A stretch of DNA of 64,000 bases from Zhongshania sp. (GTDB taxonomy: Bacteria; Pseudomonadota; Gammaproteobacteria; Pseudomonadales; Spongiibacteraceae): the NCBI RefSeq assembly GCF_029212375.1, contig NZ_JARGNU010000007.1, positions 1 to 64,000 of the forward strand, in the 5' to 3' direction. The position numbers were made by a program, and so were the translations under genes. The stretch's first letter is position 1, and each line of letters opens with the position of its first letter. Positions 1 to 64,000 of the stretch are shown in pieces. The notes under the pieces were generated by a model. It did no database searches, was not told the DNA's origin, and saw only the letters and a list, made by a program, of their open reading frames with translations.

Positions 1-24
1 ATCAGAAGTGAAAAGAGAAACCAC

Positions 25-309
25 CTAACCGGCCATCATAGTTGTCGCCGACCGGACAAGATAGTTGACGCCAGACAGTAGTGAAAGATTTTCAGATATA
101 CCGCCTTTAACTCTAGTATCGGCAGGATCCATTAGCCTAGCAAATGCCATAAACATCCTTTCACTAAGACAGAACTGAAGTCTACCAAACACAAACCCAT
201 TAAATTCATTGAGAATATCGACTGACTCTTGAGGGCCATATATTTCAGAATACAATGTGACATCTTTAGATATTTCGTCCAATAAAAACTTAATATGCTT
301 CACATCCAT
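25..309 (-). CDS. AbiU2-like HEPN family protein, probably truncated (cassette gene)
   Basis: A 94-residue protein if translation starts at ATG 309, which lies about 20 bases past the end of the attC-like structure, with GAGAG upstream. An in-frame ATG at 378 would put the start inside that structure and is less likely. The middle (FARLMDPADT followed by ENLSL) resembles the N-terminal half of AbiU2-like HEPN proteins, a family linked to abortive infection and toxin-antitoxin pairs. Those proteins usually run to about 200 residues, so this copy looks cut short after the ENLSL motif. The RxxxxH nuclease motif typical of active HEPN domains is not visible in what remains. The family call is by eye. 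It could instead be an unrelated short helical protein. Confidence 0.5.
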   Translation of the reverse strand: MDVKHIKFLLDEISKDVTLYSEIYGPQESVDILNEFNGFVFGRLQFCLSERMFMAFARLMDPADTRVKGGISENLSLLSGVNYLVRSATTMMAG

Positions 310-327
310 GCTCTGACTCTCGTATTC

Positions 328-445
328 GTATAACGCCCATGTAACCGCGCGATTTTTTGTGGAGTGCTTTTGTGACAAAATGTAGCGAAGCGGAATTCAC
401 AAAAGCGCGTAGCAAAAAATTGTCCGGTTGACATGTTTGTTAGCT
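328..445 (-). other. Putative integron attC recombination site
   Basis: About 115 bases fold into one long imperfect hairpin. TAAC at 331-334 pairs with GTTA at 439-442. CATGTAACCG (338-347) pairs with CGGTTGACATG (425-435), leaving G430 unpaired. ATTTTTTG (352-359) pairs with CAAAAAAT (413-420). GCTTTTGTGA (366-375) pairs with TCACAAAAGC (397-406). Outer AAC/GTT boxes, an unpaired spacer and an extrahelical base in one arm are the known hallmarks of attC sites. The site begins at the TAA stop of the gene at 445-1149 and ends just before the next gene, both read leftwards, which is the usual gene-attC-gene order of a cassette array. Confidence 0.72.
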
Positions 446-1149
446 TACTTGAATACACGATGAACCTCTTGACCGAGAATTTCCCTTGCCCCTGACTCCA
501 GCAACTGGCCATGTGCGGCAATAATTGAATCAAAGTCTAGTAATAGCAGCTTCTCAAAATCCGGCTTCAACGAAGAACCTTTAGGGGTTACACGTTTTAG
601 CCACGGAGGGCCAATGTTGATACCGGCTTTGAAGCCTAGTAGTTTAAACACAAACTTCGTGAACCCAGTGAAATAACTCCAATCAGCGTGGTATTGCACA
701 CTGTCAGTGGTAATAAGAAGTTTATGTTCTTTCAGAAGCAAGGCTGCCTCAGGAAACTTTGCTGACTCGAAGATAAAAAATTGTGAATTCGGTAAAGGAG
801 GTTCAACGGTAGAGGTAATAATTGTCGATGCTTTTGGTGATTTGTAGGTATCTTGGCCAGTCTGTGCCCAGAATTCACATTTGTACCTATCAAGATAAAA
901 TGCATCATCAAGACCGTGAAAATCTCCCAGCCTCAATATGTGCTTCACACTGCCAAGCTCATCTAATCTAGCAAGACTCTGACTATTCATACGAACTGGA
1001 TTAATCAAGATTAAGTCGCATTCATTTTTGAGAACGACCATGTTTCGATTCATCCGCATTCCTGGCCCCATTTTTATACTGCCATGCAGAAGATAAACAT
1101 CGGAATGTAACGCCTTTAATTCATCATGTGGATACGCAGGTGGGTACAT
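445..1149 (-). CDS. Metallo-beta-lactamase-fold-like protein lacking the zinc motif (cassette gene)
   Basis: A 234-residue protein with a perfect AAGGAGG ribosome binding site (1152-1160 region) before ATG 1149. The pattern of a strand (DLILINPVRM), a helix, then KHILRLGDFHGLDD and a late AAHGQLLESGA resembles MBL-fold proteins of the DUF4336 type. At the place where active enzymes carry HxHxDH it has LGDFHGLDD, so canonical binding of two zinc ions looks lost. Established: many MBL relatives with degraded metal sites occur as uncharacterised hypothetical proteins. Inference: a cassette-borne, possibly non-hydrolytic MBL relative. Its stop codon runs into the attC structure. The 12-bp sequence next to the stop (439-450) recurs inverted just upstream of the start (1161-1172), so the whole gene is bracketed. 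No signal peptide is seen. Confidence 0.6.
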   Translation of the reverse strand: MYPPAYPHDELKALHSDVYLLHGSIKMGPGMRMNRNMVVLKNECDLILINPVRMNSQSLARLDELGSVKHILRLGDFHGLDDAFYLDRYKCEFWAQTGQDTYKSPKASTIITSTVEPPLPNSQFFIFESAKFPEAALLLKEHKLLITTDSVQYHADWSYFTGFTKFVFKLLGFKAGINIGPPWLKRVTPKGSSLKPDFEKLLLLDFDSIIAAHGQLLESGAREILGQEVHRVFK

Positions 1150-1178
1150 TGCTCCTCCTTAAGTAAGCTAACAGTTTT

Positions 1179-1206
1179 GTTATAGAGACTCGCGCCCCTC
1201 TATAAC
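1179..1206. other. 9-bp inverted repeat at the cassette edge
   Basis: GTTATAGAG (1179-1187) and CTCTATAAC (1198-1206) are perfect inverted copies around a 10-base GC-rich loop, just upstream of the MBL-like gene. The GTTA/TAAC ends resemble integron core sites, but the full attC layout is not visible here. It could equally be a terminator stem without a T run. Confidence 0.45.
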
Positions 1207-1844
1207 TTTGGCCCCCTTATCAAAGTCGGGGCTTCAGCATGGATTAAAAAATGCAAGGAAATTCAATGAGGTAGCAACCCCGCTATTAGCGAGTGCCGGT
1301 CAAACGAAGACTAACTCCCTTTATTTCTGTCAGATATTCCACTCCCTTGATCATATCCTGATTTTTATAAATTTCAACGAGTTAAGTAGCGATCTGAGGT
1401 GTTAATGGGAGCGGCGCTATTGTTCAAATGCCTTGACGGTGTAAAGCGGCGATTGATTTCTAGTTGTGTCGAGGCTGTCATGCCGGACTTTGATCCGGCA
1501 TCTGGTGGGGTAACCGTGAATTACTTCAGTGGTAGTGGATTCTGAATCAAGTTCAGAATGACGATGTGGCGTTCAGAATGACGATGTGGGGTGTTCAGAA
1601 TGACGATGTGGGGTTCAGCGTGACGATGTGGGGTTCAGCGTGACAATGTCGGGAGTTCGGAGTGACTGCGCGTAGCGCTTGTATTGTTGTTGTGTTGAAT
1701 TTAATGGTAAGTGGGTGCTTACTATTATCTAAGGCATTGTATACGGCAATAAGCCCTTTTTTTTTCGTGTATCGGGCAAGGTTCCGCAACAATGTGTTCA
1801 TGCGTTACAATGGCGGCTCTTGTGCCGATAACAGATAAGAACTC
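1207..1844. other. Intergenic stretch with no supported gene
   Basis: No open frame here has protein-like composition and a ribosome binding site. The content is a short inverted motif around 1480-1501 (TGCCGGAC...ATCCGGCA), the tandem repeat at 1551-1652, and AT-rich promoter-like sequence before the acyltransferase gene at 1845. Confidence 0.6.
1551..1652. repeat. Five tandem copies of a roughly 20-bp unit
   Basis: Units start at 1551, 1571, 1593, 1613 and 1633, each GTTCAGAATGACGATGTGGG or a one- to three-base variant; the second has two extra bases. The last two carry GTTCAGCGTGAC instead of GTTCAGAATGAC, and a decayed sixth copy (AGTTCGGAGTGAC) follows. An inverted copy of the core (GATTCTGAATC) lies just before at 1539-1549. 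Similar TTCAGAATGAC-type intergenic repeats are common in proteobacteria. Confidence 0.85.
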
Positions 1845-2750
1845 ATGCTGAATTTTCTTCCCCACTGGCTGCGCGGCAGCCTGACCATGCTGCTGATTAT
1901 TTGCTCTACCTTAGTATTGGTACCCTTCCTACTGTTGGTGGCGGTGCTTAAATTATTGATTCCAATTGCGCCGTGGCGGCGCTGGTGTACGGTGGTATCA
2001 ATTGAGATCGCCAATTTATGGGTGGGCTTTAATAATGTGTTGCTCGATGTTGTTAATGATATTCATTGGGATATTGAGGGCGCCGAGGACTTAAGCCTTG
2101 ATGATTGGTATTTTGTGACCTGTAATCACCAGTCTTGGGCCGATATTTTAGTGGCGCAAAAAGTCTTGTTTCGCAAAATTCCCATGCTCAAGTTTTTCCT
2201 TAAGCAGCAGTTGATTTGGGTGCCGGTTATTGGCTTGGCGTGGTGGGCTTTAGATTTTCCGTTTATGAAGCGCTATTCTGCCGCCGACATTGCCAAGAAC
2301 CCCGCTTTAAAGGGTAAGGACTTGGAAACAACGCGAAAAGCCTGCGAAAAGTTTAAATACACGCCGGTGACGGTGTTTAATTTTTTAGAAGGTACGCGCT
2401 TTACCCCTGCAAAACAGCTACAGCAGCAGTCGCCCTACCAGCATCTGCTAAAACCCCGTGCGGGTGGCGCGGCTTTTGTATTGGGCGCCATGGGCGAGCA
2501 ATTGCACACCATGCTCAATCTTACTATTTACTACCCCAGCGACGACCGCAGTTTTTGGCATTTCCTGTCTGGTCGCGTTAAGCATGTTGTGGTGCGTGTA
2601 GAAAAGCAGGCAATTGCCCCGCGCTATTTAAGCCGCGATTATTTGAACGACGAGCAATTTCGCAGTGAATTTCAGCAGTGGGTTTCGGCGTTGTGGCTTG
2701 AGAAGGATCGTTTGTTAGCAGAGCTTCATCAGGGTGTGAGGGCAGCGTAA
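1845..2750 (+). CDS. 1-acyl-glycerol-3-phosphate acyltransferase-like protein (PlsC family, YihG-like)
   Basis: A 301-residue inner-membrane protein of the lysophospholipid acyltransferase superfamily. Two hydrophobic segments near the N-terminus precede the catalytic HQSWAD (HX4D) motif at about residues 94-99. The substrate-binding motif EGTRFTPAK lies near 181. Length and layout match the E. coli YihG group, which acylates lysophosphatidic acid or a related lysophospholipid using acyl-ACP or acyl-CoA. The gene stands alone. The exact acyl and head-group specificity cannot be read from the sequence. Confidence 0.85.
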   Translation: MLNFLPHWLRGSLTMLLIICSTLVLVPFLLLVAVLKLLIPIAPWRRWCTVVSIEIANLWVGFNNVLLDVVNDIHWDIEGAEDLSLDDWYFVTCNHQSWADILVAQKVLFRKIPMLKFFLKQQLIWVPVIGLAWWALDFPFMKRYSAADIAKNPALKGKDLETTRKACEKFKYTPVTVFNFLEGTRFTPAKQLQQQSPYQHLLKPRAGGAAFVLGAMGEQLHTMLNLTIYYPSDDRSFWHFLSGRVKHVVVRVEKQAIAPRYLSRDYLNDEQFRSEFQQWVSALWLEKDRLLAELHQGVRAA

Positions 2751-2854
2751 TAAGCGTCGCACTCGCGCTTGTTTGAGCTGTTGCTAGGGGTGTGTTCGGG
2801 GGAATAACAAGTAAGGATGAATGCGGGGCGCTTGCGCGCCACCGCCCTGCGGTA

Positions 2855-2977
2855 TTAAAGCTTTGCGAAAGGATCTGGCCTTGAACCGGCCTTAGACTTT
2901 TTAACCTGGCGCTTTTCTTTTTGCGACAAGACCGCCTTCTTTTTGGTTTCCTTATTACTTTTCTGCTCTTTACTCAT
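2855..2977 (-). CDS. 40-residue lysine-rich small protein
   Basis: A short frame of 40 codons from ATG 2977 to TAA 2855, with AAGGAG seven bases before the start. It begins 25 bases after the hflC stop, on the same strand, so it may be the last gene of an hflK-hflC operon. The protein is very basic (about a third Lys or Arg), has no hydrophobic segment, and ends RPDPFAKL. I do not recognise a family. The good ribosome binding site, operon-like spacing and biased composition argue for a real gene. A nucleic-acid or ribosome partner would be typical for such composition but is only a guess. Confidence 0.6.
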   Translation of the reverse strand: MSKEQKSNKETKKKAVLSQKEKRQVKKSKAGSRPDPFAKL

Positions 2978-3002
2978 GGCAATGCTCCTTTACACGGTGG
3001 TG

Positions 3003-3980
3003 TTACTTTGCCGCTGGTCGCGGCGTCATACCTTTTAGGAACTTGAACAAATCACTGTCGGTAGACAGCACCAAGGTGGTCTGCTTATCAACAAGTGAGG
3101 AGTAGGCCGCCATAGTTCGAGTAAATTCATAAAACTCTACCGACTGTGGGCTCTGATTATAGGCGCTTGCGTAAATTTCGGTAGCTTTAGCGTCGGCTAA
3201 ACCGCGAATTTCTTCTACTTCGCGATAGGCTTCAGACTGGATCTTGTTTAACTCCCTAACGCGGTTACCTCTAATCCGCGCTGCCTCGCCGTTGCCCTCA
3301 GATAAAAAGCGTTCGGCTATCTGGCGGCGCTCACTAATCATGCGGTCGTAAATTTTGGGTCGTACGCTGGCATTGTAATTAATGCGTTTAAAGCGAATGT
3401 CGAGCAGTTCAATTCCAAACACGCCCACTTTTTCTGCGGCCTCCTTAAATATTTCTTGCTCCACTAATTGCCGGCCTTTTTCAATGGGCACTAAGGCACC
3501 CATGTTTAGGCCCTGCGATGAGGATGCCAGCACCGCATCGCGCAGGGGAACGCGATCTTTGGTGGTGCGAATAATCTCAATTAACTCGTGTTTGGCCACC
3601 GCATTGCGGGTTTCACTGCCAAGAATATCGTCTAGGCGTGATTGGGCGCTGCGCTCGTCGCGTAGCCGCAAAAAGTATTGCAGTGGGTCAACAATGCGCC
3701 AGCGCGCAAACAGGTCAACCGAGATATACAGCTTGTCTTTGGTGGGCATATCCGACGGCGCACCATCCCATTCCAATACGCGCTTGTCGATAGGGTTCAC
3801 TTCTTGAATAAAGGGCACTTTAAACTTAAGGCCCGCCTCGGTAACGGGTTCGCCAACGGGTTTACCGAACTGAGTAATAATAACTTGTTCAACTTCATCA
3901 ACCGTGTACGTTGAGTTCATCAATACAAATAAACCACCAAATACCACTACCATGGCTGCGACAGATTTAAAGTTTTTCAT
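3003..3980 (-). CDS. hflC: HflC, regulator of FtsH protease
   Basis: A 325-residue SPFH/prohibitin-family protein. One N-terminal membrane anchor (residues about 7-24) is followed by the SPFH domain and a charged coiled-coil region rich in Arg and Glu (about 215-270). With HflK it forms the large periplasmic HflKC cage around the FtsH membrane protease and modulates its attack on membrane proteins such as SecY. The start overlaps the hflK stop by 4 bases, indicating translational coupling. The hfq-hflX genes that often precede hflKC are not next to it here. Confidence 0.95.
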   Translation of the reverse strand: MKNFKSVAAMVVVFGGLFVLMNSTYTVDEVEQVIITQFGKPVGEPVTEAGLKFKVPFIQEVNPIDKRVLEWDGAPSDMPTKDKLYISVDLFARWRIVDPLQYFLRLRDERSAQSRLDDILGSETRNAVAKHELIEIIRTTKDRVPLRDAVLASSSQGLNMGALVPIEKGRQLVEQEIFKEAAEKVGVFGIELLDIRFKRINYNASVRPKIYDRMISERRQIAERFLSEGNGEAARIRGNRVRELNKIQSEAYREVEEIRGLADAKATEIYASAYNQSPQSVEFYEFTRTMAAYSSLVDKQTTLVLSTDSDLFKFLKGMTPRPAAK

Positions 3981-5068
3981 TTTTTGCTGCCCTTTTGTTC
4001 GCCAATGTTTAATAGCGGAAGCAAACCACTCATATCGTCGTCGACCAAAATTTTGTTTTGAATATTGGGCATAATCTCCTGCATGGTTTCTATGTAAATT
4101 CGGCGCCGCGTAACTTCGGGCGCTTTACGGTACTCGGTAAACAAGGCGTTAAAGCGGGCAACATCACCTTCGGCCTCATTAATACGTTTTAAACGATAGC
4201 CGTCTGCCTCGCGAATGCGCTGGTCTTTCTCACCTTCGGCGAGCGGAATCACTTTATTGTATTCCCTGCGCGCTTCGTTAATGAGCTTCTCTTTTTCCTG
4301 CTGGGCTTGGTTCACCTCGTTAAAGGATTCTTGCACCGGCCGTGGTGGATTGATATTTTTCAGTTGAACTTGATCGATATTGATGCCCATCTCATATTTG
4401 CTGGATAGGTCCTGCATTTTTACGAGGGCTTCGACTTCAATTTCTTGGCGGCCAATGGTGATGACCTCGTCAACAGTGCGGTCGCCGACCACTGAACGCA
4501 TGACCGATTCCGATACATAGCGCAGGGTCTCTGCCGGCTCGCGCACCGCAAATAAGAATTTTACGGGATCTGATATCCGATACTGCACCACCCACTCAAC
4601 TAAGGCCGCATTCAGATCACCTGTTACCATTTGGGTCTCTAGGTTGCCGTCGCGGCTGCCTTGATACGCGTCTCTGGCGCCCGGTGTAGAAAAACCAAAC
4701 TCCTGCTTAAGCTGACGTTTTACCGGCACTATTGTCGATTTATCAATGCCCAGCGGCAGTTTAAAGTGCAAACCTGGGGGCACTTCTTTTAGGTACATAC
4801 CAAAGCGCTGTACTACGGCGACGGAATCGCTGGGTACGGTGTAATAGGCAGACCACAGGCTGATGGCCGCAGCAAACAATAGAATTATTGGCAGGGCGCG
4901 ACCAAGCCCCGCAGCGCCACCGCCACCGCCTTTGCCGCCCGCACCGCCACCCGAAAATTTGCTTTTCAAATTCTTAATGGTGTTGTTGATAATTGCGTCT
5001 AAGTCGGGGGGCGACTGTTGGCCAGAGCCCCAAGGGTCTTTGGCGCCGTTATTGTTCTGAGCAGACAT
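3977..5068 (-). CDS. hflK: HflK, regulator of FtsH protease
   Basis: A 363-residue partner of HflC. It has the typical Gly-rich N-terminal cytoplasmic tail (residues about 38-55, GGGAGGKGGGGG), one membrane segment (about 58-78), the SPFH domain, then a long charged helix ending near the C-terminus. Acts at the inner membrane as the alternating subunit of the HflKC complex that holds FtsH. First gene of the leftward hflK-hflC group. Its promoter must lie in 5069-5207, shared with the divergent transporter gene. Confidence 0.95.
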   Translation of the reverse strand: MSAQNNNGAKDPWGSGQQSPPDLDAIINNTIKNLKSKFSGGGAGGKGGGGGAAGLGRALPIILLFAAAISLWSAYYTVPSDSVAVVQRFGMYLKEVPPGLHFKLPLGIDKSTIVPVKRQLKQEFGFSTPGARDAYQGSRDGNLETQMVTGDLNAALVEWVVQYRISDPVKFLFAVREPAETLRYVSESVMRSVVGDRTVDEVITIGRQEIEVEALVKMQDLSSKYEMGINIDQVQLKNINPPRPVQESFNEVNQAQQEKEKLINEARREYNKVIPLAEGEKDQRIREADGYRLKRINEAEGDVARFNALFTEYRKAPEVTRRRIYIETMQEIMPNIQNKILVDDDMSGLLPLLNIGEQKGSKK

Positions 5069-5273
5069 TGAATCAGCCTTTAATTAGAGTTCAGCACATC
5101 TATTAGTGGGGGTATGGGCCGTAGATTGCAAGCCGCATAGCGGTCTATACCGTAATGAGTGCTAAAACGTCATAATACGGGCGGCTCCGCTCAACTAGGA
5201 TTTTAGTGTGCAGACCATTACAATCTGCATACTGCCCGCCGCTTTTTTTACCTCTCGATTAAACAGGATTTTC

Positions 5274-6047
5274 ATGGCCGACCTCGCCCTCTATCAGTAC
5301 GTGCTGATTGGCATTATTTTTATTTGGAGCGGCTTTGTGCGCTCTGGCTTAGGCTTTGGCGGCGCGGTACTCAGCCTGCCTTTCCTGCTGTTGGTAGACA
5401 ACCAGCCACTGGTTTTTTTGCCGCTGATTTCGGTGCAGTTGTTGATCTTTTCTTCCATTACTTTAGTGTTGAATAATCGCAGTAGCCAAGCGGTTGGTCG
5501 CGAACACGCGAGTACCGTAGATTGGCCATATCTGCGCTATATGCTCGGTATTATGATTGTGCCCAAGCTCTTGGGTGTATTTGGCTTAATCACGCTGCCT
5601 GCCAATGTGCTCAGCATCATTATTTTTTCTATTGTCTCGGTCTACGCGCTCTCGTACATTGCAAACAAACCCTTTAAGAGCAATAGCAAATTTATAGACG
5701 CGGTATTTCTTATTGTTGGTGCCTATATTAGCGGCACCTCGCTAATTGGCGCACCACTGATTATTGCCGTTGCCGCGCAGCATATTGCTCGCGAGCGCCT
5801 GCGTGACACGCTTTTTGCACTGTGGTTTATTTTGGTTAGCATTAAGTTGGCGGCGTTTATTTATGCAGGTATAGACTTGCAATTAATTCATCATCTTTGG
5901 CTTTTGCCCTGCGCTGCAGTAGGCCACTTTATTGGCCTGCGCTTTCATCGGCGTATGCTTAGCGCCGAAACGCCGCTGTTTTTTAGAATATTGGGTTGCA
6001 CCCTATTATTCATTAGCCTGCTCGGTTTGTGGAAAGCCTTAGCCTAA
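5274..6047 (+). CDS. TauE/SafE-family sulfite or organosulfur exporter
   Basis: A 257-residue polytopic membrane protein (about 8 hydrophobic segments) with the family's repeated glycine-rich GLGFGGAVLSLP motif near residue 27 and a matching GAYISGTSLIGAPLI in the second half. Start ATG 5274 is chosen because upstream in-frame codons lack hydrophobic or conserved character. TauE/SafE proteins move sulfite, sulfoacetate and other small anions across the inner membrane; the substrate here is unknown. The gene is monocistronic and convergent with the DUF3465 gene, 14 bases away. Confidence 0.85.
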   Translation: MADLALYQYVLIGIIFIWSGFVRSGLGFGGAVLSLPFLLLVDNQPLVFLPLISVQLLIFSSITLVLNNRSSQAVGREHASTVDWPYLRYMLGIMIVPKLLGVFGLITLPANVLSIIIFSIVSVYALSYIANKPFKSNSKFIDAVFLIVGAYISGTSLIGAPLIIAVAAQHIARERLRDTLFALWFILVSIKLAAFIYAGIDLQLIHHLWLLPCAAVGHFIGLRFHRRMLSAETPLFFRILGCTLLFISLLGLWKALA

Positions 6048-6061
6048 TAATAATTTAAAAC

Positions 6062-6547
6062 TTACTGGTAGCGCCGACCGCGATGTTCTAGCCAACCATT
6101 GCGGTGGCGGCCTGCTGGATCGTGATGGGTCCAATGTATTACACCGCCTCGTTGATTCCATTCGTACTCGCCAAAAAAAGCAATGTCGTCTCCGGTCTGC
6201 AAGCTAGCAATGCGCGGCGCTAGATCAATATTGTGAGCTACTAATAGTGTCTGCCCAGAGTTAAGGCGAAGAATGAATTTTTGGTGGCGACTGCCGGCAG
6301 TGTCGTCTGCTAAGATTTTTTCTACTTTGCCTCGGCCTTCTACTTGAATGTTGCTTAATTTCTGCTCATAGGCGCGTGTGAGACTGCGATCGCTATTGCT
6401 GGCGTTTGCAAAATTCGGCGCTGCGGATTTATTAGATAGTGTCGTTTTAACGCTGCTAACAGCGCTGGGCGTATATTGATTCCAACTATAGGCGGCGACG
6501 ATCGCAATAATCACTACTACAAGGGATTTTCTCATTTCGCGACCCAT
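6062..6547 (-). CDS. DUF3465 secreted or membrane-anchored protein
   Basis: A protein of up to 161 residues; an alternative ATG at 6535 gives 157, and neither start has a strong ribosome binding site. One N-terminal hydrophobic segment acts as anchor or signal. The C-terminal 95 residues (GRGKVEKILADD, then VAHNIDLAPR, GDDIAFFGEYEWN, WTHHDPAGRH) match the DUF3465 family, an OB-fold-like domain of unknown function in the periplasm. The run of His, Trp and Asp at the end is conserved in the family and could bind metal, but that is inference. Confidence 0.85.
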   Translation of the reverse strand: MGREMRKSLVVVIIAIVAAYSWNQYTPSAVSSVKTTLSNKSAAPNFANASNSDRSLTRAYEQKLSNIQVEGRGKVEKILADDTAGSRHQKFILRLNSGQTLLVAHNIDLAPRIASLQTGDDIAFFGEYEWNQRGGVIHWTHHDPAGRHRNGWLEHRGRRYQ

Positions 6548-6593
6548 TTGCTTTAGTGGTGTACGTTAGTTAGTGCCGCGTTATGGCGACTAA

Positions 6594-8474
6594 TTAAACA
6601 TGCTTGCTATGTTGCATCTCGGCGTAGCGTTTAGCCCACTCTAGAAACGGTCCGGCGGGTAAGGCTGGCGAGTAAAGATAACCCTGCACCATGTCGCAGT
6701 GGCGCTCGCGTAGGATTCGGCGCTGATTTAAATTTTCTACACCCTCGGCAATTACCTTCATTTTAAAGCTATGGGCCATGGCGATTATGGCGTTGGTGAG
6801 GGCAACGCTGTCTTCGCAGTGATCAATATCTTTAACAAAACTGCGATCAATTTTTAAGGTGTCGAAGGGATAGCGTTTAAGGTAGCTCAGCGAGGCGTAG
6901 CCAGTGCCGAAATCGTCTAGCGACAGATGAATACCCAGCGATTTAAGCTCTTTGAATTGGCGGCGAATAGTGGGCGTGTCATTGATAAGCAGACCTTCGG
7001 TAATTTCTAATTCTAATTGGCGGGCGGGCAAGCCACTTACCTTTAGCGCGTGAGCAACATTTTTGACAATGTCGCCATCAGAAAATTGTTTATTAGAAAT
7101 ATTAACGGCAACATTTAGATTCGCCAAGCCCGCTTGTGACCAAGCTATAATTTGCTTGCAAGCCTGCTCTAGTACCCAGCTGCCAATGGCAATAATTTGA
7201 CCGCTGTGTTCGGCCACTGGAATAAATTCGTCGGGAGCGGGGTTGCCGAGCTTACTATTGTGCCAGCGCAGTAATACCTCGACGCCAACGAGCTGATGAT
7301 TTGTTAAATTAATCATTGGCTGATAATAAAGTTCAAGCTCATTGCGGGCGATGGCATGGCGTAAATGGCTTTCTAAATCTAGGCGACGATCGGCTTGATG
7401 GCTCATGCTTTCATCGTAAAAACAAAAGCGATTTCCGCTATCGGCTTTTGCGGCAAACATGGCGGCTTCGGCGCGCCGCATTAAGGTGTTGCTGTCGTTG
7501 CCGTCGGCGGGGTATTGACTAAGCCCCACGCTGGCGGAAATATTTACTTCGTGTTGTTCGATATAAAATGGTGTGCGGCAACGTTCCAGGAGGTCTTCTG
7601 CTAATTCGCGCGCGCTGTCATTACCGCTCGACGTGTCGAGAATAATTAAGAATTCATCGGCGCCAAGGTGGGCGATTAATTGCTCGTCTGGCACGGCGAG
7701 GCGCAGGCGCTCGGCGGTTTCAATAAGTACTTTATCAACCACAAAGTGACCTAGGGATTCGTTGATATAGCGGATGCGGTCGAGGTCGATATAAATCAGC
7801 ATAAATTGCTGTTGTAACGCCGCACATTTATCGATGGTGGCGCTCAAGCTACGCAGTGCAAATTGACGATTGGGCAATCCGGTTAAGACATTGTAGTGCT
7901 CGCGAATAAATAAACGATCGGCAATGGCTTTGTGTTCAGAGATGTCTTCGCAGCACACAATAATATTGCTGAGATCGCCTCGGCTATTATAAATAGGCGT
8001 TATTGTGGTGGCTAAATAATCATCAAACTCCGAATCGCCAAAGCGTAATTCACCCTGCCAGGCTTTTCCTTCGGCGATGGCTTCGCGAATGCGGCGCCGA
8101 GTTTCGGGCGCGACATGTTGCTTCCATTTGTGGGTATTGATTAGTTTTTTTGGATCTTCAACATCTAATTTGGTTAGGGTAGCGTGACGGTGATTAATAT
8201 ACTCCGGCTCTAATTTAGGGTTAAGCAACAACATGGCAGAGGAGCCGTGTTCTAAGAGCATTTTAAGTTGTTGGTTTTCGCGTTGGTTTGCGCGACGCTT
8301 ACTATGCAGGGTATCGAGGTAAACACAAAAGCAAAAGCACAAAAAAATGCTGCACGCCGAAAGCGTGGCCAAGGCGAGTAAAGCGGGTTGATAGGGTGTT
8401 TCTAGAACAATATAGCTTGCTGCCGACAAGCCGACAGAAATGCATAAGCCAATTGCCAGAAAAAGATATCCCAT
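6594..8474 (-). CDS. PAS-GGDEF-EAL cyclic-di-GMP signalling protein
   Basis: A 626-residue inner-membrane sensor. Two N-terminal membrane segments are followed by a PAS domain (about 80-200), a GGDEF domain (about 210-365) and an EAL domain (about 380-620). The GGDEF signature reads GADEF (near 269), a variant that may be weakly active or only bind GTP. The EAL motif reads EVLLRW, and DDFGTGYASL and AEGVEN are intact, so phosphodiesterase activity on c-di-GMP is likely. Start ATG 8474 is preferred over an upstream in-frame ATG at 8552 because it has AGGTGG upstream and avoids overlap with the methyltransferase gene. Confidence 0.9.
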   Translation of the reverse strand: MGYLFLAIGLCISVGLSAASYIVLETPYQPALLALATLSACSIFLCFCFCVYLDTLHSKRRANQRENQQLKMLLEHGSSAMLLLNPKLEPEYINHRHATLTKLDVEDPKKLINTHKWKQHVAPETRRRIREAIAEGKAWQGELRFGDSEFDDYLATTITPIYNSRGDLSNIIVCCEDISEHKAIADRLFIREHYNVLTGLPNRQFALRSLSATIDKCAALQQQFMLIYIDLDRIRYINESLGHFVVDKVLIETAERLRLAVPDEQLIAHLGADEFLIILDTSSGNDSARELAEDLLERCRTPFYIEQHEVNISASVGLSQYPADGNDSNTLMRRAEAAMFAAKADSGNRFCFYDESMSHQADRRLDLESHLRHAIARNELELYYQPMINLTNHQLVGVEVLLRWHNSKLGNPAPDEFIPVAEHSGQIIAIGSWVLEQACKQIIAWSQAGLANLNVAVNISNKQFSDGDIVKNVAHALKVSGLPARQLELEITEGLLINDTPTIRRQFKELKSLGIHLSLDDFGTGYASLSYLKRYPFDTLKIDRSFVKDIDHCEDSVALTNAIIAMAHSFKMKVIAEGVENLNQRRILRERHCDMVQGYLYSPALPAGPFLEWAKRYAEMQHSKHV

Positions 8475-8481
8475 GTGCCAC

Positions 8482-9141
8482 CTAGTTAGAAGAGCGAGTG
8501 TCCGAGCATAGACTGCCGTCGGATGAATTCCACGAGCTTGGTTTGCGTGCAATCAATTCCGCTTCCGCTGCGGCATTATCGTTACGGTCGTGTGGGCCTT
8601 CACAATAGTATCGTATTTCCAGACCTTTAAAATGTGATAGCAGTTCCTTTTTGTGTAAGTAAAAATTTGAATTTTTAGGCCCGCGCATCTCGCCAGCGGC
8701 GGTACTTACGAAGGTTTGGTAAAACAATAAGCCTCCGGGCTTTAGAGCTGCAATAAGCGCTGGGAACAGGGGGCGGTACAGAAAGTAGCTTACGGTAATT
8801 ACATCGTATTGTTTGGCGACTAAGTTTGAAACCAAGCCAAGGCCATTGGTCTCGATGTCGGCTTGCCGTGCCGTTAGGGATAAATTCTGGCTGCGGGCGT
8901 AATCATTTAGGCGCGTAACGGCAACATCGGAAATATCTACGGCCTCGCACTCTAGCCCCGCTTGGGCGAGCAATACCGCATTGCCACCTAGGCCGCAGGC
9001 CACATCCAGCGCTAGCCCAGTGCAGGGCAGTAAATCACGATGGTTTTGTAATACGCGGCACGCGGCTACTGGCAGCTCGCGCTGCTGGTGGCGCTGGTTC
9101 CATTTGGCTCTGCTGCTGAGGCTTGGCTGATGGCTGTTCAT
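8482..9141 (-). CDS. Class I SAM-dependent methyltransferase
   Basis: A 219-residue Rossmann-fold methyltransferase. ALDVACGLGGNAVLLAQ is motif I (SAM binding), followed by AVDISDVAV and the later ITVSYFLYRPLFP and LKPGGLLFYQTF. It resembles the TehB/UbiE-like small-molecule group; the substrate is unknown. Start ATG 9141 is chosen because it lies 3 bases after the trkH stop; a longer frame would overlap trkH. Likely the last or second-last gene of the leftward def-to-trkH run. Confidence 0.8.
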   Translation of the reverse strand: MNSHQPSLSSRAKWNQRHQQRELPVAACRVLQNHRDLLPCTGLALDVACGLGGNAVLLAQAGLECEAVDISDVAVTRLNDYARSQNLSLTARQADIETNGLGLVSNLVAKQYDVITVSYFLYRPLFPALIAALKPGGLLFYQTFVSTAAGEMRGPKNSNFYLHKKELLSHFKGLEIRYYCEGPHDRNDNAAAEAELIARKPSSWNSSDGSLCSDTRSSN

Positions 9142-9143
9142 GG

Positions 9144-10592
9144 CTATCGCCGCCAGAATGCGGGCATTAATAATACCAGCAGTGTGAATATCTCTAAGCG
9201 GCCCAAGAGCATGGCGTAGCATAAAATCCATTTGCCAGTGTCGCTGACGCTGCGATAACTGGCGGCAACCTCGCCGAGCCCTGGTCCCATGTTATTGATG
9301 GAGGCGGCGGTAGCCGAGAACGCCGAGAGTGAATCTAAGCCGCAGGCCATCATGGCGAGCGTGATAATAATGAAGGAGATCATATACACGCCAACGAAGC
9401 TCCACACTGCGCTGACGACTTTGGCTTCGACGCGGTGGGCGCCAATTTTTAGGGGGATAACCGCGCTGGGGTGAATTAGCTGGTTCATTTCGCGCATGCC
9501 CTGTTTGGCAACCAACATCACTCTCACCGCTTTCATGCCGCCACCGGTGGAGCCAGCGCAGCCGCCCATAAACGACAGCATAATAACCGCAACGGGTAAA
9601 AAGCTCGGCCATATAGAGAAGTCTTCGGCGCCAAAACCGGCGGTGGTCGCGACCGACACGGTGTGGAATATACCGTGCACAATACTGTCGTTGAGGCTGT
9701 AGGTGCCGCTAAAAAACAAATAAACCGAGATGGTTAAAATGGCAATGCTAATAATCGCCAAGTAAAATTTGGTTTCAGAGTCGCGAAAATACTGCCTTAC
9801 AGAGCGGGCCCGCCATACGTGAAAGTGAATGGTAAAACTCATGCCTGCAAAGAGCATAAAGGCGCTGCAAATCATTAAAATAAGCGGGCTTTGAAAATAG
9901 CCCATACTGGCGTCGTGGGTAGAGAAACCGCCAATGGCCACCGTGGAGAATGAGTGGCTAATGGCGTCAAAAATGCTCATTCCCGCCAGCCAGTAAGCCA
10001 ACGCGCACACGGCGGTTAAGGCTAAATACATTAAGAATAGTACCTTGGCGGTGCCGGTAATGCGGGGTGTGAGCTTATTGTCTTTAACGGGGCCGGGCGT
10101 TTCGGCGCGGTATAGCTGCATGCCCCCAATGCCGAGTATCGGCAGAATGGCAACGGCAATAACGATAATCCCGATGCCACCCAGCCACTGCAAAAATTGG
10201 CGATAAAACAAAATAGAAATTGGCAGTTCGTCGAGGCCGGTAATTACCGTGGCGCCGGTGGTGGTTAGCCCCGAGATCGATTCAAACACCGACTCGCTAA
10301 TGGACAGCCCAGGGCTGTCGGCCAGGTAAAAGGGCAGCGCGCCGAATAGGCCGAGTACGGTCCAGAACAGCGAGACCACTAAAAAGCCGTCGCGAATACT
10401 CAGTTCTTGGCGCTTTTTTAAATTGCCTATCCACAGCAGTAGGCCGCTACAGAAGGTTAGGCTAAATGCCCATACAAAGGCGTTTAGGGCGCCGTCGTCG
10501 AACACAAGGGCGAGCACCGCTGGCACTGCCATGGTCAGGCTAAAAATCATCAGTAGCATGCCGATAATTCGGCAAATAATACTCAGATGCAT
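9144..10592 (-). CDS. trkH: TrkH potassium uptake channel subunit
   Basis: A 482-residue inner-membrane K+ translocating subunit. It has the four-loop architecture of the Trk/Ktr/HKT superfamily, with the selectivity-filter glycines visible in SGLTTTGATVI, HSFSTVAIGGFSTHD, TVSVATTAGFG and ASINNMGPGLG. Ends with the family's typical LLGRLEIFTLLVLLMPAFWR. It works with the cytoplasmic TrkA ring encoded just upstream, importing K+ with the proton motive force. It is 28 bases from trkA. Confidence 0.96.
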   Translation of the reverse strand: MHLSIICRIIGMLLMIFSLTMAVPAVLALVFDDGALNAFVWAFSLTFCSGLLLWIGNLKKRQELSIRDGFLVVSLFWTVLGLFGALPFYLADSPGLSISESVFESISGLTTTGATVITGLDELPISILFYRQFLQWLGGIGIIVIAVAILPILGIGGMQLYRAETPGPVKDNKLTPRITGTAKVLFLMYLALTAVCALAYWLAGMSIFDAISHSFSTVAIGGFSTHDASMGYFQSPLILMICSAFMLFAGMSFTIHFHVWRARSVRQYFRDSETKFYLAIISIAILTISVYLFFSGTYSLNDSIVHGIFHTVSVATTAGFGAEDFSIWPSFLPVAVIMLSFMGGCAGSTGGGMKAVRVMLVAKQGMREMNQLIHPSAVIPLKIGAHRVEAKVVSAVWSFVGVYMISFIIITLAMMACGLDSLSAFSATAASINNMGPGLGEVAASYRSVSDTGKWILCYAMLLGRLEIFTLLVLLMPAFWRR

Positions 10593-10620
10593 GCTTGGCC
10601 TTTAGCGGCTAAATTTGCCA

Positions 10621-11994
10621 TTAGAAAAAGCTGAAGCCAACTTGAAAGAGTTTCTCAACCAGTTTGATTTTGCTCTTATCCACAAGGAATAAAATTAAAT
10701 GATCTTCTGGCTCCACCGTTAAATGACTGTGGGCGATCATTACCTCTTCGCCGCGCACTAGCGCGCCAATACTCACGCCCTCGGGCAGTACAATTTCATC
10801 TAAGCGGCGGCCAACCACCTTAGACGAGCGACTGTCGCCGTGGGCAATAATCTCTAAGGCCTCGGCCGCGCCGCGGCGCAGGGCGTGTACATTGTAAATG
10901 TCGCCGCGCCGTACGTGGGTGAGCAGGCTGCCAATGGTGATTTGCTGGGGTGAAATAGCAATGTCGATATCGCCGCCCTGCACCAAATCCACATAGGCGG
11001 GATTGGTGATCAAGGTAATTACCTTTTTTGCGCCCATGCGCTTTGCCAGTAGCGACGACATGATATTGGCTTCGTCGTCATTGGTTAGGGCGAGGAAAAC
11101 ATCGGTCTCTTCAATGTTTTCTTGGGCGAGCAAGTCGTGATCAGAGGCGCTGCCGTGGAGTACGATGGCTTTCGACAACTGCTCAGACAGCGCCCTGCAG
11201 CGTTCATAGCTGCGCTCAATAATTTTAACGTGGTAGCGACTTTCTACGGCGCGGGCCAAGCGCTCGCCAATATTGCCGCCACCGGCAATAACCAAACGCT
11301 TATAGGGTGTGTCGAGACGGCGCAGCTCGCTCATCACTGGCATGATGTTCTTTTTGGCGGCGATAAAAAACACTTCATCGCCCGCCTCTACTACGGTGTC
11401 GCCGCTGGGCATAATGGCGGTGCCACGCCGAAAAATAGCCGCCACGCGGGTGTCAACGGTGGGCATGTGCTCGCGAATCGCCGCCAGTTCATTGCCCACC
11501 ATGGGGCCGCCGTAATAGGCTTTTACCGCCACCAGTTGCACCCTGCCGTCGGCAAAGTCCAGTACCTGAAGGGAGCCAGGGTATTGTAATAAACGCTTTA
11601 TGTACTGGGTGACTAGCTCTTCTGGGCTGATAAAAACGTCGATGGGAATCGCATCATTGCCAAATAATTTTTCAACATTGGTGTAGGAGTTGGAGCGAAT
11701 GCGCGAAATTTTGGTTGGGGTGCGAAATAAGGTGTAGGCGACTTGGCAGGCGATCATATTGATCTCGTCGCTATTAGTTACTGCAATCAGCAGGTCGGCA
11801 TCGGCGGCGCCGGCGCGCTCCAGCACATCGGGGTGCGAGGCTTGGCCGGTAACGGTGCCAATATCGAGGCGGTCTTGGAGTTCACGCAGCCGTTCGGGGT
11901 CTTTGTCGACCACGGTGATGTCATTGTGTTCGCTGGCGAGATTCGCCGCCAAGGTGCCACCGACCTGCCCTGCGCCAAGTATTATGATTTTCAT
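10621..11994 (-). CDS. trkA: TrkA, NAD-binding regulatory subunit of Trk potassium uptake
   Basis: A 457-residue peripheral protein with duplicated RCK layout: RCK-N ([14 protein letters not shown] at residue 3), RCK-C, then a second RCK-N ([14 protein letters not shown] near 233) and RCK-C. It binds NAD(H) or ATP and gates TrkH. Standard length. Placement between rsmB and trkH matches the conserved gammaproteobacterial order. Confidence 0.96.
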
Positions 11995-12068
11995 CGTTCG
12001 CTATCGCCTGCGCTATCGCTGATGTTGCTAATTGTGTGATCTTCTAGTGTGGCACTCAATAGCGCCGT

Positions 12069-13364
12069 TTACAGTTTTTTCCGCAGCACCGCATAGAAAA
12101 AACCGTCGTGACCCTGCTCTTGGGGAAATAACTGCCGACAGCCGTCGCGATTTACGCCCCAATCTGCCGCGATGGGCAGCAGTTCGGCCCCGGCCTGCCT
12201 GCTAAGAAACGCGCTAATCTGCGCCTCGTTTTCGGCGGGCAATAATGAACAGGTCGCGTACACAAACACGCCGCCTGGCGCCAAGCACTGCCACAGCTGG
12301 TCGAGCAAGCTCGCCTGCAAGCGGCACAGCGGCGCAATATCGCTGACTACTCGGTTGAGCTTAATGTCGGGGTTGCGGCGAATCACGCCGGTTGCCGAAC
12401 ACGGCGCGTCGAGCAATATGCGGTCAAAATGGCGGCCGTCCCACCAGCTGTCGAGGTCGGCGGCATCCGCCGCGACCAAGCTGGCGCTGAGCTGTAGGCG
12501 CTGTAAATTATCGCTAATTCGGCTCAGGCGCTGCTCGTCGATGTCGAGCGCGACCAGCTCGGCCAGCGCGGGCTCGGCCTCGAGTATGGCGCCGGTTTTA
12601 CCGCCCGGCGCGGCGCAGGCATCTAAGACCCGCTGGCCGGCGTGTAAATCCAGCAGCTGAGTACAGAGTTGGGCGGCTTCGTCTTGCACGCTTATATGGC
12701 CATCGGCAAAGCCCGGCAGCTTGTCTACCGCGCAGGCTTTGTCGAGGCGAATACCGTAGGGGGCAAATTCGCAGGGGCTGGCGTTCATCTCTTGCTCGGC
12801 GAGGCGCTGCAAATAACTATCGCGGTCTTGGTGCAGGCGATTGAGGCGCAGGCAGAACGGTGGATGAGCGTTGCTGGCAGCCATGATGTCGGTCAGCTGG
12901 TCGGGCCAAGCTTGGGCAATGGCCTGATAGAGCCAAGCTGGAAACGCCGCTTCGGCAGCGGGCTTTAAATCTTTAAACAGCGAGTCTTGCTCGCGCTGAC
13001 AGCGCCGCAGTATGGCGTTGGCCATGCCCGCCGCCCATTTTTTACCCAAGCTGCGGCAGCCTTCAACCGCGCTATTAATGGCGGCGTGGGGTGGAATGCG
13101 AGTGTAAAAAAGTTGGTAGGCGCCGATTAAAATCAGCATTTTTACATCGCTGTCTTTCGGTTTAAGGCCTTTGCTGAACAGCGGCTTGAGGCCGGCGTCG
13201 AGGCGCCAATAATAGCGCAGAGTACCGTAGCACAGCTCTCTGTACAGGGGCCGCTGCGCGGGGTCGAGGTCTTGCTCGCCGCGGGGTAATTGACGAGACA
13301 GCGAGCTGCCCTCTTGGGCAATACTGGCGAGGCAGCGCGCTGCAGCGACCCGGGGACATTTCAT
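12069..13364 (-). CDS. rsmB: 16S rRNA (cytosine-967-C5)-methyltransferase RsmB
   Basis: A 431-residue enzyme with an N-terminal NusB-like RNA-binding domain (about 1-135) and a C-terminal SAM domain. Motif I is DACAAPGGKTG. Both catalytic cysteines are present, in DAPCSATGVIRRNPD and YATCSLLPAENE. It methylates C967 of 16S rRNA before assembly. The start overlaps the fmt stop by 4 bases, so the two are translationally coupled. Confidence 0.96.
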   Translation of the reverse strand: MKCPRVAAARCLASIAQEGSSLSRQLPRGEQDLDPAQRPLYRELCYGTLRYYWRLDAGLKPLFSKGLKPKDSDVKMLILIGAYQLFYTRIPPHAAINSAVEGCRSLGKKWAAGMANAILRRCQREQDSLFKDLKPAAEAAFPAWLYQAIAQAWPDQLTDIMAASNAHPPFCLRLNRLHQDRDSYLQRLAEQEMNASPCEFAPYGIRLDKACAVDKLPGFADGHISVQDEAAQLCTQLLDLHAGQRVLDACAAPGGKTGAILEAEPALAELVALDIDEQRLSRISDNLQRLQLSASLVAADAADLDSWWDGRHFDRILLDAPCSATGVIRRNPDIKLNRVVSDIAPLCRLQASLLDQLWQCLAPGGVFVYATCSLLPAENEAQISAFLSRQAGAELLPIAADWGVNRDGCRQLFPQEQGHDGFFYAVLRKKL

Positions 13365-14347
13365 AAAGAGCCTTGTGCAGAGGCAAACAGGGTGCCGGGG
13401 CTAAATTGCTCGGCGCGGGAGTTGAGTACGTCGCGGGCGGCCAATACTTTGCCGCCGGGCATTTGCAGTTCCAAAATACGCAGGCTGTTTTGGCCGCAGG
13501 CCACTAAGATGCCGCTTTTGTCGGCGCTAATAATTTCGCCGGCAGCCTGACCATTGCTGGCGCTATTCTCGGGCTGGGCGCGCCAAATTTTTATACGCTC
13601 GTCGGGCTTGCTGGTGGCAAAGCGGGTATAGCTGATGGGAAACGGATTAAAGGCGCGAATTTTCCGATCTAGGCTCAGGGCGTCTAACTGCCAGTTAATC
13701 TCGGCCTCGGCCTTGCTGATTTTGGCGGCGTAATTACTCAGGCTGTCGTCTTGGATTTCGGCTTGGGCGGTGCCGTTGGCGAGCGCAGCGATGGTGTTGA
13801 CCAGGGCGGGGCCGCCAATGTTAGCCAGCCGCGCCAGCAGGTCGGCGGCGCTGTCGGCTGGGCCAATCACGCAGCTGACATTGCTGAGCATGGCGCCGGT
13901 GTCGAGGCCGGCGTCCATTTGCATAATGGTCACGCCGGTTTCGCTGTCGCCGGTTTCAATGGCGCGCTGAATTGGCGCTGCGCCCCGCCAGCGAGGCAGC
14001 AGCGAGCCGTGCACATTAATGCAACCTAGGCGCGGAATATCGAGCACGCTTTGCGGCAGTAGCAGGCCATAGGCGACCACAATCATCAGGTCGGCGCGGT
14101 GACTGGCGAGGATCTCGCGGTCGCTGGCATCGCGGAAATTGGCCGGTTGCAATACCGGAATGCCCGCCGCTTCGGCGCAGAGTTTAACCGCGCTGGGCAG
14201 GGTCTTTTTGCCTCGGCCAGCGGGCCGGTCGGGCTGGGTGTAAGCGGCGACGATCTGGTGGTGGCCGTCGTTAATGAGTGCCTGCAAGTGATGGGCGGCA
14301 AACTCGGGGGTGCCAGCAAAAACCAGCCGTAAAGAGGGCGCGCTCAT
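13361..14347 (-). CDS. fmt: Methionyl-tRNA formyltransferase
   Basis: A 328-residue enzyme that formylates initiator Met-tRNA using 10-formyl-tetrahydrofolate. The catalytic-domain motif CINVHGSLLPRWRGAAPIQRAI is intact, with the conserved Asn and His, and an OB-fold C-terminal domain follows. It sits directly between def and rsmB: 8 bases after def, overlapping rsmB by 4. Fmt and Def act at opposite ends of the N-formyl-methionine cycle, hence the pairing. Confidence 0.97.
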   Translation of the reverse strand: MSAPSLRLVFAGTPEFAAHHLQALINDGHHQIVAAYTQPDRPAGRGKKTLPSAVKLCAEAAGIPVLQPANFRDASDREILASHRADLMIVVAYGLLLPQSVLDIPRLGCINVHGSLLPRWRGAAPIQRAIETGDSETGVTIMQMDAGLDTGAMLSNVSCVIGPADSAADLLARLANIGGPALVNTIAALANGTAQAEIQDDSLSNYAAKISKAEAEINWQLDALSLDRKIRAFNPFPISYTRFATSKPDERIKIWRAQPENSASNGQAAGEIISADKSGILVACGQNSLRILELQMPGGKVLAARDVLNSRAEQFSPGTLFASAQGSL

Positions 14348-14355
14348 GTGTAATC

Positions 14356-14862
14356 CTAGTTGTTTTGCTTATGGAGTTTTTCCATTTTGCTGCGGATGCG
14401 ATTGCGTTTGAGCGGCGATATATAATCGACAAACAGCTTGCCAAGAAGGTGGTCGTTCTCGTGCTGAATACACACCGCGAGCAGCCCCTCGGGTTGCATT
14501 TCAAAGGCGTCGCCGTTGCGGTCGAGGGCCTTGACGCGGATGTGCTGGGGGCGTTCCACGGTTTCATAAAAACCGGGCACCGACAAACAGCCTTCGTCGT
14601 ATTGAAAGGTGTCTTGATCCAACACGGTAATTTCGGGGTTGATAAACACCAGCGGCTCGCTGTGGTCGTCGCTGGTGTCGATAACCACAATCCGTTCATG
14701 CACATTAACCTGACTGGCGGCCAAGCCAATGCCGGGCGCCTCGTACATGGTTTCGAACATATCGTCGATCAAGTTGCGGACACGCTCGTCGACTATTTTT
14801 ACGGGTTTTGCGATGGTTCGCAGTCTCGGGTCAGGAAACTCGAGAATTTCAAGTACAGCCAT
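14356..14862 (-). CDS. def: Peptide deformylase
   Basis: A 168-residue metalloenzyme that removes the formyl group from nascent proteins. All three signature motifs are present: [17 protein letters not shown] (metal-ligand Cys) and [10 protein letters not shown] (HExxH-type metal site and catalytic Glu). Normal length. First gene of the leftward def-fmt-rsmB-trkA-trkH series; its promoter lies in the 206-base region shared with the divergent LysM gene. Confidence 0.97.
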
Positions 14863-15068
14863 AACAGTTTGTGACCATTTTTCGTGTAAGTTGTGTAAGT
14901 ATTGCTAAGATGATACTTGTGTGGGCATAACAAGCCACAATTCCTCTACAAATCATTCGCCTGTTGCAGAGTATCCTCTATATTATACAGCGAGCGTTTA
15001 AGAAATGCCTGATTCTTGCGATATTGCGGGTAGTTGGCGACCAGATCAGAGTGCTATAGGAAGCGATT

Positions 15069-16094
15069 ATGAAGAACACGGTAATGGGAGTATGTCTTGG
15101 CTTGCTGATGGCGTTTGCTCAGGCTGGGGACGTACTTTCTTTGAAAGCTGGGCATCCACAAACCTATGTGGTCGTTAAGGGCGATACCCTGTGGGACATT
15201 TCGGCGATGTTTCTAAATGACCCTTGGTATTGGCCCGAGCTTTGGCACTATAACCCGCAGGTCAAAAATCCGCACCTTATCTACCCTGGCGATGTATTAA
15301 AGCTGATGTGGATCGACGGTAAACCCGTGCTGGTGCGCAATCCTGGTCCAGACGACGGCATCGTTAAACTCACCCCGCAGATGCGCATTTCTGACGTGAA
15401 GGACGCCATACCGGCGATACCGCTAGATGTGATTGCGCCCTTTCTCACTCGCAGCCGTGTGGTAAGTGACGAAGAACTGGCGGCAGCACCCTATGTGCTA
15501 GCCGGTAAGCGCGGCAATATTGTGGCGGGTGCCGGCGATCAAGTGCTGGGCCGCGGTGATTTTAGCGCCGAGGAAACCTTTGGTATTTACCGCCGCGGCC
15601 AGGTCTATATCGACCCAACTAGCGGCGAAGTGCTGGGTGTTGAAGCCACCGATATTGGCACGGCAAACCTTCTTGCTACCGAAAAAGACGTGGCCACCCT
15701 CACCTTAAATCGCAGCACCCAAGAAATCCGCCGCGCCGACCGTTTTCTGCCCCTTGAAATTCGTCAGTTGCACGCGCGTTTTGAACCCAAGGCCCCAGTC
15801 GACAATACCAATGGCTTTATTATTGCGGTTGAAGGCGGTTTGACCCAAATCGGCAGCATGGACGTGGTGACCTTGAACCTTGGTGAGCGCAATCAAGTTG
15901 TGCCCGGCGATGTAATGGCAATTTACACAACTGGCGTGGTGGTAACTGATCCGGTGACCAACGAGCGTGTAAAAACGCCAGATGTTCGCTCGGGATTGCT
16001 GATGGTGTTCCGAAGCTTTGACAAGGTGAGTTATGGCTTGGTGTTAAAAGCGGAAGAGCCGTTAAAAGTGGGCGACAAGGTAAAAAATCCCTAA
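15069..16094 (+). CDS. LysM-domain cell-envelope protein
   Basis: A 341-residue protein with an N-terminal signal peptide (cleavage probably after AQA near 19) and one LysM domain (about residues 33-80, VVKGDTLWDIS through LIYPGDVLKL) that binds peptidoglycan. The rest is a beta-rich domain without catalytic motifs I can name. The same protein lies upstream of dprA in many gammaproteobacteria, divergent from def. Role in the envelope is inferred. It is 23 bases before dprA and probably co-transcribed. Confidence 0.88.
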   Translation: MKNTVMGVCLGLLMAFAQAGDVLSLKAGHPQTYVVVKGDTLWDISAMFLNDPWYWPELWHYNPQVKNPHLIYPGDVLKLMWIDGKPVLVRNPGPDDGIVKLTPQMRISDVKDAIPAIPLDVIAPFLTRSRVVSDEELAAAPYVLAGKRGNIVAGAGDQVLGRGDFSAEETFGIYRRGQVYIDPTSGEVLGVEATDIGTANLLATEKDVATLTLNRSTQEIRRADRFLPLEIRQLHARFEPKAPVDNTNGFIIAVEGGLTQIGSMDVVTLNLGERNQVVPGDVMAIYTTGVVVTDPVTNERVKTPDVRSGLLMVFRSFDKVSYGLVLKAEEPLKVGDKVKNP

Positions 16095-16117
16095 GGAATC
16101 AATTTTCGGGGTCAGCA

Positions 16118-17254
16118 GTGCTGGCCCGCCCTACAGATCGCAAGGATGCGGATGTGGAAAATATTGCTTATCTGTGGCTGCTAGCCCAGCAGACTTTAGC
16201 GCTGCCGCCAGCGGGATTCCGTAAATTAATTGAGCGTATAGAGGATCCTCGCCAGCTCTTGCACTTGCCGCCCGAACAATGGGCGGCGCTGGCCCTGAGT
16301 ACACAACACCGCCAAGCCCTAGACCGCGCACTGTCGCGGCACCATCCCGACGAAATCATTGCCGAAAGCTTGCACCAGGCCAATGCCGACCTATTGTGCT
16401 GGCATGACGCCGATTACCCCGCGCTATTAAAAGAGATCTACGACGCCCCGCCTCTGCTCTATTATCGCGGCCGCCGCGAATTGCTCGGCGGCGCGCTATT
16501 TGCGGTGGTGGGCAGTCGTCGCCCCAGTCGCATTGGCCACGGCGATGCCCACGCTTTTGGCAAAGCCTTGAGTAATACGGGGCTGACGGTGGTGAGCGGC
16601 ATGGCGCTGGGGGTAGACGGCGCCGCCCATCTTGGCGCGCTAAGTGGCGCGTCATCGACGATTGCGGTGCTGGGTACCGGCGTTGATCGCTGCTACCCGC
16701 GGGGTAATGCTGCGCTGTATGAACGCATTGCCGCCGAGGGCTTGCTGCTCAGTGAATTTCCCTTAGGAAGCCCGCCGTTGCGCCACCAGTTTCCGCGCCG
16801 CAATCGGCTTATTAGCGGCATGAGTTTGGGGGTGCTGGTGGTTGAAGCAGCGGTGCGCAGTGGCTCGTTAATTACCGCCCAGCAGGCGCTGGAACAAAAT
16901 CGCGAGGTCTTTGCGATTCCCGGTTCTATTCACAACCCCGCTAGCCGCGGCTGTAATCGTCTTATTAAACAGGGGGCGAAACTGGTTGAAAGCCTTGATG
17001 ATATTTTGGAAGAATACAGCGCGTGGTTAGTGCACACTCAGGCCGAGGCGTTGTCTGGCGTTGAGGCAAGGTCTCTGCCGGGGGCCAATTCCAACTCTCC
17101 CGTGTATCAAGCCTTGGGTTTTGAGCCGGTTGCCGCCGACCTGCTCGCCCAGCATCTTGGTCTGGCTATTGCTGAGCTATTGAGCTTGCTTAGTGAACTC
17201 GAAGTTGAGGGCTGGGTTGAGCAAAACCAAGGTGGCTGGCAACGCTGTCGCTAG
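16118..17254 (+). CDS. dprA: DNA-processing protein DprA
   Basis: A protein of up to 378 residues. An N-terminal SAM-like helical region is followed by the extended Rossmann (DprA/Smf) domain (about 120-330) with VVGSRRPSRIG, SGMALGVDGAAH, VLGTGVDRCYPRGN and FPRRNRLISG, and a C-terminal winged-helix domain. It loads RecA onto incoming single-stranded DNA during natural transformation. The frame opens at GTG 16118; another in-frame GTG at 16154 is an equally possible start, and no ATG lies near. Natural competence cannot be concluded from this gene alone because non-competent species also keep it. Confidence 0.93.
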   Translation: MLARPTDRKDADVENIAYLWLLAQQTLALPPAGFRKLIERIEDPRQLLHLPPEQWAALALSTQHRQALDRALSRHHPDEIIAESLHQANADLLCWHDADYPALLKEIYDAPPLLYYRGRRELLGGALFAVVGSRRPSRIGHGDAHAFGKALSNTGLTVVSGMALGVDGAAHLGALSGASSTIAVLGTGVDRCYPRGNAALYERIAAEGLLLSEFPLGSPPLRHQFPRRNRLISGMSLGVLVVEAAVRSGSLITAQQALEQNREVFAIPGSIHNPASRGCNRLIKQGAKLVESLDDILEEYSAWLVHTQAEALSGVEARSLPGANSNSPVYQALGFEPVAADLLAQHLGLAIAELLSLLSELEVEGWVEQNQGGWQRCR

Positions 17255-17368
17255 GTGCTGCGCCGCGTTTAGGATCAATTTTCGACTTGTTTTGCCGCAA
17301 AAGCCTGTATACTTTGGCCGCATTCAATTGCCGTTATTTATACTCGCCGTCCTCATTGCGGATTAATC

Positions 17369-17938
17369 ATGATACCTCTGCCCGCCCAATATCGTTTGCG
17401 CCGCGCTGCCGCTTTGCTGCGCGCCGGCAAAGTGATTACTCACCCCACCGAAGCGGTGTGGGGCTTGGCCTGCGTGCCTTGGAGCCGCCCTGCGGTGACA
17501 CGTATACTGCAATTAAAACAGCGTGATCCGGCCAAGGGCTTAGTGCTGGTTGCAGACCATGTTTCTCGGTTTCAGGGCGTAATGCCCCTGCTGCCAGACG
17601 ATGTACAAGAATTATTAATGGCTAGCTGGCCCGGACCCAATACCTGGGTGGTGCCCGATACTGGCTGGGCGCCAGAGTGGATCCGCGGCAGCCATCAGAG
17701 TGTTGCCATTCGGGTGAGTAATCACCCGCTCACCGTGGCGCTCTGTCAGGCGGCCAATACCTGTTTGGTGTCTACCTCGGCCAATCCCGCGGGCATGGCG
17801 CCAGCGCGCAGCCAAGTCGAGGCCCAGCGCTATTTTCGTTCAGCAGTAGATTATTATTTGCCCGGTTGCACCGGCGGCCTCGCCCAGCCCACCGCTATTC
17901 GCGACGCGCTAACGGGGCAGGTTTTTCGTGGCGCCTGA
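17369..17938 (+). CDS. tsaC: Threonylcarbamoyl-AMP synthase TsaC (YrdC)
   Basis: A 189-residue YrdC-domain protein. KVITHPTEAVWGLAC is the ATP/threonine pocket; the phosphate-binding KQRDPAKGLVLV and the late SVAIRVSNHP and LVSTSANPAG segments follow. It makes threonylcarbamoyl-AMP from Thr, bicarbonate and ATP for the t6A37 modification of ANN-decoding tRNAs. Length matches E. coli TsaC (190). The order dprA-tsaC-hemF-aroE is the common gammaproteobacterial one. Confidence 0.95.
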   Translation: MIPLPAQYRLRRAAALLRAGKVITHPTEAVWGLACVPWSRPAVTRILQLKQRDPAKGLVLVADHVSRFQGVMPLLPDDVQELLMASWPGPNTWVVPDTGWAPEWIRGSHQSVAIRVSNHPLTVALCQAANTCLVSTSANPAGMAPARSQVEAQRYFRSAVDYYLPGCTGGLAQPTAIRDALTGQVFRGA

Positions 17939-18877
<939 letters not shown>

Positions 18878-18939
18878 TGGTATTTGGCAGTTTAACGGTC
18901 AGAGTCCGAAGCCAAAAATAAAAGGCAGTACCCTTTGTT

Positions 18940-19773
18940 ATGGAAAAAATAGATCATTACGCAGTGTACGGAAACCCGGTTAAGCACAGCAAATCGCCGC
19001 AAATTCACGCGGCTTTTGCCGAGCAAACCGGCCAGCAGTTGCACTATCGCGCCCACAAAGTAGAGCTTGGTCGCTTTGCCGAGGTGGCGGCTCAGTTTTT
19101 TGAGCATGGCGGCAAGGGCTTAAATATCACCGTGCCTTTCAAACTCGATGCCTTTGAATTTGCCGACCAACTCAGTGGCCGCGCCCGCCGTGCGGGCGCG
19201 GTAAATACCCTTGCTATTCAAGATGATGGCACCATCTATGGCGACAATACCGACGGTGTGGGCTTGGTACGGGATATTCACGACAATTTAGGTTGGGACA
19301 TACAGGGCCGGCGCATTCTGGTGTTGGGCGCGGGTGGCGCGGTGCGCGGCATTCTTGGGCCACTATTAAAGCAAGGCCCAAGTCATGTATTAATTGCTAA
19401 TCGCACCGAAGAAAAAGCCCAGAAATTGGCTGAGCAATTTCAGAAGTTGGGTAACGTTGCCGGTGGCAGTTACGCCGGTTTGGCGGCTGGGCAGTTCGAT
19501 TTGATCATCAATGGCACCAGCGCCAGTATGAGCGGTGACCTGCCGCCGTTGCCCTCGCATATTTTGAGCAACGATGGCTGTGCCTACGACATGATGTATG
19601 GCGCCGAGCCAACACCCTTTATGCGTTGGGCGGCGGGTGAAGCGGCATGGGCAGTTTCCGATGGTTTGGGGATGTTGGTTGAGCAAGCTGCCGAGTCCTT
19701 TTGTATTTGGCGCGGTGTGCGGCCAGACACCAAACCCGTTATTGAATTAATTCGCCACTCCCTGTCAGCTTAA
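18940..19773 (+). CDS. aroE: Shikimate dehydrogenase
   Basis: A 277-residue NADP-dependent enzyme reducing 3-dehydroshikimate in the aromatic amino-acid pathway. The N-terminal domain has YGNPVKHSKSPQIHAAF and the catalytic Lys in NITVPFK. The NADP-binding domain has VLGAGGAVRGIL followed by ANRTEEKA (Arg fits NADP preference). Normal length, located after hemF as usual. Confidence 0.97.
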   Translation: MEKIDHYAVYGNPVKHSKSPQIHAAFAEQTGQQLHYRAHKVELGRFAEVAAQFFEHGGKGLNITVPFKLDAFEFADQLSGRARRAGAVNTLAIQDDGTIYGDNTDGVGLVRDIHDNLGWDIQGRRILVLGAGGAVRGILGPLLKQGPSHVLIANRTEEKAQKLAEQFQKLGNVAGGSYAGLAAGQFDLIINGTSASMSGDLPPLPSHILSNDGCAYDMMYGAEPTPFMRWAAGEAAWAVSDGLGMLVEQAAESFCIWRGVRPDTKPVIELIRHSLSA

Positions 19774-19807
19774 CCAATACAACGATATACATTCTGGAAA
19801 TATTGCT

Positions 19808-20776
19808 ATGTTAGTTACTGTAGTCGCCCTGATTGTTGGGCTGGTTTTACTGGTGTGGAGTGCTGATCGCTTTGTTATAGGCGCTTCAGCAACCGCCAAT
19901 ATTCTTGGTATATCGCCGCTGGTGATTGGTATTTTGGTAGTGGGTATTGGCACCTCGGCGCCGGAAATGTTGGTGTCGGCAATTGCCTCTAGCGACGGCC
20001 AAGCCGGTTTGGCAGTGGGTAATGCACTGGGCTCCAATATCACCAACATCGCCTTAATTTTGGGTTTTACCGCCCTGCTTATCCCCCTGAATGTGCAGTC
20101 TAAGCTGGTTAGCAGAGAAATCCCGCTGCTGATTATGGTCATGTTAGTAGGCTATTTTTTACTGCGTGACGGCGATCTTGGTGTGATGGACGGCAGTATT
20201 TTGCTGTTTGGTTTTGCGGCCGTGGTATTGCGCCAATTGTGGGAAGCTAAACATAGCAGTGGCGACAGTATTGAAGCCGAATTTGCAGCCGAGATACCCA
20301 AAGACATGGGCATTAAGGCGGCCTTGGGCTGGCTATTACTTGGTTTAATACTGTTGATTGGCTCGGCGCGCTTATTGGTGTGGTCGGCGGTGGATATTGC
20401 GCATTTCTTTGGGCTTAGTGATCTTATTATTGGCCTGACCGTGGTGGCAGTTGGCACCAGTCTGCCTGAACTCGCGGCCTCGGTGGCGGCGGCGCGCAAA
20501 AATGAGCACGATATTGCCATTGGCAATGTGGTTGGCTCCAATTTGTTTAATTTATTAGGGGTAATGGCGATACCAGGCGTATTAGCGCCAGGCCCCGTAG
20601 ACGCGGCGGTAATTAGCCGCGACTACCCCGTAATGCTCTTGTTAACGGGCATTTTCTTTTTAGTAGCCAGAGGCCCGAGCGGTGCGCGGCGCATATCGCG
20701 GTTAGAAGGCGGTGGCCTGCTGTGTATCTACGTTGCTTATATAAGCTATCTGATTTACGACGCAGGGGTGTTTTAA
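19808..20776 (+). CDS. Calcium/sodium antiporter-like protein (YrbG family)
   Basis: A 322-residue inner-membrane protein of the Ca2+:cation antiporter superfamily with about 10 membrane segments. Both alpha-repeats are intact: GIGTSAPEMLVSAIAS with GNALGSNITNIALILG, and VAVGTSLPELAASVAAA with GNVVGSNLFNLLGV. The acidic and polar residues of these repeats form the ion site. E. coli YrbG is the named relative, but ion specificity in this subgroup is not settled. It starts 34 bases after aroE and is convergent with the next gene. Confidence 0.9.
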   Translation: MLVTVVALIVGLVLLVWSADRFVIGASATANILGISPLVIGILVVGIGTSAPEMLVSAIASSDGQAGLAVGNALGSNITNIALILGFTALLIPLNVQSKLVSREIPLLIMVMLVGYFLLRDGDLGVMDGSILLFGFAAVVLRQLWEAKHSSGDSIEAEFAAEIPKDMGIKAALGWLLLGLILLIGSARLLVWSAVDIAHFFGLSDLIIGLTVVAVGTSLPELAASVAAARKNEHDIAIGNVVGSNLFNLLGVMAIPGVLAPGPVDAAVISRDYPVMLLLTGIFFLVARGPSGARRISRLEGGGLLCIYVAYISYLIYDAGVF

Positions 20777-20797
20777 CACCCCTCACTCGCTTAAGTT

Positions 20798-21358
20798 TTA
20801 GTCGCGGTTCAGTTCCGCAATGTGGCGGTCTTTGAGCTTGGCGTAATTGTTGGCGCTATAGCTAAAGTACTTAAAATCGCCCTCGCTGAGTTCGCGCACC
20901 GGCTTGGCGGGGCTGCCCACATAGAGCCAGCCGCTGGTGAGGCGTTTGCCCGGTGGCACTAGCGAGTTGGCGCCAAGCACCACGTTGTCTTCAATTACCG
21001 CGCCGTCCATCACAATACTGCCCATACCAATCAACACCCGATTGCCTATTGTGCAGCCGTGCAGTGTCACGCTGTGGGCTACCGTTACCTCATCGCCAAT
21101 GGTTAGCGGGTAACCCTCTGGGTTATAGGGGCCAGCGTGGGTAATATGTAAAATGCTATTGTCTTGGATACTGCTGCGCGCGCCAATGCGAATGCGGTGC
21201 ATGTCGCCGCGTACTGTAGTATTGGGCCAAACCGAGCTGTCGGCGCCAATTTCTACATCACCGATTACGACTGCGCTGGGGTCAATAAAAACCCCATCGG
21301 CAAGCTTGGGCTGGTGTTCTTCAAAGCGGCGCACATAATTTTGGGCCTTGTAAGTCAT
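20798..21358 (-). CDS. Gamma-carbonic-anhydrase-like protein (YrdA family)
   Basis: A 186-residue left-handed beta-helix protein with hexapeptide repeats from residue about 20 to 165. Metal-ligand histidines of gamma-carbonic anhydrases can be placed in LHITH and VTVAHSVTLHGCTIG. E. coli YrdA and related CaiE/PaaY proteins are trimers of uncertain activity, so enzymatic function should not be assumed. A second Met one codon upstream (21361) is equally possible. Divergent from prlC. Confidence 0.9.
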   Translation of the reverse strand: MTYKAQNYVRRFEEHQPKLADGVFIDPSAVVIGDVEIGADSSVWPNTTVRGDMHRIRIGARSSIQDNSILHITHAGPYNPEGYPLTIGDEVTVAHSVTLHGCTIGNRVLIGMGSIVMDGAVIEDNVVLGANSLVPPGKRLTSGWLYVGSPAKPVRELSEGDFKYFSYSANNYAKLKDRHIAELNRD

Positions 21359-21496
21359 CAATTTGTCTCCATCTCTAACCTAGGGTTTCTGTGCCGTCCG
21401 TTATTCGCGGTATCGGCTTAAATACAGGCGCTAAGCGGCCAGTGGATTTGTTACACTGGGTGCATTCACTGCCATTATTACAGGGTTTCAGTTGTT

Positions 21497-23530
21497 ATGA
21501 CTGCCAATAGTTTACCGTTGTTTTCGAGTCTCGACCCCCAGCAATTAGCCGCCGGCTGCGAGCAGCTATTAAATACCTCGCGCCAAGCCGTGGCAGCGGT
21601 GGTCGCCTGCGAGGCGGCACCTAGCTGGCAAAATTTAATGGCGCCGCTGGAAGAGGTAGACGATAAAATTGGCCGTTTCTGGGCGCCGCTCAGCCACTGC
21701 CACAGCGTGCTAAGTGGCGATGCTTGGCGCAGTGCTTACAGCGCCTGCCTACCCCTACTCACCGCGTATAACAGCGAAATGGGCCAAAACCGGCCCTTGT
21801 TTGAGCGGGTTAAAGCACTGGCAGAAAGCGCCGAGTTTGCCGGTTTGAGTGGCCCTCGTCAGCAGGCGATCCGCCATATGCTCCGCGACTTTACCCTGTC
21901 GGGGGTGGCGCTAGAGGGCGACGACGCCACGCGTTTTTCGGCTATTGCCCAGCGCCTCAGCGAGCTGTCTACCGCGTTTTCAAACAATGTGCTGGACGCT
22001 ACCGACGGCTGGGAAAAGCTGATCGAATCGGCAGACGACTTAGCCGGCGTGCCGACAACAGTGCTGGATAATCTGCGCGAAGCGGCAACGGCTAAAGGCT
22101 TTAGCGGCTACCGTTTAAGCTTAGACATTCCCAGCTACTTACCCATTATGCAGTACGCCGACAAGCGCGAGCTGCGCGAAGAATTGTATAAGGCCTACGT
22201 TACCCGCGCCTCAGCACTTGGCCCCCAAGCGGGCAAGTGGGATAACGGCCCGCTGATGTTAGAGATTTTGCAGCTGCGCCAAGAGCAGGCGAAATTACTG
22301 GGCTTCGACAACTACGCGGCCTATTCGCTGGCCAGCAAAATGGCTGAGTCCAACGCCCAAGTAATTGCGTTTCTTGAAGAGCTAGCGGTTGCCAGCAAGC
22401 CCATGGCCGAGCGTGAATACGCCGAGCTAAAAGCCTTTGCTGCCGACCGTGGCGTTGACGATATGCAAGCTTGGGATGTGCCGTATTTTAGTGAGAAATT
22501 AAAAGAAGCCTCGTTTGCGATCTCCCAAGAAGATTTACGCCCTTATTTCCCCGCCGAGAAAGTCATTAGCGGTCTCTTCAAAATCACCGGCCAGTTATTT
22601 GATATCGACATCGCCGCGGTAGCGGATGTCGACCTTTGGCACGAAGACGGTAAGTGCTATCGCATCTCGCGCGGCGGCGAGGTGCTGGCGCATTTCTATT
22701 TAGACTTATACGCCCGCAACAATAAGCGTGGCGGCGCGTGGATGGCCAATGCGCGGGGGCGTCGCAGCCTAGACGACGGCACCGTGCAACAGCCAGTGGC
22801 GTTTTTGGTGTGCAATTTTTCACCGCCAACCAGCGAGCGTCCGTCCTTGCTTACCCATAATGAAGTGACCACCCTCTTTCACGAATTTGGTCACGGCCTG
22901 CACCATATGCTCACCCAAATCGACTGCCTCAGCGTGTCGGGTATTAGCGGCGTGGCCTGGGACGCGGTGGAGCTGCCCAGTCAGTTCCTAGAAAACTGGT
23001 GCTGGGAAAAATCGGTGATTCCCGATATCTCCGCCCACTACCAGAGCGGCGAAGCGCTGCCCGTTGATATGCTCGACAAGCTGCTCGCCGCCAAAAATTT
23101 CCAGTCGGGCATGCAAATGCTGCGGCAGATCGAATTCTCATTATTTGATTTTAGCCTGCATATGCAGGCTGAGATTGGCAGCGAAGCCGAAGTGGATGCT
23201 GTGCTCAACGGTATTCGCAAGCAAGTTGCCGTGAGTCAGCCTCCAGAATTTAACCGTTTTCAAAACAGCTTCTCGCACATTTTTGCGGGCGGCTACGCGG
23301 CGGGCTACTACAGTTATAAATGGGCAGAAGTCTTGTCTGCCGATGCGTTTTCGCTGTTTGAAGAGCAGGGCGTGATGAACCCAAAGGTTGGCGAAAAATT
23401 CCGCCGAGAAATACTCGAGCGCGGTGGCTCCGAAGAGGCCGCTGTGCTGTTTAAAAACTTCCGCGGTCGGGCGCCGGCCAACGACGCCCTGCTGCGTCAC
23501 GCCGGCATTACTGCCGGTAAAGGAGCTTAA
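21497..23530 (+). CDS. prlC: Oligopeptidase A (M3 family zinc peptidase)
   Basis: A 677-residue cytosolic metallopeptidase. The zinc motif HEFGHGLHHM lies near residue 460, with the downstream Glu ligand in WDAVELPSQFLENW. It degrades short peptides, including cleaved signal peptides. Length matches E. coli PrlC (680). The stop is 4 bases before yheV, the same pairing as in other gammaproteobacteria. Confidence 0.96.
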   Translation: MTANSLPLFSSLDPQQLAAGCEQLLNTSRQAVAAVVACEAAPSWQNLMAPLEEVDDKIGRFWAPLSHCHSVLSGDAWRSAYSACLPLLTAYNSEMGQNRPLFERVKALAESAEFAGLSGPRQQAIRHMLRDFTLSGVALEGDDATRFSAIAQRLSELSTAFSNNVLDATDGWEKLIESADDLAGVPTTVLDNLREAATAKGFSGYRLSLDIPSYLPIMQYADKRELREELYKAYVTRASALGPQAGKWDNGPLMLEILQLRQEQAKLLGFDNYAAYSLASKMAESNAQVIAFLEELAVASKPMAEREYAELKAFAADRGVDDMQAWDVPYFSEKLKEASFAISQEDLRPYFPAEKVISGLFKITGQLFDIDIAAVADVDLWHEDGKCYRISRGGEVLAHFYLDLYARNNKRGGAWMANARGRRSLDDGTVQQPVAFLVCNFSPPTSERPSLLTHNEVTTLFHEFGHGLHHMLTQIDCLSVSGISGVAWDAVELPSQFLENWCWEKSVIPDISAHYQSGEALPVDMLDKLLAAKNFQSGMQMLRQIEFSLFDFSLHMQAEIGSEAEVDAVLNGIRKQVAVSQPPEFNRFQNSFSHIFAGGYAAGYYSYKWAEVLSADAFSLFEEQGVMNPKVGEKFRREILERGGSEEAAVLFKNFRGRAPANDALLRHAGITAGKGA

Positions 23531-23534
23531 GCGA

Positions 23535-23822
23535 ATGGCTACTGTATTTAATCAACGCCGGTTTATCGCCGGCGCAGTGTGCCCAAAATGCGCTGAAATG
23601 GATAAAACCGTGATGTACCGCATTTCGGATCTTGAGCAAATTCGCGAGTGCGTGCGCTGCGGTTTTAAAGAATCGATTCGCGATGACACCGGCAAAATCG
23701 AAGAACCAGCCACCCGCGTGAACACCCCGCGACTGGGTGAGCAGGCGCTGGCCCACGAAGATGAAATACACGTGGTTTCGCTTATCGACCCCCGCGAAGG
23801 CAAAGTTCGCAAGGATCATTAA
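23535..23822 (+). CDS. yheV: YheV-type zinc-ribbon protein
   Basis: A 95-residue protein with a four-Cys zinc ribbon, CPKC near residue 17 and CVRC near 39, then a charged tail ending HVVSLIDP. It belongs to the small YheV/DUF2387 family found after prlC; function unknown. ATG 23535 is chosen because it directly follows the prlC stop; a longer in-frame extension would lie inside prlC. Confidence 0.88.
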   Translation: MATVFNQRRFIAGAVCPKCAEMDKTVMYRISDLEQIRECVRCGFKESIRDDTGKIEEPATRVNTPRLGEQALAHEDEIHVVSLIDPREGKVRKDH

Positions 23823-23930
23823 TCGTCCTAGCGCACAGTGCAGGGATAAGCGGTAAAAATTACATGTTAGGGAACGCATTTCCCAGCAGCAAGCCTATAC
23901 TTGCAGTACTGAATTTATGGAGGAATAAAA

Positions 23931-24311
23931 ATGCTGGAGTTGTTACCCCTTCCCTTCGCCCATATTGTGGGTGTCAGGGTATCCGGCAAGGTCAATCACA
24001 CCGATATCGAAATCATTTTAGCGGAGGTTGAGCGCAAGCTTGCCAGCGAAGCGTATTTGGGTGTGCTTATCGAACTTGAACATTTCGACGGCTTCACGAT
24101 ACGGGGCTTGGTTAAAGAATTTAAATTCTTGAGCAAGTATATAAATCGTCTTACCCGCACTGCCATAGTTGGCGAGCCGCGCTGGTTTAATCGCGGCACC
24201 GAGCTTATTAAGCGGGTATACCCAAACATTGAGATTGAACACTTCATTCCGCTGCAAAAAGACGAAGCACTTCTCTGGGTGAGTGAGCGAGACGCGGGCA
24301 CTTTTGGTTGA
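23931..24311 (+). CDS. SpoIIAA-like (STAS-related) protein
   Basis: A 126-residue protein of the SpoIIAA-like family (DUF3478 type). It has alternating strands and helices and the characteristic DGFTIRGLVKEFKFLSKY and KRVYPNIEIEHFIPLQKDEALLWV segments. A strong GGAGG lies upstream of the ATG. Family members are small cytosolic or membrane-associated proteins without an established function. It sits between prlC-yheV and the GAK-like locus, convergent with the CofD-like gene; nothing ties it to that locus functionally. Confidence 0.85.
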   Translation: MLELLPLPFAHIVGVRVSGKVNHTDIEIILAEVERKLASEAYLGVLIELEHFDGFTIRGLVKEFKFLSKYINRLTRTAIVGEPRWFNRGTELIKRVYPNIEIEHFIPLQKDEALLWVSERDAGTFG

Positions 24312-24348
24312 TGCTCCGCGCTTAACGAGTCGCGGCGCATTTGCGGCG

Positions 24349-25542
24349 TTACGTTAATGACAATAGCGCTGATACCAGCAATTGACTGTCGTAGTATGGC
24401 GCGCTGTGTTTGCTAACTAGTTTAATGTCGATAAGCTCGATGTTGTTCGCCTGTAAAAATGCTTTAGATAATTCGCCAGAGTAGTCGCCATTCTTGCTGT
24501 CGATAATGACAAAATCCAGCAAGCGGCCTTCGATTTCCCTCCTTTCAAAATCACTGCGAAGTTGATCTAGTAAGCCAGTGACCATGTCTTCTAAGCTCAT
24601 GCCGATCTGCTCTGGGTCAAAACCTAAATTGGGAATATACACTTTAGGGCAGTCGTTGGCGGCCACTGCGCGGCCTATCCCCTTGGGCATTAAATTTGCG
24701 ATTAAGCTCGAGTAGTAGCTGCCTGGCGGAAAACAGATTAGCTCAGCGGTCGCGATTAGCTTGCGGTTTTTTTTGCGTAAACTTGGGCTGACTGCTTGCC
24801 GCAGATCGCGGCTGCTAGAGAGAAACAGGGTTTCAATCGCCGAATTTAGCGGCGGCTGCTCTTTGCCGCTTAAACGGTGTTGACCAATAATTTCTGTGCC
24901 ATCACGCAGCACCGCGCCGAGATGCAAATTATCATTCACCACGGCCCGAACAGTACCTAGCACATTGACCAACTTAGAAAACAAAAAAATGATGGGATCT
25001 AAATGCTGCTGATTATTTAAGTAGCCGCCGGCTAAAATGAGATTGCCAATGCTGGCGCCACGCAGGTCGAAATCATCTGGCATTGCATCGCAAAAAAATT
25101 GCAGATAATTGCAAATAAGCTGACGCATGGGATTATTAATGTCCACAATTTGTGGCGCCAGGCCCTGCGCAAGCTGATGTAATTCTAGCTGTAATGCTTT
25201 ATTGCTGGCGCTTACGGAAAGCCGATAGTTAAATAAAGTGTAAATCTCGGGATGACCCAGCACCGACTCATCTGCCAAGGCCATTAAGCGGCTGCGTAAA
25301 TCACCAATTGCCGGCATAGCAAAGGCCAGCCTTAGCTTGGCAGAGCTGCCGCCGGAGTCAAAGGGTGTGACTAAGTGAATTGAGTTGTGGGTGTAATTCT
25401 TCAATTCGCGGCATAGGCCATTCAGCGCAGAACCGCCACTAAAAAACAGCAGTTTTGGTCCAAGCTCCGGCATCTTATAGTAGCGACTAATCCGCAATAA
25501 ATCGGGAATAGCGACGCTCCTCGTCACTTTTATGTTTGGCAT
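24349..25542 (-). CDS. CofD-like protein of the GAK system
   Basis: A 397-residue protein of the CofD/YvcK fold. The nucleotide-binding FSGGSALNGL lies near residue 34, with VTPFDSGGSSAKLR, the signature ASIGNLILAGGYL and late ICFPPGSYYSSLIANL. Classic CofD transfers 2-phospho-L-lactate in F420 synthesis; YvcK relatives regulate envelope metabolism and bind UDP-sugars. The extra length, the middle region and the neighbours match the CofD-like member of the GAK (ATP-grasp plus kinase) gene set, whose reaction is unknown. It is transcribed away from the rest of the locus, from a 268-base region carrying a Pho box. Confidence 0.85.
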   Translation of the reverse strand: MPNIKVTRSVAIPDLLRISRYYKMPELGPKLLFFSGGSALNGLCRELKNYTHNSIHLVTPFDSGGSSAKLRLAFAMPAIGDLRSRLMALADESVLGHPEIYTLFNYRLSVSASNKALQLELHQLAQGLAPQIVDINNPMRQLICNYLQFFCDAMPDDFDLRGASIGNLILAGGYLNNQQHLDPIIFLFSKLVNVLGTVRAVVNDNLHLGAVLRDGTEIIGQHRLSGKEQPPLNSAIETLFLSSSRDLRQAVSPSLRKKNRKLIATAELICFPPGSYYSSLIANLMPKGIGRAVAANDCPKVYIPNLGFDPEQIGMSLEDMVTGLLDQLRSDFERREIEGRLLDFVIIDSKNGDYSGELSKAFLQANNIELIDIKLVSKHSAPYYDSQLLVSALLSLT

Positions 25543-25680
25543 GAAGTAAAGCCTGTTTACACTAATTGGATTGCGCCTGTTGTGGCCAATACAGGCAAAA
25601 GAACGCCATTGTCTAATAAAACCATGACAGTTTCAGGTGGCATGGGGAGCCTAAATGCGGTGATATGCAGTGAATCTAGG

Positions 25681-25698
25681 CTGTCACATTTTTGTAAC
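25681..25698 (+). promoter_or_regulatory. Pho box (PhoB binding site) in the GAK divergent promoter
   Basis: CTGTCACATTTTTGTAAC: two 7-base half-sites, CTGTCAC and TTGTAAC, separated by ATTT. Compared with the established consensus CTGTCAT-(4)-CTGTCAT, it fits the T/C and A/C ambiguities with one real mismatch. It points towards the rightward genes, 113 bases before ATG 25811, and lies 139 bases from the divergent CofD-like start. AT-rich promoter-like sequence (TTATACC near 25728) follows. Confidence 0.6.
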
Positions 25699-25810
25699 AG
25701 ACAAGCGCCGTGGATTGCTTCAAAATGAATTATACCGTTTTGATGTATGAGTCGTATTTATCCATGAGGCCATCTGCTTTGAATAGCGCCGTAGTTAGCG
25801 ATAATTCAAT

Positions 25811-27448
25811 ATGCCATTGAGCAAAAGTATTAGTGATAATTTTCGCTTTCTGATTATTGAAGTCGATTCTCAGTTGGCTAAATTACATCGCTATATTGCC
25901 GCGCCAGAAGCGGCCTTGGCGCGCAGAATATTTGATCGCAGCGGCTACGCCCACAATTTAAAATCTCGTATTCACCGTAGTTGCCGCAGCCAATTAAGTG
26001 ACTGTGTTGAGCACGATATTATTGCCCATAAACTGCGCGCTGTAGAATTTATTGCCACCGAGCTAGACCGTATCGCCGAGCTATGTCGCGACTGCGTAAA
26101 GCAAATTTCATATGTAGATAGCTGGCAAATATTGGCAGACGAAGATTGTCAGGCGATGGTAGAGCGGCTTAGGCGCGGTTTGGATTTAGTCGAAACCGCG
26201 GTGCTGGAAAGCGATAGTAATCTGGCGTTAAAAATGGCCCAAGTTGAAGCCAAGCTCGATCGTGACTACCATAAGCTGCTGCGTTTTCATGTTGCTGCGC
26301 TAAAGCAAAAAGACAATACCAACGACATTATTTGCTCGCTGTTTGTGGCCCATAGTATTGAACAAATGGGCGACGTGTTACTGGCTATTAGCGAGTCGAT
26401 TATTTCGGCCAATCTTGGTCAAACGGTTAATTTTGAGCGCTTTAATACCTTGCAAGCCAGCATGGAAAATATGGATGTTGGCGAGAAGGTGAATGAGCTA
26501 AAAATTAAGGCAATTGCAGAAACCCGTTCTGGCAGTGCTATTTCGGCAATTACTAAAGCTGACGGCGAAGATGATTTTCTCGGAATTTTTAAAGACGGCG
26601 AAAAGCGCAAACTGAAAGGTGAGCGCAAGGGCCTAGACAGCTGGAATACAATTTATCCAGGTTTGGCGCCCAAAATTTTGTCTTATCAAAAACGCGGCCA
26701 ATCGGCAGCGCTCCTTATTGAACACCTTCCCGGCCTTACCTTTGAACAGATTGTACTGAATGAGTCACCGGCGCTAATCAACGAGGCTTTACAACATCTT
26801 GAGATGACCCTGCGCTCGGTGTGGCAGGAAACCCACAGCAAGAAAGTCATTGCTGCTAATTTTATGCAGCAATTAGCAGCGCGCTTGCCGGACGTTTACG
26901 CTATTCATCCCGAGTTTCAGCACAGCGATATACAGTTCTGCGGGCTAGATATCGCCTCGTTCAATCAATTGCTCGGGCGTGCAATGGAATTTGAGCGCGG
27001 GCTAAACGCGCCGTTCGCCGTGTATATTCACGGCGATTTTAATATTGATAATATTATTTACGATCCATTAGAGCAGCGCATTAATTTTATTGATTTACAC
27101 CGCTCGCGCTATACCGATTATGTGCAAGATATCTCTGTGTTTATGGTGTCGAACTACCGCTTACAAATACTTGATGTTGAACATCGCCAGCGCATTCTTG
27201 GGGTGGCGATGGCATTCTACGAGAGCAGTCGCCGCTATGCGGTGGAGCACCAAGATCACAGTTTTGATCTACGTCTAACACTTGGGCTGGCGCGTTCTTT
27301 TGTAAGCTCAACCCGCTTTATTTTGGACAAGAGTCTTGCGCGCAGCATGTTTTTGCGCGCTCGTTATTTGCTAGAGCAGCTTCTGGCCTTAGACCCTAAA
27401 CAAACGGCAGGCTACACCTTAGCGATAAAGGATATTTTTCGTGCATGA
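25811..27448 (+). CDS. PhoU-like domain fused to an aminoglycoside-phosphotransferase-like kinase (GAK locus)
   Basis: A 545-residue cytosolic protein. The first 215 residues are helical and resemble PhoU: paired helices, with the metal-site-like SIEQMGDVLLAISESI near 190, where PhoU has ERxGDH/D. A linker (about 220-280) leads to an APH/choline-kinase-like domain (about 285-540). It has LLIEHLPGLTF, the catalytic loop YIHGDFNIDN near residue 407 (Asp base, Asn metal ligand) and FIDLHRS near 426 as the second metal motif. The substrate is unknown. It overlaps the next gene by 8 bases. PhoU domains sense or signal phosphate status, which fits the upstream Pho box. The kinase call is firm; the PhoU call is by eye. 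Confidence 0.8.
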   Translation: MPLSKSISDNFRFLIIEVDSQLAKLHRYIAAPEAALARRIFDRSGYAHNLKSRIHRSCRSQLSDCVEHDIIAHKLRAVEFIATELDRIAELCRDCVKQISYVDSWQILADEDCQAMVERLRRGLDLVETAVLESDSNLALKMAQVEAKLDRDYHKLLRFHVAALKQKDNTNDIICSLFVAHSIEQMGDVLLAISESIISANLGQTVNFERFNTLQASMENMDVGEKVNELKIKAIAETRSGSAISAITKADGEDDFLGIFKDGEKRKLKGERKGLDSWNTIYPGLAPKILSYQKRGQSAALLIEHLPGLTFEQIVLNESPALINEALQHLEMTLRSVWQETHSKKVIAANFMQQLAARLPDVYAIHPEFQHSDIQFCGLDIASFNQLLGRAMEFERGLNAPFAVYIHGDFNIDNIIYDPLEQRINFIDLHRSRYTDYVQDISVFMVSNYRLQILDVEHRQRILGVAMAFYESSRRYAVEHQDHSFDLRLTLGLARSFVSSTRFILDKSLARSMFLRARYLLEQLLALDPKQTAGYTLAIKDIFRA

Positions 27449-28331
27449 TGTAAAAATTGCAGTTATTGGCATTCCTGGAAAATGGTCTAGCGAGGTGTTG
27501 GCCGATGCGCTGGCCGAGCGCACCGGCTTTCGGCTGCTAATTGATATGGCGGACGTGTCATTAGATTTACGTCGCAATACTTTAATGGCGGGCGATGTTG
27601 ATCTTGGTGAATTAGACGCCATTGTGGTTAAAAAAATCAGCGCTCAGTACAGTCCCAATACCATCGACCGGCTGGAATTATTGCGTATTGCTGAGCACCG
27701 CGGCGTTCGGGTGTTTAGCGGCGCGGAGCAAATGTTGCGCTTGGTAAACAGGCTCAGCTGCACGGTTACGCTGCGCAAGGCAAATATTCCAATGCCAGAC
27801 ACCGTCATTACCGAAAGCCTCAGCGATGCAACCGCAGCGGTAAGGGAGTTTGGCAGTGCGGTATTTAAGCCTTTGTTTTCTACCAAGGCGCGGGGCATGT
27901 GTATTATTGACAGCGCACTGCCAGACCCTGCGCTACGCGCTGCGATTGCTGATTTTATGGCCAGTAACCCGATGATGTACATTCAGCGCAAAATTGCGCT
28001 GCCTGGCCGCGATTTGGGTTTGGCCTTTCTAGGCGGCGAATTTCTAGCTTGCTATGCGCGGGTGAATCAGGGTGATGCTTGGAATACCACCATACACAGC
28101 GGCGGTCGCTATGAAGCGTATACGCCGCCTCAAGCGCTAATCGACTTGGCCCGCCGCGCCCAAGCACCGTTTAATATGGACTTTACTACTGTGGATATCG
28201 CCGAAACTGACACCGGCCCCATTGTTTTTGAGGTGTCGGCCTTTGGTGGCTTTCGCGGTGTAAAAGAAGGGGCTGGCATCGACGCCGCGGCTGCGTATAG
28301 TGACTATATACTCAAGGAAATACGTCGATAA
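27441..28331 (+). CDS. ATP-grasp enzyme of the GAK system (RimK-like)
   Basis: A 296-residue ATP-grasp protein. The N-terminal preATP-grasp domain (VKIAVIGIPGKWSSEVLADAL) is followed by the ATP-binding region with AVFKPLFSTKARGM near 140 and the metal-binding end IVFEVSAFGGFRG. It resembles RimK/LysX-type ligases that add amino acids to a carboxylate using ATP, so peptide-bond-like ligation is the expected chemistry, but the substrate is unknown. It overlaps the kinase gene before it (8 bases) and the HprK-related gene after it (TAATG), so these three are translationally coupled. Confidence 0.85.
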   Translation: MHDVKIAVIGIPGKWSSEVLADALAERTGFRLLIDMADVSLDLRRNTLMAGDVDLGELDAIVVKKISAQYSPNTIDRLELLRIAEHRGVRVFSGAEQMLRLVNRLSCTVTLRKANIPMPDTVITESLSDATAAVREFGSAVFKPLFSTKARGMCIIDSALPDPALRAAIADFMASNPMMYIQRKIALPGRDLGLAFLGGEFLACYARVNQGDAWNTTIHSGGRYEAYTPPQALIDLARRAQAPFNMDFTTVDIAETDTGPIVFEVSAFGGFRGVKEGAGIDAAAAYSDYILKEIRR

Positions 28332-29461
28332 TGCCAAACTCTGCAACACAGCAAGACCTCGCTGAAATCCTCTGCGGTGGCCACGCCATAACGGCGCGGT
28401 ATTTAGATTTAAAAATAGGTGACTTTTGCCTGCGGGTGCGGAGTAATTCCGAGGCCTTGCTCGATATATTGGCCAACTATTTTGGCCATATTGTAAATTC
28501 TTTTGAACACACGCCACTTGAGCTGATTGCGATTGACCGCGATGAGCCAACAGTAGATTTGGCGTTTGCTGACTGGCGCCGCGAAGGTAATAAGCAGGGC
28601 CGCAAAGACAGCTATATCGACCTGGCTAATGCGCGGCTGCTGCGTAAAGTTCGCACTGGTATGGTGTTTTTGCAAAGCACAGACTTACTTTTTGCCGCTG
28701 GGCCCAGCGTGCGTAACGACAATCAAGTAATCAATTTTATTATTGCCCAGTATATGAACTGGCTACAGCAGCGCGACTGGCTAATATGTCATGCGGCGGG
28801 CATTGTTTGCGATGGCCAAGCCTTCGGTTTGGCAGGCTTTTCTGGCGGTGGCAAATCCACTTTAATGCTGCAAATGATGGAAAACCCCGCCATTCAATTT
28901 ATGAGCAACGACCGCTTATTTATTAAGAAAATACCAGCGGCGACCTCCTGCGCTACCTACGCGGCTGGTGTGCCCAAGCTGCCACGTATTAATCCTGGTA
29001 CCATCGTGCATAATCCGCGTTTAGAAAATATGATTCCCGCGGCGCGGCGAGCGGCTTTATTGGCCATGCCCAAAGATGAGTTGTGGGAATTGGAAGAAAA
29101 ATACGATGCCAACATCGAATCGCTCTATGGCGCAGGCCGAATGAGTAATACACCATCGTGCTTGGCTGGTTTTGTGGTGCTTAACTGGCAGGGCGACAGC
29201 GTGGAGCAAACCCAACTAAATTTAGTAGACCTAAACCAGCGCCGAGATTTACTCGCGGCCATTGTTAAATCGTCTGGGCCGTTTTATCAGCGTGCTGACG
29301 GCGGCTTTCAAGACGATTTGCAGGCGATTAACGAGCGGCATTACCTCGATACCTTGGCCGGTTTGCCAATTTACGAAGTGTGTGGCCGCCGCGACTTTGC
29401 CGCTGCGCGGCAATTATTGTCGACCAAATTAACATCGCCGCTGGCGACCGCACACCACTAA
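28331..29461 (+). CDS. HprK-related kinase B (GAK system)
   Basis: A 376-residue protein with an HPr-kinase-like catalytic core. The Walker A loop GFSGGGKST lies near residues 168-176, followed by SNDRLFI in place of HprK's DDR motif and the family-typical VPKLPRINPGT near 218. HprK phosphorylates a serine of HPr; no HPr or PTS gene is in the window, so a different target is expected. It matches the HprK-related kinase of the GAK set by motif and by position after the ATP-grasp gene. Starts on the A of the previous stop. Confidence 0.85.
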   Translation: MPNSATQQDLAEILCGGHAITARYLDLKIGDFCLRVRSNSEALLDILANYFGHIVNSFEHTPLELIAIDRDEPTVDLAFADWRREGNKQGRKDSYIDLANARLLRKVRTGMVFLQSTDLLFAAGPSVRNDNQVINFIIAQYMNWLQQRDWLICHAAGIVCDGQAFGLAGFSGGGKSTLMLQMMENPAIQFMSNDRLFIKKIPAATSCATYAAGVPKLPRINPGTIVHNPRLENMIPAARRAALLAMPKDELWELEEKYDANIESLYGAGRMSNTPSCLAGFVVLNWQGDSVEQTQLNLVDLNQRRDLLAAIVKSSGPFYQRADGGFQDDLQAINERHYLDTLAGLPIYEVCGRRDFAAARQLLSTKLTSPLATAHH

Positions 29462-29477
29462 GCGCAGGAGCCGGAAA

Positions 29478-30212
29478 ATGTCGCGCCAATTTGCTGCCCT
29501 TATTCGTCACGGAGCATACCGGCAACTGGCGAATACTCCCAGTGCGCATCAAGGTTTTCCCCTAACGGAACACGGTTGCGAGCAAGCGCGAGACGGCGCA
29601 GCGGTATTGGCCGCGCTGGCCAGTGAGCATGGCTGGCAAGTAGAGGCGGTGATCGACTGCTCTACCCTGCTGCGGGCGTGGCAAACGGCGAGTCTATTTT
29701 GCGTGCAGTTACAGGCCAATGCGGCGGTGAACAAGCGCGCAGAATTACATCTTGCTAGCTACGATGTCCTCGCTGAGCGCGGCTTGGGCAGCGCCGCTAA
29801 TTTAAGTGTCGACGCCATTGCCAAACTTATTGCTGAAGACCCGCGCTTTCCGGCGCTGCCCGCCGATTGGAAATCCAATAGCTATTTTCAGCTGCCGCTG
29901 CTGGGGGCGGAGTCGTTAATGATGGCGGGCCAGCGCGTTGCCAAGCATATTCAGCAGCAAATGGACGACCTTGCTCTAGTCCGTACCCCGCCACGTGCCA
30001 CCGCAGCAGATTGCCTAAAAGTTTTTGTTGGCCACGGCGCGGCGTTTCGCCATGCCGCTTTTCAATTAGGCGTGCTTAAGTTTGACGATATTGCCGAGTT
30101 AAGTATGTACCACTGCCAGCCGGTGATATTAGAGCATCTTGGTAACGGCCAGTGGCAGCATATAGCGGGAAACTGGAAACGACGCGGCGTAAACGAAGGC
30201 GCCAAGGATTAG
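29478..30212 (+). CDS. Histidine phosphatase family protein (GAK locus)
   Basis: A 244-residue phosphatase of the phosphoglycerate-mutase-like superfamily. The RHG motif is at residue about 10 (ALIRHGAYRQ), and the second histidine is in KVFVGHGAAFRHA. An unusually acidic and helical insert lies in the middle. The motif and length fit a SixA/PhoE-like small phosphatase acting on phospho-histidine or a small phosphate ester. It begins 16 bases after the HprK-related gene, with AGGAG before the start, so it is in the same transcription unit. Confidence 0.82.
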   Translation: MSRQFAALIRHGAYRQLANTPSAHQGFPLTEHGCEQARDGAAVLAALASEHGWQVEAVIDCSTLLRAWQTASLFCVQLQANAAVNKRAELHLASYDVLAERGLGSAANLSVDAIAKLIAEDPRFPALPADWKSNSYFQLPLLGAESLMMAGQRVAKHIQQQMDDLALVRTPPRATAADCLKVFVGHGAAFRHAAFQLGVLKFDDIAELSMYHCQPVILEHLGNGQWQHIAGNWKRRGVNEGAKD

Positions 30213-30298
30213 GGCAAACGGGTCTTGTCCAATGTAAACGCCGATTCTGGATTGATAGCGGCGCGTAAGTCATCAATGTTCACCATACAGGGCTGCTT

Positions 30299-31609
30299 AT
30301 GCCACAAGACAGCGATTTACGGTCAGGCGACGAGCCAGACGCATCCCCGCCGGTAAGCCGCCCCAGCGAGCTGGTGGTGTGGCAGTTGGGTAAAGATCCC
30401 GTCGATGCTACGGCGTCGACTGCACTCAGCGCTGCGGTACAACAGGGCGCGGGCTTTAGTCTTTGGCAGGCGCCCAAACGGGCGGTGTATTTCTTTGCAG
30501 ACCCCCACGCCGACGCCGATGCATTTATCAACTCTCTGCGGGTCTCGGGCGGTATTAAAGCCAATGCCGCCAATAAGTTGGTGCTGACCAAGCGCGGTAA
30601 AGAAGCGGTGTTTGTTGTGGGCGGAGATTGTTTAGACAAAGGCCCAAGTAACTTGGGCTTATTACGCACCGTGCAGCAACTTATCGAAGCGGGTGCGACC
30701 GTAAAATTACTGGCCGGCAATCACGATGTGCGTTTGCTTATGGGGTTGCGCACCATGGGGTCTAAACGCAAGCCCCAGACTGAGCATATGTTTGTGCGCA
30801 TGGGCGCTAAAGTAATGCCCCTGTTCCGAGAAGTATTCGATCTTTACCTGCGCAATGATCCCACGGCGCTGGCTGATATTCCCGACACCGAAAACTGCCG
30901 TAAACAGCTTTACCCCCGCCAAGAATGGTTTAGCGAGTTCCCGTTGGTGGCGGCGGGTTACGCCAGTAACGAAGCCATTGGCCGCGAGTTGGTGCGCATG
31001 CAAAAAAAAGTCGATGGTTTCGACAAAGCCTGTGCCGAGGTGGGCTTGTCGTTGCGCGAAGTTTACGCCGCCGCGCTGTACTGCCAGAAATTGTTTTTAG
31101 ACAGTAAGGGCGAGTTCTCTTGGTTTTTTCGCGATATGCAGCTGGCCTATAAATCGGGTTCGTATTTATTTATTCACGCCGGCTTGGATGACAAGGTAAT
31201 TGACGTAATTGCCGAGCATGGCCTCGGTGGCCTCAATCGTCAATATCGTAAAATAGTCAAAAATAATTTATTCGACTTTTATTACGGCCCTCTCGCGAAC
31301 ACCATGCGCACCAAATACCGCGAGGTGGATATGCCGCTGACCAATGCGGGTGTGGAGCGCGCCTATGGCTTGGGCATTCACGCCGTGGTGCACGGCCATC
31401 GCAACCGCCATAACGGCCAGCGGCTAATGCTGCGCCAGGGTATGTTGCACATCGAAAGCGACACCACCATGGACCGCAACTCTCGCGCTAAGGAAGGACT
31501 TGCCGGTGTCGGCCACGGCGTAACCATTGTTCATCCCCGTGGCCAAGTGATTGGCATAAGCGCCGACTACCCCGCCGCCAAAGTGTTTGAGCCAGCGAGC
31601 TATTTGTAA
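30299..31609 (+). CDS. Calcineurin-like metallophosphoesterase (GAK locus)
   Basis: A 436-residue protein with the complete set of metallophosphoesterase motifs: FADPHAD near 66, GGDCLDKG near 107, AGNHD near 138, FIHAGLDD near 290 and HGHRNRHNG near 363. The first motif DPH replaces the commoner DxH wording but keeps both ligands. The domain carries long inserts relative to simple enzymes, including RTMGSKRKPQTEHMF after the GNHD motif. The substrate may be a phosphoprotein, nucleotide or phosphodiester. It follows the histidine phosphatase after 86 bases. Confidence 0.85.
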   Translation: MPQDSDLRSGDEPDASPPVSRPSELVVWQLGKDPVDATASTALSAAVQQGAGFSLWQAPKRAVYFFADPHADADAFINSLRVSGGIKANAANKLVLTKRGKEAVFVVGGDCLDKGPSNLGLLRTVQQLIEAGATVKLLAGNHDVRLLMGLRTMGSKRKPQTEHMFVRMGAKVMPLFREVFDLYLRNDPTALADIPDTENCRKQLYPRQEWFSEFPLVAAGYASNEAIGRELVRMQKKVDGFDKACAEVGLSLREVYAAALYCQKLFLDSKGEFSWFFRDMQLAYKSGSYLFIHAGLDDKVIDVIAEHGLGGLNRQYRKIVKNNLFDFYYGPLANTMRTKYREVDMPLTNAGVERAYGLGIHAVVHGHRNRHNGQRLMLRQGMLHIESDTTMDRNSRAKEGLAGVGHGVTIVHPRGQVIGISADYPAAKVFEPASYL

Positions 31610-31626
31610 CAAGGACAATATTGATT

Positions 31627-31896
31627 ATGCGCCAAGAAAAAAACAGCTTTCGTCACGAGTCTCTGCAAGACGCAAAAACCATACAAGACCTCCTCAAGGC
31701 CATTACCAAGGGCTTGGCTAGAGGCAGGCTAAGCTTTAGCGACGACGACGGTGATATTGTGTTAGAGCCAGAAGGCTTATTAAAAATAAAAGTCACCGCC
31801 AGCCAAGACAGCCATCAAGAGCGCCTCGACATTCGGATTAGCTGGCAGACTGACGATAGTCAGCTTGCGACTAAAACGCTGAAAATTGAGGGCTAA
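31627..31896 (+). CDS. Amphi-Trp domain protein (GAK locus)
   Basis: An 89-residue protein starting at ATG 31627, with AAGGA 11 bases upstream; an in-frame TTG at 31621 is a weaker alternative. The whole protein is one amphi-Trp domain: basic start, helix ESLQDAKTIQDLLKAITKGLARG, then strands GDIVLEPEGLLKIKVTA and ERLDIRISWQ with the defining Trp. This domain recurs beside HprK-related and ATP-grasp genes in the GAK set; its role there is unknown. Small size and lack of catalytic residues suggest a substrate, carrier or adaptor. Last gene of the run. Confidence 0.85.
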   Translation: MRQEKNSFRHESLQDAKTIQDLLKAITKGLARGRLSFSDDDGDIVLEPEGLLKIKVTASQDSHQERLDIRISWQTDDSQLATKTLKIEG

Positions 31897-31967
31897 GGCT
31901 GCTAAAAATTATTATGGCGGGAGTGGGTGTTTAGTGTAAAGTTTCAAGCCGACTGTCGCAGCTAGGC

Positions 31968-32004
31968 CCACAAATAGCTGCGTGAGTAACCTAGCTATTT
32001 GTGG
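31968..32004. terminator. 12-bp perfect stem-loop after the GAK locus
   Basis: CCACAAATAGCT (31968-31979) and AGCTATTTGTGG (31993-32004) are perfect inverted copies with a 13-base loop. It lies between the convergent amphi-Trp and MaoC genes, where a shared terminator is expected. There is no clear T run on either side, so intrinsic termination is not certain. Confidence 0.5.
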
Positions 32005-32044
32005 AGCGTTTCTGGTGGCTCAGGCTGTTTTGATGAGCGACTCT

Positions 32045-32446
32045 TTACGCGTACTTCACCGTAGCAATGCCATCAAGTACGAGCTTACCTTTCTGATTGA
32101 GACAGTAAGTGCGAAGCTTGGCAATTGGTTTATCTTCCCGAATTTCAATGACCTCGACGATTGCAGTAACCTCGTCACCAATATAAATTGGGGCCTTAAA
32201 GGCTAAATCTTGGCCGAGATAAATAGTACCGCTGCCAGGTAAATGAGCGCCAAGTAAACCTGAAATAAGGCTGGCCACTAACATTCCGTGTACCACCTGA
32301 CCGCCAAATATACTGGCTGCCGCCGCCACACTATCGATATGTATGGGGTTAAAGTCTTCCGATAGTGCCGCAAAGTGATTTACATCTTCTGCAGTGAACG
32401 ACTTAGTAAGTTTGGCCTGATCGCCGACCTTGAATGTTGCTGTCAT
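32045..32446 (-). CDS. MaoC-type (R)-enoyl-CoA hydratase, PhaJ-like
   Basis: A 133-residue single hot-dog-fold hydratase. The catalytic Asp/His pair is visible in FNPIHIDSVAAA and VVHGMLVASL. It hydrates trans-2-enoyl-CoA to (R)-3-hydroxyacyl-CoA, a monomer for polyhydroxyalkanoate. ATG 32446 is chosen because GGGAG lies 8 bases upstream; an earlier in-frame ATG at 32464 lacks one. It is 121 bases downstream of the phaB-like gene and completes a phaC-phaB-phaJ-like order. Confidence 0.88.
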   Translation of the reverse strand: MTATFKVGDQAKLTKSFTAEDVNHFAALSEDFNPIHIDSVAAAASIFGGQVVHGMLVASLISGLLGAHLPGSGTIYLGQDLAFKAPIYIGDEVTAIVEVIEIREDKPIAKLRTYCLNQKGKLVLDGIATVKYA

Positions 32447-32567
32447 ACCTGTAACTCCCGTCAATCAATTTGATGTTGCAGCAGCAGGCTTCGCATACGC
32501 TGAAACCAACGGTGTTCACTTTGCGCCTGTGAGTATTTTGAGAGGCGGATTCTTGGCTTGATTGTGT

Positions 32568-33326
32568 TTAGTGGCCCATGTAGTAGCCGCCGTTTACGGG
32601 TATTTGAGCGCCAGTAATAAACGATGCCTGTGGCGAGCACAAAAAGGTAATGGCGGCTGCAATATCTCGGGGTTGACCAAAACGACCCACGGGAATATTG
32701 CTAAGTATAGTTTCTCTAATTTTTTCTGGTACGGCTTGGATCATTGGGCTATCGATGTACCCCGGAGCAACCGTATTAACTGTGACCCCTTTACGTGCGA
32801 CTTCTTGCGCTAACGCCATCGTAAAGCCATGAACGCCAGCCTTAGATGCCGAGTAATTTGTTTGTCCAAACTGGCCGCGCTGACCATTCACCGAAGACAC
32901 ATTAATTATGCGTCCCCAGCCACTTTCAACCATTCCTTCAACAACATGCCGCGCACTGTTGAACATGCTATTCAGGTTGACGCCCATAACTTGCTGCCAC
33001 TGATCATTTGTCATTTTTCGTATTGGCGCGTCGCGGGTAATGCCGGCGCAGTTCACGAGGATATCGATGGTGCCGTATTTTTCCTTAATCCCCTCAATTG
33101 CCGCGCCAGTTTCATCAAAGTCGGCCGCATCAAAGGTAACAACGTCAACTTCTATACCCGCAGCCATAGCCGCGCGTCCGAGATTATTGGCACTTTCTTT
33201 CTCAAAGGGCACCGCAGCGCCAACTACCTTCACTCCGGCTCGGTTAAGGTATAAGCACACTTGTTGTCCAATTGCTCCAGAGCCGCCGGTTACCAGAGCC
33301 ACTTTGCCTTCTAACGATAAATTCAT
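32568..33326 (-). CDS. phaB: Acetoacetyl-CoA reductase, PhaB type
   Basis: A 252-residue short-chain dehydrogenase. It has ALVTGGSGAIGQQV near the N-terminus (NADPH site) and a catalytic Ser-Tyr-Lys set in NVSSVNGQRGQFGQTNYSASKAG; the C-terminus is NGGYYMGH. The GQRGQFGQTNY wording is characteristic of PhaB rather than FabG. It makes (R)-3-hydroxybutyryl-CoA for the synthase encoded just upstream. Start ATG 33326 has GAGGTG upstream; a longer frame from 33353 does not. Confidence 0.92.
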   Translation of the reverse strand: MNLSLEGKVALVTGGSGAIGQQVCLYLNRAGVKVVGAAVPFEKESANNLGRAAMAAGIEVDVVTFDAADFDETGAAIEGIKEKYGTIDILVNCAGITRDAPIRKMTNDQWQQVMGVNLNSMFNSARHVVEGMVESGWGRIINVSSVNGQRGQFGQTNYSASKAGVHGFTMALAQEVARKGVTVNTVAPGYIDSPMIQAVPEKIRETILSNIPVGRFGQPRDIAAAITFLCSPQASFITGAQIPVNGGYYMGH

Positions 33327-33422
33327 AATCACCTCATTCAATAGTTGTATCATTTTTGGAAAACAACCAGCACAGAGCAGGCTGCGATTTAGGGCAGACC
33401 AAAACCATCTCTGCGTGTTTGG

Positions 33423-35162
33423 CTAGCGTTGTAAAACGTAAGTCCCTGGCGCATCACAAAGAATCTCGTAACCTTTATCGGGGGCGCCAATTTGCGGGGG
33501 AGCGGCTTTCTCGTCGGCTGAATGCAGTGCTAGCCAGCGCTGCCAGTTAAGCCACCATGAACCCTCGTGGAACTCTGCCGCCGCTTGCCAATCATCGGGC
33601 GACTGATAGCTCATATTCTGGTTCCAGCTACCTACGGTGTAGCTCCGGCGCGGACGACCAGGTTCAGAAACGATACCGGCATTGTGACCACCCGCCGTTA
33701 GGCAGAAGGTGGTTTCACCCAGTTTTTTCAAATTGCGGGTTTTATAAACAGACTTCCACGGGGCAATGTGGTCGGCTGTGGTGCCGACGATATACAGCGG
33801 CGCGGCGATGTCACTAAGGGAAATTGCGCGACCGCCCGCAATATATTGGCCTTCAGCCAGCTCATTCTTTAAATACAGTTGACGCAAATAATCGCTGTGC
33901 ATTTTGTAAGGCATACGCGTGCCATCGGCATTCCACGCCATAATGTCGAAGCCGGAGCCCTCTTCGCCTAAACAATATCGACGCAACAAGGGCTGCCAAA
34001 GTAAGTCGGGAGCCCGCAGCGCCGCAAACGCCCCGCCCATTTGTTTCGTTGCCAAAAAGCCCTTGCGCTTCATTTGTTGATCTACCCAGTAAAGGGTCAT
34101 TTCATCAACAAACAGACGCAGCTCTCCAGCATCAGTAAAGTCGGTTTGGGCTGCAAATAGAGTGATACTTTGTAAGCGCTCGTCGCCGTCGCGGGCCATA
34201 ACGGCGGCCGCTATCATTAATAGGGTGCCGCCAACGCAGTAACCAACGGAGTGCACTTTCTTCTTAGGCATAATCACGCCAATCGCATCCAGCGCTTCGG
34301 CTACTCCCAGTGTCCGATAGTCCTCCATTGTTAGTTGGCAGTCTTCTTTGTTAGGGTTTTTCCACGAGATAGCAAAAACGGTGTGACCCTGTTCGACCAG
34401 CCAACGAATCATTGAATTACTGGGTGATAAATCCAGAATGTAAAATTTCATGATCCACGCTGGTACATACAGAATCGGTTCTGCGTAAACATTCTCTGTG
34501 CTGGGCGAGTACTGGATCAATTCCATAAGGTCGTTGCGATAAACTACTTTGCCTGGCGTCATCGCCAAGTTTTCACCGACCTTGAACGACCCGGAAATAG
34601 TGTGATCGGTATTGGTCACTTTGCGCACTATGTCTCCAATGGCAAAGCGAGCGCCGCGCAGTAGATTTCCGCCTCGCTGCTTAATCGCTTCCTGAAGTAC
34701 TTCGGGGTTCGTTAATGCGAAGTTGGCGGGCGAAAGCATATCCACCAGCTGTTGGGTGTAAAACTGGACAATTTGAGCGTTGTGAGCGTCCATGCCCGGC
34801 AGTGGTTCGGTGGCTATGCGTGCCAGTTCGTCACGGTGCAATGCAGCTTGTACTAGCCATGAATAGGGTCGCTTTTCCCATCCCGCTGCCTTAAAGCGTC
34901 GATCTTTTGTTGGCTCGGCACCAAGTAACGCGCATTTGATTAAATCAAACCGACTGCGAATGAGCGCTTCCAGTATTTCTAGCTGCCGGCCTGGCGCTAC
35001 ACTAAGGTTAATAAGCCAGTCGAGATAAGCTTGAACAATACGCGGCCCAGGCAGACCGCCGCTGGAACTGCCTATCCAAGTGACCATGGCGTCGTTCAGT
35101 TTGGCGGCCGCTTCCTTATTAAGCCAGAGACGGTTTTTCTTGCGGGTGAGTTCGGTTTGCAT
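33423..35162 (-). CDS. phaC: Polyhydroxyalkanoate synthase PhaC (class I type)
   Basis: A 579-residue synthase that polymerises 3-hydroxyacyl-CoA on granules. The active-site Cys lies in the lipase-like box GYCVGGTLLM, with the Asp in VGTTADHIAPW and the His in TAGGHNAGIV. The N-terminal domain, from about 60 to 230, is the usual PhaC_N. ATG 35162 is chosen because it has AAGGA upstream and the protein then starts at the normal place; a longer frame from 35303 adds 47 residues with no similarity. No phasin or phaR gene is next to it. phaC, phaB and the MaoC gene are all leftward with gaps of about 100 bases. Confidence 0.95.
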   Translation of the reverse strand: MQTELTRKKNRLWLNKEAAAKLNDAMVTWIGSSSGGLPGPRIVQAYLDWLINLSVAPGRQLEILEALIRSRFDLIKCALLGAEPTKDRRFKAAGWEKRPYSWLVQAALHRDELARIATEPLPGMDAHNAQIVQFYTQQLVDMLSPANFALTNPEVLQEAIKQRGGNLLRGARFAIGDIVRKVTNTDHTISGSFKVGENLAMTPGKVVYRNDLMELIQYSPSTENVYAEPILYVPAWIMKFYILDLSPSNSMIRWLVEQGHTVFAISWKNPNKEDCQLTMEDYRTLGVAEALDAIGVIMPKKKVHSVGYCVGGTLLMIAAAVMARDGDERLQSITLFAAQTDFTDAGELRLFVDEMTLYWVDQQMKRKGFLATKQMGGAFAALRAPDLLWQPLLRRYCLGEEGSGFDIMAWNADGTRMPYKMHSDYLRQLYLKNELAEGQYIAGGRAISLSDIAAPLYIVGTTADHIAPWKSVYKTRNLKKLGETTFCLTAGGHNAGIVSEPGRPRRSYTVGSWNQNMSYQSPDDWQAAAEFHEGSWWLNWQRWLALHSADEKAAPPQIGAPDKGYEILCDAPGTYVLQR

Positions 35163-35249
35163 AACAACATTGTCCTTTTGCTGCTGAGAAGAAGTCAGTG
35201 TGATTAATTGGTTGTAGCAGCCATTAGCTTGGCAATTCTCTTTATATCT

Positions 35250-35283
35250 ACCTATATCGATATGAAAACTATTCGATATAGGT
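35250..35283. promoter_or_regulatory. 11-bp dyad upstream of phaC, possible operator
   Basis: ACCTATATCGA (35250-35260) and TCGATATAGGT (35273-35283) are perfect inverted copies around a 12-base AT-rich spacer, about 90-120 bases upstream of the phaC start. Such a dyad fits a dimeric regulator. No regulator gene lies next to it, and a hairpin in the leader RNA is the alternative. Confidence 0.5.
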
Positions 35284-35303
35284 ATGAAAATGCTACAAGA
35301 CAC

Positions 35304-35583
35304 AAAAATGCAACATTGGCGTTGACTTAAAATTTGTGTCTTTCCGATTCACTGTAAATACGCAAAATGCCAATAATGTTAGGTATTTGTGGCTTTGATC
35401 GTCATTAGCATTGCCAAAATATTGCATGTTTCATACTTTCTGACGAATATCACGCTACTCAGATTTAAAAGTACAACAGACATGTTGATTAAATAGTAAT
35501 ACGATTCACGACAGAGTACAAATGCATAATTTGATCGCCATGTCTAACGACTTTAAAGCCTCAAATATTTGGACCAAATATTT
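35304..35583. other. AT-rich intergenic region between phaC and the transposase element
   Basis: No gene is seen. The stretch is AT-rich and ends with two direct 13-base copies of CAAATATTTGGAC (35562-35574 and 35575-35587), the second merging into the element's terminal repeat at 35584. Confidence 0.6.
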
Positions 35584-35658
35584 GGACAGGCACTTTTAAA
35601 TTGACACTGTAATAGCGCTGTTTTAGCTTAGGGCTATTGCTTCGTAAAAGGATTTGCG

Positions 35659-36630
35659 ATGACTTTACCTAGAAAGGTACTGGTTTGTGTCGATGACACC
35701 CCCTTCTATCACGTAACTTCTCGGTGTGTGCGGCGCTCGTTTCTTTGCGGCGTCGACGATGCCACCGGAAATGACTACTCACACCGCCGGCTCTTTATTG
35801 AGCAAAGAATCCATTTGCTCAGCAGCCTTTTTGCCATTGATATTGCGGCCTATGCGGTAATGTCTAATCACTTACATTTGGTCGTTAAACTGTCGCCCGA
35901 AATAATTAATGAATGGTCTGATCACGAGGTTGTAAGCCGCTGGACGAGTTTGTTCAAAGGGCCATTCTTGATTCAAAACTACCTGAAAGGCGTAAACCTT
36001 TCACCCGCCGAACAGGGCGCGCTAAATGACATTATTGCCAGCTATCGTCTGCGCCTCGCCGATTTAGGCTGGTTTATGAAATGCCTTAATGAGCCTATTG
36101 CTAGGATGGCCAATCAAGAAGATGGCTGCACTGGCCATTTTTGGGAAGCCCGCTATCGATCTCAGGCGCTATTAAGTGAAGAGGCGTTACTCAGCTGCAT
36201 GGCGTATGTTGATCTAAACCCGATTCGAGCCAATATCGCTCTCACTCCAGAACAGTCTGAGCACACCAGTGTTAAAGAACGGATTAACCCGTCATTAAAT
36301 TTAGCGAAAACAATCACTAAGCTTTTGCAAACCCAGCGACTCAATCATTTTGACGTCACTCTAAAACCTTTGCTGTCATTTGAGGATAATCTTACCGACA
36401 AGGACCAGTTTGGCATTTTATTCAGCCTAAAAGATTACCTAGAGCTCGTCGATCAAACTGGCCGCATTGTGCACGATGATAAAAAAGGCGCAATTGCACT
36501 TCACCTACCTAAAATTATCGAACGCTTAGGCATAGACCGAAAGACGTGGCTGAATAATGTCACGGCTTTTGAAAAAAATTACCGTCAACACTTTTCTAAA
36601 AGGCGGCAATTGGCTAAAGCCGCGTCGTAA
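35659..36630 (+). CDS. REP-associated tyrosine transposase (Y1/IS200-like family)
   Basis: A 323-residue protein of the TnpA_REP/RAYT type. The start FYHVTSRCVRRSFLCG, the HUH metal motif in YAVMSNHLHLVVKL, and the strongly conserved GCTGHFWEARYRSQALLSEEALLSCMAYVDLNPIRA are all present, so the catalytic domain appears complete. These single-strand transposases nick DNA at short palindromic repeats and are usually domesticated one-copy genes. AAAAGGAT lies upstream. The last 101 codons and 3' flank recur in the tandem copy that follows. Confidence 0.9.
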   Translation: MTLPRKVLVCVDDTPFYHVTSRCVRRSFLCGVDDATGNDYSHRRLFIEQRIHLLSSLFAIDIAAYAVMSNHLHLVVKLSPEIINEWSDHEVVSRWTSLFKGPFLIQNYLKGVNLSPAEQGALNDIIASYRLRLADLGWFMKCLNEPIARMANQEDGCTGHFWEARYRSQALLSEEALLSCMAYVDLNPIRANIALTPEQSEHTSVKERINPSLNLAKTITKLLQTQRLNHFDVTLKPLLSFEDNLTDKDQFGILFSLKDYLELVDQTGRIVHDDKKGAIALHLPKIIERLGIDRKTWLNNVTAFEKNYRQHFSKRRQLAKAAS

Positions 36631-36827
36631 AAGGTTAGCGCCATATTGTAAAACCCTGTGAGCGATCCAGCTCAGGGTCGCAGGTGCCCTAAAAATTGCT
36701 ATTAGTAATTATATTCGGCGCCCGCATCGCAGGGATGATCATTTTACGGTCAAGCGAAAAAGGCATTACTAAATGTGGGTGTTATTCTTGTTGCTTTATT
36801 AAAAGTGCCTGTCCATAAATTAAGTCT
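36330..36827 (+). repeat. Tandem 498-bp duplication, first copy
   Basis: Covers codons for the transposase's last ~100 residues and its 3' flank. It is repeated immediately at 36828-37325 with about seven substitutions and no insertion or deletion. Only one change falls in coding sequence, and it is silent (CTC to CTT, Leu). Contains an imperfect stem-loop, CCCTGTGAGC with GCTCAGGG (36654-36677), that resembles a REP unit. Confidence 0.93.
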
Positions 36828-37128
36828 AACCCAGCGACTTAATCATTTTGACGTCACTCTAAAACCTTTGCTGTCATTTGAGGATAATCTTACCGACAAG
36901 GACCAGTTTGGCATTTTATTCAGCCTAAAAGATTACCTAGAGCTCGTCGATCAAACTGGCCGCATTGTGCACGATGATAAAAAAGGCGCAATTGCACTTC
37001 ACCTACCTAAAATTATCGAACGCTTAGGCATAGACCGAAAGACGTGGCTGAATAATGTCACGGCTTTTGAAAAAAATTACCGTCAACACTTTTCTAAAAG
37101 GCGGCAATTGGCTAAAGCCGCGTCGTAA
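36828..37128 (+). pseudogene. Transposase C-terminal fragment in the duplicated unit
   Basis: Encodes the same 100 residues as the transposase C-terminus (from TQRLNHFDVTLKPL to RQLAKAAS). It lacks the catalytic HUH region and has no start context of its own, so it is a by-product of the duplication. It is unlikely to be expressed as a functional protein. Confidence 0.85.
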
Positions 37129-37325
37129 AAGGTTAGCGCCCTATTGTAAAACCCTGTGAGCGATCCAGCTCAGGGCCGCAGGTGCCCTAAAAATTGTTAT
37201 TAGTAATTATATTCGGCGCCCGCATCGCAGGGATAATCATTTTACGGTCAAGCGAAAAAGGCATTACTAAATGTGGGTGTTATTTTTGTTTCTTTATTAA
37301 AAGTGCCTGTCCATAAATTAAGTCT
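36828..37325 (+). repeat. Tandem 498-bp duplication, second copy
   Basis: Second unit, starting at AACCCAGCGAC directly after the first ends. Carries the transposase C-terminal fragment, the REP-like hairpin (37152-37175) and a second copy of the right terminal repeat (37297-37312). Confidence 0.93.
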
Positions 37326-37364
37326 TATAAACTAAGATTCATGGGCAAAAATGGGCGAGATGTT

Positions 37365-37574
37365 TCATTCCTTGTTTTTAAGTGCATCCTCTCGGCTTTT
37401 ATTATAATCGTCGTAAGGCTGATCATATTCTTTCATGCACGCTTCATATTGTGGTTGCGGAAGTTTTTGGCATTCAAACCTCCGGTTTTCGTGTGTGGCA
37501 GAGTAAATCTGTTCGTGACTGCATGCACAAATAAAAAATATCGAGATCACTAATAAAGGGATATGTTTTAACAT
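37365..37574 (-). CDS. Small lipoprotein
   Basis: A 69-residue protein with a lipoprotein signal: basic start MLKH, a hydrophobic stretch and lipobox FICAC, making Cys18 the acylation site. The mature part is short and charged, with two further Cys, the second in QPQYEACMKEY, and a Lys/Glu-rich tail. It resembles the small Cys-containing lipoproteins often seen in gammaproteobacteria with unknown role. The mature layout (paired Cys, Arg/Glu-rich helix) is similar to the lipoprotein at 39238-39405. Confidence 0.7.
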   Translation of the reverse strand: MLKHIPLLVISIFFICACSHEQIYSATHENRRFECQKLPQPQYEACMKEYDQPYDDYNKSREDALKNKE

Positions 37575-37830
37575 TAAAAGTTATTCTCAATAAATTGGCA
37601 CTGATATTAGTATAATTGCACTATTATTAATCGCGCAAGATCGCGTCGCAAATTCTCGGGTTACTGCATTAATACAGGCGGTGATGATCTTTGCGGCAAG
37701 ATCCCACTGGCCACGTTTAATTGGTGGCTAACGGTTAATATTTATAATTTTTGGTTGTTTTACATAAAAAATGCACAGCTTTCTTTAGCTCAAAATCGGA
37801 AGTGAGTTTTGCAACGATTCCTTATATTTC

Positions 37831-39048
37831 TTACTCAATAACACTAAAGCTAAGGCCTGAGTACGTCTTAAGGCGGTCGATTAGTGTGTCGCCAAAGCAG
37901 CTGGCGGGGGTTAGCAGGCCGCCGCTGACTTCGCTTTTATTAATGTCGCGGGCAAGGCAAATACTGGCTTGGCCAAGCATTTTGGCGGTTGAGCCATAGC
38001 CTGGGTCGCGGTCACCGGTAACTTTGCATTTTAGGGCTTTGCCCTTTGGGGTGGTGCCGTAAAAGTCGAGATCGAAATAGCCGCTTTGCTGTTCTTCTGG
38101 GCTGGGGCCTTCGCCGGGTGCTGGGAGTAGGCGCTCTAATAACCAGCGGCCGGGTTTGAGGCTGGCGGTGACCATAAAGCCCGCAAAGCCGCCGCCTATG
38201 GCGGTGGCGCGGAGGCGGCCACTAATACCGGTGCCGACTTGCATGGCCTCGTCGTATAAAAAGGGTTTGGCGTAGGCTTGTTTAAGTAGGAAGTTAGAAC
38301 GCTGCACAACGCGGGTATTTATGGCCGCCATAATAAAGGGAATGGTCCACGAGTTTGAGGTGGTATCAAACTGGGCGAGACCGGGGTTGATTTGGCGAGC
38401 CTTGTTGCTTTCACCGGGGCAGAGCGAATAGGGATCGGCCATTTCTTTGCGCAGCGCGGGATTGCCCGCCGCTTCTTTCATTACATTGATGAGGCTGGCA
38501 AAGGTGCCGCCAGACAATCCACCCTTGGCGGCTTTAACCCGCATTTGGATTTTATTACAGCTTTCGCCAAACAATTCTTGGCTCTGTTGCTGGGTGTAGA
38601 GCACGCCTAGGTCTGATGGAATCGAGTCGAAACCACAGCAGTTTACGATGCGCGCGCCAGAGGCTTTGGCGGTGTCGTTGTAGCGGTCTACCATTTGGCG
38701 AATCCACTGTACTTCGCCGGTGAGGTCGCAGTAGTCGGTGCCGGTTTCGGCGCAGACTTTAAGTAAGGTTTCGCCGTATAGGGCGTAGGGACCAACGGTG
38801 GTGGTAACTACCCGAGTTTGGCCGCACAAATTGCGCAAGGCAGTTTCGTCGCTGGCATCGGCAATGATGATGTCGAGGTCGGCTTTGCCAATTTTGGCTT
38901 TAACGGCTTCAAGCTTGCTGGCAGAGCGGCCAGCAATGGCCCAGCGCAGTGCGGGTTCTTCTTTGCAGCCGGCAAGGTAATTACAGAGTATTTCGCCCAC
39001 AAAACTGCTGGCGCCGAAGATCACGATATCGTATTTATACTCTGCCAT
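37831..39048 (-). CDS. Saccharopine-dehydrogenase-like / trans-acting enoyl reductase family protein
   Basis: A 405-residue protein with an N-terminal Rossmann domain (DIVIFGASSFVGEILCNYL), ARWAIAGRSASKLEAV and the conserved VVTTVGPYALYGETLLKVCAETGTDYCDLTGEVQWI. It is closest to the group of mycobacterial trans-acting enoyl reductases and eukaryotic SCCPDH rather than lysine-pathway saccharopine dehydrogenase. It probably reduces a lipid or polyketide-like substrate; the substrate is unknown here. Monocistronic. Confidence 0.88.
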   Translation of the reverse strand: MAEYKYDIVIFGASSFVGEILCNYLAGCKEEPALRWAIAGRSASKLEAVKAKIGKADLDIIIADASDETALRNLCGQTRVVTTTVGPYALYGETLLKVCAETGTDYCDLTGEVQWIRQMVDRYNDTAKASGARIVNCCGFDSIPSDLGVLYTQQQSQELFGESCNKIQMRVKAAKGGLSGGTFASLINVMKEAAGNPALRKEMADPYSLCPGESNKARQINPGLAQFDTTSNSWTIPFIMAAINTRVVQRSNFLLKQAYAKPFLYDEAMQVGTGISGRLRATAIGGGFAGFMVTASLKPGRWLLERLLPAPGEGPSPEEQQSGYFDLDFYGTTPKGKALKCKVTGDRDPGYGSTAKMLGQASICLARDINKSEVSGGLLTPASCFGDTLIDRLKTYSGLSFSVIE

Positions 39049-39237
39049 TGGTCCTATCTCGCTCTAGTTGTTAGACGGTTTCTTTTGGTAGACCTTATAG
39101 CTCGTTAAACGCTAGCCGTTGCTAGCACAGCGCGCGTTGTGACGGACTTGGTCGTAAGTTTAGCCCTGAGCTTAGCACCATTTGTTCACTGTCAACATTG
39201 CTTCTTAAGAATGGCGGCTATAAGTGACCGCAATACC

Positions 39238-39405
39238 CTATTGGTAGTGCGGGGTATTGGCCTTGCACTGGCTGCGGTCTTGGTCGTTGAGGACTCGCTC
39301 GCACTCTTGTAGGCGCCACTCCCGCGACTGATCGTAGTGTGAGCTGCCACAGGCGCTCAGTGTTGCAAGGGATAGCAGCGGCAGTAGCAGAAAAAACAAA
39401 CGCAT
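39238..39405 (-). CDS. 55-residue lipoprotein
   Basis: A short frame from ATG 39405 to TAG 39238. The signal MRLFFLLLPLLSLATLSAC has a clear lipobox, LSAC, with Cys19 as the first mature residue. The mature part (about 37 residues) has a paired-Cys helix (ECERVLNDQDRSQC). AGAGG lies about ten bases before the start. The frame is short, but the lipobox and composition make it very likely real. Function unknown. Confidence 0.7.
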   Translation of the reverse strand: MRLFFLLLPLLSLATLSACGSSHYDQSREWRLQECERVLNDQDRSQCKANTPHYQ

Positions 39406-39586
39406 GGGATTTTGGCCTCTTTGTAAAATACGGGTATTTGCTGGGCTTTGACCGGCTTGCGCGGTATTTGTCGCCCGCCGTTGATAATAATTACTTTACA
39501 GCATACACGGCTGCTATTTGCTTTGCGCTGTGGGTTTCTTCGGTGGTTTTAAAGGCAGCGAGTGCTTCATTTAGTTAAAGAGCGAG

Positions 39587-40300
39587 CTAGTGAGTAAAGA
39601 GAGTGCCGAGCATAGCCAGCGCAAACCCGATTACCGCCGCGAGGGGTGGGCTACGGTGTTTGCGCAGCGGAACCTGCGGCGCAATGTCTTGAAAAATCAG
39701 GTATAGAATCCCGCCGCTGGCAATGAGCAGAATTGCCCCTAATACCGCCGGTAAATCGCCGAGAAAATAATAGCCCGCCACCCCGAAAAGTGGTCCCAAT
39801 GGAGTAAGTGCCAACATCATCCACAGCACCCTTTTGCGCTGATAGCCGGCAGCGCACAGTTCTTGGTAGGCGTTAAAGCCCTCGGGCAGGTTTTGCATGC
39901 CGATTAGTACGGCGAGCAATAAGGTGGTGTCGGTACCCACGGCGGCGAGCCCGCCCAGCGCCAATGACTCGGGTATAAAATCCAGTAACATGCCGGTAAA
40001 TTGCGGCGCCGCGTGGCGGTGAATATCTAAATAGCGCTCTAAACCATAAAACAGTAGGCCTCCGCCTAGCAATAATGCGGTAGCCCAAATTGAGTAGTGT
40101 AGGTGCTGCAAGGCCTCGGGCACCAGTACCATGGCAACGGCGCCGAGCAGAATCCCCGCCCCCAGGGCAATAATGGCGTGTCTAAATTCTTGTGCTAACC
40201 AGCGTCGTCGAATATGGCTGTGGCTAGCGATATAGCCGCCCAGCGGAATACAGGCGCCGGCGGCAATGGTGAACGGGATGATTTCACTAACACCTTGCAT
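39587..40300 (-). CDS. ZIP-family metal transporter-like protein
   Basis: A 237-residue membrane protein with about 8 hydrophobic segments. The two central metal-site helices are present in altered form, LLDFIPESLALGG and GMQNLPEGFNAYQE, where typical ZIPs have HNxxDG and HExPHE. A His-rich loop (YLDIHRHAAPQF) lies between. Likely imports a divalent metal, but the missing first-position histidines make the ion uncertain. It ends 4 bases before the esterase gene's stop region, on the same strand. Confidence 0.75.
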   Translation of the reverse strand: MQGVSEIIPFTIAAGACIPLGGYIASHSHIRRRWLAQEFRHAIIALGAGILLGAVAMVLVPEALQHLHYSIWATALLLGGGLLFYGLERYLDIHRHAAPQFTGMLLDFIPESLALGGLAAVGTDTTLLLAVLIGMQNLPEGFNAYQELCAAGYQRKRVLWMMLALTPLGPLFGVAGYYFLGDLPAVLGAILLIASGGILYLIFQDIAPQVPLRKHRSPPLAAVIGFALAMLGTLFTH

Positions 40301-40304
40301 AGGT

Positions 40305-41159
40305 TTACTTGGCGGGCTTGAGAAAGGCGCTGAGTGCGGGGTCTAGCCCACGCATAAACGTCTCTACTTGATGGGTATAGGAGTTGTTGTCGCCAAGGGT
40401 GGCATTAATTTGATGGTGACTGAGGTCTGCTGGAATTAATGTTGCCAATATTCCGAGCTGCTCGGCCTTGGCCGCAAGGCTTTGCGCTTGGGGGCAGCTG
40501 TCGTCGCGCTGGGTAGAGCAGATGAGCGCGATGGGTTTTACGTCTTTGTTGAGGTGCCCAAGGGCGGACACTTTCTGCCAATAATCCGGCGATGTGCCAA
40601 AGGCTTTGTCGTAAAAGCGCGGGTGGGCTTGTTGCATAATGAGGTTAACGTCGAGGGCGGCACTGTCTAGCCAAACACTGCCCAAAATTGGGCTGAGCTG
40701 AAGTTTGTCGCTAAGGGATTTGTCTGTTGCTAGCAACGACACCAGATGCGCCCCCGAAGAGTGGCCCATAAGGATAAATTTACTGGCATCGGCGTTCCAT
40801 TCTGCGCTGTGGGCTTGGGCGTATTCTAGCGCCTTGGCCACGTCGCCAGCTTGGGTATAGGGATCAGCGGCGGGCAATAGCCGGTAATTGACGGAAATAA
40901 ATACCCAGCCTTGGGCCACCCAGCGCCGAACCTTTGTTTTTACAACGCTGTGATTGGTTTTGTCGCCAATGCGCCACGCGCCGCCGTGAACCATAAAAAC
41001 AACGGGTCGCTTGGTTTGGGCGGTGCTTGGTAGGTAAACATCGAGCACCTGCGCCTTGTCTGGGCCGTAATGAAGATTGCTAAGGGTGTTGCAGTGAGCG
41101 GCATGGTGAAAACTAAAACATACGCAGAGCAGTGCTGCAGCCCAGAATTGGCTAGCCAT
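40305..41159 (-). CDS. Secreted alpha/beta-hydrolase esterase (BD-FAE/HSL-like)
   Basis: A 284-residue exported enzyme. It has a signal peptide (about residues 1-22), then VVFMVHGGAWRIGDK (oxyanion HGGxW), the nucleophile elbow GHSSGAHL and LSHHQINATLG, containing the likely catalytic His. Relatives hydrolyse short-chain acyl or aryl esters. Directly upstream of the ZIP-like gene on the same strand (4-base gap), so the two may be co-transcribed. Confidence 0.85.
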   Translation of the reverse strand: MASQFWAAALLCVCFSFHHAAHCNTLSNLHYGPDKAQVLDVYLPSTAQTKRPVVFMVHGGAWRIGDKTNHSVVKTKVRRWVAQGWVFISVNYRLLPAADPYTQAGDVAKALEYAQAHSAEWNADASKFILMGHSSGAHLVSLLATDKSLSDKLQLSPILGSVWLDSAALDVNLIMQQAHPRFYDKAFGTSPDYWQKVSALGHLNKDVKPIALICSTQRDDSCPQAQSLAAKAEQLGILATLIPADLSHHQINATLGDNNSYTHQVETFMRGLDPALSAFLKPAK

Positions 41160-41216
41160 GATCGACCCCCTTGTCTAAAAACCGCTGCCGGTGCAGCAGC
41201 GGCGCGTGGTATAGGC

Positions 41217-41642
41217 TTAAAGCTTGTCGTTGGGTAGATCGCAGCTTTCGCGGTTGGCCCAGAGCGAGGCCAGAATAGCGCTGCGGGTGATAAGGCCAAT
41301 CAGCTTGCCGTCTTCAGTGACCGGATAAGACTTGGGTTTGAGTTTACCCATTTGCTGGGCCAGATCAATAATAGACGAGTCGGCGTCTACCGCTAAAACC
41401 TCGCGGCTCATTACATCATCCACTAGGGGCGCGCCCTCGCAGTGGTAGCTGCTAACGAGCACAGAGTGAATGCAGTCTTGCTCCGAGACAAAGCCAACCA
41501 GCTCACGCTGGTCATTGATGACGGGTAGCCCAAATACCCCAAATTTCAGTAGGGTTTCGACTACGTCGCCGAGATCGGTGCCCTGTTTAACAGAAGGCGA
41601 CGGCGATTTCATGACGTCGCGTACTAACATTGATGTAGTCAT
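41217..41642 (-). CDS. Two-CBS-domain protein
   Basis: A 141-residue protein made of two CBS domains (about 10-66 and 78-135), forming one Bateman module. Conserved GLPVINDQRELVGFVSEQDC and SYPVTEDGKLIGLITRSAIL ends are visible. Such stand-alone modules bind adenine nucleotides and act as regulators or adaptors. The partner is unknown; neighbours give no hint. Confidence 0.9.
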   Translation of the reverse strand: MTTSMLVRDVMKSPSPSVKQGTDLGDVVETLLKFGVFGLPVINDQRELVGFVSEQDCIHSVLVSSYHCEGAPLVDDVMSREVLAVDADSSIIDLAQQMGKLKPKSYPVTEDGKLIGLITRSAILASLWANRESCDLPNDKL

Positions 41643-41882
41643 AAATCACTCCTTGGGTGTGGTGCACGGTATGGCGTAAGTGCAGTGCTGCAAAGTGCTG
41701 TGTAGCCACTATAATTGGCTCTTTTCCATAGCGTAAATACATAAAAAGCAATTAACTTGAAAGGTTTTTGCTATTTAGTGCCTTGCTTTGCTTTGCGTCT
41801 TTAGCTTACGCCTATTTTGAGTATGGCATGCAGTTTTTGAAAAAGTGCGGTATTGGGGGATTTTTGACGGGTTTGGGGCAAG

Positions 41883-41911
41883 AGGCATCTTGGCGGTGGC
41901 CAAAGATGCCT
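41883..41911. terminator. Stem-loop after the pirin gene
   Basis: AGGCATCTTGGC (41883-41894) pairs with GCCAAAGATGCCT (41899-41911), with one bulged base and a 4-base loop. It lies 18 bases past the stop of the leftward pirin gene. No T run follows in that direction, so the terminator call is moderate. Confidence 0.5.
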
Positions 41912-41928
41912 GACGCTGGGGCGGTTGC

Positions 41929-42792
41929 TTAGGCGCTGGTTAAAACGCCGTCGCGATAATCGCGCATGGCCTGCTCGATTTCATCGCTGGTATTCATCAC
42001 AAAGGGCCCGTATTGCACAATGGCTTCGCCGATGGGGCGCGCCGCCAATAGTAATAAGCGGGTGTCGCCGCTGGCGGTAATACTCAACTCTTCGCCTTGG
42101 CTTAATAGTGCGCTGCTGGTGCTGGGTATTACTTGCTCGCCAATCTGGGCCTCGCCTTCATACACGTAGACAAAGGCATTGTGCGCGGTGGGCAAGGTGA
42201 TATGGCTGCTTTGCCCGGCCTTTAGGCGGAGGTCGATGTATAGCGGGTCGGTGCTCAGGTTTTGGCCGTCTAGGCCATTGATATAGCCGCGCACGGACTC
42301 GCCGTTAAGCTGACACCGGCCGGCAATCAAAATGGCCTCGCCGCCGCTGCCAAACAGGTGATGCGGAATTTTGGCTGCGGGGATATCCTCGTAGTGGGCG
42401 GGGCGCATTTTTTCTGCTGCGGGCAGGTTTATCCACAGCTGAAAACCACGCATCCGGCCAGCGTCTTGCTGGGGCATTTCGGAGTGAATCACGCCTCTGC
42501 CAGCGGTCATCCACTGCACGCCGCCGTCTTTGAGGTGGCCCTTATTGCCGAGGTGATCCTCGTGCAGCATATGGCCGTCGAGCATATAAGTGACGGTTTC
42601 GAAGCCGCGATGGGGATGCGAGGGGAAGCCTGCTAAATAGTCGGCGGGCTCGTCCGAGAAGAACTCGTCCAGCATCAAAAACGGGTCGTGACGGGCCGCC
42701 TGCGACTGCCCTAGGCTGCGCTTGAGTTTAACACCGGCGCCGTCCGAGGTAGCTTGGGCGGGTATGATTCGAGCCACACTGCGATTAGTCAT
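41929..42792 (-). CDS. Pirin family protein
   Basis: A 287-residue double-cupin protein. The N-terminal cupin has FPSHPHRGFETVTYMLDGHMLHEDHLGNKG and GGVQWMTAGRGVIHSE, the Fe-binding His/Glu set of pirins; the C-terminal pirin domain follows. Some pirins are quercetinases, others redox-sensing cofactors, so activity is open. ATG 42792 is chosen because TAGGAG lies upstream. It is 49 bases after azoR and probably in the same operon. Confidence 0.9.
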   Translation of the reverse strand: MTNRSVARIIPAQATSDGAGVKLKRSLGQSQAARHDPFLMLDEFFSDEPADYLAGFPSHPHRGFETVTYMLDGHMLHEDHLGNKGHLKDGGVQWMTAGRGVIHSEMPQQDAGRMRGFQLWINLPAAEKMRPAHYEDIPAAKIPHHLFGSGGEAILIAGRCQLNGESVRGYINGLDGQNLSTDPLYIDLRLKAGQSSHITLPTAHNAFVYVYEGEAQIGEQVIPSTSSALLSQGEELSITASGDTRLLLLAARPIGEAIVQYGPFVMNTSDEIEQAMRDYRDGVLTSA

Positions 42793-42841
42793 AATGCTAC
42801 TCCTATACCAATGTTGAGAGGCTGCTGTGGGCGTGTTGCGC

Positions 42842-43444
42842 TTAAGCGGCTTTTTGGCGAATGAGGTCTTGGGCGGCCGCCAGTGCTTGTTTGGCAACAT
42901 CGCCGCCCATATTTAGGCCTTCGGCATAAACAAATTCGATATCGTTGATGCCCATCAAGCCGAGAATATGACGCAGGTAAGCGCTCTGGGTATCCATTGC
43001 GGTGCCTTCGTACTTGCCGCCGCGGGCCGCAAAAATATAGACCTTTTTGTTTTCTAGCAGACCTTCTGGGCCATTCGCGGTGTAGCGAAAGGTTTCGCCG
43101 GCGCGGGCAACGTGGTCTATATAGGCTTTAAAGGTAGACGGCACGCCAAGATTATAAAGCGGCATGCCAAGCACAATAATGTCGGCGTCGCGCAGTTCAT
43201 TAATCAAGGTGTCGGACTCGGCGACCACTGCTTGTTGGGCGGTATCGCGCTCGGCGGCGGGGGTGGTGAACGCGGCAAAGCGCTGGCCGTCGAGGTGCGG
43301 TAGTGGATCGGCGTGCAAGTCGCGGCGCAATAGCTGGGTGGCGTCGCTATTGGCTTGTAATTGGGTAACAAAGTCATTGGCCATCTTGCTGGATTGACCC
43401 TGCTCGCCAAATAAGCTGCTATTAATCTGGAGGATGGTTTTCAT
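42842..43444 (-). CDS. azoR: FMN-dependent NADH-azoreductase
   Basis: A 200-residue flavodoxin-fold enzyme. It has KTILQINSSLFGEQGQSS (FMN phosphate loop), GMPLYNLGVPSTFKAYIDHVARAGETFRY and FAARGGKYEG. It reduces azo compounds and quinones, mainly for protection from electrophiles. ACAGGAG precedes the start. A LysR gene is divergent, the usual arrangement for a quinone- or thiol-stress-inducible azoR. Confidence 0.93.
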   Translation of the reverse strand: MKTILQINSSLFGEQGQSSKMANDFVTQLQANSDATQLLRRDLHADPLPHLDGQRFAAFTTPAAERDTAQQAVVAESDTLINELRDADIIVLGMPLYNLGVPSTFKAYIDHVARAGETFRYTANGPEGLLENKKVYIFAARGGKYEGTAMDTQSAYLRHILGLMGINDIEFVYAEGLNMGGDVAKQALAAAQDLIRQKAA

Positions 43445-43559
43445 ATCGTGTAACTCCTGTTGGTCGTGGACAATTACGTGTTGTTGGGGCCATTAAACTA
43501 TTGATAAAGTTGTTTAAAAAGCGCAATTTACTGGCTTAAACAATCAAGAATATTGATAT

Positions 43560-44456
43560 ATGAGCGGACCTAGAACCAGTCTTGAGCAGTGGCACTGCTT
43601 TTTAGCGGTGGTAGACGAAGGCAGCTATGCCCGCGCCGCCGAGGTATTGCATAAAAGTCAGTCGGCGGTGACCTACACAATTCAAAAAATGGAGGAGCAG
43701 CTGGGGGTGCGAGTATTTGAAATTCGCGGCCGCAAAGCTGAGCTTACTGAGGCGGGGCAAATGCTCTATCGCCGTGGTCGCTCCTTAATTGACGAGGCGC
43801 TGCGTCTTGAGAAGTCCGCTAAATCGGTGGCTGCGGGCTGGGAGCCGCAATTGCGTATTGTGTGCGACACCTTGTTTCCCTCGGCGGTGATGTTGGATTG
43901 CCTCGAAGATCTCAGCGCGCACTGCCCCGATACCCGTATTGAATGTGTTGAGTCGGTGCTCAGCGGCGCCGAAGAAGCCTTGCTGGAGCGGCGCTGCGAT
44001 GTGGCAATAACCGGCATTGTGCCGCCGGGCTTTTTGGGTGATCACTTGCTGCGGGTGAAGTTTTTGGCGGTGGCCCAGCGTGACCACGCGCTTCATCAAT
44101 TGGGGCGAGATTTAGATTACCGCGATTTGCGGCCTTTTCGGCAGGTGGTGGTGCGAGACTCTGGGGTGCGCCGCCAGCGGGATTCGGGCTGGTTAGATGC
44201 TGTGCAAAGATTAACCGTAAGCCGCATGGAGACCTCAATTAACGCGGTGGCCAGAGGCGTCGGCTTTGCCTGGCTGCCAGCGGTGGCAATGCGTCAGGAG
44301 TTGGCGAGCGGTTTAATCAAGCCGCTGCCGATGATCGAGGGTGGCGAGCGCCATGCCGATTTGTTTTTAATATTGCCCAATCGCGATTTAGCGGGCGCGG
44401 CCGCGCTGCGCTGCGAGGCCTTTATTAAAGACGCGGTGGCAAATTTAGTGTGTTAA
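43560..44456 (+). CDS. LysR-type transcriptional regulator
   Basis: A 298-residue regulator with an N-terminal winged helix-turn-helix (residues about 8-66, FLAVVDEGSYARAAEVLHKSQSAVTYTIQKMEEQLG) and a periplasmic-binding-protein-like effector domain. Divergent from azoR with 115 bases between, so it probably binds that region and controls azoR-pirin and itself. Effector unknown. Confidence 0.93.
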   Translation: MSGPRTSLEQWHCFLAVVDEGSYARAAEVLHKSQSAVTYTIQKMEEQLGVRVFEIRGRKAELTEAGQMLYRRGRSLIDEALRLEKSAKSVAAGWEPQLRIVCDTLFPSAVMLDCLEDLSAHCPDTRIECVESVLSGAEEALLERRCDVAITGIVPPGFLGDHLLRVKFLAVAQRDHALHQLGRDLDYRDLRPFRQVVVRDSGVRRQRDSGWLDAVQRLTVSRMETSINAVARGVGFAWLPAVAMRQELASGLIKPLPMIEGGERHADLFLILPNRDLAGAAALRCEAFIKDAVANLVC

Positions 44457-44542
44457 TACCGAAAAACGAGTAGTTAAAAGCCGCGACCTTATTGCTAGGG
44501 CTTGGTCTTAACGGTGTGATTACATGGGTGGAGAGAACGGTC

Positions 44543-45082
44543 ATGAGTCGTCAGCAGCAGTTTGCATTAATGGGCCGGTATAACCGCGATATGAACCAGC
44601 GTCTGTTTGCCGCTGCCAGCAAGCTTGAAGATAGCCAGCTGCGCAGTAATATGGGCGCGTTTTTTCAGTCGATATTGGGCACCCTCAACCATCTCTATGT
44701 GGCCGATGTGATGTGGGTGAAACGGTTTGCGGCAGGGCCATTTGCAGGAGCAAGTTGTTTAGATGGCGTGACCGCAATAGCGAAGCCCACGGCCTTAAAT
44801 CAAATGATCTATGCAGATTTGGATGCCTTCCTGCCCGCCCGCAAAAGTCTAGACGTAATGATTTGCAGCTGGACCGAGGCTTTACAGGAGCTAGATTTAG
44901 ATCGCCCGTTTACCTATAAAAACAGCAAAGACGCTGATTTTTGCAAACCCTTTGGCTTGGTTCTGCAGCACTTCTTTAATCATCAAACCCACCATCGGGG
45001 GCAATTGACTACTCTGCTCAGTCAGCAGGGGGTGGATGTTGGCATTACTGATTTACTGCTGTGGATAGATGAAGTGCCTTAG
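44543..45082 (+). CDS. DinB-family protein
   Basis: A 179-residue four-helix-bundle protein. The metal-site histidines fit those in LNHLYVADVMW and FNHQTHHRGQLTTLLSQQG. DinB-like proteins include thiol transferases (bacillithiol or mycothiol in other phyla), but in gammaproteobacteria the role is unknown. ATG 44543 is chosen for the GGAGA upstream; a longer frame from 44492 is less likely. Confidence 0.88.
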   Translation: MSRQQQFALMGRYNRDMNQRLFAAASKLEDSQLRSNMGAFFQSILGTLNHLYVADVMWVKRFAAGPFAGASCLDGVTAIAKPTALNQMIYADLDAFLPARKSLDVMICSWTEALQELDLDRPFTYKNSKDADFCKPFGLVLQHFFNHQTHHRGQLTTLLSQQGVDVGITDLLLWIDEVP

Positions 45083-45216
45083 TGCCTGCGCTAAGTTCAG
45101 CAGAATTGTCCTGTGCTTCATGCCTTGCTAATAAAGATACTTTATAATGTTTGCTCGTGCCGTTAGGTCTATAGAGCTTGCGGCGATGTACCTCATCTTC
45201 ATAATAATGGACGTAT

Positions 45217-45714
45217 ATGAAAGGAATCACTCCCCACTCGTTAGCGATTATATTCGCCGTTCTCGCGCTGCCCGCCACCGCAGAAATTGAATCTATTCAA
45301 AATGCTGGGCTTTACTTGGGTGCGAAAGCAGGAAAGATAGCAATTGACGTTGCTGAAATTGAAGACCCTAGCGCGAAAGGCCTGCTTCTCGGCTATAACT
45401 TTGGCCATATCGCCGTGGAGTTGGAGCGGAACGCCGCGGACGAGGCCGATTATGGCGGTGCACGACCCTTAGACTATGATACAACCGCTGTCTACGCGGC
45501 CTACCGGAGCTCGGGTGTGGCGTATGTCAAATTGCGTGGCGGCCTATTGCGTGAAACGCTTAACGATAATCAGGGCTCGACAGTTTCAGAGAACGGCCTG
45601 TCGGCGGGTGTTGGCGGCGGTATTCGATTGTCAAATTTGGCCATCGAAGCGGAATTTACGGTTTTGGATCAAGACGCCAATTTGTTTAGCTTGGGCCTGA
45701 TTTTCAACTTTTGA
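45217..45714 (+). CDS. Small outer-membrane beta-barrel protein
   Basis: A 165-residue protein with a signal peptide (cleavage likely after ATA near 22), then alternating strands (AGLYLGAKAGKIAI, GLLLGYNFGHIAVELER, AVYAAYRSSGVAYVKLRGG, LSAGVGGGIRLSNLAIEAEF). It ends in the outer-membrane assembly signature LIFNF. It resembles the eight-stranded OmpW/OmpX-like barrels. Function unknown. Confidence 0.82.
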   Translation: MKGITPHSLAIIFAVLALPATAEIESIQNAGLYLGAKAGKIAIDVAEIEDPSAKGLLLGYNFGHIAVELERNAADEADYGGARPLDYDTTAVYAAYRSSGVAYVKLRGGLLRETLNDNQGSTVSENGLSAGVGGGIRLSNLAIEAEFTVLDQDANLFSLGLIFNF

Positions 45715-45755
45715 TAATGGCGCTGCTTGTCTGTGCTTAGTCTTGTCATAGGCCC

Positions 45756-47105
45756 TTAGGCAAGGTTTTCGCTCATGGCAGAAAGTGGCTTCAATATAGC
45801 GGTTTTAAATAATAGGCCCAAACTCACACTGCGGGCCAGATTAAACGCGCAGAAGCTCAGCCATAGGCCGTGATTGCCAAGCTCTTTGCTCAGCAGCCAC
45901 ACCGGCAGATAAATCAGGATAACACTGGCTAACATGGTCCACTGCATTGCCTCGGTTTTGAGGGCGCCAATAAATACGCCGTCTAATAAATAGCTGGGCG
46001 CGCACAGCAGTGGTAGCACGATCAACCAAACATAATGGCCGCTGGCAATGTTGCGCACTGCCGCGATATCGGTCATTAGGTTTAAGATTTGCCCTTCCCC
46101 AAGCCATAGCAGCAGGCTGGCACCCAGCGCGGTAGCGAGGCAGTAGCGGGTGCAGCACACAACGATTTTTAGCAGTGCATCGCGCCGGCCTTGAGCAAAG
46201 GCTTCGCCAATAAGGGCTTCGGCGGCGTGGGCAAAACCATCCATGCCGTAGGCGCTAACCAGCATCAGTTGCAGCAAGATGGCGTTAGCGGCCAGCGTGG
46301 CTTGGCCAAAGCTAGCGCCTTGGGCGGTAAAAAACGCAAAGCTAAATAGCAGCGCCGCAGTGCGAATAAAGAGGTGCACATTGCTATTGAGGAGCTGTTT
46401 AAGCGCGGGACCATATTGCCAGCTGCGGCGCAGGCCGTGGCCGAGAGTTGCTATTAGGGCGTCGCGCACCGCCCACAGACCAATCGCGAGCCCGCAATAC
46501 TCGCTGATGGCGCTGGCGAGTGCGGCGCCGTCGCTGCTCATGTCGAGGCCAACAATAAACACATAGTCCAGTGCGATGTTCACGCCATTGGTGGCCACGG
46601 CAATAATCAGCGGCCAGCGAGTTTGCTGGCGCCCAATTAGCCAGCCAACAATGACATAGGTGCACAGCACCGCTGGGGCGCTAAACAGGCGGATGTGCAA
46701 ATAGCTTTGGGCGAGCTCAATTAGTGAGGCTGGGGTGTTCATCAGTCGCAGGCCGATATTGCTCAGTGCAATGCCTCCCAGCCCAATAAATGCGGCAATG
46801 AGCAAACTGAGGGCGGCGGCCTTCACTAGTAGGGCGTTGGCGTCTTGGGGTTTGTGGAGGAGCTGAGCGCTGGCGCCAGTAGTGCCCATACGCAAAAAGC
46901 CAAAGCCCCAATAAAGAAAGGCCAATAGGCTGGTACTGATCGCCACTGCGCTCAAATAACGGCTGTCGCTGAGGTGCCCTAGAATGGCGGTGTCGACCAA
47001 TCCCAATAAAGGCACAGACAAATTTGCCAATATCATTGGCCACGCCAGTGCCCAGACGCGAGCGGCGGTCGCAGTTTGCGGTTCTGGTTTGGTATCTACC
47101 TGCAT
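45756..47105 (-). CDS. MATE-family efflux transporter (DinF-like)
   Basis: A 449-residue inner-membrane protein with 12 predicted membrane segments in two homologous halves. It begins RVWALAWPMILANLSVPLLGLVDTAILGHL, the typical MATE first helix, with the DinF-type GFLRMGTTGASAQ. It expels drugs or metabolites in exchange for H+ or Na+; the substrate is not readable. Not tied to its neighbours. Confidence 0.9.
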   Translation of the reverse strand: MQVDTKPEPQTATAARVWALAWPMILANLSVPLLGLVDTAILGHLSDSRYLSAVAISTSLLAFLYWGFGFLRMGTTGASAQLLHKPQDANALLVKAAALSLLIAAFIGLGGIALSNIGLRLMNTPASLIELAQSYLHIRLFSAPAVLCTYVIVGWLIGRQQTRWPLIIAVATNGVNIALDYVFIVGLDMSSDGAALASAISEYCGLAIGLWAVRDALIATLGHGLRRSWQYGPALKQLLNSNVHLFIRTAALLFSFAFFTAQGASFGQATLAANAILLQLMLVSAYGMDGFAHAAEALIGEAFAQGRRDALLKIVVCCTRYCLATALGASLLLWLGEGQILNLMTDIAAVRNIASGHYVWLIVLPLLCAPSYLLDGVFIGALKTEAMQWTMLASVILIYLPVWLLSKELGNHGLWLSFCAFNLARSVSLGLLFKTAILKPLSAMSENLA

Positions 47106-47632
47106 TGTGATTGGTGTGAGCCTGTTTAGACGGTAATTCGGCGCTGGGCTGGGCTGCAGAGCAAGTGCGTCGTGCTTGCTTGGCTCTCAGTTTGCGAAGA
47201 AGCGAAGCTACAGCGCACAATAATAGGGCTAAGTCTGGGCGAGTTTACAATTACTAACAATTAGTTTTTTGTCTATATCTAGTGGTTTGCGCGCGGCTTG
47301 GGCACTTTAGTTAGTATTGTAACGGTTATTTAACGCGCAAGAAGCCCGCAGTCGCTAGGCTTTAGTGTTCAGCGCAGTAGCGCTGGTGTATTCATCGGGT
47401 TTATAATTGCGGCGTTTTGTCGCACCCAAAGCGGTCCTAGCGGGTTTGCGCTACACAAATTAATAGATAAACGTCTAAATTCGACCTCCAGAGGCCGGCT
47501 AGGTGGCGTTTATCTATGCTTGTTTAAGAGTGTAATTTAACGATTGCGTTCCATAGCGGGGTAAAGTTTGTGTGTTGCAGCTGCAGATTTAGCGGCGGGG
47601 TCTTTATTCAACTATACATGGAGACACGGGAG
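47106..47632. other. 527-base intergenic region upstream of the cox operon, with a long-range stem
   Basis: No gene is seen. ATAGATAAACG (47463-47473) pairs with CGTTTATCTAT (47507-47517) around a GC-rich 33-base loop that itself contains CCTCCAGAGG. The structure lies about 115 bases before the coxB start, where a leader or promoter element is expected. The rest is ordinary AT-rich spacer and must contain the divergent promoters for the MATE gene and the cox operon. Confidence 0.5.
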
Positions 47633-48790
47633 ATGTATTTACAAGCGAGACGGCTGTTAAAGCTGGCGCTTAGTCCTGTGCTAATGCTGCTAAGCCTCTT
47701 TAGTACCGGCGCATGGGCCGAAACGGGCGCGCGTTGGCAAACTAATATGACCCCTGGAATCACCGAGGTTGGTCATAAAATTTACGATTTGCATATGTGG
47801 GTTTTCTACGTCTGCGTCGTAACTGGGATTTTGGTTTTTGGTGTGATGTTTTACTCGGTATTTGCCTACCGTAAAGACCGCCACCCAGAGCCAGCGACTT
47901 TCCACGAGAACACCAAGGTGGAAATCGTTTGGACTATCGTGCCGTTTTTGATCCTGTTGATCATGGTGGTTCCTGCCACTAAGACACTGATCGAAATTTA
48001 CGACACCGATGATGCCGAGCTCGATATCCTCATCACTGGCTACCAGTGGAAGTGGAAATACGAATACATCAATCCAACCGGCGACAATGTTAGCTTCTTC
48101 TCGAATTTGCTAACCGACGGTGCAGAAATTGCTAACACTGAAGAAAAAGGCTCTAACTACCTGTTAGAAGTCGATGAGCCAGTGGTTATCCCCGTCAATA
48201 AGAAGGTTCGCTTCTTAGTGACTGCCAATGACGTATTGCACGCATGGTGGGTACCTGCACTGGCTGTTAAGCGCGATGCAATTCCTGGTTTCATCAACGA
48301 AGCGTGGACGAAAGCGACTGAAACCGGTGTATACCGTGGCCAGTGCGCAGAGCTATGCGGCCGCAATCACGGCTTTATGCCGATTGTTGTAAATGTGGTT
48401 GAAGAGCCTGAATACAACGCTTGGCTGGCTGAAAAGCAAGCTGCCGCTGCCGAAATCAAAGCGCTGATGGCGAAAGATTTCAGCTTGGATGAGTTGGTTG
48501 CTCGCGGTAAGAATGTTTACACCAGCAGCTGTTCAGCTTGTCACGGCGCCAATGGCGAAGGTGGTGTTGGTAAGGCAATTGCAGGTAGCCCAATAGCAAC
48601 AGGTCCTTTGAAAGGGCATATGGAAGTTGCTGTTCATGGCGTATCTGGCACGGCTATGCCAGCGTTTGGTAGTCAGCTTAACGAAGTTGATCTCGCTGCG
48701 GTTATCACTTACCAGCGCAACTCGTTTGGCAACAACATGGGCGACATGTTGCAGCCAGTTGACATTTACAAATTCAAGAAAGGTCAGTAG
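47633..48790 (+). CDS. coxB: Cytochrome c oxidase subunit II with C-terminal cytochrome c domain (caa3 type)
   Basis: A 385-residue subunit. A signal/first hydrophobic segment (about 8-28) is followed by two membrane helices and the periplasmic CuA cupredoxin domain, with the His in DVLHAWWVP and the Cys/His/Met set in CAELCGRNHGFM near 236. A haem c domain follows, with CSACH near 299 and its axial Met in TAMPAFGS. The fused cytochrome makes this a caa3-type enzyme. ATG 47633 has GGAGA 8 bases upstream; earlier in-frame starts lack one. First gene of the operon. Confidence 0.93.
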   Translation: MYLQARRLLKLALSPVLMLLSLFSTGAWAETGARWQTNMTPGITEVGHKIYDLHMWVFYVCVVTGILVFGVMFYSVFAYRKDRHPEPATFHENTKVEIVWTIVPFLILLIMVVPATKTLIEIYDTDDAELDILITGYQWKWKYEYINPTGDNVSFFSNLLTDGAEIANTEEKGSNYLLEVDEPVVIPVNKKVRFLVTANDVLHAWWVPALAVKRDAIPGFINEAWTKATETGVYRGQCAELCGRNHGFMPIVVNVVEEPEYNAWLAEKQAAAAEIKALMAKDFSLDELVARGKNVYTSSCSACHGANGEGGVGKAIAGSPIATGPLKGHMEVAVHGVSGTAMPAFGSQLNEVDLAAVITYQRNSFGNNMGDMLQPVDIYKFKKGQ

Positions 48791-48801
48791 GGGGATACAC
48801 C

Positions 48802-50361
48802 ATGGGTGCTCATCACGGACCTGCTAAAGGTTTAACTCGGTGGTTATTTACCACCAACCACAAAGACATCGGTACGATGTACTTGTGGTTCAGCTTTGCG
48901 ATGTTCCTGCTTGGCGGCTCGTTCGCCATGATTATTCGCGCTGAATTGTTCCAGCCTGGCTTGCAAATTGTGCAGCCAGAGTTCTTTAACCAGATGACGA
49001 CCATGCACGGTCTTGTCATGGTCTTCGGTGCCATCATGCCTGCCTTCGTTGGCTTGGCTAACTGGATGATTCCGCTGATGATTGGCGCGCCAGATATGGC
49101 TCTGCCACGGATGAACAACTGGAGCTTCTGGATACTGCCACCAACATTTTTGCTGTTGGCATCTACCCTGTTGATGGATGGCGGCGGTCCTAACTTCGGG
49201 TGGACGTTCTACGCGCCATTGTCGACGACGTATGCGCCACCGAGCGTGACCTTCTTTATATTTGCGGTTCACGCCATGGGTATATCGTCGATCATGGGTT
49301 CCATTAACATCATTGCTACTGTTGTAAACATGCGCGCGCCGGGCATGACTTACATGAAGATGCCAATGTTTGTGTGGACGTGGTTGATCACTGCCTTCTT
49401 GCTGGTTGCGGTTATGCCCGTTCTAGCCGGTGCAGTCACCATGATGTTGATGGATATTCACTTCGGCACCAGCTTCTTCTCTGCCGCTGGTGGCGGTGAC
49501 CCAGTATTGTTCCAGCACGTGTTCTGGTTCTTTGGTCACCCTGAAGTTTACATCATCATTCTGCCTGCTTTTGGTGTGGTATCTGAAGTTATTCCGACCT
49601 TCTCGCGCAAGCCGCTGTTCGGTTATGACTCCATGGTTTACGCAACATCGTCAATCGCCTTCCTGTCGTTCATCGTATGGGCTCACCATATGTATACGGT
49701 CGGTATGCCGATTGCTGGCGAACTGTTCTTTATGTACGCCACGATGCTGATTGCGGTACCTACTGCGGCTAAAGTATTCAACTGGGTAACTACCATGTTC
49801 AAGGGTTCGATCACTCTTGAAACGCCCATGTTGTTCGCGATTGCCAAGGTGTTCTTGTTCACCGTTGGTGGTTTCTCTGGTCTGATGCTGGCAATTGCAC
49901 CTGCTGACTTCCAGTACCACGACAGCTACTTTGTTGTTGCCCACTTCCACTACACCATGGTTGCTGGTGCGATCTTCGCGCTGTCTTCTGCTGTGTACTA
50001 CTGGATTCCAAAGTGGACCGGCAAAATGTATAACGAGACCATGGGTAAGACCCATTTCTGGATCTCGTTCATCGGCTTTAACCTGACCTTCTTCCCGCAG
50101 CACTTTGTGGGTCTGGCCGGTATGCCGCGTCGTATCCCTGATTACAACCTGATGTTTGCCGACTTCAATATGATGTCGTCCATTGGTGCGTTTATCTACG
50201 GCTCTAGCCAGCTGCTGTTCTTGTTCAATATTGTTAGAACAATTACTCATGGCAAGCCAGTGACTGACGCTAAAGTTTGGGAAGGTGGTACAACTCTGGA
50301 ATGGACAGTGCCAACGCCTGCGCCATACCACACCTTCACTACACCGCCAGAAGTGAAATAA
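48802..50361 (+). CDS. ctaD: Cytochrome c oxidase subunit I
   Basis: A 519-residue, 12-helix haem-copper catalytic subunit. CuB and haem a3 ligands are visible in WFFGHPEVYIIILPAFG, WAHHMYTVGM and HDSYFVVAHFHYTM, and the haem a ligand in MTTMHGLVMVFG. The His-Tyr crosslink pair is in HPEVY. It reduces O2 and pumps protons. Codon use here favours fewer rare codons than the neighbours, as for a highly expressed gene. It is 11 bases after coxB. Confidence 0.97.
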   Translation: MGAHHGPAKGLTRWLFTTNHKDIGTMYLWFSFAMFLLGGSFAMIIRAELFQPGLQIVQPEFFNQMTTMHGLVMVFGAIMPAFVGLANWMIPLMIGAPDMALPRMNNWSFWILPPTFLLLASTLLMDGGGPNFGWTFYAPLSTTYAPPSVTFFIFAVHAMGISSIMGSINIIATVVNMRAPGMTYMKMPMFVWTWLITAFLLVAVMPVLAGAVTMMLMDIHFGTSFFSAAGGGDPVLFQHVFWFFGHPEVYIIILPAFGVVSEVIPTFSRKPLFGYDSMVYATSSIAFLSFIVWAHHMYTVGMPIAGELFFMYATMLIAVPTAAKVFNWVTTMFKGSITLETPMLFAIAKVFLFTVGGFSGLMLAIAPADFQYHDSYFVVAHFHYTMVAGAIFALSSAVYYWIPKWTGKMYNETMGKTHFWISFIGFNLTFFPQHFVGLAGMPRRIPDYNLMFADFNMMSSIGAFIYGSSQLLFLFNIVRTITHGKPVTDAKVWEGGTTLEWTVPTPAPYHTFTTPPEVK

Positions 50362-50376
50362 AGAGGCTCGTGTAAC

Positions 50377-50946
50377 ATGACGCAAACGACAGACAAAAAC
50401 ATTGCTAAACTCAGTATTAAGTTACTGGGTTTGGTAGTAGTGATGTTTGCCTTTGCCATGTGGGTGATGCCCCCGCTTTACAATGCACTTTGTGAGGTGT
50501 TGGGCATCAACGGTAAAACCGGCCAGCAATACACGGTTGTAGATAGTCAGATCGATACAAACCGTACCGTTAAGGTGCAGTTTGTTGCGCAAAATAATGA
50601 AGCAATGCCTTGGAAATTTGCACCTAACACCAGCCAAGTTGAGGTTCACCCCGGTGAATCTGCACACGTAACGTATTATGCAAAGAACACGCAGGATCGT
50701 TACATGGTGTCACAGGCGATTCCCAGCATTGTTCCGTCCCGCGCCGCTGAATATTTTCATAAAACCGAATGCTTTTGCTTTAACCAGCAGCCGCTGGCAG
50801 CAGGAGCCGACGCCGATTTGGCGTTGCAATTTATTGTTGATCGCGATTTACCAGAAGATATCCATGTGATTACCTTGTCCTACACGATATTTGATGTAAC
50901 CGAGATGGCGGCAAAACAGGATTCTGTTGCGGCGGCGTCTAAATAA
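50377..50946 (+). CDS. ctaG: Cytochrome c oxidase assembly protein CtaG/Cox11
   Basis: A 189-residue membrane-anchored copper chaperone that delivers Cu to the CuB site of subunit I. One N-terminal membrane helix (about 13-33) precedes the beta-sandwich with the copper motif CFCF in FHKTECFCFNQQPLAAG. Normal length and position between subunits I and III. Confidence 0.95.
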   Translation: MTQTTDKNIAKLSIKLLGLVVVMFAFAMWVMPPLYNALCEVLGINGKTGQQYTVVDSQIDTNRTVKVQFVAQNNEAMPWKFAPNTSQVEVHPGESAHVTYYAKNTQDRYMVSQAIPSIVPSRAAEYFHKTECFCFNQQPLAAGADADLALQFIVDRDLPEDIHVITLSYTIFDVTEMAAKQDSVAAASK

Positions 50947-50987
50947 GTAAGAGAGTTTTTCTCTAGCGAGAAAATGGAGACTTAACA

Positions 50988-51971
50988 ATGGCAGGTCAAA
51001 GCAAAACCGGGTACGAAACATATTACGTACCCGACAGTAGTAAGCTTGCTGTAAGTGCGACGATAGGCATGGTTACCACCGTTTATGGTGCAGCCAGCTT
51101 TATCAACGACAACAGCTACCGCCCCGGTGAAGAAACTAATTCCAGCTTTATATTATTTGTTGGTTTAGCTTGGCTCGCCGCGACGTTGTTCACGTGGTTT
51201 AGCATCACCATTAAGGAAAACCGCGCTGGCATGAACAGTGCGCAGCTCAAGCACTCTTATGTGCTGGGTATGCAGTGGTTTATCTTCTCGGAAGTGATGT
51301 TCTTTGGCGCTTTCTTCGGCGCGCTGTTCTATATCCGCAATTTGTCTGGCCCTTGGTTGGCGGGTGAAGGTGCGGCTGGTGCAATGAATGGTATGTTGTG
51401 GCCTGGCTTTGAATATAACTGGCCGATGCTGACCACGCCTCAGGATGCTATTGGCGGTGTTCAGGCTCAGGCTGCTGCTGGTCATTTGGCAAATAATGGT
51501 GAATTTACCGGTGCTGAAAAGCACTTGTCTTTCCCTGGTTTTGCCCACATTGCCCACTGGTTGCCGTTGTATAACACCATCATACTGTTAGCTTCGAGCT
51601 TTACCTGTCACATTGCCCACGTGGCAATGAAGAAGAATGACCGCAAGAAGTTCAACGTGTGGTTGTTTATCACGGTAGCGATGGGTTGCACCTTCCTGTA
51701 CTTGCAGTACATGGAATACCACGAAGCCCTGTTTGAATACGGCATTCACCTGAACAGCGGTGTTTACGGTACTACCTTCTTCATGTTGACTGGTTTCCAC
51801 GGTTTCCACGTGGCAATGGGTACCTTCATGCTGTTGGTGCAATGGTTGCGCTCAACCAGCAAAGGTCACTTTAGTGCAAACGACCAGTTTGGCTTTGAAG
51901 CCTCGTCTTGGTACTGGCACTTTGTTGACGTGGTTTGGGTCTTCCTATTCCTGTTTGTCTACATCCTCTAA
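50988..51971 (+). CDS. coxC: Cytochrome c oxidase subunit III
   Basis: A 327-residue, seven-helix subunit. The helix pair FIFSEVMFFGAFFGALFYIRNLSGPW and the terminal FGFEASSWYWHFVDVVWVFLFLFVYIL are typical. Longer than usual (about 270-290) because of an extra hydrophilic loop of about 60 residues (about 125-185, PTTPQDAIGG to FPGFAHI) after the second helix pair. The same inserted form occurs in other marine gammaproteobacteria, so it is probably lineage-specific. Confidence 0.95.
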   Translation: MAGQSKTGYETYYVPDSSKLAVSATIGMVTTVYGAASFINDNSYRPGEETNSSFILFVGLAWLAATLFTWFSITIKENRAGMNSAQLKHSYVLGMQWFIFSEVMFFGAFFGALFYIRNLSGPWLAGEGAAGAMNGMLWPGFEYNWPMLTTPQDAIGGVQAQAAAGHLANNGEFTGAEKHLSFPGFAHIAHWLPLYNTIILLASSFTCHIAHVAMKKNDRKKFNVWLFITVAMGCTFLYLQYMEYHEALFEYGIHLNSGVYGTTFFMLTGFHGFHVAMGTFMLLVQWLRSTSKGHFSANDQFGFEASSWYWHFVDVVWVFLFLFVYIL

Positions 51972-51999
51972 GCACTCGCTGCTGACGAGACGGTGATAC

Positions 52000-52044
52000 T
52001 GGCCGCTAAGGTCTATTTGCAATGCAAATAGACCTTAGCGGCCA
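52000..52044. terminator. Perfect 21-bp stem-loop after coxC
   Basis: TGGCCGCTAAGGTCTATTTGC (52000-52020) and its exact inverted copy (52024-52044) are separated only by AAT. On the + strand it is followed by TTTGTTT, so it is a plausible terminator for the cox operon. It also stops the convergent DUF2909 gene's transcripts. The length and perfection are unusual. Confidence 0.75.
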
Positions 52045-52072
52045 TTTGTTTACACGGCATTGCTGCCGCGGC

Positions 52073-52324
52073 TCAGGGCGCTTCTTGCAGCTCTTGGTTT
52101 GACTTCATGTAGCGTTGATCCCATGGAGCTTTAGACTCCAGTTTGCCGGAGTAAAACCCATAAACTATAAAGCCCATTAGCAATACGGCCAGCACTAGGC
52201 GGACGCTCAGTGACTGCCAAGTGCGCATGGTTTTTCCTTGATCTTGAATGAGGAAAAACAAGCCGCTAAACAGGCTAATCACTAGTCCTACGAACAGTAC
52301 AACGATGACAACTTTTAACCACAT
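52073..52324 (-). CDS. DUF2909 twin-membrane-helix protein
   Basis: An 83-residue protein with two hydrophobic helices (about 3-27 and 41-61) and a polar tail. It matches the small DUF2909 family that sits inverted between coxC and SURF1 in pseudomonads and relatives. Suspected of helping oxidase assembly from its position only. Confidence 0.88.
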   Translation of the reverse strand: MWLKVVIVVLFVGLVISLFSGLFFLIQDQGKTMRTWQSLSVRLVLAVLLMGFIVYGFYSGKLESKAPWDQRYMKSNQELQEAP

Positions 52325-52377
52325 GTTGGCGATTCTCCATAATAGTTCGCCGCAGTATACACAATAGGATTTGAAAA

Positions 52378-53124
52378 ATGCGGCCTTCGCACAGCAGATT
52401 CAAATGGCAGTTTGACTGGAAGTCGCTGCTGGTGATTGTGCTGATTTTGCCGATTCTCCTTAGTTTGGGCTTCTGGCAGCTGCGTCGCGCCGACGAGAAG
52501 GCCGCATTACTGGCTAATTTTGAGCAGCGCCGAAATTTTGCGCCAGTGGCTATCACTGGCTTGGCGGAATACCCAAATTACCTGCCAGTATTTGCTCTTG
52601 GCGAGTTTGATGCCCAGCGTTATTGGTTATTAGATAATCGTATTTCTCATGGCCGATTCGGATATGAGATAATGGCGGTTTTTACCTTAGTGGATGGCCG
52701 TGAGTTGTTGGTTAATCGGGGTTGGGTTGCGGGCGATGCCTCGCGCCAGATTTTACCTGCGGTAGTGGTGCCAAGCGGTACCGTGCAAATTATCGGCGAG
52801 TTATACCGCAATACCGAGAAAGCCTTTAGCTTGGGCGCCGAGCCGGTGGCGGCAGCTTGGCCACGTCGCCAGCAGTGGTTAGATCTTGACGATCTTGGTG
52901 GTGAATTTCCGGACTTGCTGCCCACCACCTTACAGCTTGCAGCAGACAGTGTCGGCGCCTTTGAAATTGAGCGGATGGTCGTTAACGTGACGCCCGCCAA
53001 ACATACCGGTTACGCAGTGCAGTGGTTCGCGATGGCGATTGCGCTGGGGATAATATTTATTTTTCGCAATAGCAATTTAGGCGAGTGGCTTAAGCGAAGT
53101 AAAAGCAATGAGAGCAACGAGTAA
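52378..53124 (+). CDS. SURF1-family oxidase assembly protein
   Basis: A 248-residue protein with two membrane helices, at the N-terminus (KSLLVIVLILPILLSLGFWQLRRADEK) and C-terminus (AVQWFAMAIALGIIFIF), around a periplasmic domain. The LGFWQLRRAxEK and LLVNRGWV motifs are SURF1 hallmarks. It helps insert haem a into subunit I. Its stop overlaps the start of the next gene (TAATG). Confidence 0.93.
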   Translation: MRPSHSRFKWQFDWKSLLVIVLILPILLSLGFWQLRRADEKAALLANFEQRRNFAPVAITGLAEYPNYLPVFALGEFDAQRYWLLDNRISHGRFGYEIMAVFTLVDGRELLVNRGWVAGDASRQILPAVVVPSGTVQIIGELYRNTEKAFSLGAEPVAAAWPRRQQWLDLDDLGGEFPDLLPTTLQLAADSVGAFEIERMVVNVTPAKHTGYAVQWFAMAIALGIIFIFRNSNLGEWLKRSKSNESNE

Positions 53125-53744
53125 TGACAATACCGAGTGACAATAAGCGTAGTAAAAAACTGCTAACCATAATTTTGGCAATTCCAATTGCCGTGATTCT
53201 GCTGTCCAGTGCGGTTTTTTACCTTGCCAAGCAAGACATTATTTCTTTCACCACGGTGAATCGGGGCACCTTGATTAATCCGCCTATGCAGCTTGGTGAT
53301 TTGCACCCGCTACGCCGCGACGGTGGCGAATTTCTGTTTAATCGCGCCGAATCCCGCTGGGTGTTTATGGTTGTTGGTGGCCGCGAATGTCGGGATGCCT
53401 GCGAACGAATGCTTTATCTCACGCGCCAGACTCACACTGCAATGGGTAAAAAATTAGATCGAGTGGAGCGTATTTATCTCGCGGTAGACGGACCGCTGTC
53501 GCCAGCGCTGCGTGATTTTCTCGAAGCTGAACACAGTGACATGACGGTGTTGCAGGCTGATGGCTCGGCCTTTTTAAAGAATCTAAAAAATCTTGAAATA
53601 AACCCCTTTGATTCAAGTACATTTTACGTCGTCGATCCGATGGGCTGGGTGATGATGTATTATCGCGCCGCCGATATGGAGCAGCTCACCCTGACGACCT
53701 TGGGCAAGGACGTCCTGAAAGATACGGGGCGCCTGATTAAATAG
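53124..53744 (+). CDS. SCO-like thioredoxin-fold protein in the oxidase cluster
   Basis: A 206-residue protein with one N-terminal membrane helix (about 13-34) and a periplasmic domain with the pattern WVFMVVGGRECRDACERMLYLTRQ, a CxxxC pair at the place where SCO proteins have it. A later VYVVDPMGWVMMYY strand follows. It is weaker than the true sco gene downstream and lacks the obvious copper-binding His. It is usually annotated only as hypothetical. Likely a redox or copper-handling assembly factor. Confidence 0.72.
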   Translation: MTIPSDNKRSKKLLTIILAIPIAVILLSSAVFYLAKQDIISFTTVNRGTLINPPMQLGDLHPLRRDGGEFLFNRAESRWVFMVVGGRECRDACERMLYLTRQTHTAMGKKLDRVERIYLAVDGPLSPALRDFLEAEHSDMTVLQADGSAFLKNLKNLEINPFDSSTFYVVDPMGWVMMYYRAADMEQLTLTTLGKDVLKDTGRLIK

Positions 53745-53785
53745 TTGGCGCGAACTATGTGTTAGAAAACAGACGGTATTGAACG

Positions 53786-54835
53786 ATGGCTCTATTTAAT
53801 ACAGCAGCACAGCGTAAAGCAGGATTTCGGCTCACCTTTATCTCTTGCATTATTGCGGTAATTGTCTTGGCAATGGGCGTGTTTACCCGCCTTGCCGACG
53901 CTGGCTTGGGTTGCCCAGACTGGCCGACTTGCTACGGTCATATTATGTGGCCGAGTGCTGATCACGAAGTGGCAAGGGCTAACGAAGCCTTTCCAGACAT
54001 GCCGGTAGAACACGATAAAACTTGGCCGGAAATGATCCATCGCTATTTGGCATCGAGTTTGGGCTTGTTAACGATCGGGATTGTTATTTTCTCGCTGCGC
54101 AAACGCAGTCCAGAGCAGCCCCTGAAACTGCCTATTTTCATTTTGGCCTTTATTATTTTACAAGGCATGTTCGGAATGTGGACGGTCACCTTAAAGCTGT
54201 GGCCGCAGGTGGTGACCTCGCATTTGCTTGGCGGCTTTACCACCTTGAGTTTATTGTGGTTGCTAACGCTCAGATTGAATAATCAACACTGGCAAGTTCC
54301 GGCGATTAGCGAAGTAAAGTTGAAAGCCTTAAAGCCGTTAGTGTTGCTCGGGCTAGTCATCGTGATTTGCCAGATTGCCCTTGGCGGTTGGACCACTTCA
54401 AATTACGCCGCCATTGCCTGCCCCGATTTTCCGCAGTGCCAAGGCGCATGGCTGCCCACCATGAATTTTGCCGACGGCTTTAATATTGGTCAGCATATTG
54501 GCCCTAATTACTTGGGCGGCACTATGGATAATGCCGCGCGGGTCGCTATTCATTTTAGCCACCGCATTGGCGCCATGGTGACCGGCCTGTATTTATTGTT
54601 TTTATTTTTTAAATTGCGCCAACTCAATATTGCACCCGCACGCAAAGCGGCTGGGGCGATGATCGCGATTTTGGCGCTGCAAATTGGTTTAGGTATTAGC
54701 AATATTGCGTTTAGCTTCCCGATTGATGTCGCTGTTGCTCACAATCTTGTTGGTGCGTTTTTATTGCTCAGCCAAGTAACAATTTGTTATTTGGTCTTAA
54801 CAACGGCGGTAATCCGCGGGGGAGTTCGGGTATGA
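53786..54835 (+). CDS. ctaA: Haem A synthase CtaA (COX15)
   Basis: A 349-residue, eight-helix enzyme that oxidises haem O to haem [23 protein letters not shown] near residue 31 and the histidines in [39 protein letters not shown] and [13 protein letters not shown] are the haem ligands. A cysteine pair in the loop [11 protein letters not shown] matches the C-containing loop of this family. Overlaps the ctaB start by 4 bases (ATGA). Confidence 0.95.
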
Positions 54836-55740
54836 CACAGCCACAGTTGGCGGCAAACTGGCGGGATTATTACGAACTCTGTAAACCCAATGTGGTTTTA
54901 CTGATGTTGCTAACCTCGGTGATTGGCATGTTTATGTCGGTGCCTGGAATGGTGCCGTGGAATGCCTTGATTTTTGGTAATCTCGGTATTGCATTATGTG
55001 CGGGGGCAGCCGCCGCAATTAATCATTTGGTCGACAGCCGCATTGATTTGGTCATGGCGCGTACCCACAATCGGCCAATTGCTCAAGGTCGAGTTACTAA
55101 CCGCAATGCCGCTATCTTTGCCGCAATTATCGGCAGTGCCGGTATGGCGATTTTGCTTATTTTAGTTAACCCACTTACCGCGTGGCTGACCCTTGCCTCC
55201 CTGCTTGGCTATGCGGTGGTTTATACCCTGTATTTGAAGCGTGCTACGCCACAAAATATTGTGATCGGCGGCATTGCCGGTGCCGCGCCACCGCTATTGG
55301 GTTGGACTGCAGTAACCAATGAAATTCATGGTCACGCCCTGCTGTTGGTGTTAATTATTTTTATTTGGACGCCACCGCATTTTTGGGCCTTGGCAATTCA
55401 TCGCCGCGACGATTACGCCAAGGTTGATATTCCGATGTTGCCGGTTACCCATGGCATTGCCTACACTAAATTGCATACCCTGCTCTACACCATTTTATTG
55501 TTTGTGGTTACCTTGTTGCCCTTCGCAACAGGCATGAGCGGTTCCTTGTATTTACTTGGCGCGGTTTGTTTGGGCGCAGGCTTTCTGTATTGGTCTATCG
55601 TTTTGTTGCGGGGCAAAAATCCAAAAGCGCCAATGGCCACCTTCAAATACTCCATTATCTATTTAATGGCACTATTTATGATAATGCTGTTAGACCATTA
55701 TTTATTACCAGCAATGACTATTTTTGAGGTTGAAGTTTAA
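54832..55740 (+). CDS. ctaB: Protohaem IX farnesyltransferase CtaB
   Basis: A 302-residue UbiA-type prenyltransferase making haem O from haem B. The first Asp-rich motif is [20 protein letters not shown] and the second is [22 protein letters not shown] 54832 is chosen: it overlaps the ctaA stop, has GGGGAG upstream, and avoids 16 residues of non-conserved lead. Its stop overlaps the sco start (TAATG). Confidence 0.95.
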
Positions 55741-56414
55741 TGACTGATGAAACGCAACATGGCGATTCTGCGGTGGTAGTGCGGCAGCGTGGTATACGTT
55801 TGACAGTGCTGGTCATTGTCAGCGTTGCTATTATCTTCGTGGCCGGCTTTTTTTATGCCGCTACGCGTGCGCGGATGATGACCGCCGAGGAGCTTAAATC
55901 TCAGGGCGCGTATCTCTACGAAAATCCGCGGATGTTGCCGAATTTTAGCTTGCTCAATGACCGCGGCGAAACCCTGACCCCTACTTCGCTGGAGGGTAAG
56001 TGGAATTTGGTGTTTTTCGGATTCACATACTGCCCCGATGTTTGCCCCACTACCCTTGCGCAGCTCAAGGCGTTTTATCAAGAGCTGACGCCAGAGGTGC
56101 AAGCAGATACGCAGATTTGGCTGGCCAGTGTTGATCCGGCTCGCGACACTCCAGAGCAATTGCACAGTTATTTGGATTTTTTTCACCCAGCCTTTCGCGG
56201 TATTACCGGTGACTTTTTAGAGATTCACCGCTTTGCGACGTCGCTGAATATTCCTTTTACTAAGGTGCCTGGCGGCGGTAGTAATTACCAAGTTGAGCAC
56301 AGCGCCAATGTGGCCTTGATTAATCCCAAAGGGCACTCGATTGGCTTCTTTAAAGCGCCGCTGGAGATCAGTAAGCTCAAGCGCGCGTATTTGTCGATTC
56401 GTGAATACAATTGA
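55740..56414 (+). CDS. SCO1/SenC copper chaperone
   Basis: A 224-residue membrane-anchored thioredoxin-fold protein. The copper-binding FFGFTYCPDVCPTTL (CxxxC) and the later His in YQVEHSANVALI are both present. It delivers Cu to the CuA centre of subunit II. Last gene of the oxidase cluster, convergent with znuB. Confidence 0.94.
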   Translation: MTDETQHGDSAVVVRQRGIRLTVLVIVSVAIIFVAGFFYAATRARMMTAEELKSQGAYLYENPRMLPNFSLLNDRGETLTPTSLEGKWNLVFFGFTYCPDVCPTTLAQLKAFYQELTPEVQADTQIWLASVDPARDTPEQLHSYLDFFHPAFRGITGDFLEIHRFATSLNIPFTKVPGGGSNYQVEHSANVALINPKGHSIGFFKAPLEISKLKRAYLSIREYN

Positions 56415-56450
56415 TCGACACTGCCGCGCAGTTAAGGCCAAATTGTAGGC

Positions 56451-57245
56451 TTAGCTGCTGCGCCGGTAGCCCGGCGCGAGCTGCCCTAGAATAAATAAGC
56501 AGCCCGCCCCCAGCACAATGCTCGGTCCTGCGGGGGTATCCCAGTACCACGCCCCCGCCAATCCACCACATACCGCCAGCGCGCCAACGAGCGCAGCAAT
56601 GAGCCCCGCTTGTTCTGGGCTGCGCGCTACTCTGGCGGCGGCCGAGGCGGGAATAATAAGCATGGCGGTTATCAATAATACGCCAACAATCTTCATGGCC
56701 ACGGCAACCGTTGCGGCTACCATTAGCATTAGCAGCAACTTCAAACGTTTCACTGGCAGGCCTTCAATTTCGGCCAGTTCGGCGTGGGCGCAGAGTGCGA
56801 CGAGCGCTGGCCAGTAGCGCCACAGCAGGCCCAATACCAAGGCGCAGATCAAGGCTAGGTTAATCAGGTCTTCGCGCATAATCGCCAGCAGATCCCCGAA
56901 TAAAAAAGCGTTGAGATCAAGGCGTTGATTGTCGATAAATGACAGGCACACTAAGCCGAGTGCCAAGCTGCTGTGAGACAGGATGCCCAGCAGGCTATCT
57001 AAGGCGATGTCGCGCCACCACTGCAGTGCGAATAATAACCCAGCAATAAACAGGCAGGTGAAGAGCACGCTGTATTGGAGGTTGGCTTGCAGTGCTAGGC
57101 CTAGCGCAAGGCCTAACAGCGCGGAGTGCGCGAGCGTGTCGCCGTAGTAGGCCATGCGCTGCCATGTAACCAGTGCACCGAGTGGACCGCAGACGGCGGC
57201 GACTAATAGGCCCGCGACTAAGGCGTAGAGTAAAATATCAATCAT
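56451..57245 (-). CDS. znuB: Zinc ABC transporter permease ZnuB
   Basis: A 264-residue ABC-3-type permease with about 8 membrane segments, beginning MIDILLYALVAGLLVAAVCGPLGALVTWQRMAYYGD. It contains the family's HSALLGLALG and MLIIPASAAARVAR motifs. ATG 57245 is chosen because it overlaps the znuC stop by 8 bases; a longer frame would run far into znuC. It forms the channel with ZnuC and ZnuA. Confidence 0.93.
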   Translation of the reverse strand: MIDILLYALVAGLLVAAVCGPLGALVTWQRMAYYGDTLAHSALLGLALGLALQANLQYSVLFTCLFIAGLLFALQWWRDIALDSLLGILSHSSLALGLVCLSFIDNQRLDLNAFLFGDLLAIMREDLINLALICALVLGLLWRYWPALVALCAHAELAEIEGLPVKRLKLLLMLMVAATVAVAMKIVGVLLITAMLIIPASAAARVARSPEQAGLIAALVGALAVCGGLAGAWYWDTPAGPSIVLGAGCLFILGQLAPGYRRSS

Positions 57246-57993
57246 GTTGGTGATGCTCGCAAACCACGTCGCCGTGAATATCGTGTTGATGGTCGTGATC
57301 GTGCTGGTAGAGGGCAACTGCCTCGGCGTGGCGGCGGCCAAACAAGGCGAGATACTCAGGGTCATTGCTGACCTGCTCGGGGTGGCCGTGGCAGCAGATG
57401 TGTTGATTGAGGCAGATGACGGTGTCGGTTTGCGCCATAACCCAGTGTAAATCGTGGGAGACCATGAGCACCGCGCAGCCCAGCTCGTCGCGCAGGGCAT
57501 TAATCAGCTCGTATAATTCGGTTTGACCACTTATATCCACGCCTTGCGCGGGTTCATCGAGTACCAGTAAATCTGGGCTGCTAAGCAAGGCGCGGCTGAG
57601 GAGTACACGCTGGGTTTCGCCGCCAGAAATATCGTGCAGAGGTCGGTCTCGCAAATGGCTGATGCCGGTTCGCGCCAGTGCGGTGTCGATTTGGCTGCGC
57701 TTGGGTTTGGCCATGGCTAAAAACCGCGCGACACTCAGTGGCATCAAGGGGTTGAGGGTGAGCTTTTGGGGCATATAGCCAATGCGTAGGCCGGGGCGGC
57801 GATAAATACTGCCGCTGTCGGCTTTGCTTAAGCCAAGCGCAACTTTTATTAAGGTGCTTTTACCTGCGCCATTGGGGCCGATAATAGTCATGATCTGCTT
57901 GGCGTTGAGGCTCAGGCTGATGTCATTGAGCAAGCTCTGCTGTTGGTGCTTGAGTGAAACATTGTGCAGGCTCAGCAGTGGCGAATCAGTCAT
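57238..57993 (-). CDS. znuC: Zinc ABC transporter ATPase ZnuC
   Basis: A 251-residue ABC ATPase: Walker A GPNGAGKST, signature ISGGETQRVLLSRALL, Walker B LLVLDEPAQGVD, and the switch His in MVSHDLHWV. The C-terminus is strongly His-rich (HDHDHQHDIHGDVV through EHHQHD), a zinc-binding tail common in ZnuC. It overlaps zur at its start by 8 bases and znuB at its end, so zur-znuC-znuB are one unit. Confidence 0.95.
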   Translation of the reverse strand: MTDSPLLSLHNVSLKHQQQSLLNDISLSLNAKQIMTIIGPNGAGKSTLIKVALGLSKADSGSIYRRPGLRIGYMPQKLTLNPLMPLSVARFLAMAKPKRSQIDTALARTGISHLRDRPLHDISGGETQRVLLSRALLSSPDLLVLDEPAQGVDISGQTELYELINALRDELGCAVLMVSHDLHWVMAQTDTVICLNQHICCHGHPEQVSNDPEYLALFGRRHAEAVALYQHDHDHQHDIHGDVVCEHHQHD

Positions 57994-58486
57994 GCTGCGC
58001 TTCTCCCTGGTGCTCTTTTAGACATTGGGCGCAGCAGCCAACTACTTCTACACTGGCGGTATCGATCGTAAATGCCTGTTGGGCAGCGGCGGCGGCAATG
58101 GCTGGATTGATCAGTTTGGCGTCTAATTCGGTGGCGATTTGGCAGTGCCTACAAATCAGGAAATGGCCCTGATGAGCGTCGCCAGGGTCACTGCAGCCGA
58201 CAAAGGCGTTAAGTGATGCAATGCGGTGAACAAGGCCGTTATCGAGCAAAAAATCCAAGGCGCGGTATACGGTGGGTGGCGCTGGCCGGCGAATAGATTC
58301 TTTTGCTAGCTCCTCAAGAATGGTATAAGCCCCTACCGGCTGATGGTTTGCCCACACGGTTGTTAGCACTAGCTCGCGAATGCGCGTGAACCGGAGATCG
58401 CGCCGCTGGCAGAGTTCACGGGCGCGAAGCAGTGCGTCGTCAATGCAGTGTTGATGGTTATGTTGGTGGCTAATATTGTGCATCAC
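57986..58486 (-). CDS. zur: Zinc uptake regulator Zur (Fur family)
   Basis: A 166-residue Fur-family repressor. The winged helix-turn-helix (about 20-90) has LVLTTVWANHQPVGAYTIL and PPTVYRALDFLLDNGLVHRI. The structural zinc site CRHC near 115 and CCAQC near 156 are both present. The N-terminus is His-rich (HQHNHQHC). Fur-family signatures and the neighbours favour Zur. With Zn bound it would repress this operon and znuA. Confidence 0.92.
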   Translation of the reverse strand: MMHNISHQHNHQHCIDDALLRARELCQRRDLRFTRIRELVLTTVWANHQPVGAYTILEELAKESIRRPAPPTVYRALDFLLDNGLVHRIASLNAFVGCSDPGDAHQGHFLICRHCQIATELDAKLINPAIAAAAAQQAFTIDTASVEVVGCCAQCLKEHQGEAQHD

Positions 58487-58517
58487 CTTGGGGCGTCCGA
58501 GCAGTTTTCATAATAAT

Positions 58518-58538
58518 ATAATGTTATAATATTGCATT
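58518..58538. promoter_or_regulatory. Zur-type operator between zur and znuA
   Basis: AATGTTATAATATTGCATT at 58520-58538 is a near-palindrome closely resembling the known Zur site of E. coli znu genes (AATGTTATAATATCACA). It lies in the 82-base divergent region, about 30 bases from each start, so one dimer pair could shut both operons. Confidence 0.8.
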
Positions 58539-58568
58539 AGCGCATATGTAAACAATGGGGAAATTTGC

Positions 58569-59399
58569 TTGAAAGCAATAATATTGGGATTGGTGGTGGC
58601 TTGGATGCTCGGAAATACGGCGTGGGCAGGCGATAAACCGGTGATCTTAACCAGTATTATGCCCCTGCAGTTGCTGGTGCGCGATATTGCTGGCGACGCT
58701 GTGACGGTTGATTTGTTGGCGCCTGCAAATGTTTCGCCTCACGACTTTCAGCTTCGTCCTTCGGATATGCAGCGCCTGCGCAGTGCCGATTTGGTGTTGT
58801 GGGTTGGGCCCGCTATGGAAGGCTATTTGGAAAAAGCGGTGGCAGGGCAAGATAATGCGGTGGCGCTTTTTCCTGCGCTGAGTTTGGATGAGGATCCTCA
58901 TGTGTGGATGGACGGCGAGCAGGTGCAGAATATTTCGCGACGCATCGCTCGGTTGTTGTCTGATCGCATGCCAACCCGTGGCGCCTTTTTTCACGCTAAT
59001 GCGGCGCGGTTTAGCACTGAGTTTCGGCAGTACGACAAACAGTTGCAGCTTGAGATAAGCCGAGTGGGTAATCGTCCCTATCTATTACTACACGATGGAT
59101 TTAGCCGCTTTGAGCGCCATTTTGGTTTGGCTGAGGCCGAGGTGGTTATGCCCGCCTCAGATCGTCTGCCTGGTGCTCGGCATATTGTGCGGTTGCGCGC
59201 GCGCCTGCAGGCGGCGGAGTTTGCTTGTGTTTTTAGGGAGCCGCAGTATCCCGCAGCCATGCTAAACGCATTAACCTCGGGTTTAGATGTTCCGGTAATA
59301 GAAATTGACCCGCTTGGTGTGGGCATGATGAAGGCTGACGGTTTTCTTAGCTTATACCGTCAGCTGGGTCAGGCTTTTTTGAAGTGCTTTGCTGCATAG
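58569..59399 (+). CDS. znuA: Zinc ABC transporter substrate-binding protein ZnuA-like
   Basis: A 276-residue periplasmic protein with a signal peptide (about 1-20, ending WAG). Metal-ligand His and Asp appear in NVSPHDFQLRPSDM, DEDPHVWMD, LLHDGFSRFERHFG and VIEIDPLGVG. It lacks the His/Asp-rich loop found in many ZnuA proteins, so zinc delivery may rely on the four core ligands. Divergent from zur. Confidence 0.9.
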   Translation: MKAIILGLVVAWMLGNTAWAGDKPVILTSIMPLQLLVRDIAGDAVTVDLLAPANVSPHDFQLRPSDMQRLRSADLVLWVGPAMEGYLEKAVAGQDNAVALFPALSLDEDPHVWMDGEQVQNISRRIARLLSDRMPTRGAFFHANAARFSTEFRQYDKQLQLEISRVGNRPYLLLHDGFSRFERHFGLAEAEVVMPASDRLPGARHIVRLRARLQAAEFACVFREPQYPAAMLNALTSGLDVPVIEIDPLGVGMMKADGFLSLYRQLGQAFLKCFAA

Positions 59400-59437
59400 G
59401 GTTTGGCGTTGGCCGCGAGGCCTTGTTGCCGCCATCC

Positions 59438-59701
59438 TCATTTGGCGCTGATTAGCACGCGTTGGCTAATTTGAGCGTCGAGCTCCACATTCAGTGTAGC
59501 TGATACGACATCCAGGTTTTTTTCTAAAAAGCGATCGGCTGAGTGTTGTGAAACATACTCGGCTTTGTGCTCCTGTGGCTGGGTGTCTGTGCTGGTGTTG
59601 AACGCCAATACCAGCGACTGATTCGCACCTACTTCCGGTTCGGCAGCAGTCGCCATAGTACTGGCAACCAAGATTAAGATTGCGCTGGTAAGTTTGTTCA
59701 T
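59438..59701 (-). CDS. Small secreted protein of unknown function
   Basis: An 87-residue protein with a clean signal peptide (MNKLTSAILILVASTMATAA, then EPEVG). GAGGAG lies upstream of ATG 59701; the longer frame to 59932 has no such site and reads through the repeat-rich promoter region. The mature part is short and polar, with no recognised domain. Convergent with znuA. Confidence 0.7.
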   Translation of the reverse strand: MNKLTSAILILVASTMATAAEPEVGANQSLVLAFNTSTDTQPQEHKAEYVSQHSADRFLEKNLDVVSATLNVELDAQISQRVLISAK

Positions 59702-59740
59702 TTCCGTTTCTCCTCTAATCAGCTGAGCCGTGTTTTGCTC

Positions 59741-59782
59741 AACACAAGGTAAAGGGTTACCTTGTGTTACGTAATGTAACAC
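59741..59782. promoter_or_regulatory. Overlapping inverted repeats, probable operator cluster
   Basis: AACACAAGGTAA (59741-59752) and TTACCTTGTGTT (59757-59768) are perfect inverted copies, and GTGTTAC (59764-59770) with GTAACAC (59776-59782) form a second, overlapping dyad. Further GGTAACC-like words follow near 59811-59870. The cluster lies just upstream of the secreted-protein start. Confidence 0.6.
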
Positions 59783-59954
59783 AGTAAGTCTAGAAGTCTC
59801 CTTAATTTTCGGTAACCTTTGGGTAATGTGGCGTTCACTCTGGGTAGTTGATGTGATAAACGGTAACACTTCGGTTTGGCTGGCTTGGAATATTTTGCCG
59901 CAGAGGCTCGTGTTACACTCTCTGCTTCCCATAACTACGCGTTAACTCATCACT

Positions 59955-62771
59955 ATGACTGCAATAAAGCCCCTGATTCTGGTTGACGGTTCGTCTTATC
60001 TTTACCGCGCCTTCCATGCCCTGCCGCCTCTGAATACCTCAAAGGGGCAGCCCACGGGCGCAATTAAGGGGGTGATTAGTATGTTGCGGCGCTTGCAAAA
60101 GGATTATCCCGACAGTCCAATTGCGGTGGTGTTTGATGCCAAGGGTAAAACTTTTCGCGACGATATTTACAGTCTATACAAAGCCCAGCGCCCGCCGATG
60201 CCCGATGATCTGCGCAGTCAGATAGAGCCAATTAACGCGATTGTGGATGCCATGGGCTTGCCGCGACTGGTCATTGATGGGGTTGAGGCCGACGATGTGA
60301 TTGGCACCCTCGCTGCGCAGGCTGGCCAAGAGCGCCCAGTGCTGGTCTCTACCGGCGACAAAGACATGGCGCAGCTGGTGAATAGCCACGTCACCTTGGT
60401 GAATACCATGACCGACACGGTGATGGATGTGGCGGGGGTTGAGGAGAAGTTTGGTATTCCGCCCGAGCTGATTGTCGATTTTCTCGCCCTGATGGGCGAT
60501 AAAGTCGACAATATTCCCGGTGTTGCCGGTGTGGGTGAGAAAACCGCGCTTGCCCTGATTCAGGCCTTGGGTGGGGTCAGCAGTATTTATGAGAATATCG
60601 ACAAAGTGGCTGATTTGCCGATTCGCGGTGCCAAGGGTGTGGCAAAGAAGCTGGCCGACAGTCGCGACAATGCGCTGTTGTCTTATACTTTGGCTACCAT
60701 TAAGTGTGATGTGCCGCTAAACGTAGGTGTGCCCGAGTTGCTGCCAACGGCGCCGGATAACGAACGCTTACTGACGCTATTTAAAGAATATGAGTTTAAG
60801 ACTTGGGTGGAAGAGTTGAGTCGCGCCGAGCGCAGCGATGCAATTGCGGCCGCGTCCGACCAAGCGGAGCCCTCTTTTGCGCTGCAACAGCAGCAGACCG
60901 ATTCGCAAGCGGCGGCAGCCGCCGAGCCTAGCTTAGAGGTGGCGCCAGCGCCGCCACTGGCGGATTCCAGCTACCAGTTAATCCTGAGCAAGACCGATTT
61001 TGATTTATGGTTGCTTAAGCTGCGGGGGGCGTCGATCTTCGCCTTTGACACGGAAACTACTAGTTTGAATTATATGCAGGCGCGGGTAGTGGGGGTGTCT
61101 TTTGCGGTAGCGGCTGGCGAAGCGGCCTACCTGCCCTTTGGTCACGATTATCTTGATGTGCCAGATCAGCTGGATGAGGCCTATGTACTGGCCGAGCTCA
61201 AGCCGCTACTCGAAGACCCTGATGTGAAAAAGGTGGGGCAAAACCTTAAGTACGACGCCAATGTCTTGCTTAATCATGGTATTAGCCTGCGCGGCATTCA
61301 CGACGACACCATGCTTGCCTCATATGTGCTGGATTCCACCGGCAGCCGCCACGACATGGATACCTTGGCACTGAAGTATTTAGACCACACCACTATTCAC
61401 TTTGAAGACATTGCGGGCAAGGGTGCCAAGCAAATCACCTTTAATCAGATTGCCCTCGAGCAGGCAGGCCCCTACGCGGCCGAGGATGCCGATGTTACTT
61501 TGCGTTTATATCAGGTTTTGCTGCCGAAGCTGGAGCAGCACGCCGGTTTGTTGGCGGTCTATCGCAATATTGAAGTGCCTCTGGTGCCGGTGTTGTCACG
61601 TATTGAGCGCAATGGCGCCTATGTCGATCGGGACTTGTTGGGCAAGCAGAGCCACGAGCTAGGCTTGAAAATGCAGGCCCTTGAGCTGCAGGCCTATGAG
61701 CTGGCGGGTGGCGAGTTTAATTTGGCCTCGCCCAAGCAGCTCGGTGAGATCCTGTTTGAGCGTTTGCAAATTCCAGTCACTAAAAAAACGCCGAAAGGGG
61801 CGCCCTCTACCGCCGAAGAAGTTTTGGTGGAGCTGGCTCACGACTACCCGCTGCCCAAAGTAATACTTGAGCACCGAGGTATGGCTAAGCTTAAGTCGAC
61901 CTATACCGATAAGCTGCCGACCTTGATCGACCCCAAAACCGGCCGCATCCATACCTCTTACCATCAGGCGGTTGCTGCGACAGGGCGTTTGTCGTCCTCT
62001 GATCCCAATTTGCAGAATATTCCAATTCGCAGCGCTGAGGGGCGGCGCATTCGTCAGGCCTTTATTGCGCCGCCTGGCTATGTGATTTTAGCTGCGGATT
62101 ACTCGCAAATTGAATTGCGCATAATGGCCCATTTGTCGGGAGATCGCGGCTTAATTGACGCTTTTTCTCGGGGCGAAGATATTCATCGCGCCACCGCTGC
62201 CGAGGTTTTTGGGGTGAGTCCCGCCGAGGTTAGCGACGAGCAGCGCCGCAATGCCAAGGCGATAAACTTTGGTTTGATCTACGGTATGTCGGCTTTTGGC
62301 CTAGCGCGGCAGTTGCACCTAGGGCGCAAAGAGGCTCAGCAATATATCGATCTGTATTTTGAGCGCTACCCTGGGGTATTGCGCTATATGGACGAAACTC
62401 GGGTGCTGGCATCTGAAAATGGCTATGTCGAAACTTTATTTGGGCGTCGCCTGCATCTGCCTGAAATCAATGCCCGCAACGGCATGCGTCGCCAGGCGGC
62501 AGAGCGCACCGCAATTAACGCGCCTATGCAGGGTTCGGCAGCAGACATTATTAAGCGGGCGATGATCTCTGTAGATCAATATTTGAGCAGTAGTGCCGTG
62601 GACGCGCGCATGATTATGCAGGTTCACGATGAATTGGTGTTAGAAGTGGCGCCAGCGGTGTTAGAGGTGGTTCAGGCCGAGGTGGTACGCCTGATGATGG
62701 CCGCCGCGGCGCTTGCGGTGCCGCTGGAAGTGGGGGTTGGGGTTGGCGCAAATTGGGATGAGGCGCATTAA
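59955..62771 (+). CDS. polA: DNA polymerase I
   Basis: A 938-residue three-domain enzyme. The 5'-3' exonuclease domain (about 1-290) begins [16 protein letters not shown]. The 3'-5' proofreading domain (about 330-540) retains its catalytic acids ([11 protein letters not shown]), so proofreading is expected. The polymerase domain has [36 protein letters not shown] and [12 protein letters not shown] linker rich in Ala and Gln (about 295-335) joins the first two. Replaces RNA primers and fills repair gaps. Confidence 0.97.
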
Positions 62772-62814
62772 CTTTACAGCGCGGGGTTTGCGAAATTAGA
62801 AAACTAGGTCTAAA

Positions 62815-62930
62815 GTCTAATTGCCGTCTTCGTGAAGTGCTTGAGGATGGCGCCCGCGTTGGAGACTTGTCTCCCCCTGGCTCCAATAGGAGTAGGATTG
62901 CCCGGTGACTTGAGTCCGCCGGGCTTTTTT
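62815..62930 (+). ncRNA. Possible small RNA between polA and engB (Spot 42/ErsA position)
   Basis: The 166-base gap between polA and engB ends in a strong intrinsic terminator on the + strand. Before it is a self-complementary GGAGACTTGTCTCC (62861-62874) and TAAAGT-like -10 sequence near 62812. In E. coli the Spot 42 RNA and in Pseudomonas the ErsA RNA lie at this exact position. Sequence identity to them is not claimed; position and structure are the evidence. The alternative is a plain polA terminator with leader-like hairpins. Confidence 0.45.
62900..62930 (+). terminator. Intrinsic terminator
   Basis: GCCCGG (62900-62905) pairs with CCGGGC (62919-62924); an inner GACT/AGTC pair extends the stem, and six T residues (62925-62930) follow. 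It ends transcripts coming from polA or from a small RNA in this gap, just before the convergent engB stop. Confidence 0.85.
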
Positions 62931-62937
62931 GCGGGAT

Positions 62938-63627
62938 TTATTTTGGGCTTTCGTCTTCATCGCTGCTAATGGGCGTGCCGTCGTCGTCAAGATAGCTGAC
63001 GTTGACCATATTGACGGTATCCAGCCACTCGTCGAGCTTATTGCGCAACTCTTGCAGGCCGTCACCATTGGGTGCAGAAAATAGCTGCACGCTAATTAAA
63101 TCGCCGTATTCGGCAAGGCTCTTGCGTACCATTAATAAGGTGGCAGTGGCCGGCCCGCGTTTTAATTTGTCTGATTTGGTCAATAAAATGTGCATAGGCA
63201 TGCTGCTTTTGGTGGCCCAGCGCACCATTTGCTCGTCGAATTCAGTGAGCGGATGGCGAATATCCATCATCAAAACCATGCCGCGCAAGGATTGACGCTT
63301 TTGTAAATAGGCTTCTAAATTGCGCTGCCACTCATTTTTTACCGCTAGGGGCACCTTGGCAAAACCGTAGCCCGGCAGGTCGACTAGGCGCTGGCGGCCG
63401 CTGTCGTCCAGCACAAAAAAGTTAAGTAACTGGGTGCGGCCGGGGGTTTTACTGGTTTTTGCCAGCTTCTTGTTTTCGGTTAAGCGGTTGATCGCGCTGG
63501 ACTTGCCGGCATTGGAGCGGCCTGCAAAGGCAACCTCGGCGCCGCTGTCGTCTGGGCAGTAGGTGAGGTTGGGCGAGCTTTTTAAATAGCTGGCACGGCG
63601 GTAGTTCAGGGCTGGGCTTGATGACAT
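62938..63627 (-). CDS. engB: Ribosome-biogenesis GTP-binding protein EngB (YihA/YsxC)
   Basis: A 229-residue TRAFAC GTPase. G1 is [13 protein letters not shown]3 is [11 protein letters not shown] and G4 is LTKSDKL. It helps assemble the 50S subunit. An extra acidic C-terminal tail ends SSDEDESPK. polA-engB-cytochrome gene order is shared with pseudomonads. The same strand carries no partner gene. Confidence 0.95.
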
Positions 63628-63700
63628 AATCGGTCCGGGGGAATTTGCGAAAGCAGCGGCATTTTACGGCAATTATTGGCCCCAGCGCCATGTAGTTGTG

Positions 63701-63706
63701 TATAAT
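63701..63706 (+). promoter_or_regulatory. Candidate promoter (-10) for the cytochrome c5 gene
   Basis: A perfect TATAAT lies 60 bases before ATG 63766, with TTGGCC about 19 bases upstream as a weak -35. It faces the cytochrome gene in the divergent region with engB. Confidence 0.5.
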
Positions 63707-63765
63707 GCCGCAGTTTTTACAATGACTCATCCTGCGCCGCTAAACGGAAAATTGAGAGGTAGATC

Positions 63766-64000
63766 ATGAATAAATGGCTTGTGGCTATACTGCTTTCATT
63801 GTCTGGAGTTTCTGCTTTTGCTGCTGAGCAAGCGGTACTGGATCGCTATCAGAAATCTTGTTTTGCCTGCCATGGCTTTGGTGCCAATGGCGCGCCAAAA
63901 ACAGGCGCTGTCGCCGATTGGGCGCCACGCTTAGAAAAAGGTATGGATACCTTGGTGAAACACGCCACCGACGGTTTTAATGCCATGCCGCCCAAGGGGC
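63766..64000 (+). CDS. Cytochrome c5-like protein, cut by the window end
   Basis: A signal peptide (MNKWLVAILLSLSGVSAFA, then AEQ) is followed by the haem-binding CFACH near residue 32 and the c5-type continuation GAPKTGAVADWAPRLEKGMDTLVKHATDGFNAMPPKG, in which the axial Met is in NAMPPKG. A periplasmic monohaem electron carrier, possibly feeding the caa3 oxidase. GAGAGG lies upstream of the ATG. Only 78 residues lie in the window. Neighbouring position to engB matches pseudomonads. Confidence 0.9.
   Translation, partial: MNKWLVAILLSLSGVSAFAAEQAVLDRYQKSCFACHGFGANGAPKTGAVADWAPRLEKGMDTLVKHATDGFNAMPPKG

Follow-up and report, generated by a model that had tools for sequence, protein, structure and literature searches.

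A GAK-type gene cluster behind a predicted Pho box in Zhongshania sp.: a candidate phosphate-starvation module for phosphotransfer and ligation

The window, a stretch of 64,000 nucleotides from Zhongshania sp., carries a GAK-type locus of seven genes between positions 24349 and 31896. All seven open reading frames, which had been proposed in a sequence-only reading of the same DNA, were confirmed at these positions by an ORF check of the window. The genes and the promoter element are as follows:

24349..25542, minus strand: CofD-like gene of the YvcK type, divergent, an optional member (TIGR04357, 531.7 bits)
25681..25698, plus strand: predicted Pho box CTGTCAC-ATTT-TTGTAAC in the divergent promoter, an exact match to YTGTMAYNNNNYTGTMAY
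25811..27448, plus strand: PhoU domain fused to an APH-type kinase (PhoU-APH)
27441..28331, plus strand: GAK ATP-grasp enzyme, RimK/LysX/MptN-like, GTG start (TIGR04356, 445.7 bits)
28331..29461, plus strand: HprK-related kinase B (HprK-B), PEPCK/HprK fold predicted (TIGR04355, 311.8 bits)
29478..30212, plus strand: histidine phosphatase family protein (HisP; His_Phos_1, 43.9 bits)
30299..31609, plus strand: metallophosphoesterase (MPE), weakly ApaH-like (Metallophos, 30 bits)
31621..31896, plus strand: amphi-Trp protein of the GAK-specific type, likely true start 31627 (TIGR04354, 66.7 bits)

The PhoU-APH and ATP-grasp genes share an overlap of 8 bases (27441-27448) and the boundary between the ATP-grasp and HprK-B genes is a TAATG junction at 28331, so both of the overlaps read from the sequence are real. 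The intergenic gaps after HprK-B are 16, 86 and 11 bases, in this order. The assignment to the GAK system likewise held in profile searches, where four of the seven proteins scored far above the curated NCBIfam cut-offs (340 bits for TIGR04357, 300 for TIGR04356, 200 for TIGR04355 and 31 for TIGR04354). Three of these families, grasp_GAK, HprK_rel_B and amphi-Trp, thus exceed their cut-offs within one locus and CofD_rel_GAK is linked to them as the divergent neighbour. The PhoU, APH, His_Phos_1 and Metallophos domains are above the Pfam cut-offs in their respective genes. PGAP gives identical family names to the plasmid copies of the system. The loci studied here differ from the NCBIfam GAK system (TIGR04354-TIGR04357): they regularly include PhoU-APH, the histidine phosphatase and the metallophosphoesterase, often carry Nudix and SixA-Nudix genes as extras, and can do without CofD. 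The PhoU-APH kinase is not named in NCBI's GAK models. A search of a literature library under the GAK family names found no publication on the system, in agreement with the earlier statement that no established function is known for it.

The rightward gene order is conserved, as are gene overlaps, and was found again outside this host, among others in a planctomycete and on plasmids of Rhodobacterales. Among 40 loci fetched via the ATP-grasp gene, PhoU-APH is present in 36, HisP in 34, HprK-B and MPE in 33 each, amphi-Trp in 28 and the CofD-like gene in 13; several of the missing members are due to short contigs. Within the genus and family of the host the distribution is patchy (8 of 21 genomes), and PhoU-APH and ATP-grasp occur in the same genomes (PhoU-APH in 8/8 with ATP-grasp and in 0/13 without it). 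The ATP-grasp gene thus has its closest partner in PhoU-APH, which is more faithful than CofD. In a sample of 398 genomes of the phylum, HprK-B accompanies ATP-grasp in 14 of 14 genomes, with two extra HprK-B matches located at contig edges, whereas CofD is found in five of these 14 GAK genomes and is missing from nine; one further genome (G298) has CofD without GAK. Membership of CofD in the system therefore stands for this locus and not as a constant feature. GAK genes are also present on five plasmid records, and a tree of the loci, from which L071 and L084 were excluded, shows horizontal spread.

Additional genes accompany the core in related loci. Nudix (10/41), SixA-Nudix (15/41) and CHAD genes (5/41) were counted with seed genes that had been picked after the loci had been seen, compared with 0/60 in control regions. 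None of the three is part of the window's own GAK locus, and family searches among the GAK genes of the window revealed neither a polyphosphate kinase nor a CHAD gene. PPK2 (2/41 versus 1/60 controls) and a Na/Pi cotransporter (3/41 versus 1/60) are not clearly enriched, ParA (4/41 versus 4/60) is not enriched, and no PPK1 gene was seen in the GAK loci inspected by eye. In Streptomyces, a ppk-CHAD-Nudix operon is reported to be controlled by PhoP, and Nudix, MutT and histidine phosphatase genes to be common after ppk (PMC8003754); CHAD binds polyphosphate (PMC6537752). Like this ppk-pptA(CHAD)-Nudix operon, GAK loci bring CHAD, Nudix and histidine phosphatase genes together under predicted phosphate control, but they differ from it in the lack of a visible PPK1 gene on inspection and in the rarity of PPK2. 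Two groups of neighbours in the window were considered as members and rejected. The polyhydroxyalkanoate genes just downstream are not a partner of the system, since a PhaC-like match occurs in only 1/40 of the relatives' loci and MaoC and PhaB in 0/40 (E<=1e-20); the SpoIIAA-like neighbour at 23931-24311 recurs in 0/40 loci.

The catalytic motifs had been described as complete in each enzyme. They are indeed present in the proteins of the window and conserved in the relatives (family alignments, fragments under the score limits excluded), with reservations for N193 of HprK-B, where Asn-Asp replaces Asp-Asp, and for S266 of the ATP-grasp enzyme, a Ser in place of Asn. In PhoU-APH, residues 8-221 match the PhoU structure 4q25 (7.8e-10) in a PDB search, a similarity which could be structural instead of reflecting a phosphate sensor, and the kinase residues HGD/N/D are found in 35 of 37 rows, the other two having gaps. 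The ATP-grasp enzyme has its best PDB match in 3vpd (1.7e-16) and scores 137.7 bits against the MptN model. It matches the LysX/LysW and RimK amide ligases across most of its length, but carries Ser (40/41 rows) at the position where LysX has Asn, and has other partner proteins.

For HprK-B, the AF2 model (pLDDT 87.3) places the protein in the PEPCK/HprK fold with a P-loop, as Foldseek matches to PEPCK (5.4e-07) and HprK/P (9.0e-06) indicate; by sequence no real match and no HprK was obtained from the PDB. A true HprK was sought in the same genome for alignment and none was found, so the comparison of the active site rests on motifs and on PMC11204831, which describes Asp177/178 of HprK as conserved. 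P-loop and His are shared with the HPr kinase/phosphorylases. In contrast, instead of their conserved Asp-Asp after the P-loop HprK-B reads Asn-Asp-Arg with N193 in 34/34 rows, the position being assigned by motif and not by superposition, and our alignment being shifted by one residue. N193 raises the possibility that HprK-B does not act as an ordinary kinase.

The hydrolases are conserved in their active sites. Residues R10, H11, R66, E145 and H186 of HisP are found in 35/35 rows, and the metal-site residues of MPE in 33/33, except for H367 (32 rows); the best PDB match of MPE is a weak one to ApaH (0.0018).

The amphi-Trp gene probably starts at ATG 31627 and not at TTG 31621, because several relatives begin with MRQ or similar. 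F10 and W75 are kept in 29/29 rows. The GAK-type protein is distinct from the non-GAK type, and 13 non-GAK amphi-Trp neighbourhoods viewed by eye, a list which includes three loci of GAK genomes (L128-L130), showed no common partner.

The predicted Pho box has the 7-4-7 layout (PMC4415409) that is also found at phoB and pstS of the same genome, as in operons of the PhoB/PhoR regulon. The exact pattern has 8 matches in the 3.8-Mb genome; besides the one in the GAK promoter, at least four stand before phosphate genes, namely phoB, pstS, a pstC-like gene and one for Porin_O_P. In the genus the box is aligned in five of eight GAK loci, two of the five being one base off the pattern; its spacing to a -10 site in the window is not convincing. 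In a promoter scan, from which L040, L045, L071 and the loci without PhoU-APH were excluded, the core box was found on the same strand before 5/34 GAK operons versus 2/380 control genes (p=5e-5), and a best score of at least 12 before 10/34 (three on the opposite strand) versus 11/317 controls (p=0.0024). Three further operons have the core box on the opposite strand and 26/34 have it on neither strand; it was found in 0/4 plasmid copies. The positive loci belong to few lineages, namely one genus, a second genus and the three opposite-strand cases. Unlike in PhoB/PhoR regulon operons, the predicted box is therefore missing from most GAK loci. One of the two control genes with a core box is a CHAD gene heading a run into GAK. 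The box of the window lies in the shared promoter, and therefore PhoB probably turns the cluster on at low phosphate in this bacterium.

Together, the predicted Pho box and the Nudix, SixA-Nudix and CHAD genes of the relatives point to phosphate or polyphosphate metabolism. Unlinked CofD genes fit this picture: they adjoin a UgpB transporter operon in two loci of the same layout (L115, L116) and a Na/Pi cotransporter in another (L114). The reading we prefer, with a probability of about one half, is that the GAK locus is a phosphate-starvation module for phosphotransfer and ligation tied to phosphoanhydride or polyphosphate metabolism, its substrate and product being putative. PhoB would activate the cluster under phosphate shortage. 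PhoU-APH, as a kinase presumably under the control of its own PhoU domain, and the PEPCK/HprK-fold kinase would phosphorylate a low-molecular-weight compound, on which the RimK/LysX-type ATP-grasp enzyme would link a carboxylate to an amine via an acyl phosphate. The amphi-Trp protein may serve as carrier or scaffold, and the CofD/YvcK-like protein as an optional regulator. HisP and MPE, in relatives also Nudix and SixA-Nudix proteins, would remove phosphate groups, probably phosphoanhydrides, and the whole pathway would store, release or signal phosphate alongside or in exchange with polyphosphate. The phosphoryl transfer and ligation pathway of the sequence-only reading fits these families and folds, and the building and later removal of a tag is one possibility among several.

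LysX modifies LysW and HprK phosphorylates HPr, and by analogy the amphi-Trp protein itself might be the substrate, to which the ATP-grasp enzyme adds an amino acid or amine and HprK-B a phosphate, with the phosphatases reversing both. The closeness of the ATP-grasp enzyme to LysX/RimK, the position of amphi-Trp within the operon in 28/40 loci and beside the core in genome G053, whose gene set is reduced, its distinct GAK type and the retention of S40 (27/29 rows) are consistent with this idea. However, LysW-type acceptors have a conserved C-terminal end and the amphi-Trp C-termini vary among relatives; in a Methylomonas MAG, locus L043 combines PhoU-APH with ATP-grasp and contains no amphi-Trp in its 20.9 kb, and 10 of 14 amphi-Trp genomes of a class sample are without a GAK-level ATP-grasp. 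The AF2 model of the protein is poor (pLDDT 59), so that no argument can be drawn from its fold. We regard this explanation as rather unlikely. PPIP5K is a precedent for an ATP-grasp protein acting as a kinase, and the hydrolase set, the predicted Pho control and the PhoU fusion would suit the turnover of a nucleoside polyphosphate or an inositol-pyrophosphate-like messenger, made by the kinases, possibly also by the ATP-grasp enzyme, and destroyed by Nudix, SixA-Nudix, HisP and ApaH-like enzymes. Such a turnover is doubtful, as the scores of the ATP-grasp enzyme place it among the amide ligases and not the inositol kinases, and the similarity of MPE to ApaH is weak.

A cofactor pathway resembling that of F420 would have the CofD-like protein move a phospho-group and the ATP-grasp enzyme add a glutamate cap; it is suggested by the name of the CofD superfamily and by the matches of the ATP-grasp enzyme, which include the MptN and CofF models. 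Judged by its matches, the CofD-like protein resembles YvcK and not the F420 CofD: it scores 113.1 bits against TIGR01826 (YvcK), its closest PDB chains are UPF0052 or uncharacterised proteins (best 5.5e-32), none of the chains at E<=0.001 being an F420 CofD, and only YvcK-type and GAK models appear, the F420 CofD model giving no match at E<=1. Since the gene is also absent from nine of the 14 GAK genomes, this pathway was rejected as highly improbable. Anti-phage defence or another mobile accessory system would agree with the patchy occurrence, the plasmid copies and the horizontal spread, but PADLOC gave no match for the seven proteins, the ATP-grasp protein has no match in phage records and a predicted Pho box is present, so that we give this reading hardly any credence.

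A wider and quite speculative version of the phosphate-starvation module, which we consider improbable, is that GAK is a self-contained bacterial phosphate signalling system, horizontally spread and functionally equivalent to signalling by inositol pyrophosphates in eukaryotes. The product of the PhoU-governed kinase, the PEPCK/HprK-fold kinase and the ATP-grasp enzyme would be a new messenger, phosphorylated and peptide-like, or else a phosphate store, and matched hydrolases would destroy it. If the phosphate-starvation reading is true, marine and other bacteria would hold an unrecognised phosphate pathway centred on an ATP-grasp enzyme and including a kinase with a PhoU regulatory half, and it would provide an initial clue to the amphi-Trp family, whose members also occur outside GAK.

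All seven genes that the sequence-only reading had placed at 24349-31896 were found there as open reading frames, and the overlaps between them are as it had described. Four of the proteins lie far over the curated cut-offs of the GAK-related family models, and the three further genes encode a PhoU-APH fusion, a histidine phosphatase (HisP) and a metallophosphoesterase (MPE). For the amphi-Trp gene a start at 31627 is more likely. A gene for a SpoIIAA-like protein (PF11964, 69 bits; 23931-24311, + strand) directly precedes the CofD-like gene and is present in none of 40 related loci. Downstream, at 32045-35303 on the minus strand, lie MaoC-like, short-chain dehydrogenase and PhaC genes of the polyhydroxyalkanoate type, an arrangement not common to the relatives except for a single PhaC-like match in one of them (L082). 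They are followed by an open reading frame (35659-36630, + strand) whose start resembles a REP-associated transposase by eye and which has no Pfam match at E<=1e-5.

The ATP-grasp family (grasp_GAK) was found above cut-off in 8 of the 274 genomes sampled from the class and in 8 of 21 from the family; in the phylum sample of 398 genomes it was found in 13, or in 14 with a limit of E<=1e-60. The 40 compared loci were all retrieved via the ATP-grasp gene, which is therefore present in 40/40 by construction; PhoU-APH occurs in 36, HisP in 34, HprK-B and MPE in 33 each, amphi-Trp in 28 and CofD in 13, the last count including a longer protein that scores under the family cut-off, encoded in a GAK locus from a symbiont record of shipworm or clam type:

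L044, 16632-18434, + strand: CofD/YvcK-like protein of 600 residues, 255 bits against CofD_rel_GAK (cut-off 340)

Its N-terminal part is apparently membrane-spanning, as judged by eye. Of the four loci lacking PhoU-APH, three are on contigs of 5.6 to 7.2 kb; in the remaining one, L084, ATP-grasp is matched only in part, at the edge of a contig. In another locus, L071, the ATP-grasp and PhoU-APH matches are broken into overlapping frames. L071 and L084 are either decaying copies or assembly errors. The common order is PhoU-APH, ATP-grasp, HprK-B, (SixA-Nudix), HisP, MPE and amphi-Trp, with a variant in one group (L040, L041, L044, L045) where ATP-grasp, HisP and MPE come before PhoU-APH. The rightward gene order, whose recurrence the sequence-only reading proposed to check, recurs among the 40 loci and also on plasmids: the ATP-grasp gene is on five plasmid records, and the common run was seen in all four inspected. 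In the ATP-grasp tree (42 rows, many deep forks open) L072, L073 and L082, which come from the same order as the window, cluster with alphaproteobacterial plasmid copies (99/96) and Rhodopirellula is placed among proteobacterial rows; both placements suggest horizontal transfer.

In the phylum sample HprK_rel_B is present in 14/14 ATP-grasp genomes and in only two others (G421 and G465), both as contig-edge matches; PhoU-APH is present in 8/8 ATP-grasp genomes of the family and 0/13 of its remaining genomes. CofD_rel_GAK occurs in 5/14 ATP-grasp genomes of the phylum sample. It also occurs without GAK in G298, adjoining a Na/Pi cotransporter with a PhoU domain. In G423 and G439 it is unlinked, close to a UgpB/GDPD glycerol-phosphate operon. 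The single-contig genome G053 has a reduced set of amphi-Trp, PhoU-APH, ATP-grasp and HprK-B, and a search there for MPE relatives at E<=1e-10 found none; in a Methylomonas MAG (G677, completeness not given) PhoU-APH and ATP-grasp are present, and searches for HprK-B and MPE gave no match.

The ATP-grasp protein is nearest to LysX/RimK structures (best 1.7e-16) and scores 137.7 bits against the MptN model; LysX has Asn at the position of Ser266, which is Ser in 40 of 41 rows. The predicted HprK-B model is good (pLDDT 87.3) and matches PEPCK (5.4e-07) and HprK/P (9.0e-06). HprK-B carries Asn-Asp-Arg in 34/34 aligned rows, whereas Asp177-Asp178 is described as conserved in HPr kinases (PMC11204831), the pairing being made by alignment with a one-residue shift and not by superposition. 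The asparagine could point to an acceptor not dependent on a general base, e.g. a carboxylate or phosphate. The PhoU half of PhoU-APH matches PhoU structures along its length (7.8e-10), the CofD-like protein is YvcK-like by model and structure matches, and MPE is weakly ApaH-like. GAK amphi-Trp proteins have F10, H12, S14, D17, S40 and W75 in common, most of which are missing in five aligned non-GAK amphi-Trp proteins. A short, different amphi-Trp subtype was seen in 10 genomes of the class without a GAK-level ATP-grasp gene (L131-L140), in whose surroundings no shared neighbour was seen.

Neighbours were surveyed in 41 GAK loci (676 kb) and 60 control regions of 20 kb each, taken from 19 genomes and totalling 1.2 Mb. 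Small Nudix genes (10/41), SixA-Nudix (15/41) and CHAD (5/41) were each found in 0/60 controls, the seeds having been picked after the loci were inspected and some loci being related; for this reason the association of CHAD, seen in about three lineages (L033/L068, L077/L079, L034), is suggestive. Na/Pi cotransporter (3 vs 1), PPK2 (2 vs 1) and ParA (4 vs 4) were also counted. Among the added genes a firm association is seen only with the Nudix genes; these are part of the GAK run itself. L034, from Rhodopirellula, has CHAD, Nudix, PhoU-APH, ATP-grasp, HprK-B, SixA-Nudix, HisP and MPE in succession. In L079 MPE and CHAD are separated by an AAA_21 gene and a RloB-like gene (11105-12796), a pair that may be a defence-type insertion. 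A ppk-CHAD-Nudix operon under PhoP control has been described, as have Nudix, MutT and histidine phosphatase genes as common downstream of ppk (PMC8003754), and CHAD is reported to bind polyphosphate (PMC6537752).

Between the divergent genes a Pho box-like sequence, CTGTCACATTTTTGTAAC, was first spotted by eye and tested afterwards. The 3.8-Mb genome contains 8 exact matches to the pattern YTGTMAYNNNNYTGTMAY (reversed control pattern: 4), and a match in the 268-base gap has a chance of about 6 in 10,000 at genome density. Five of the eight precede phoB (TIGR02154), pstS (TIGR02136), a pstC-like gene that the end of the locus truncates, a Porin_O_P gene and PhoU-APH; of the remaining three, one is within folB, one within a different ORF and one next to a short ORF.

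C13:45175, 47283, 48410 and C22:51004 (own-genome contigs; L120-L122, L124): Pho-box matches ahead of the phoB, pstS, pstC-like and Porin_O_P genes

These four outline a small predicted Pho regulon. Among the relatives, a Pho-box score of at least 12 was found ahead of 10/34 GAK operons (in three cases on the opposite strand) vs 11/317 controls (Mann-Whitney p=0.0024). Core matches occur on the same strand in 5/34 (window, L072, L073, L086, L089) vs 2/380 controls (p=5e-5), these positives not being independent because three come from one genus and two from another, and on the opposite strand in 3/34 vs 3/380. L072 and L073 show by eye several repeats at 11-base spacing, then a -10-like site. 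Of the eight GAK loci from the window's genus, five can be aligned at the Pho box, the exceptions being L087, L090 and L091; sites scoring at least 12 were found in 0/4 plasmid copies.

That most loci have no Pho box is among the strongest doubts on a role in phosphate starvation. A search of a limited literature collection for the GAK names and combined terms gave no paper on such a system. We take the locus as a phosphate-starvation module for phosphotransfer and ligation, where regulation and gene content have support and the chemistry is inferred.
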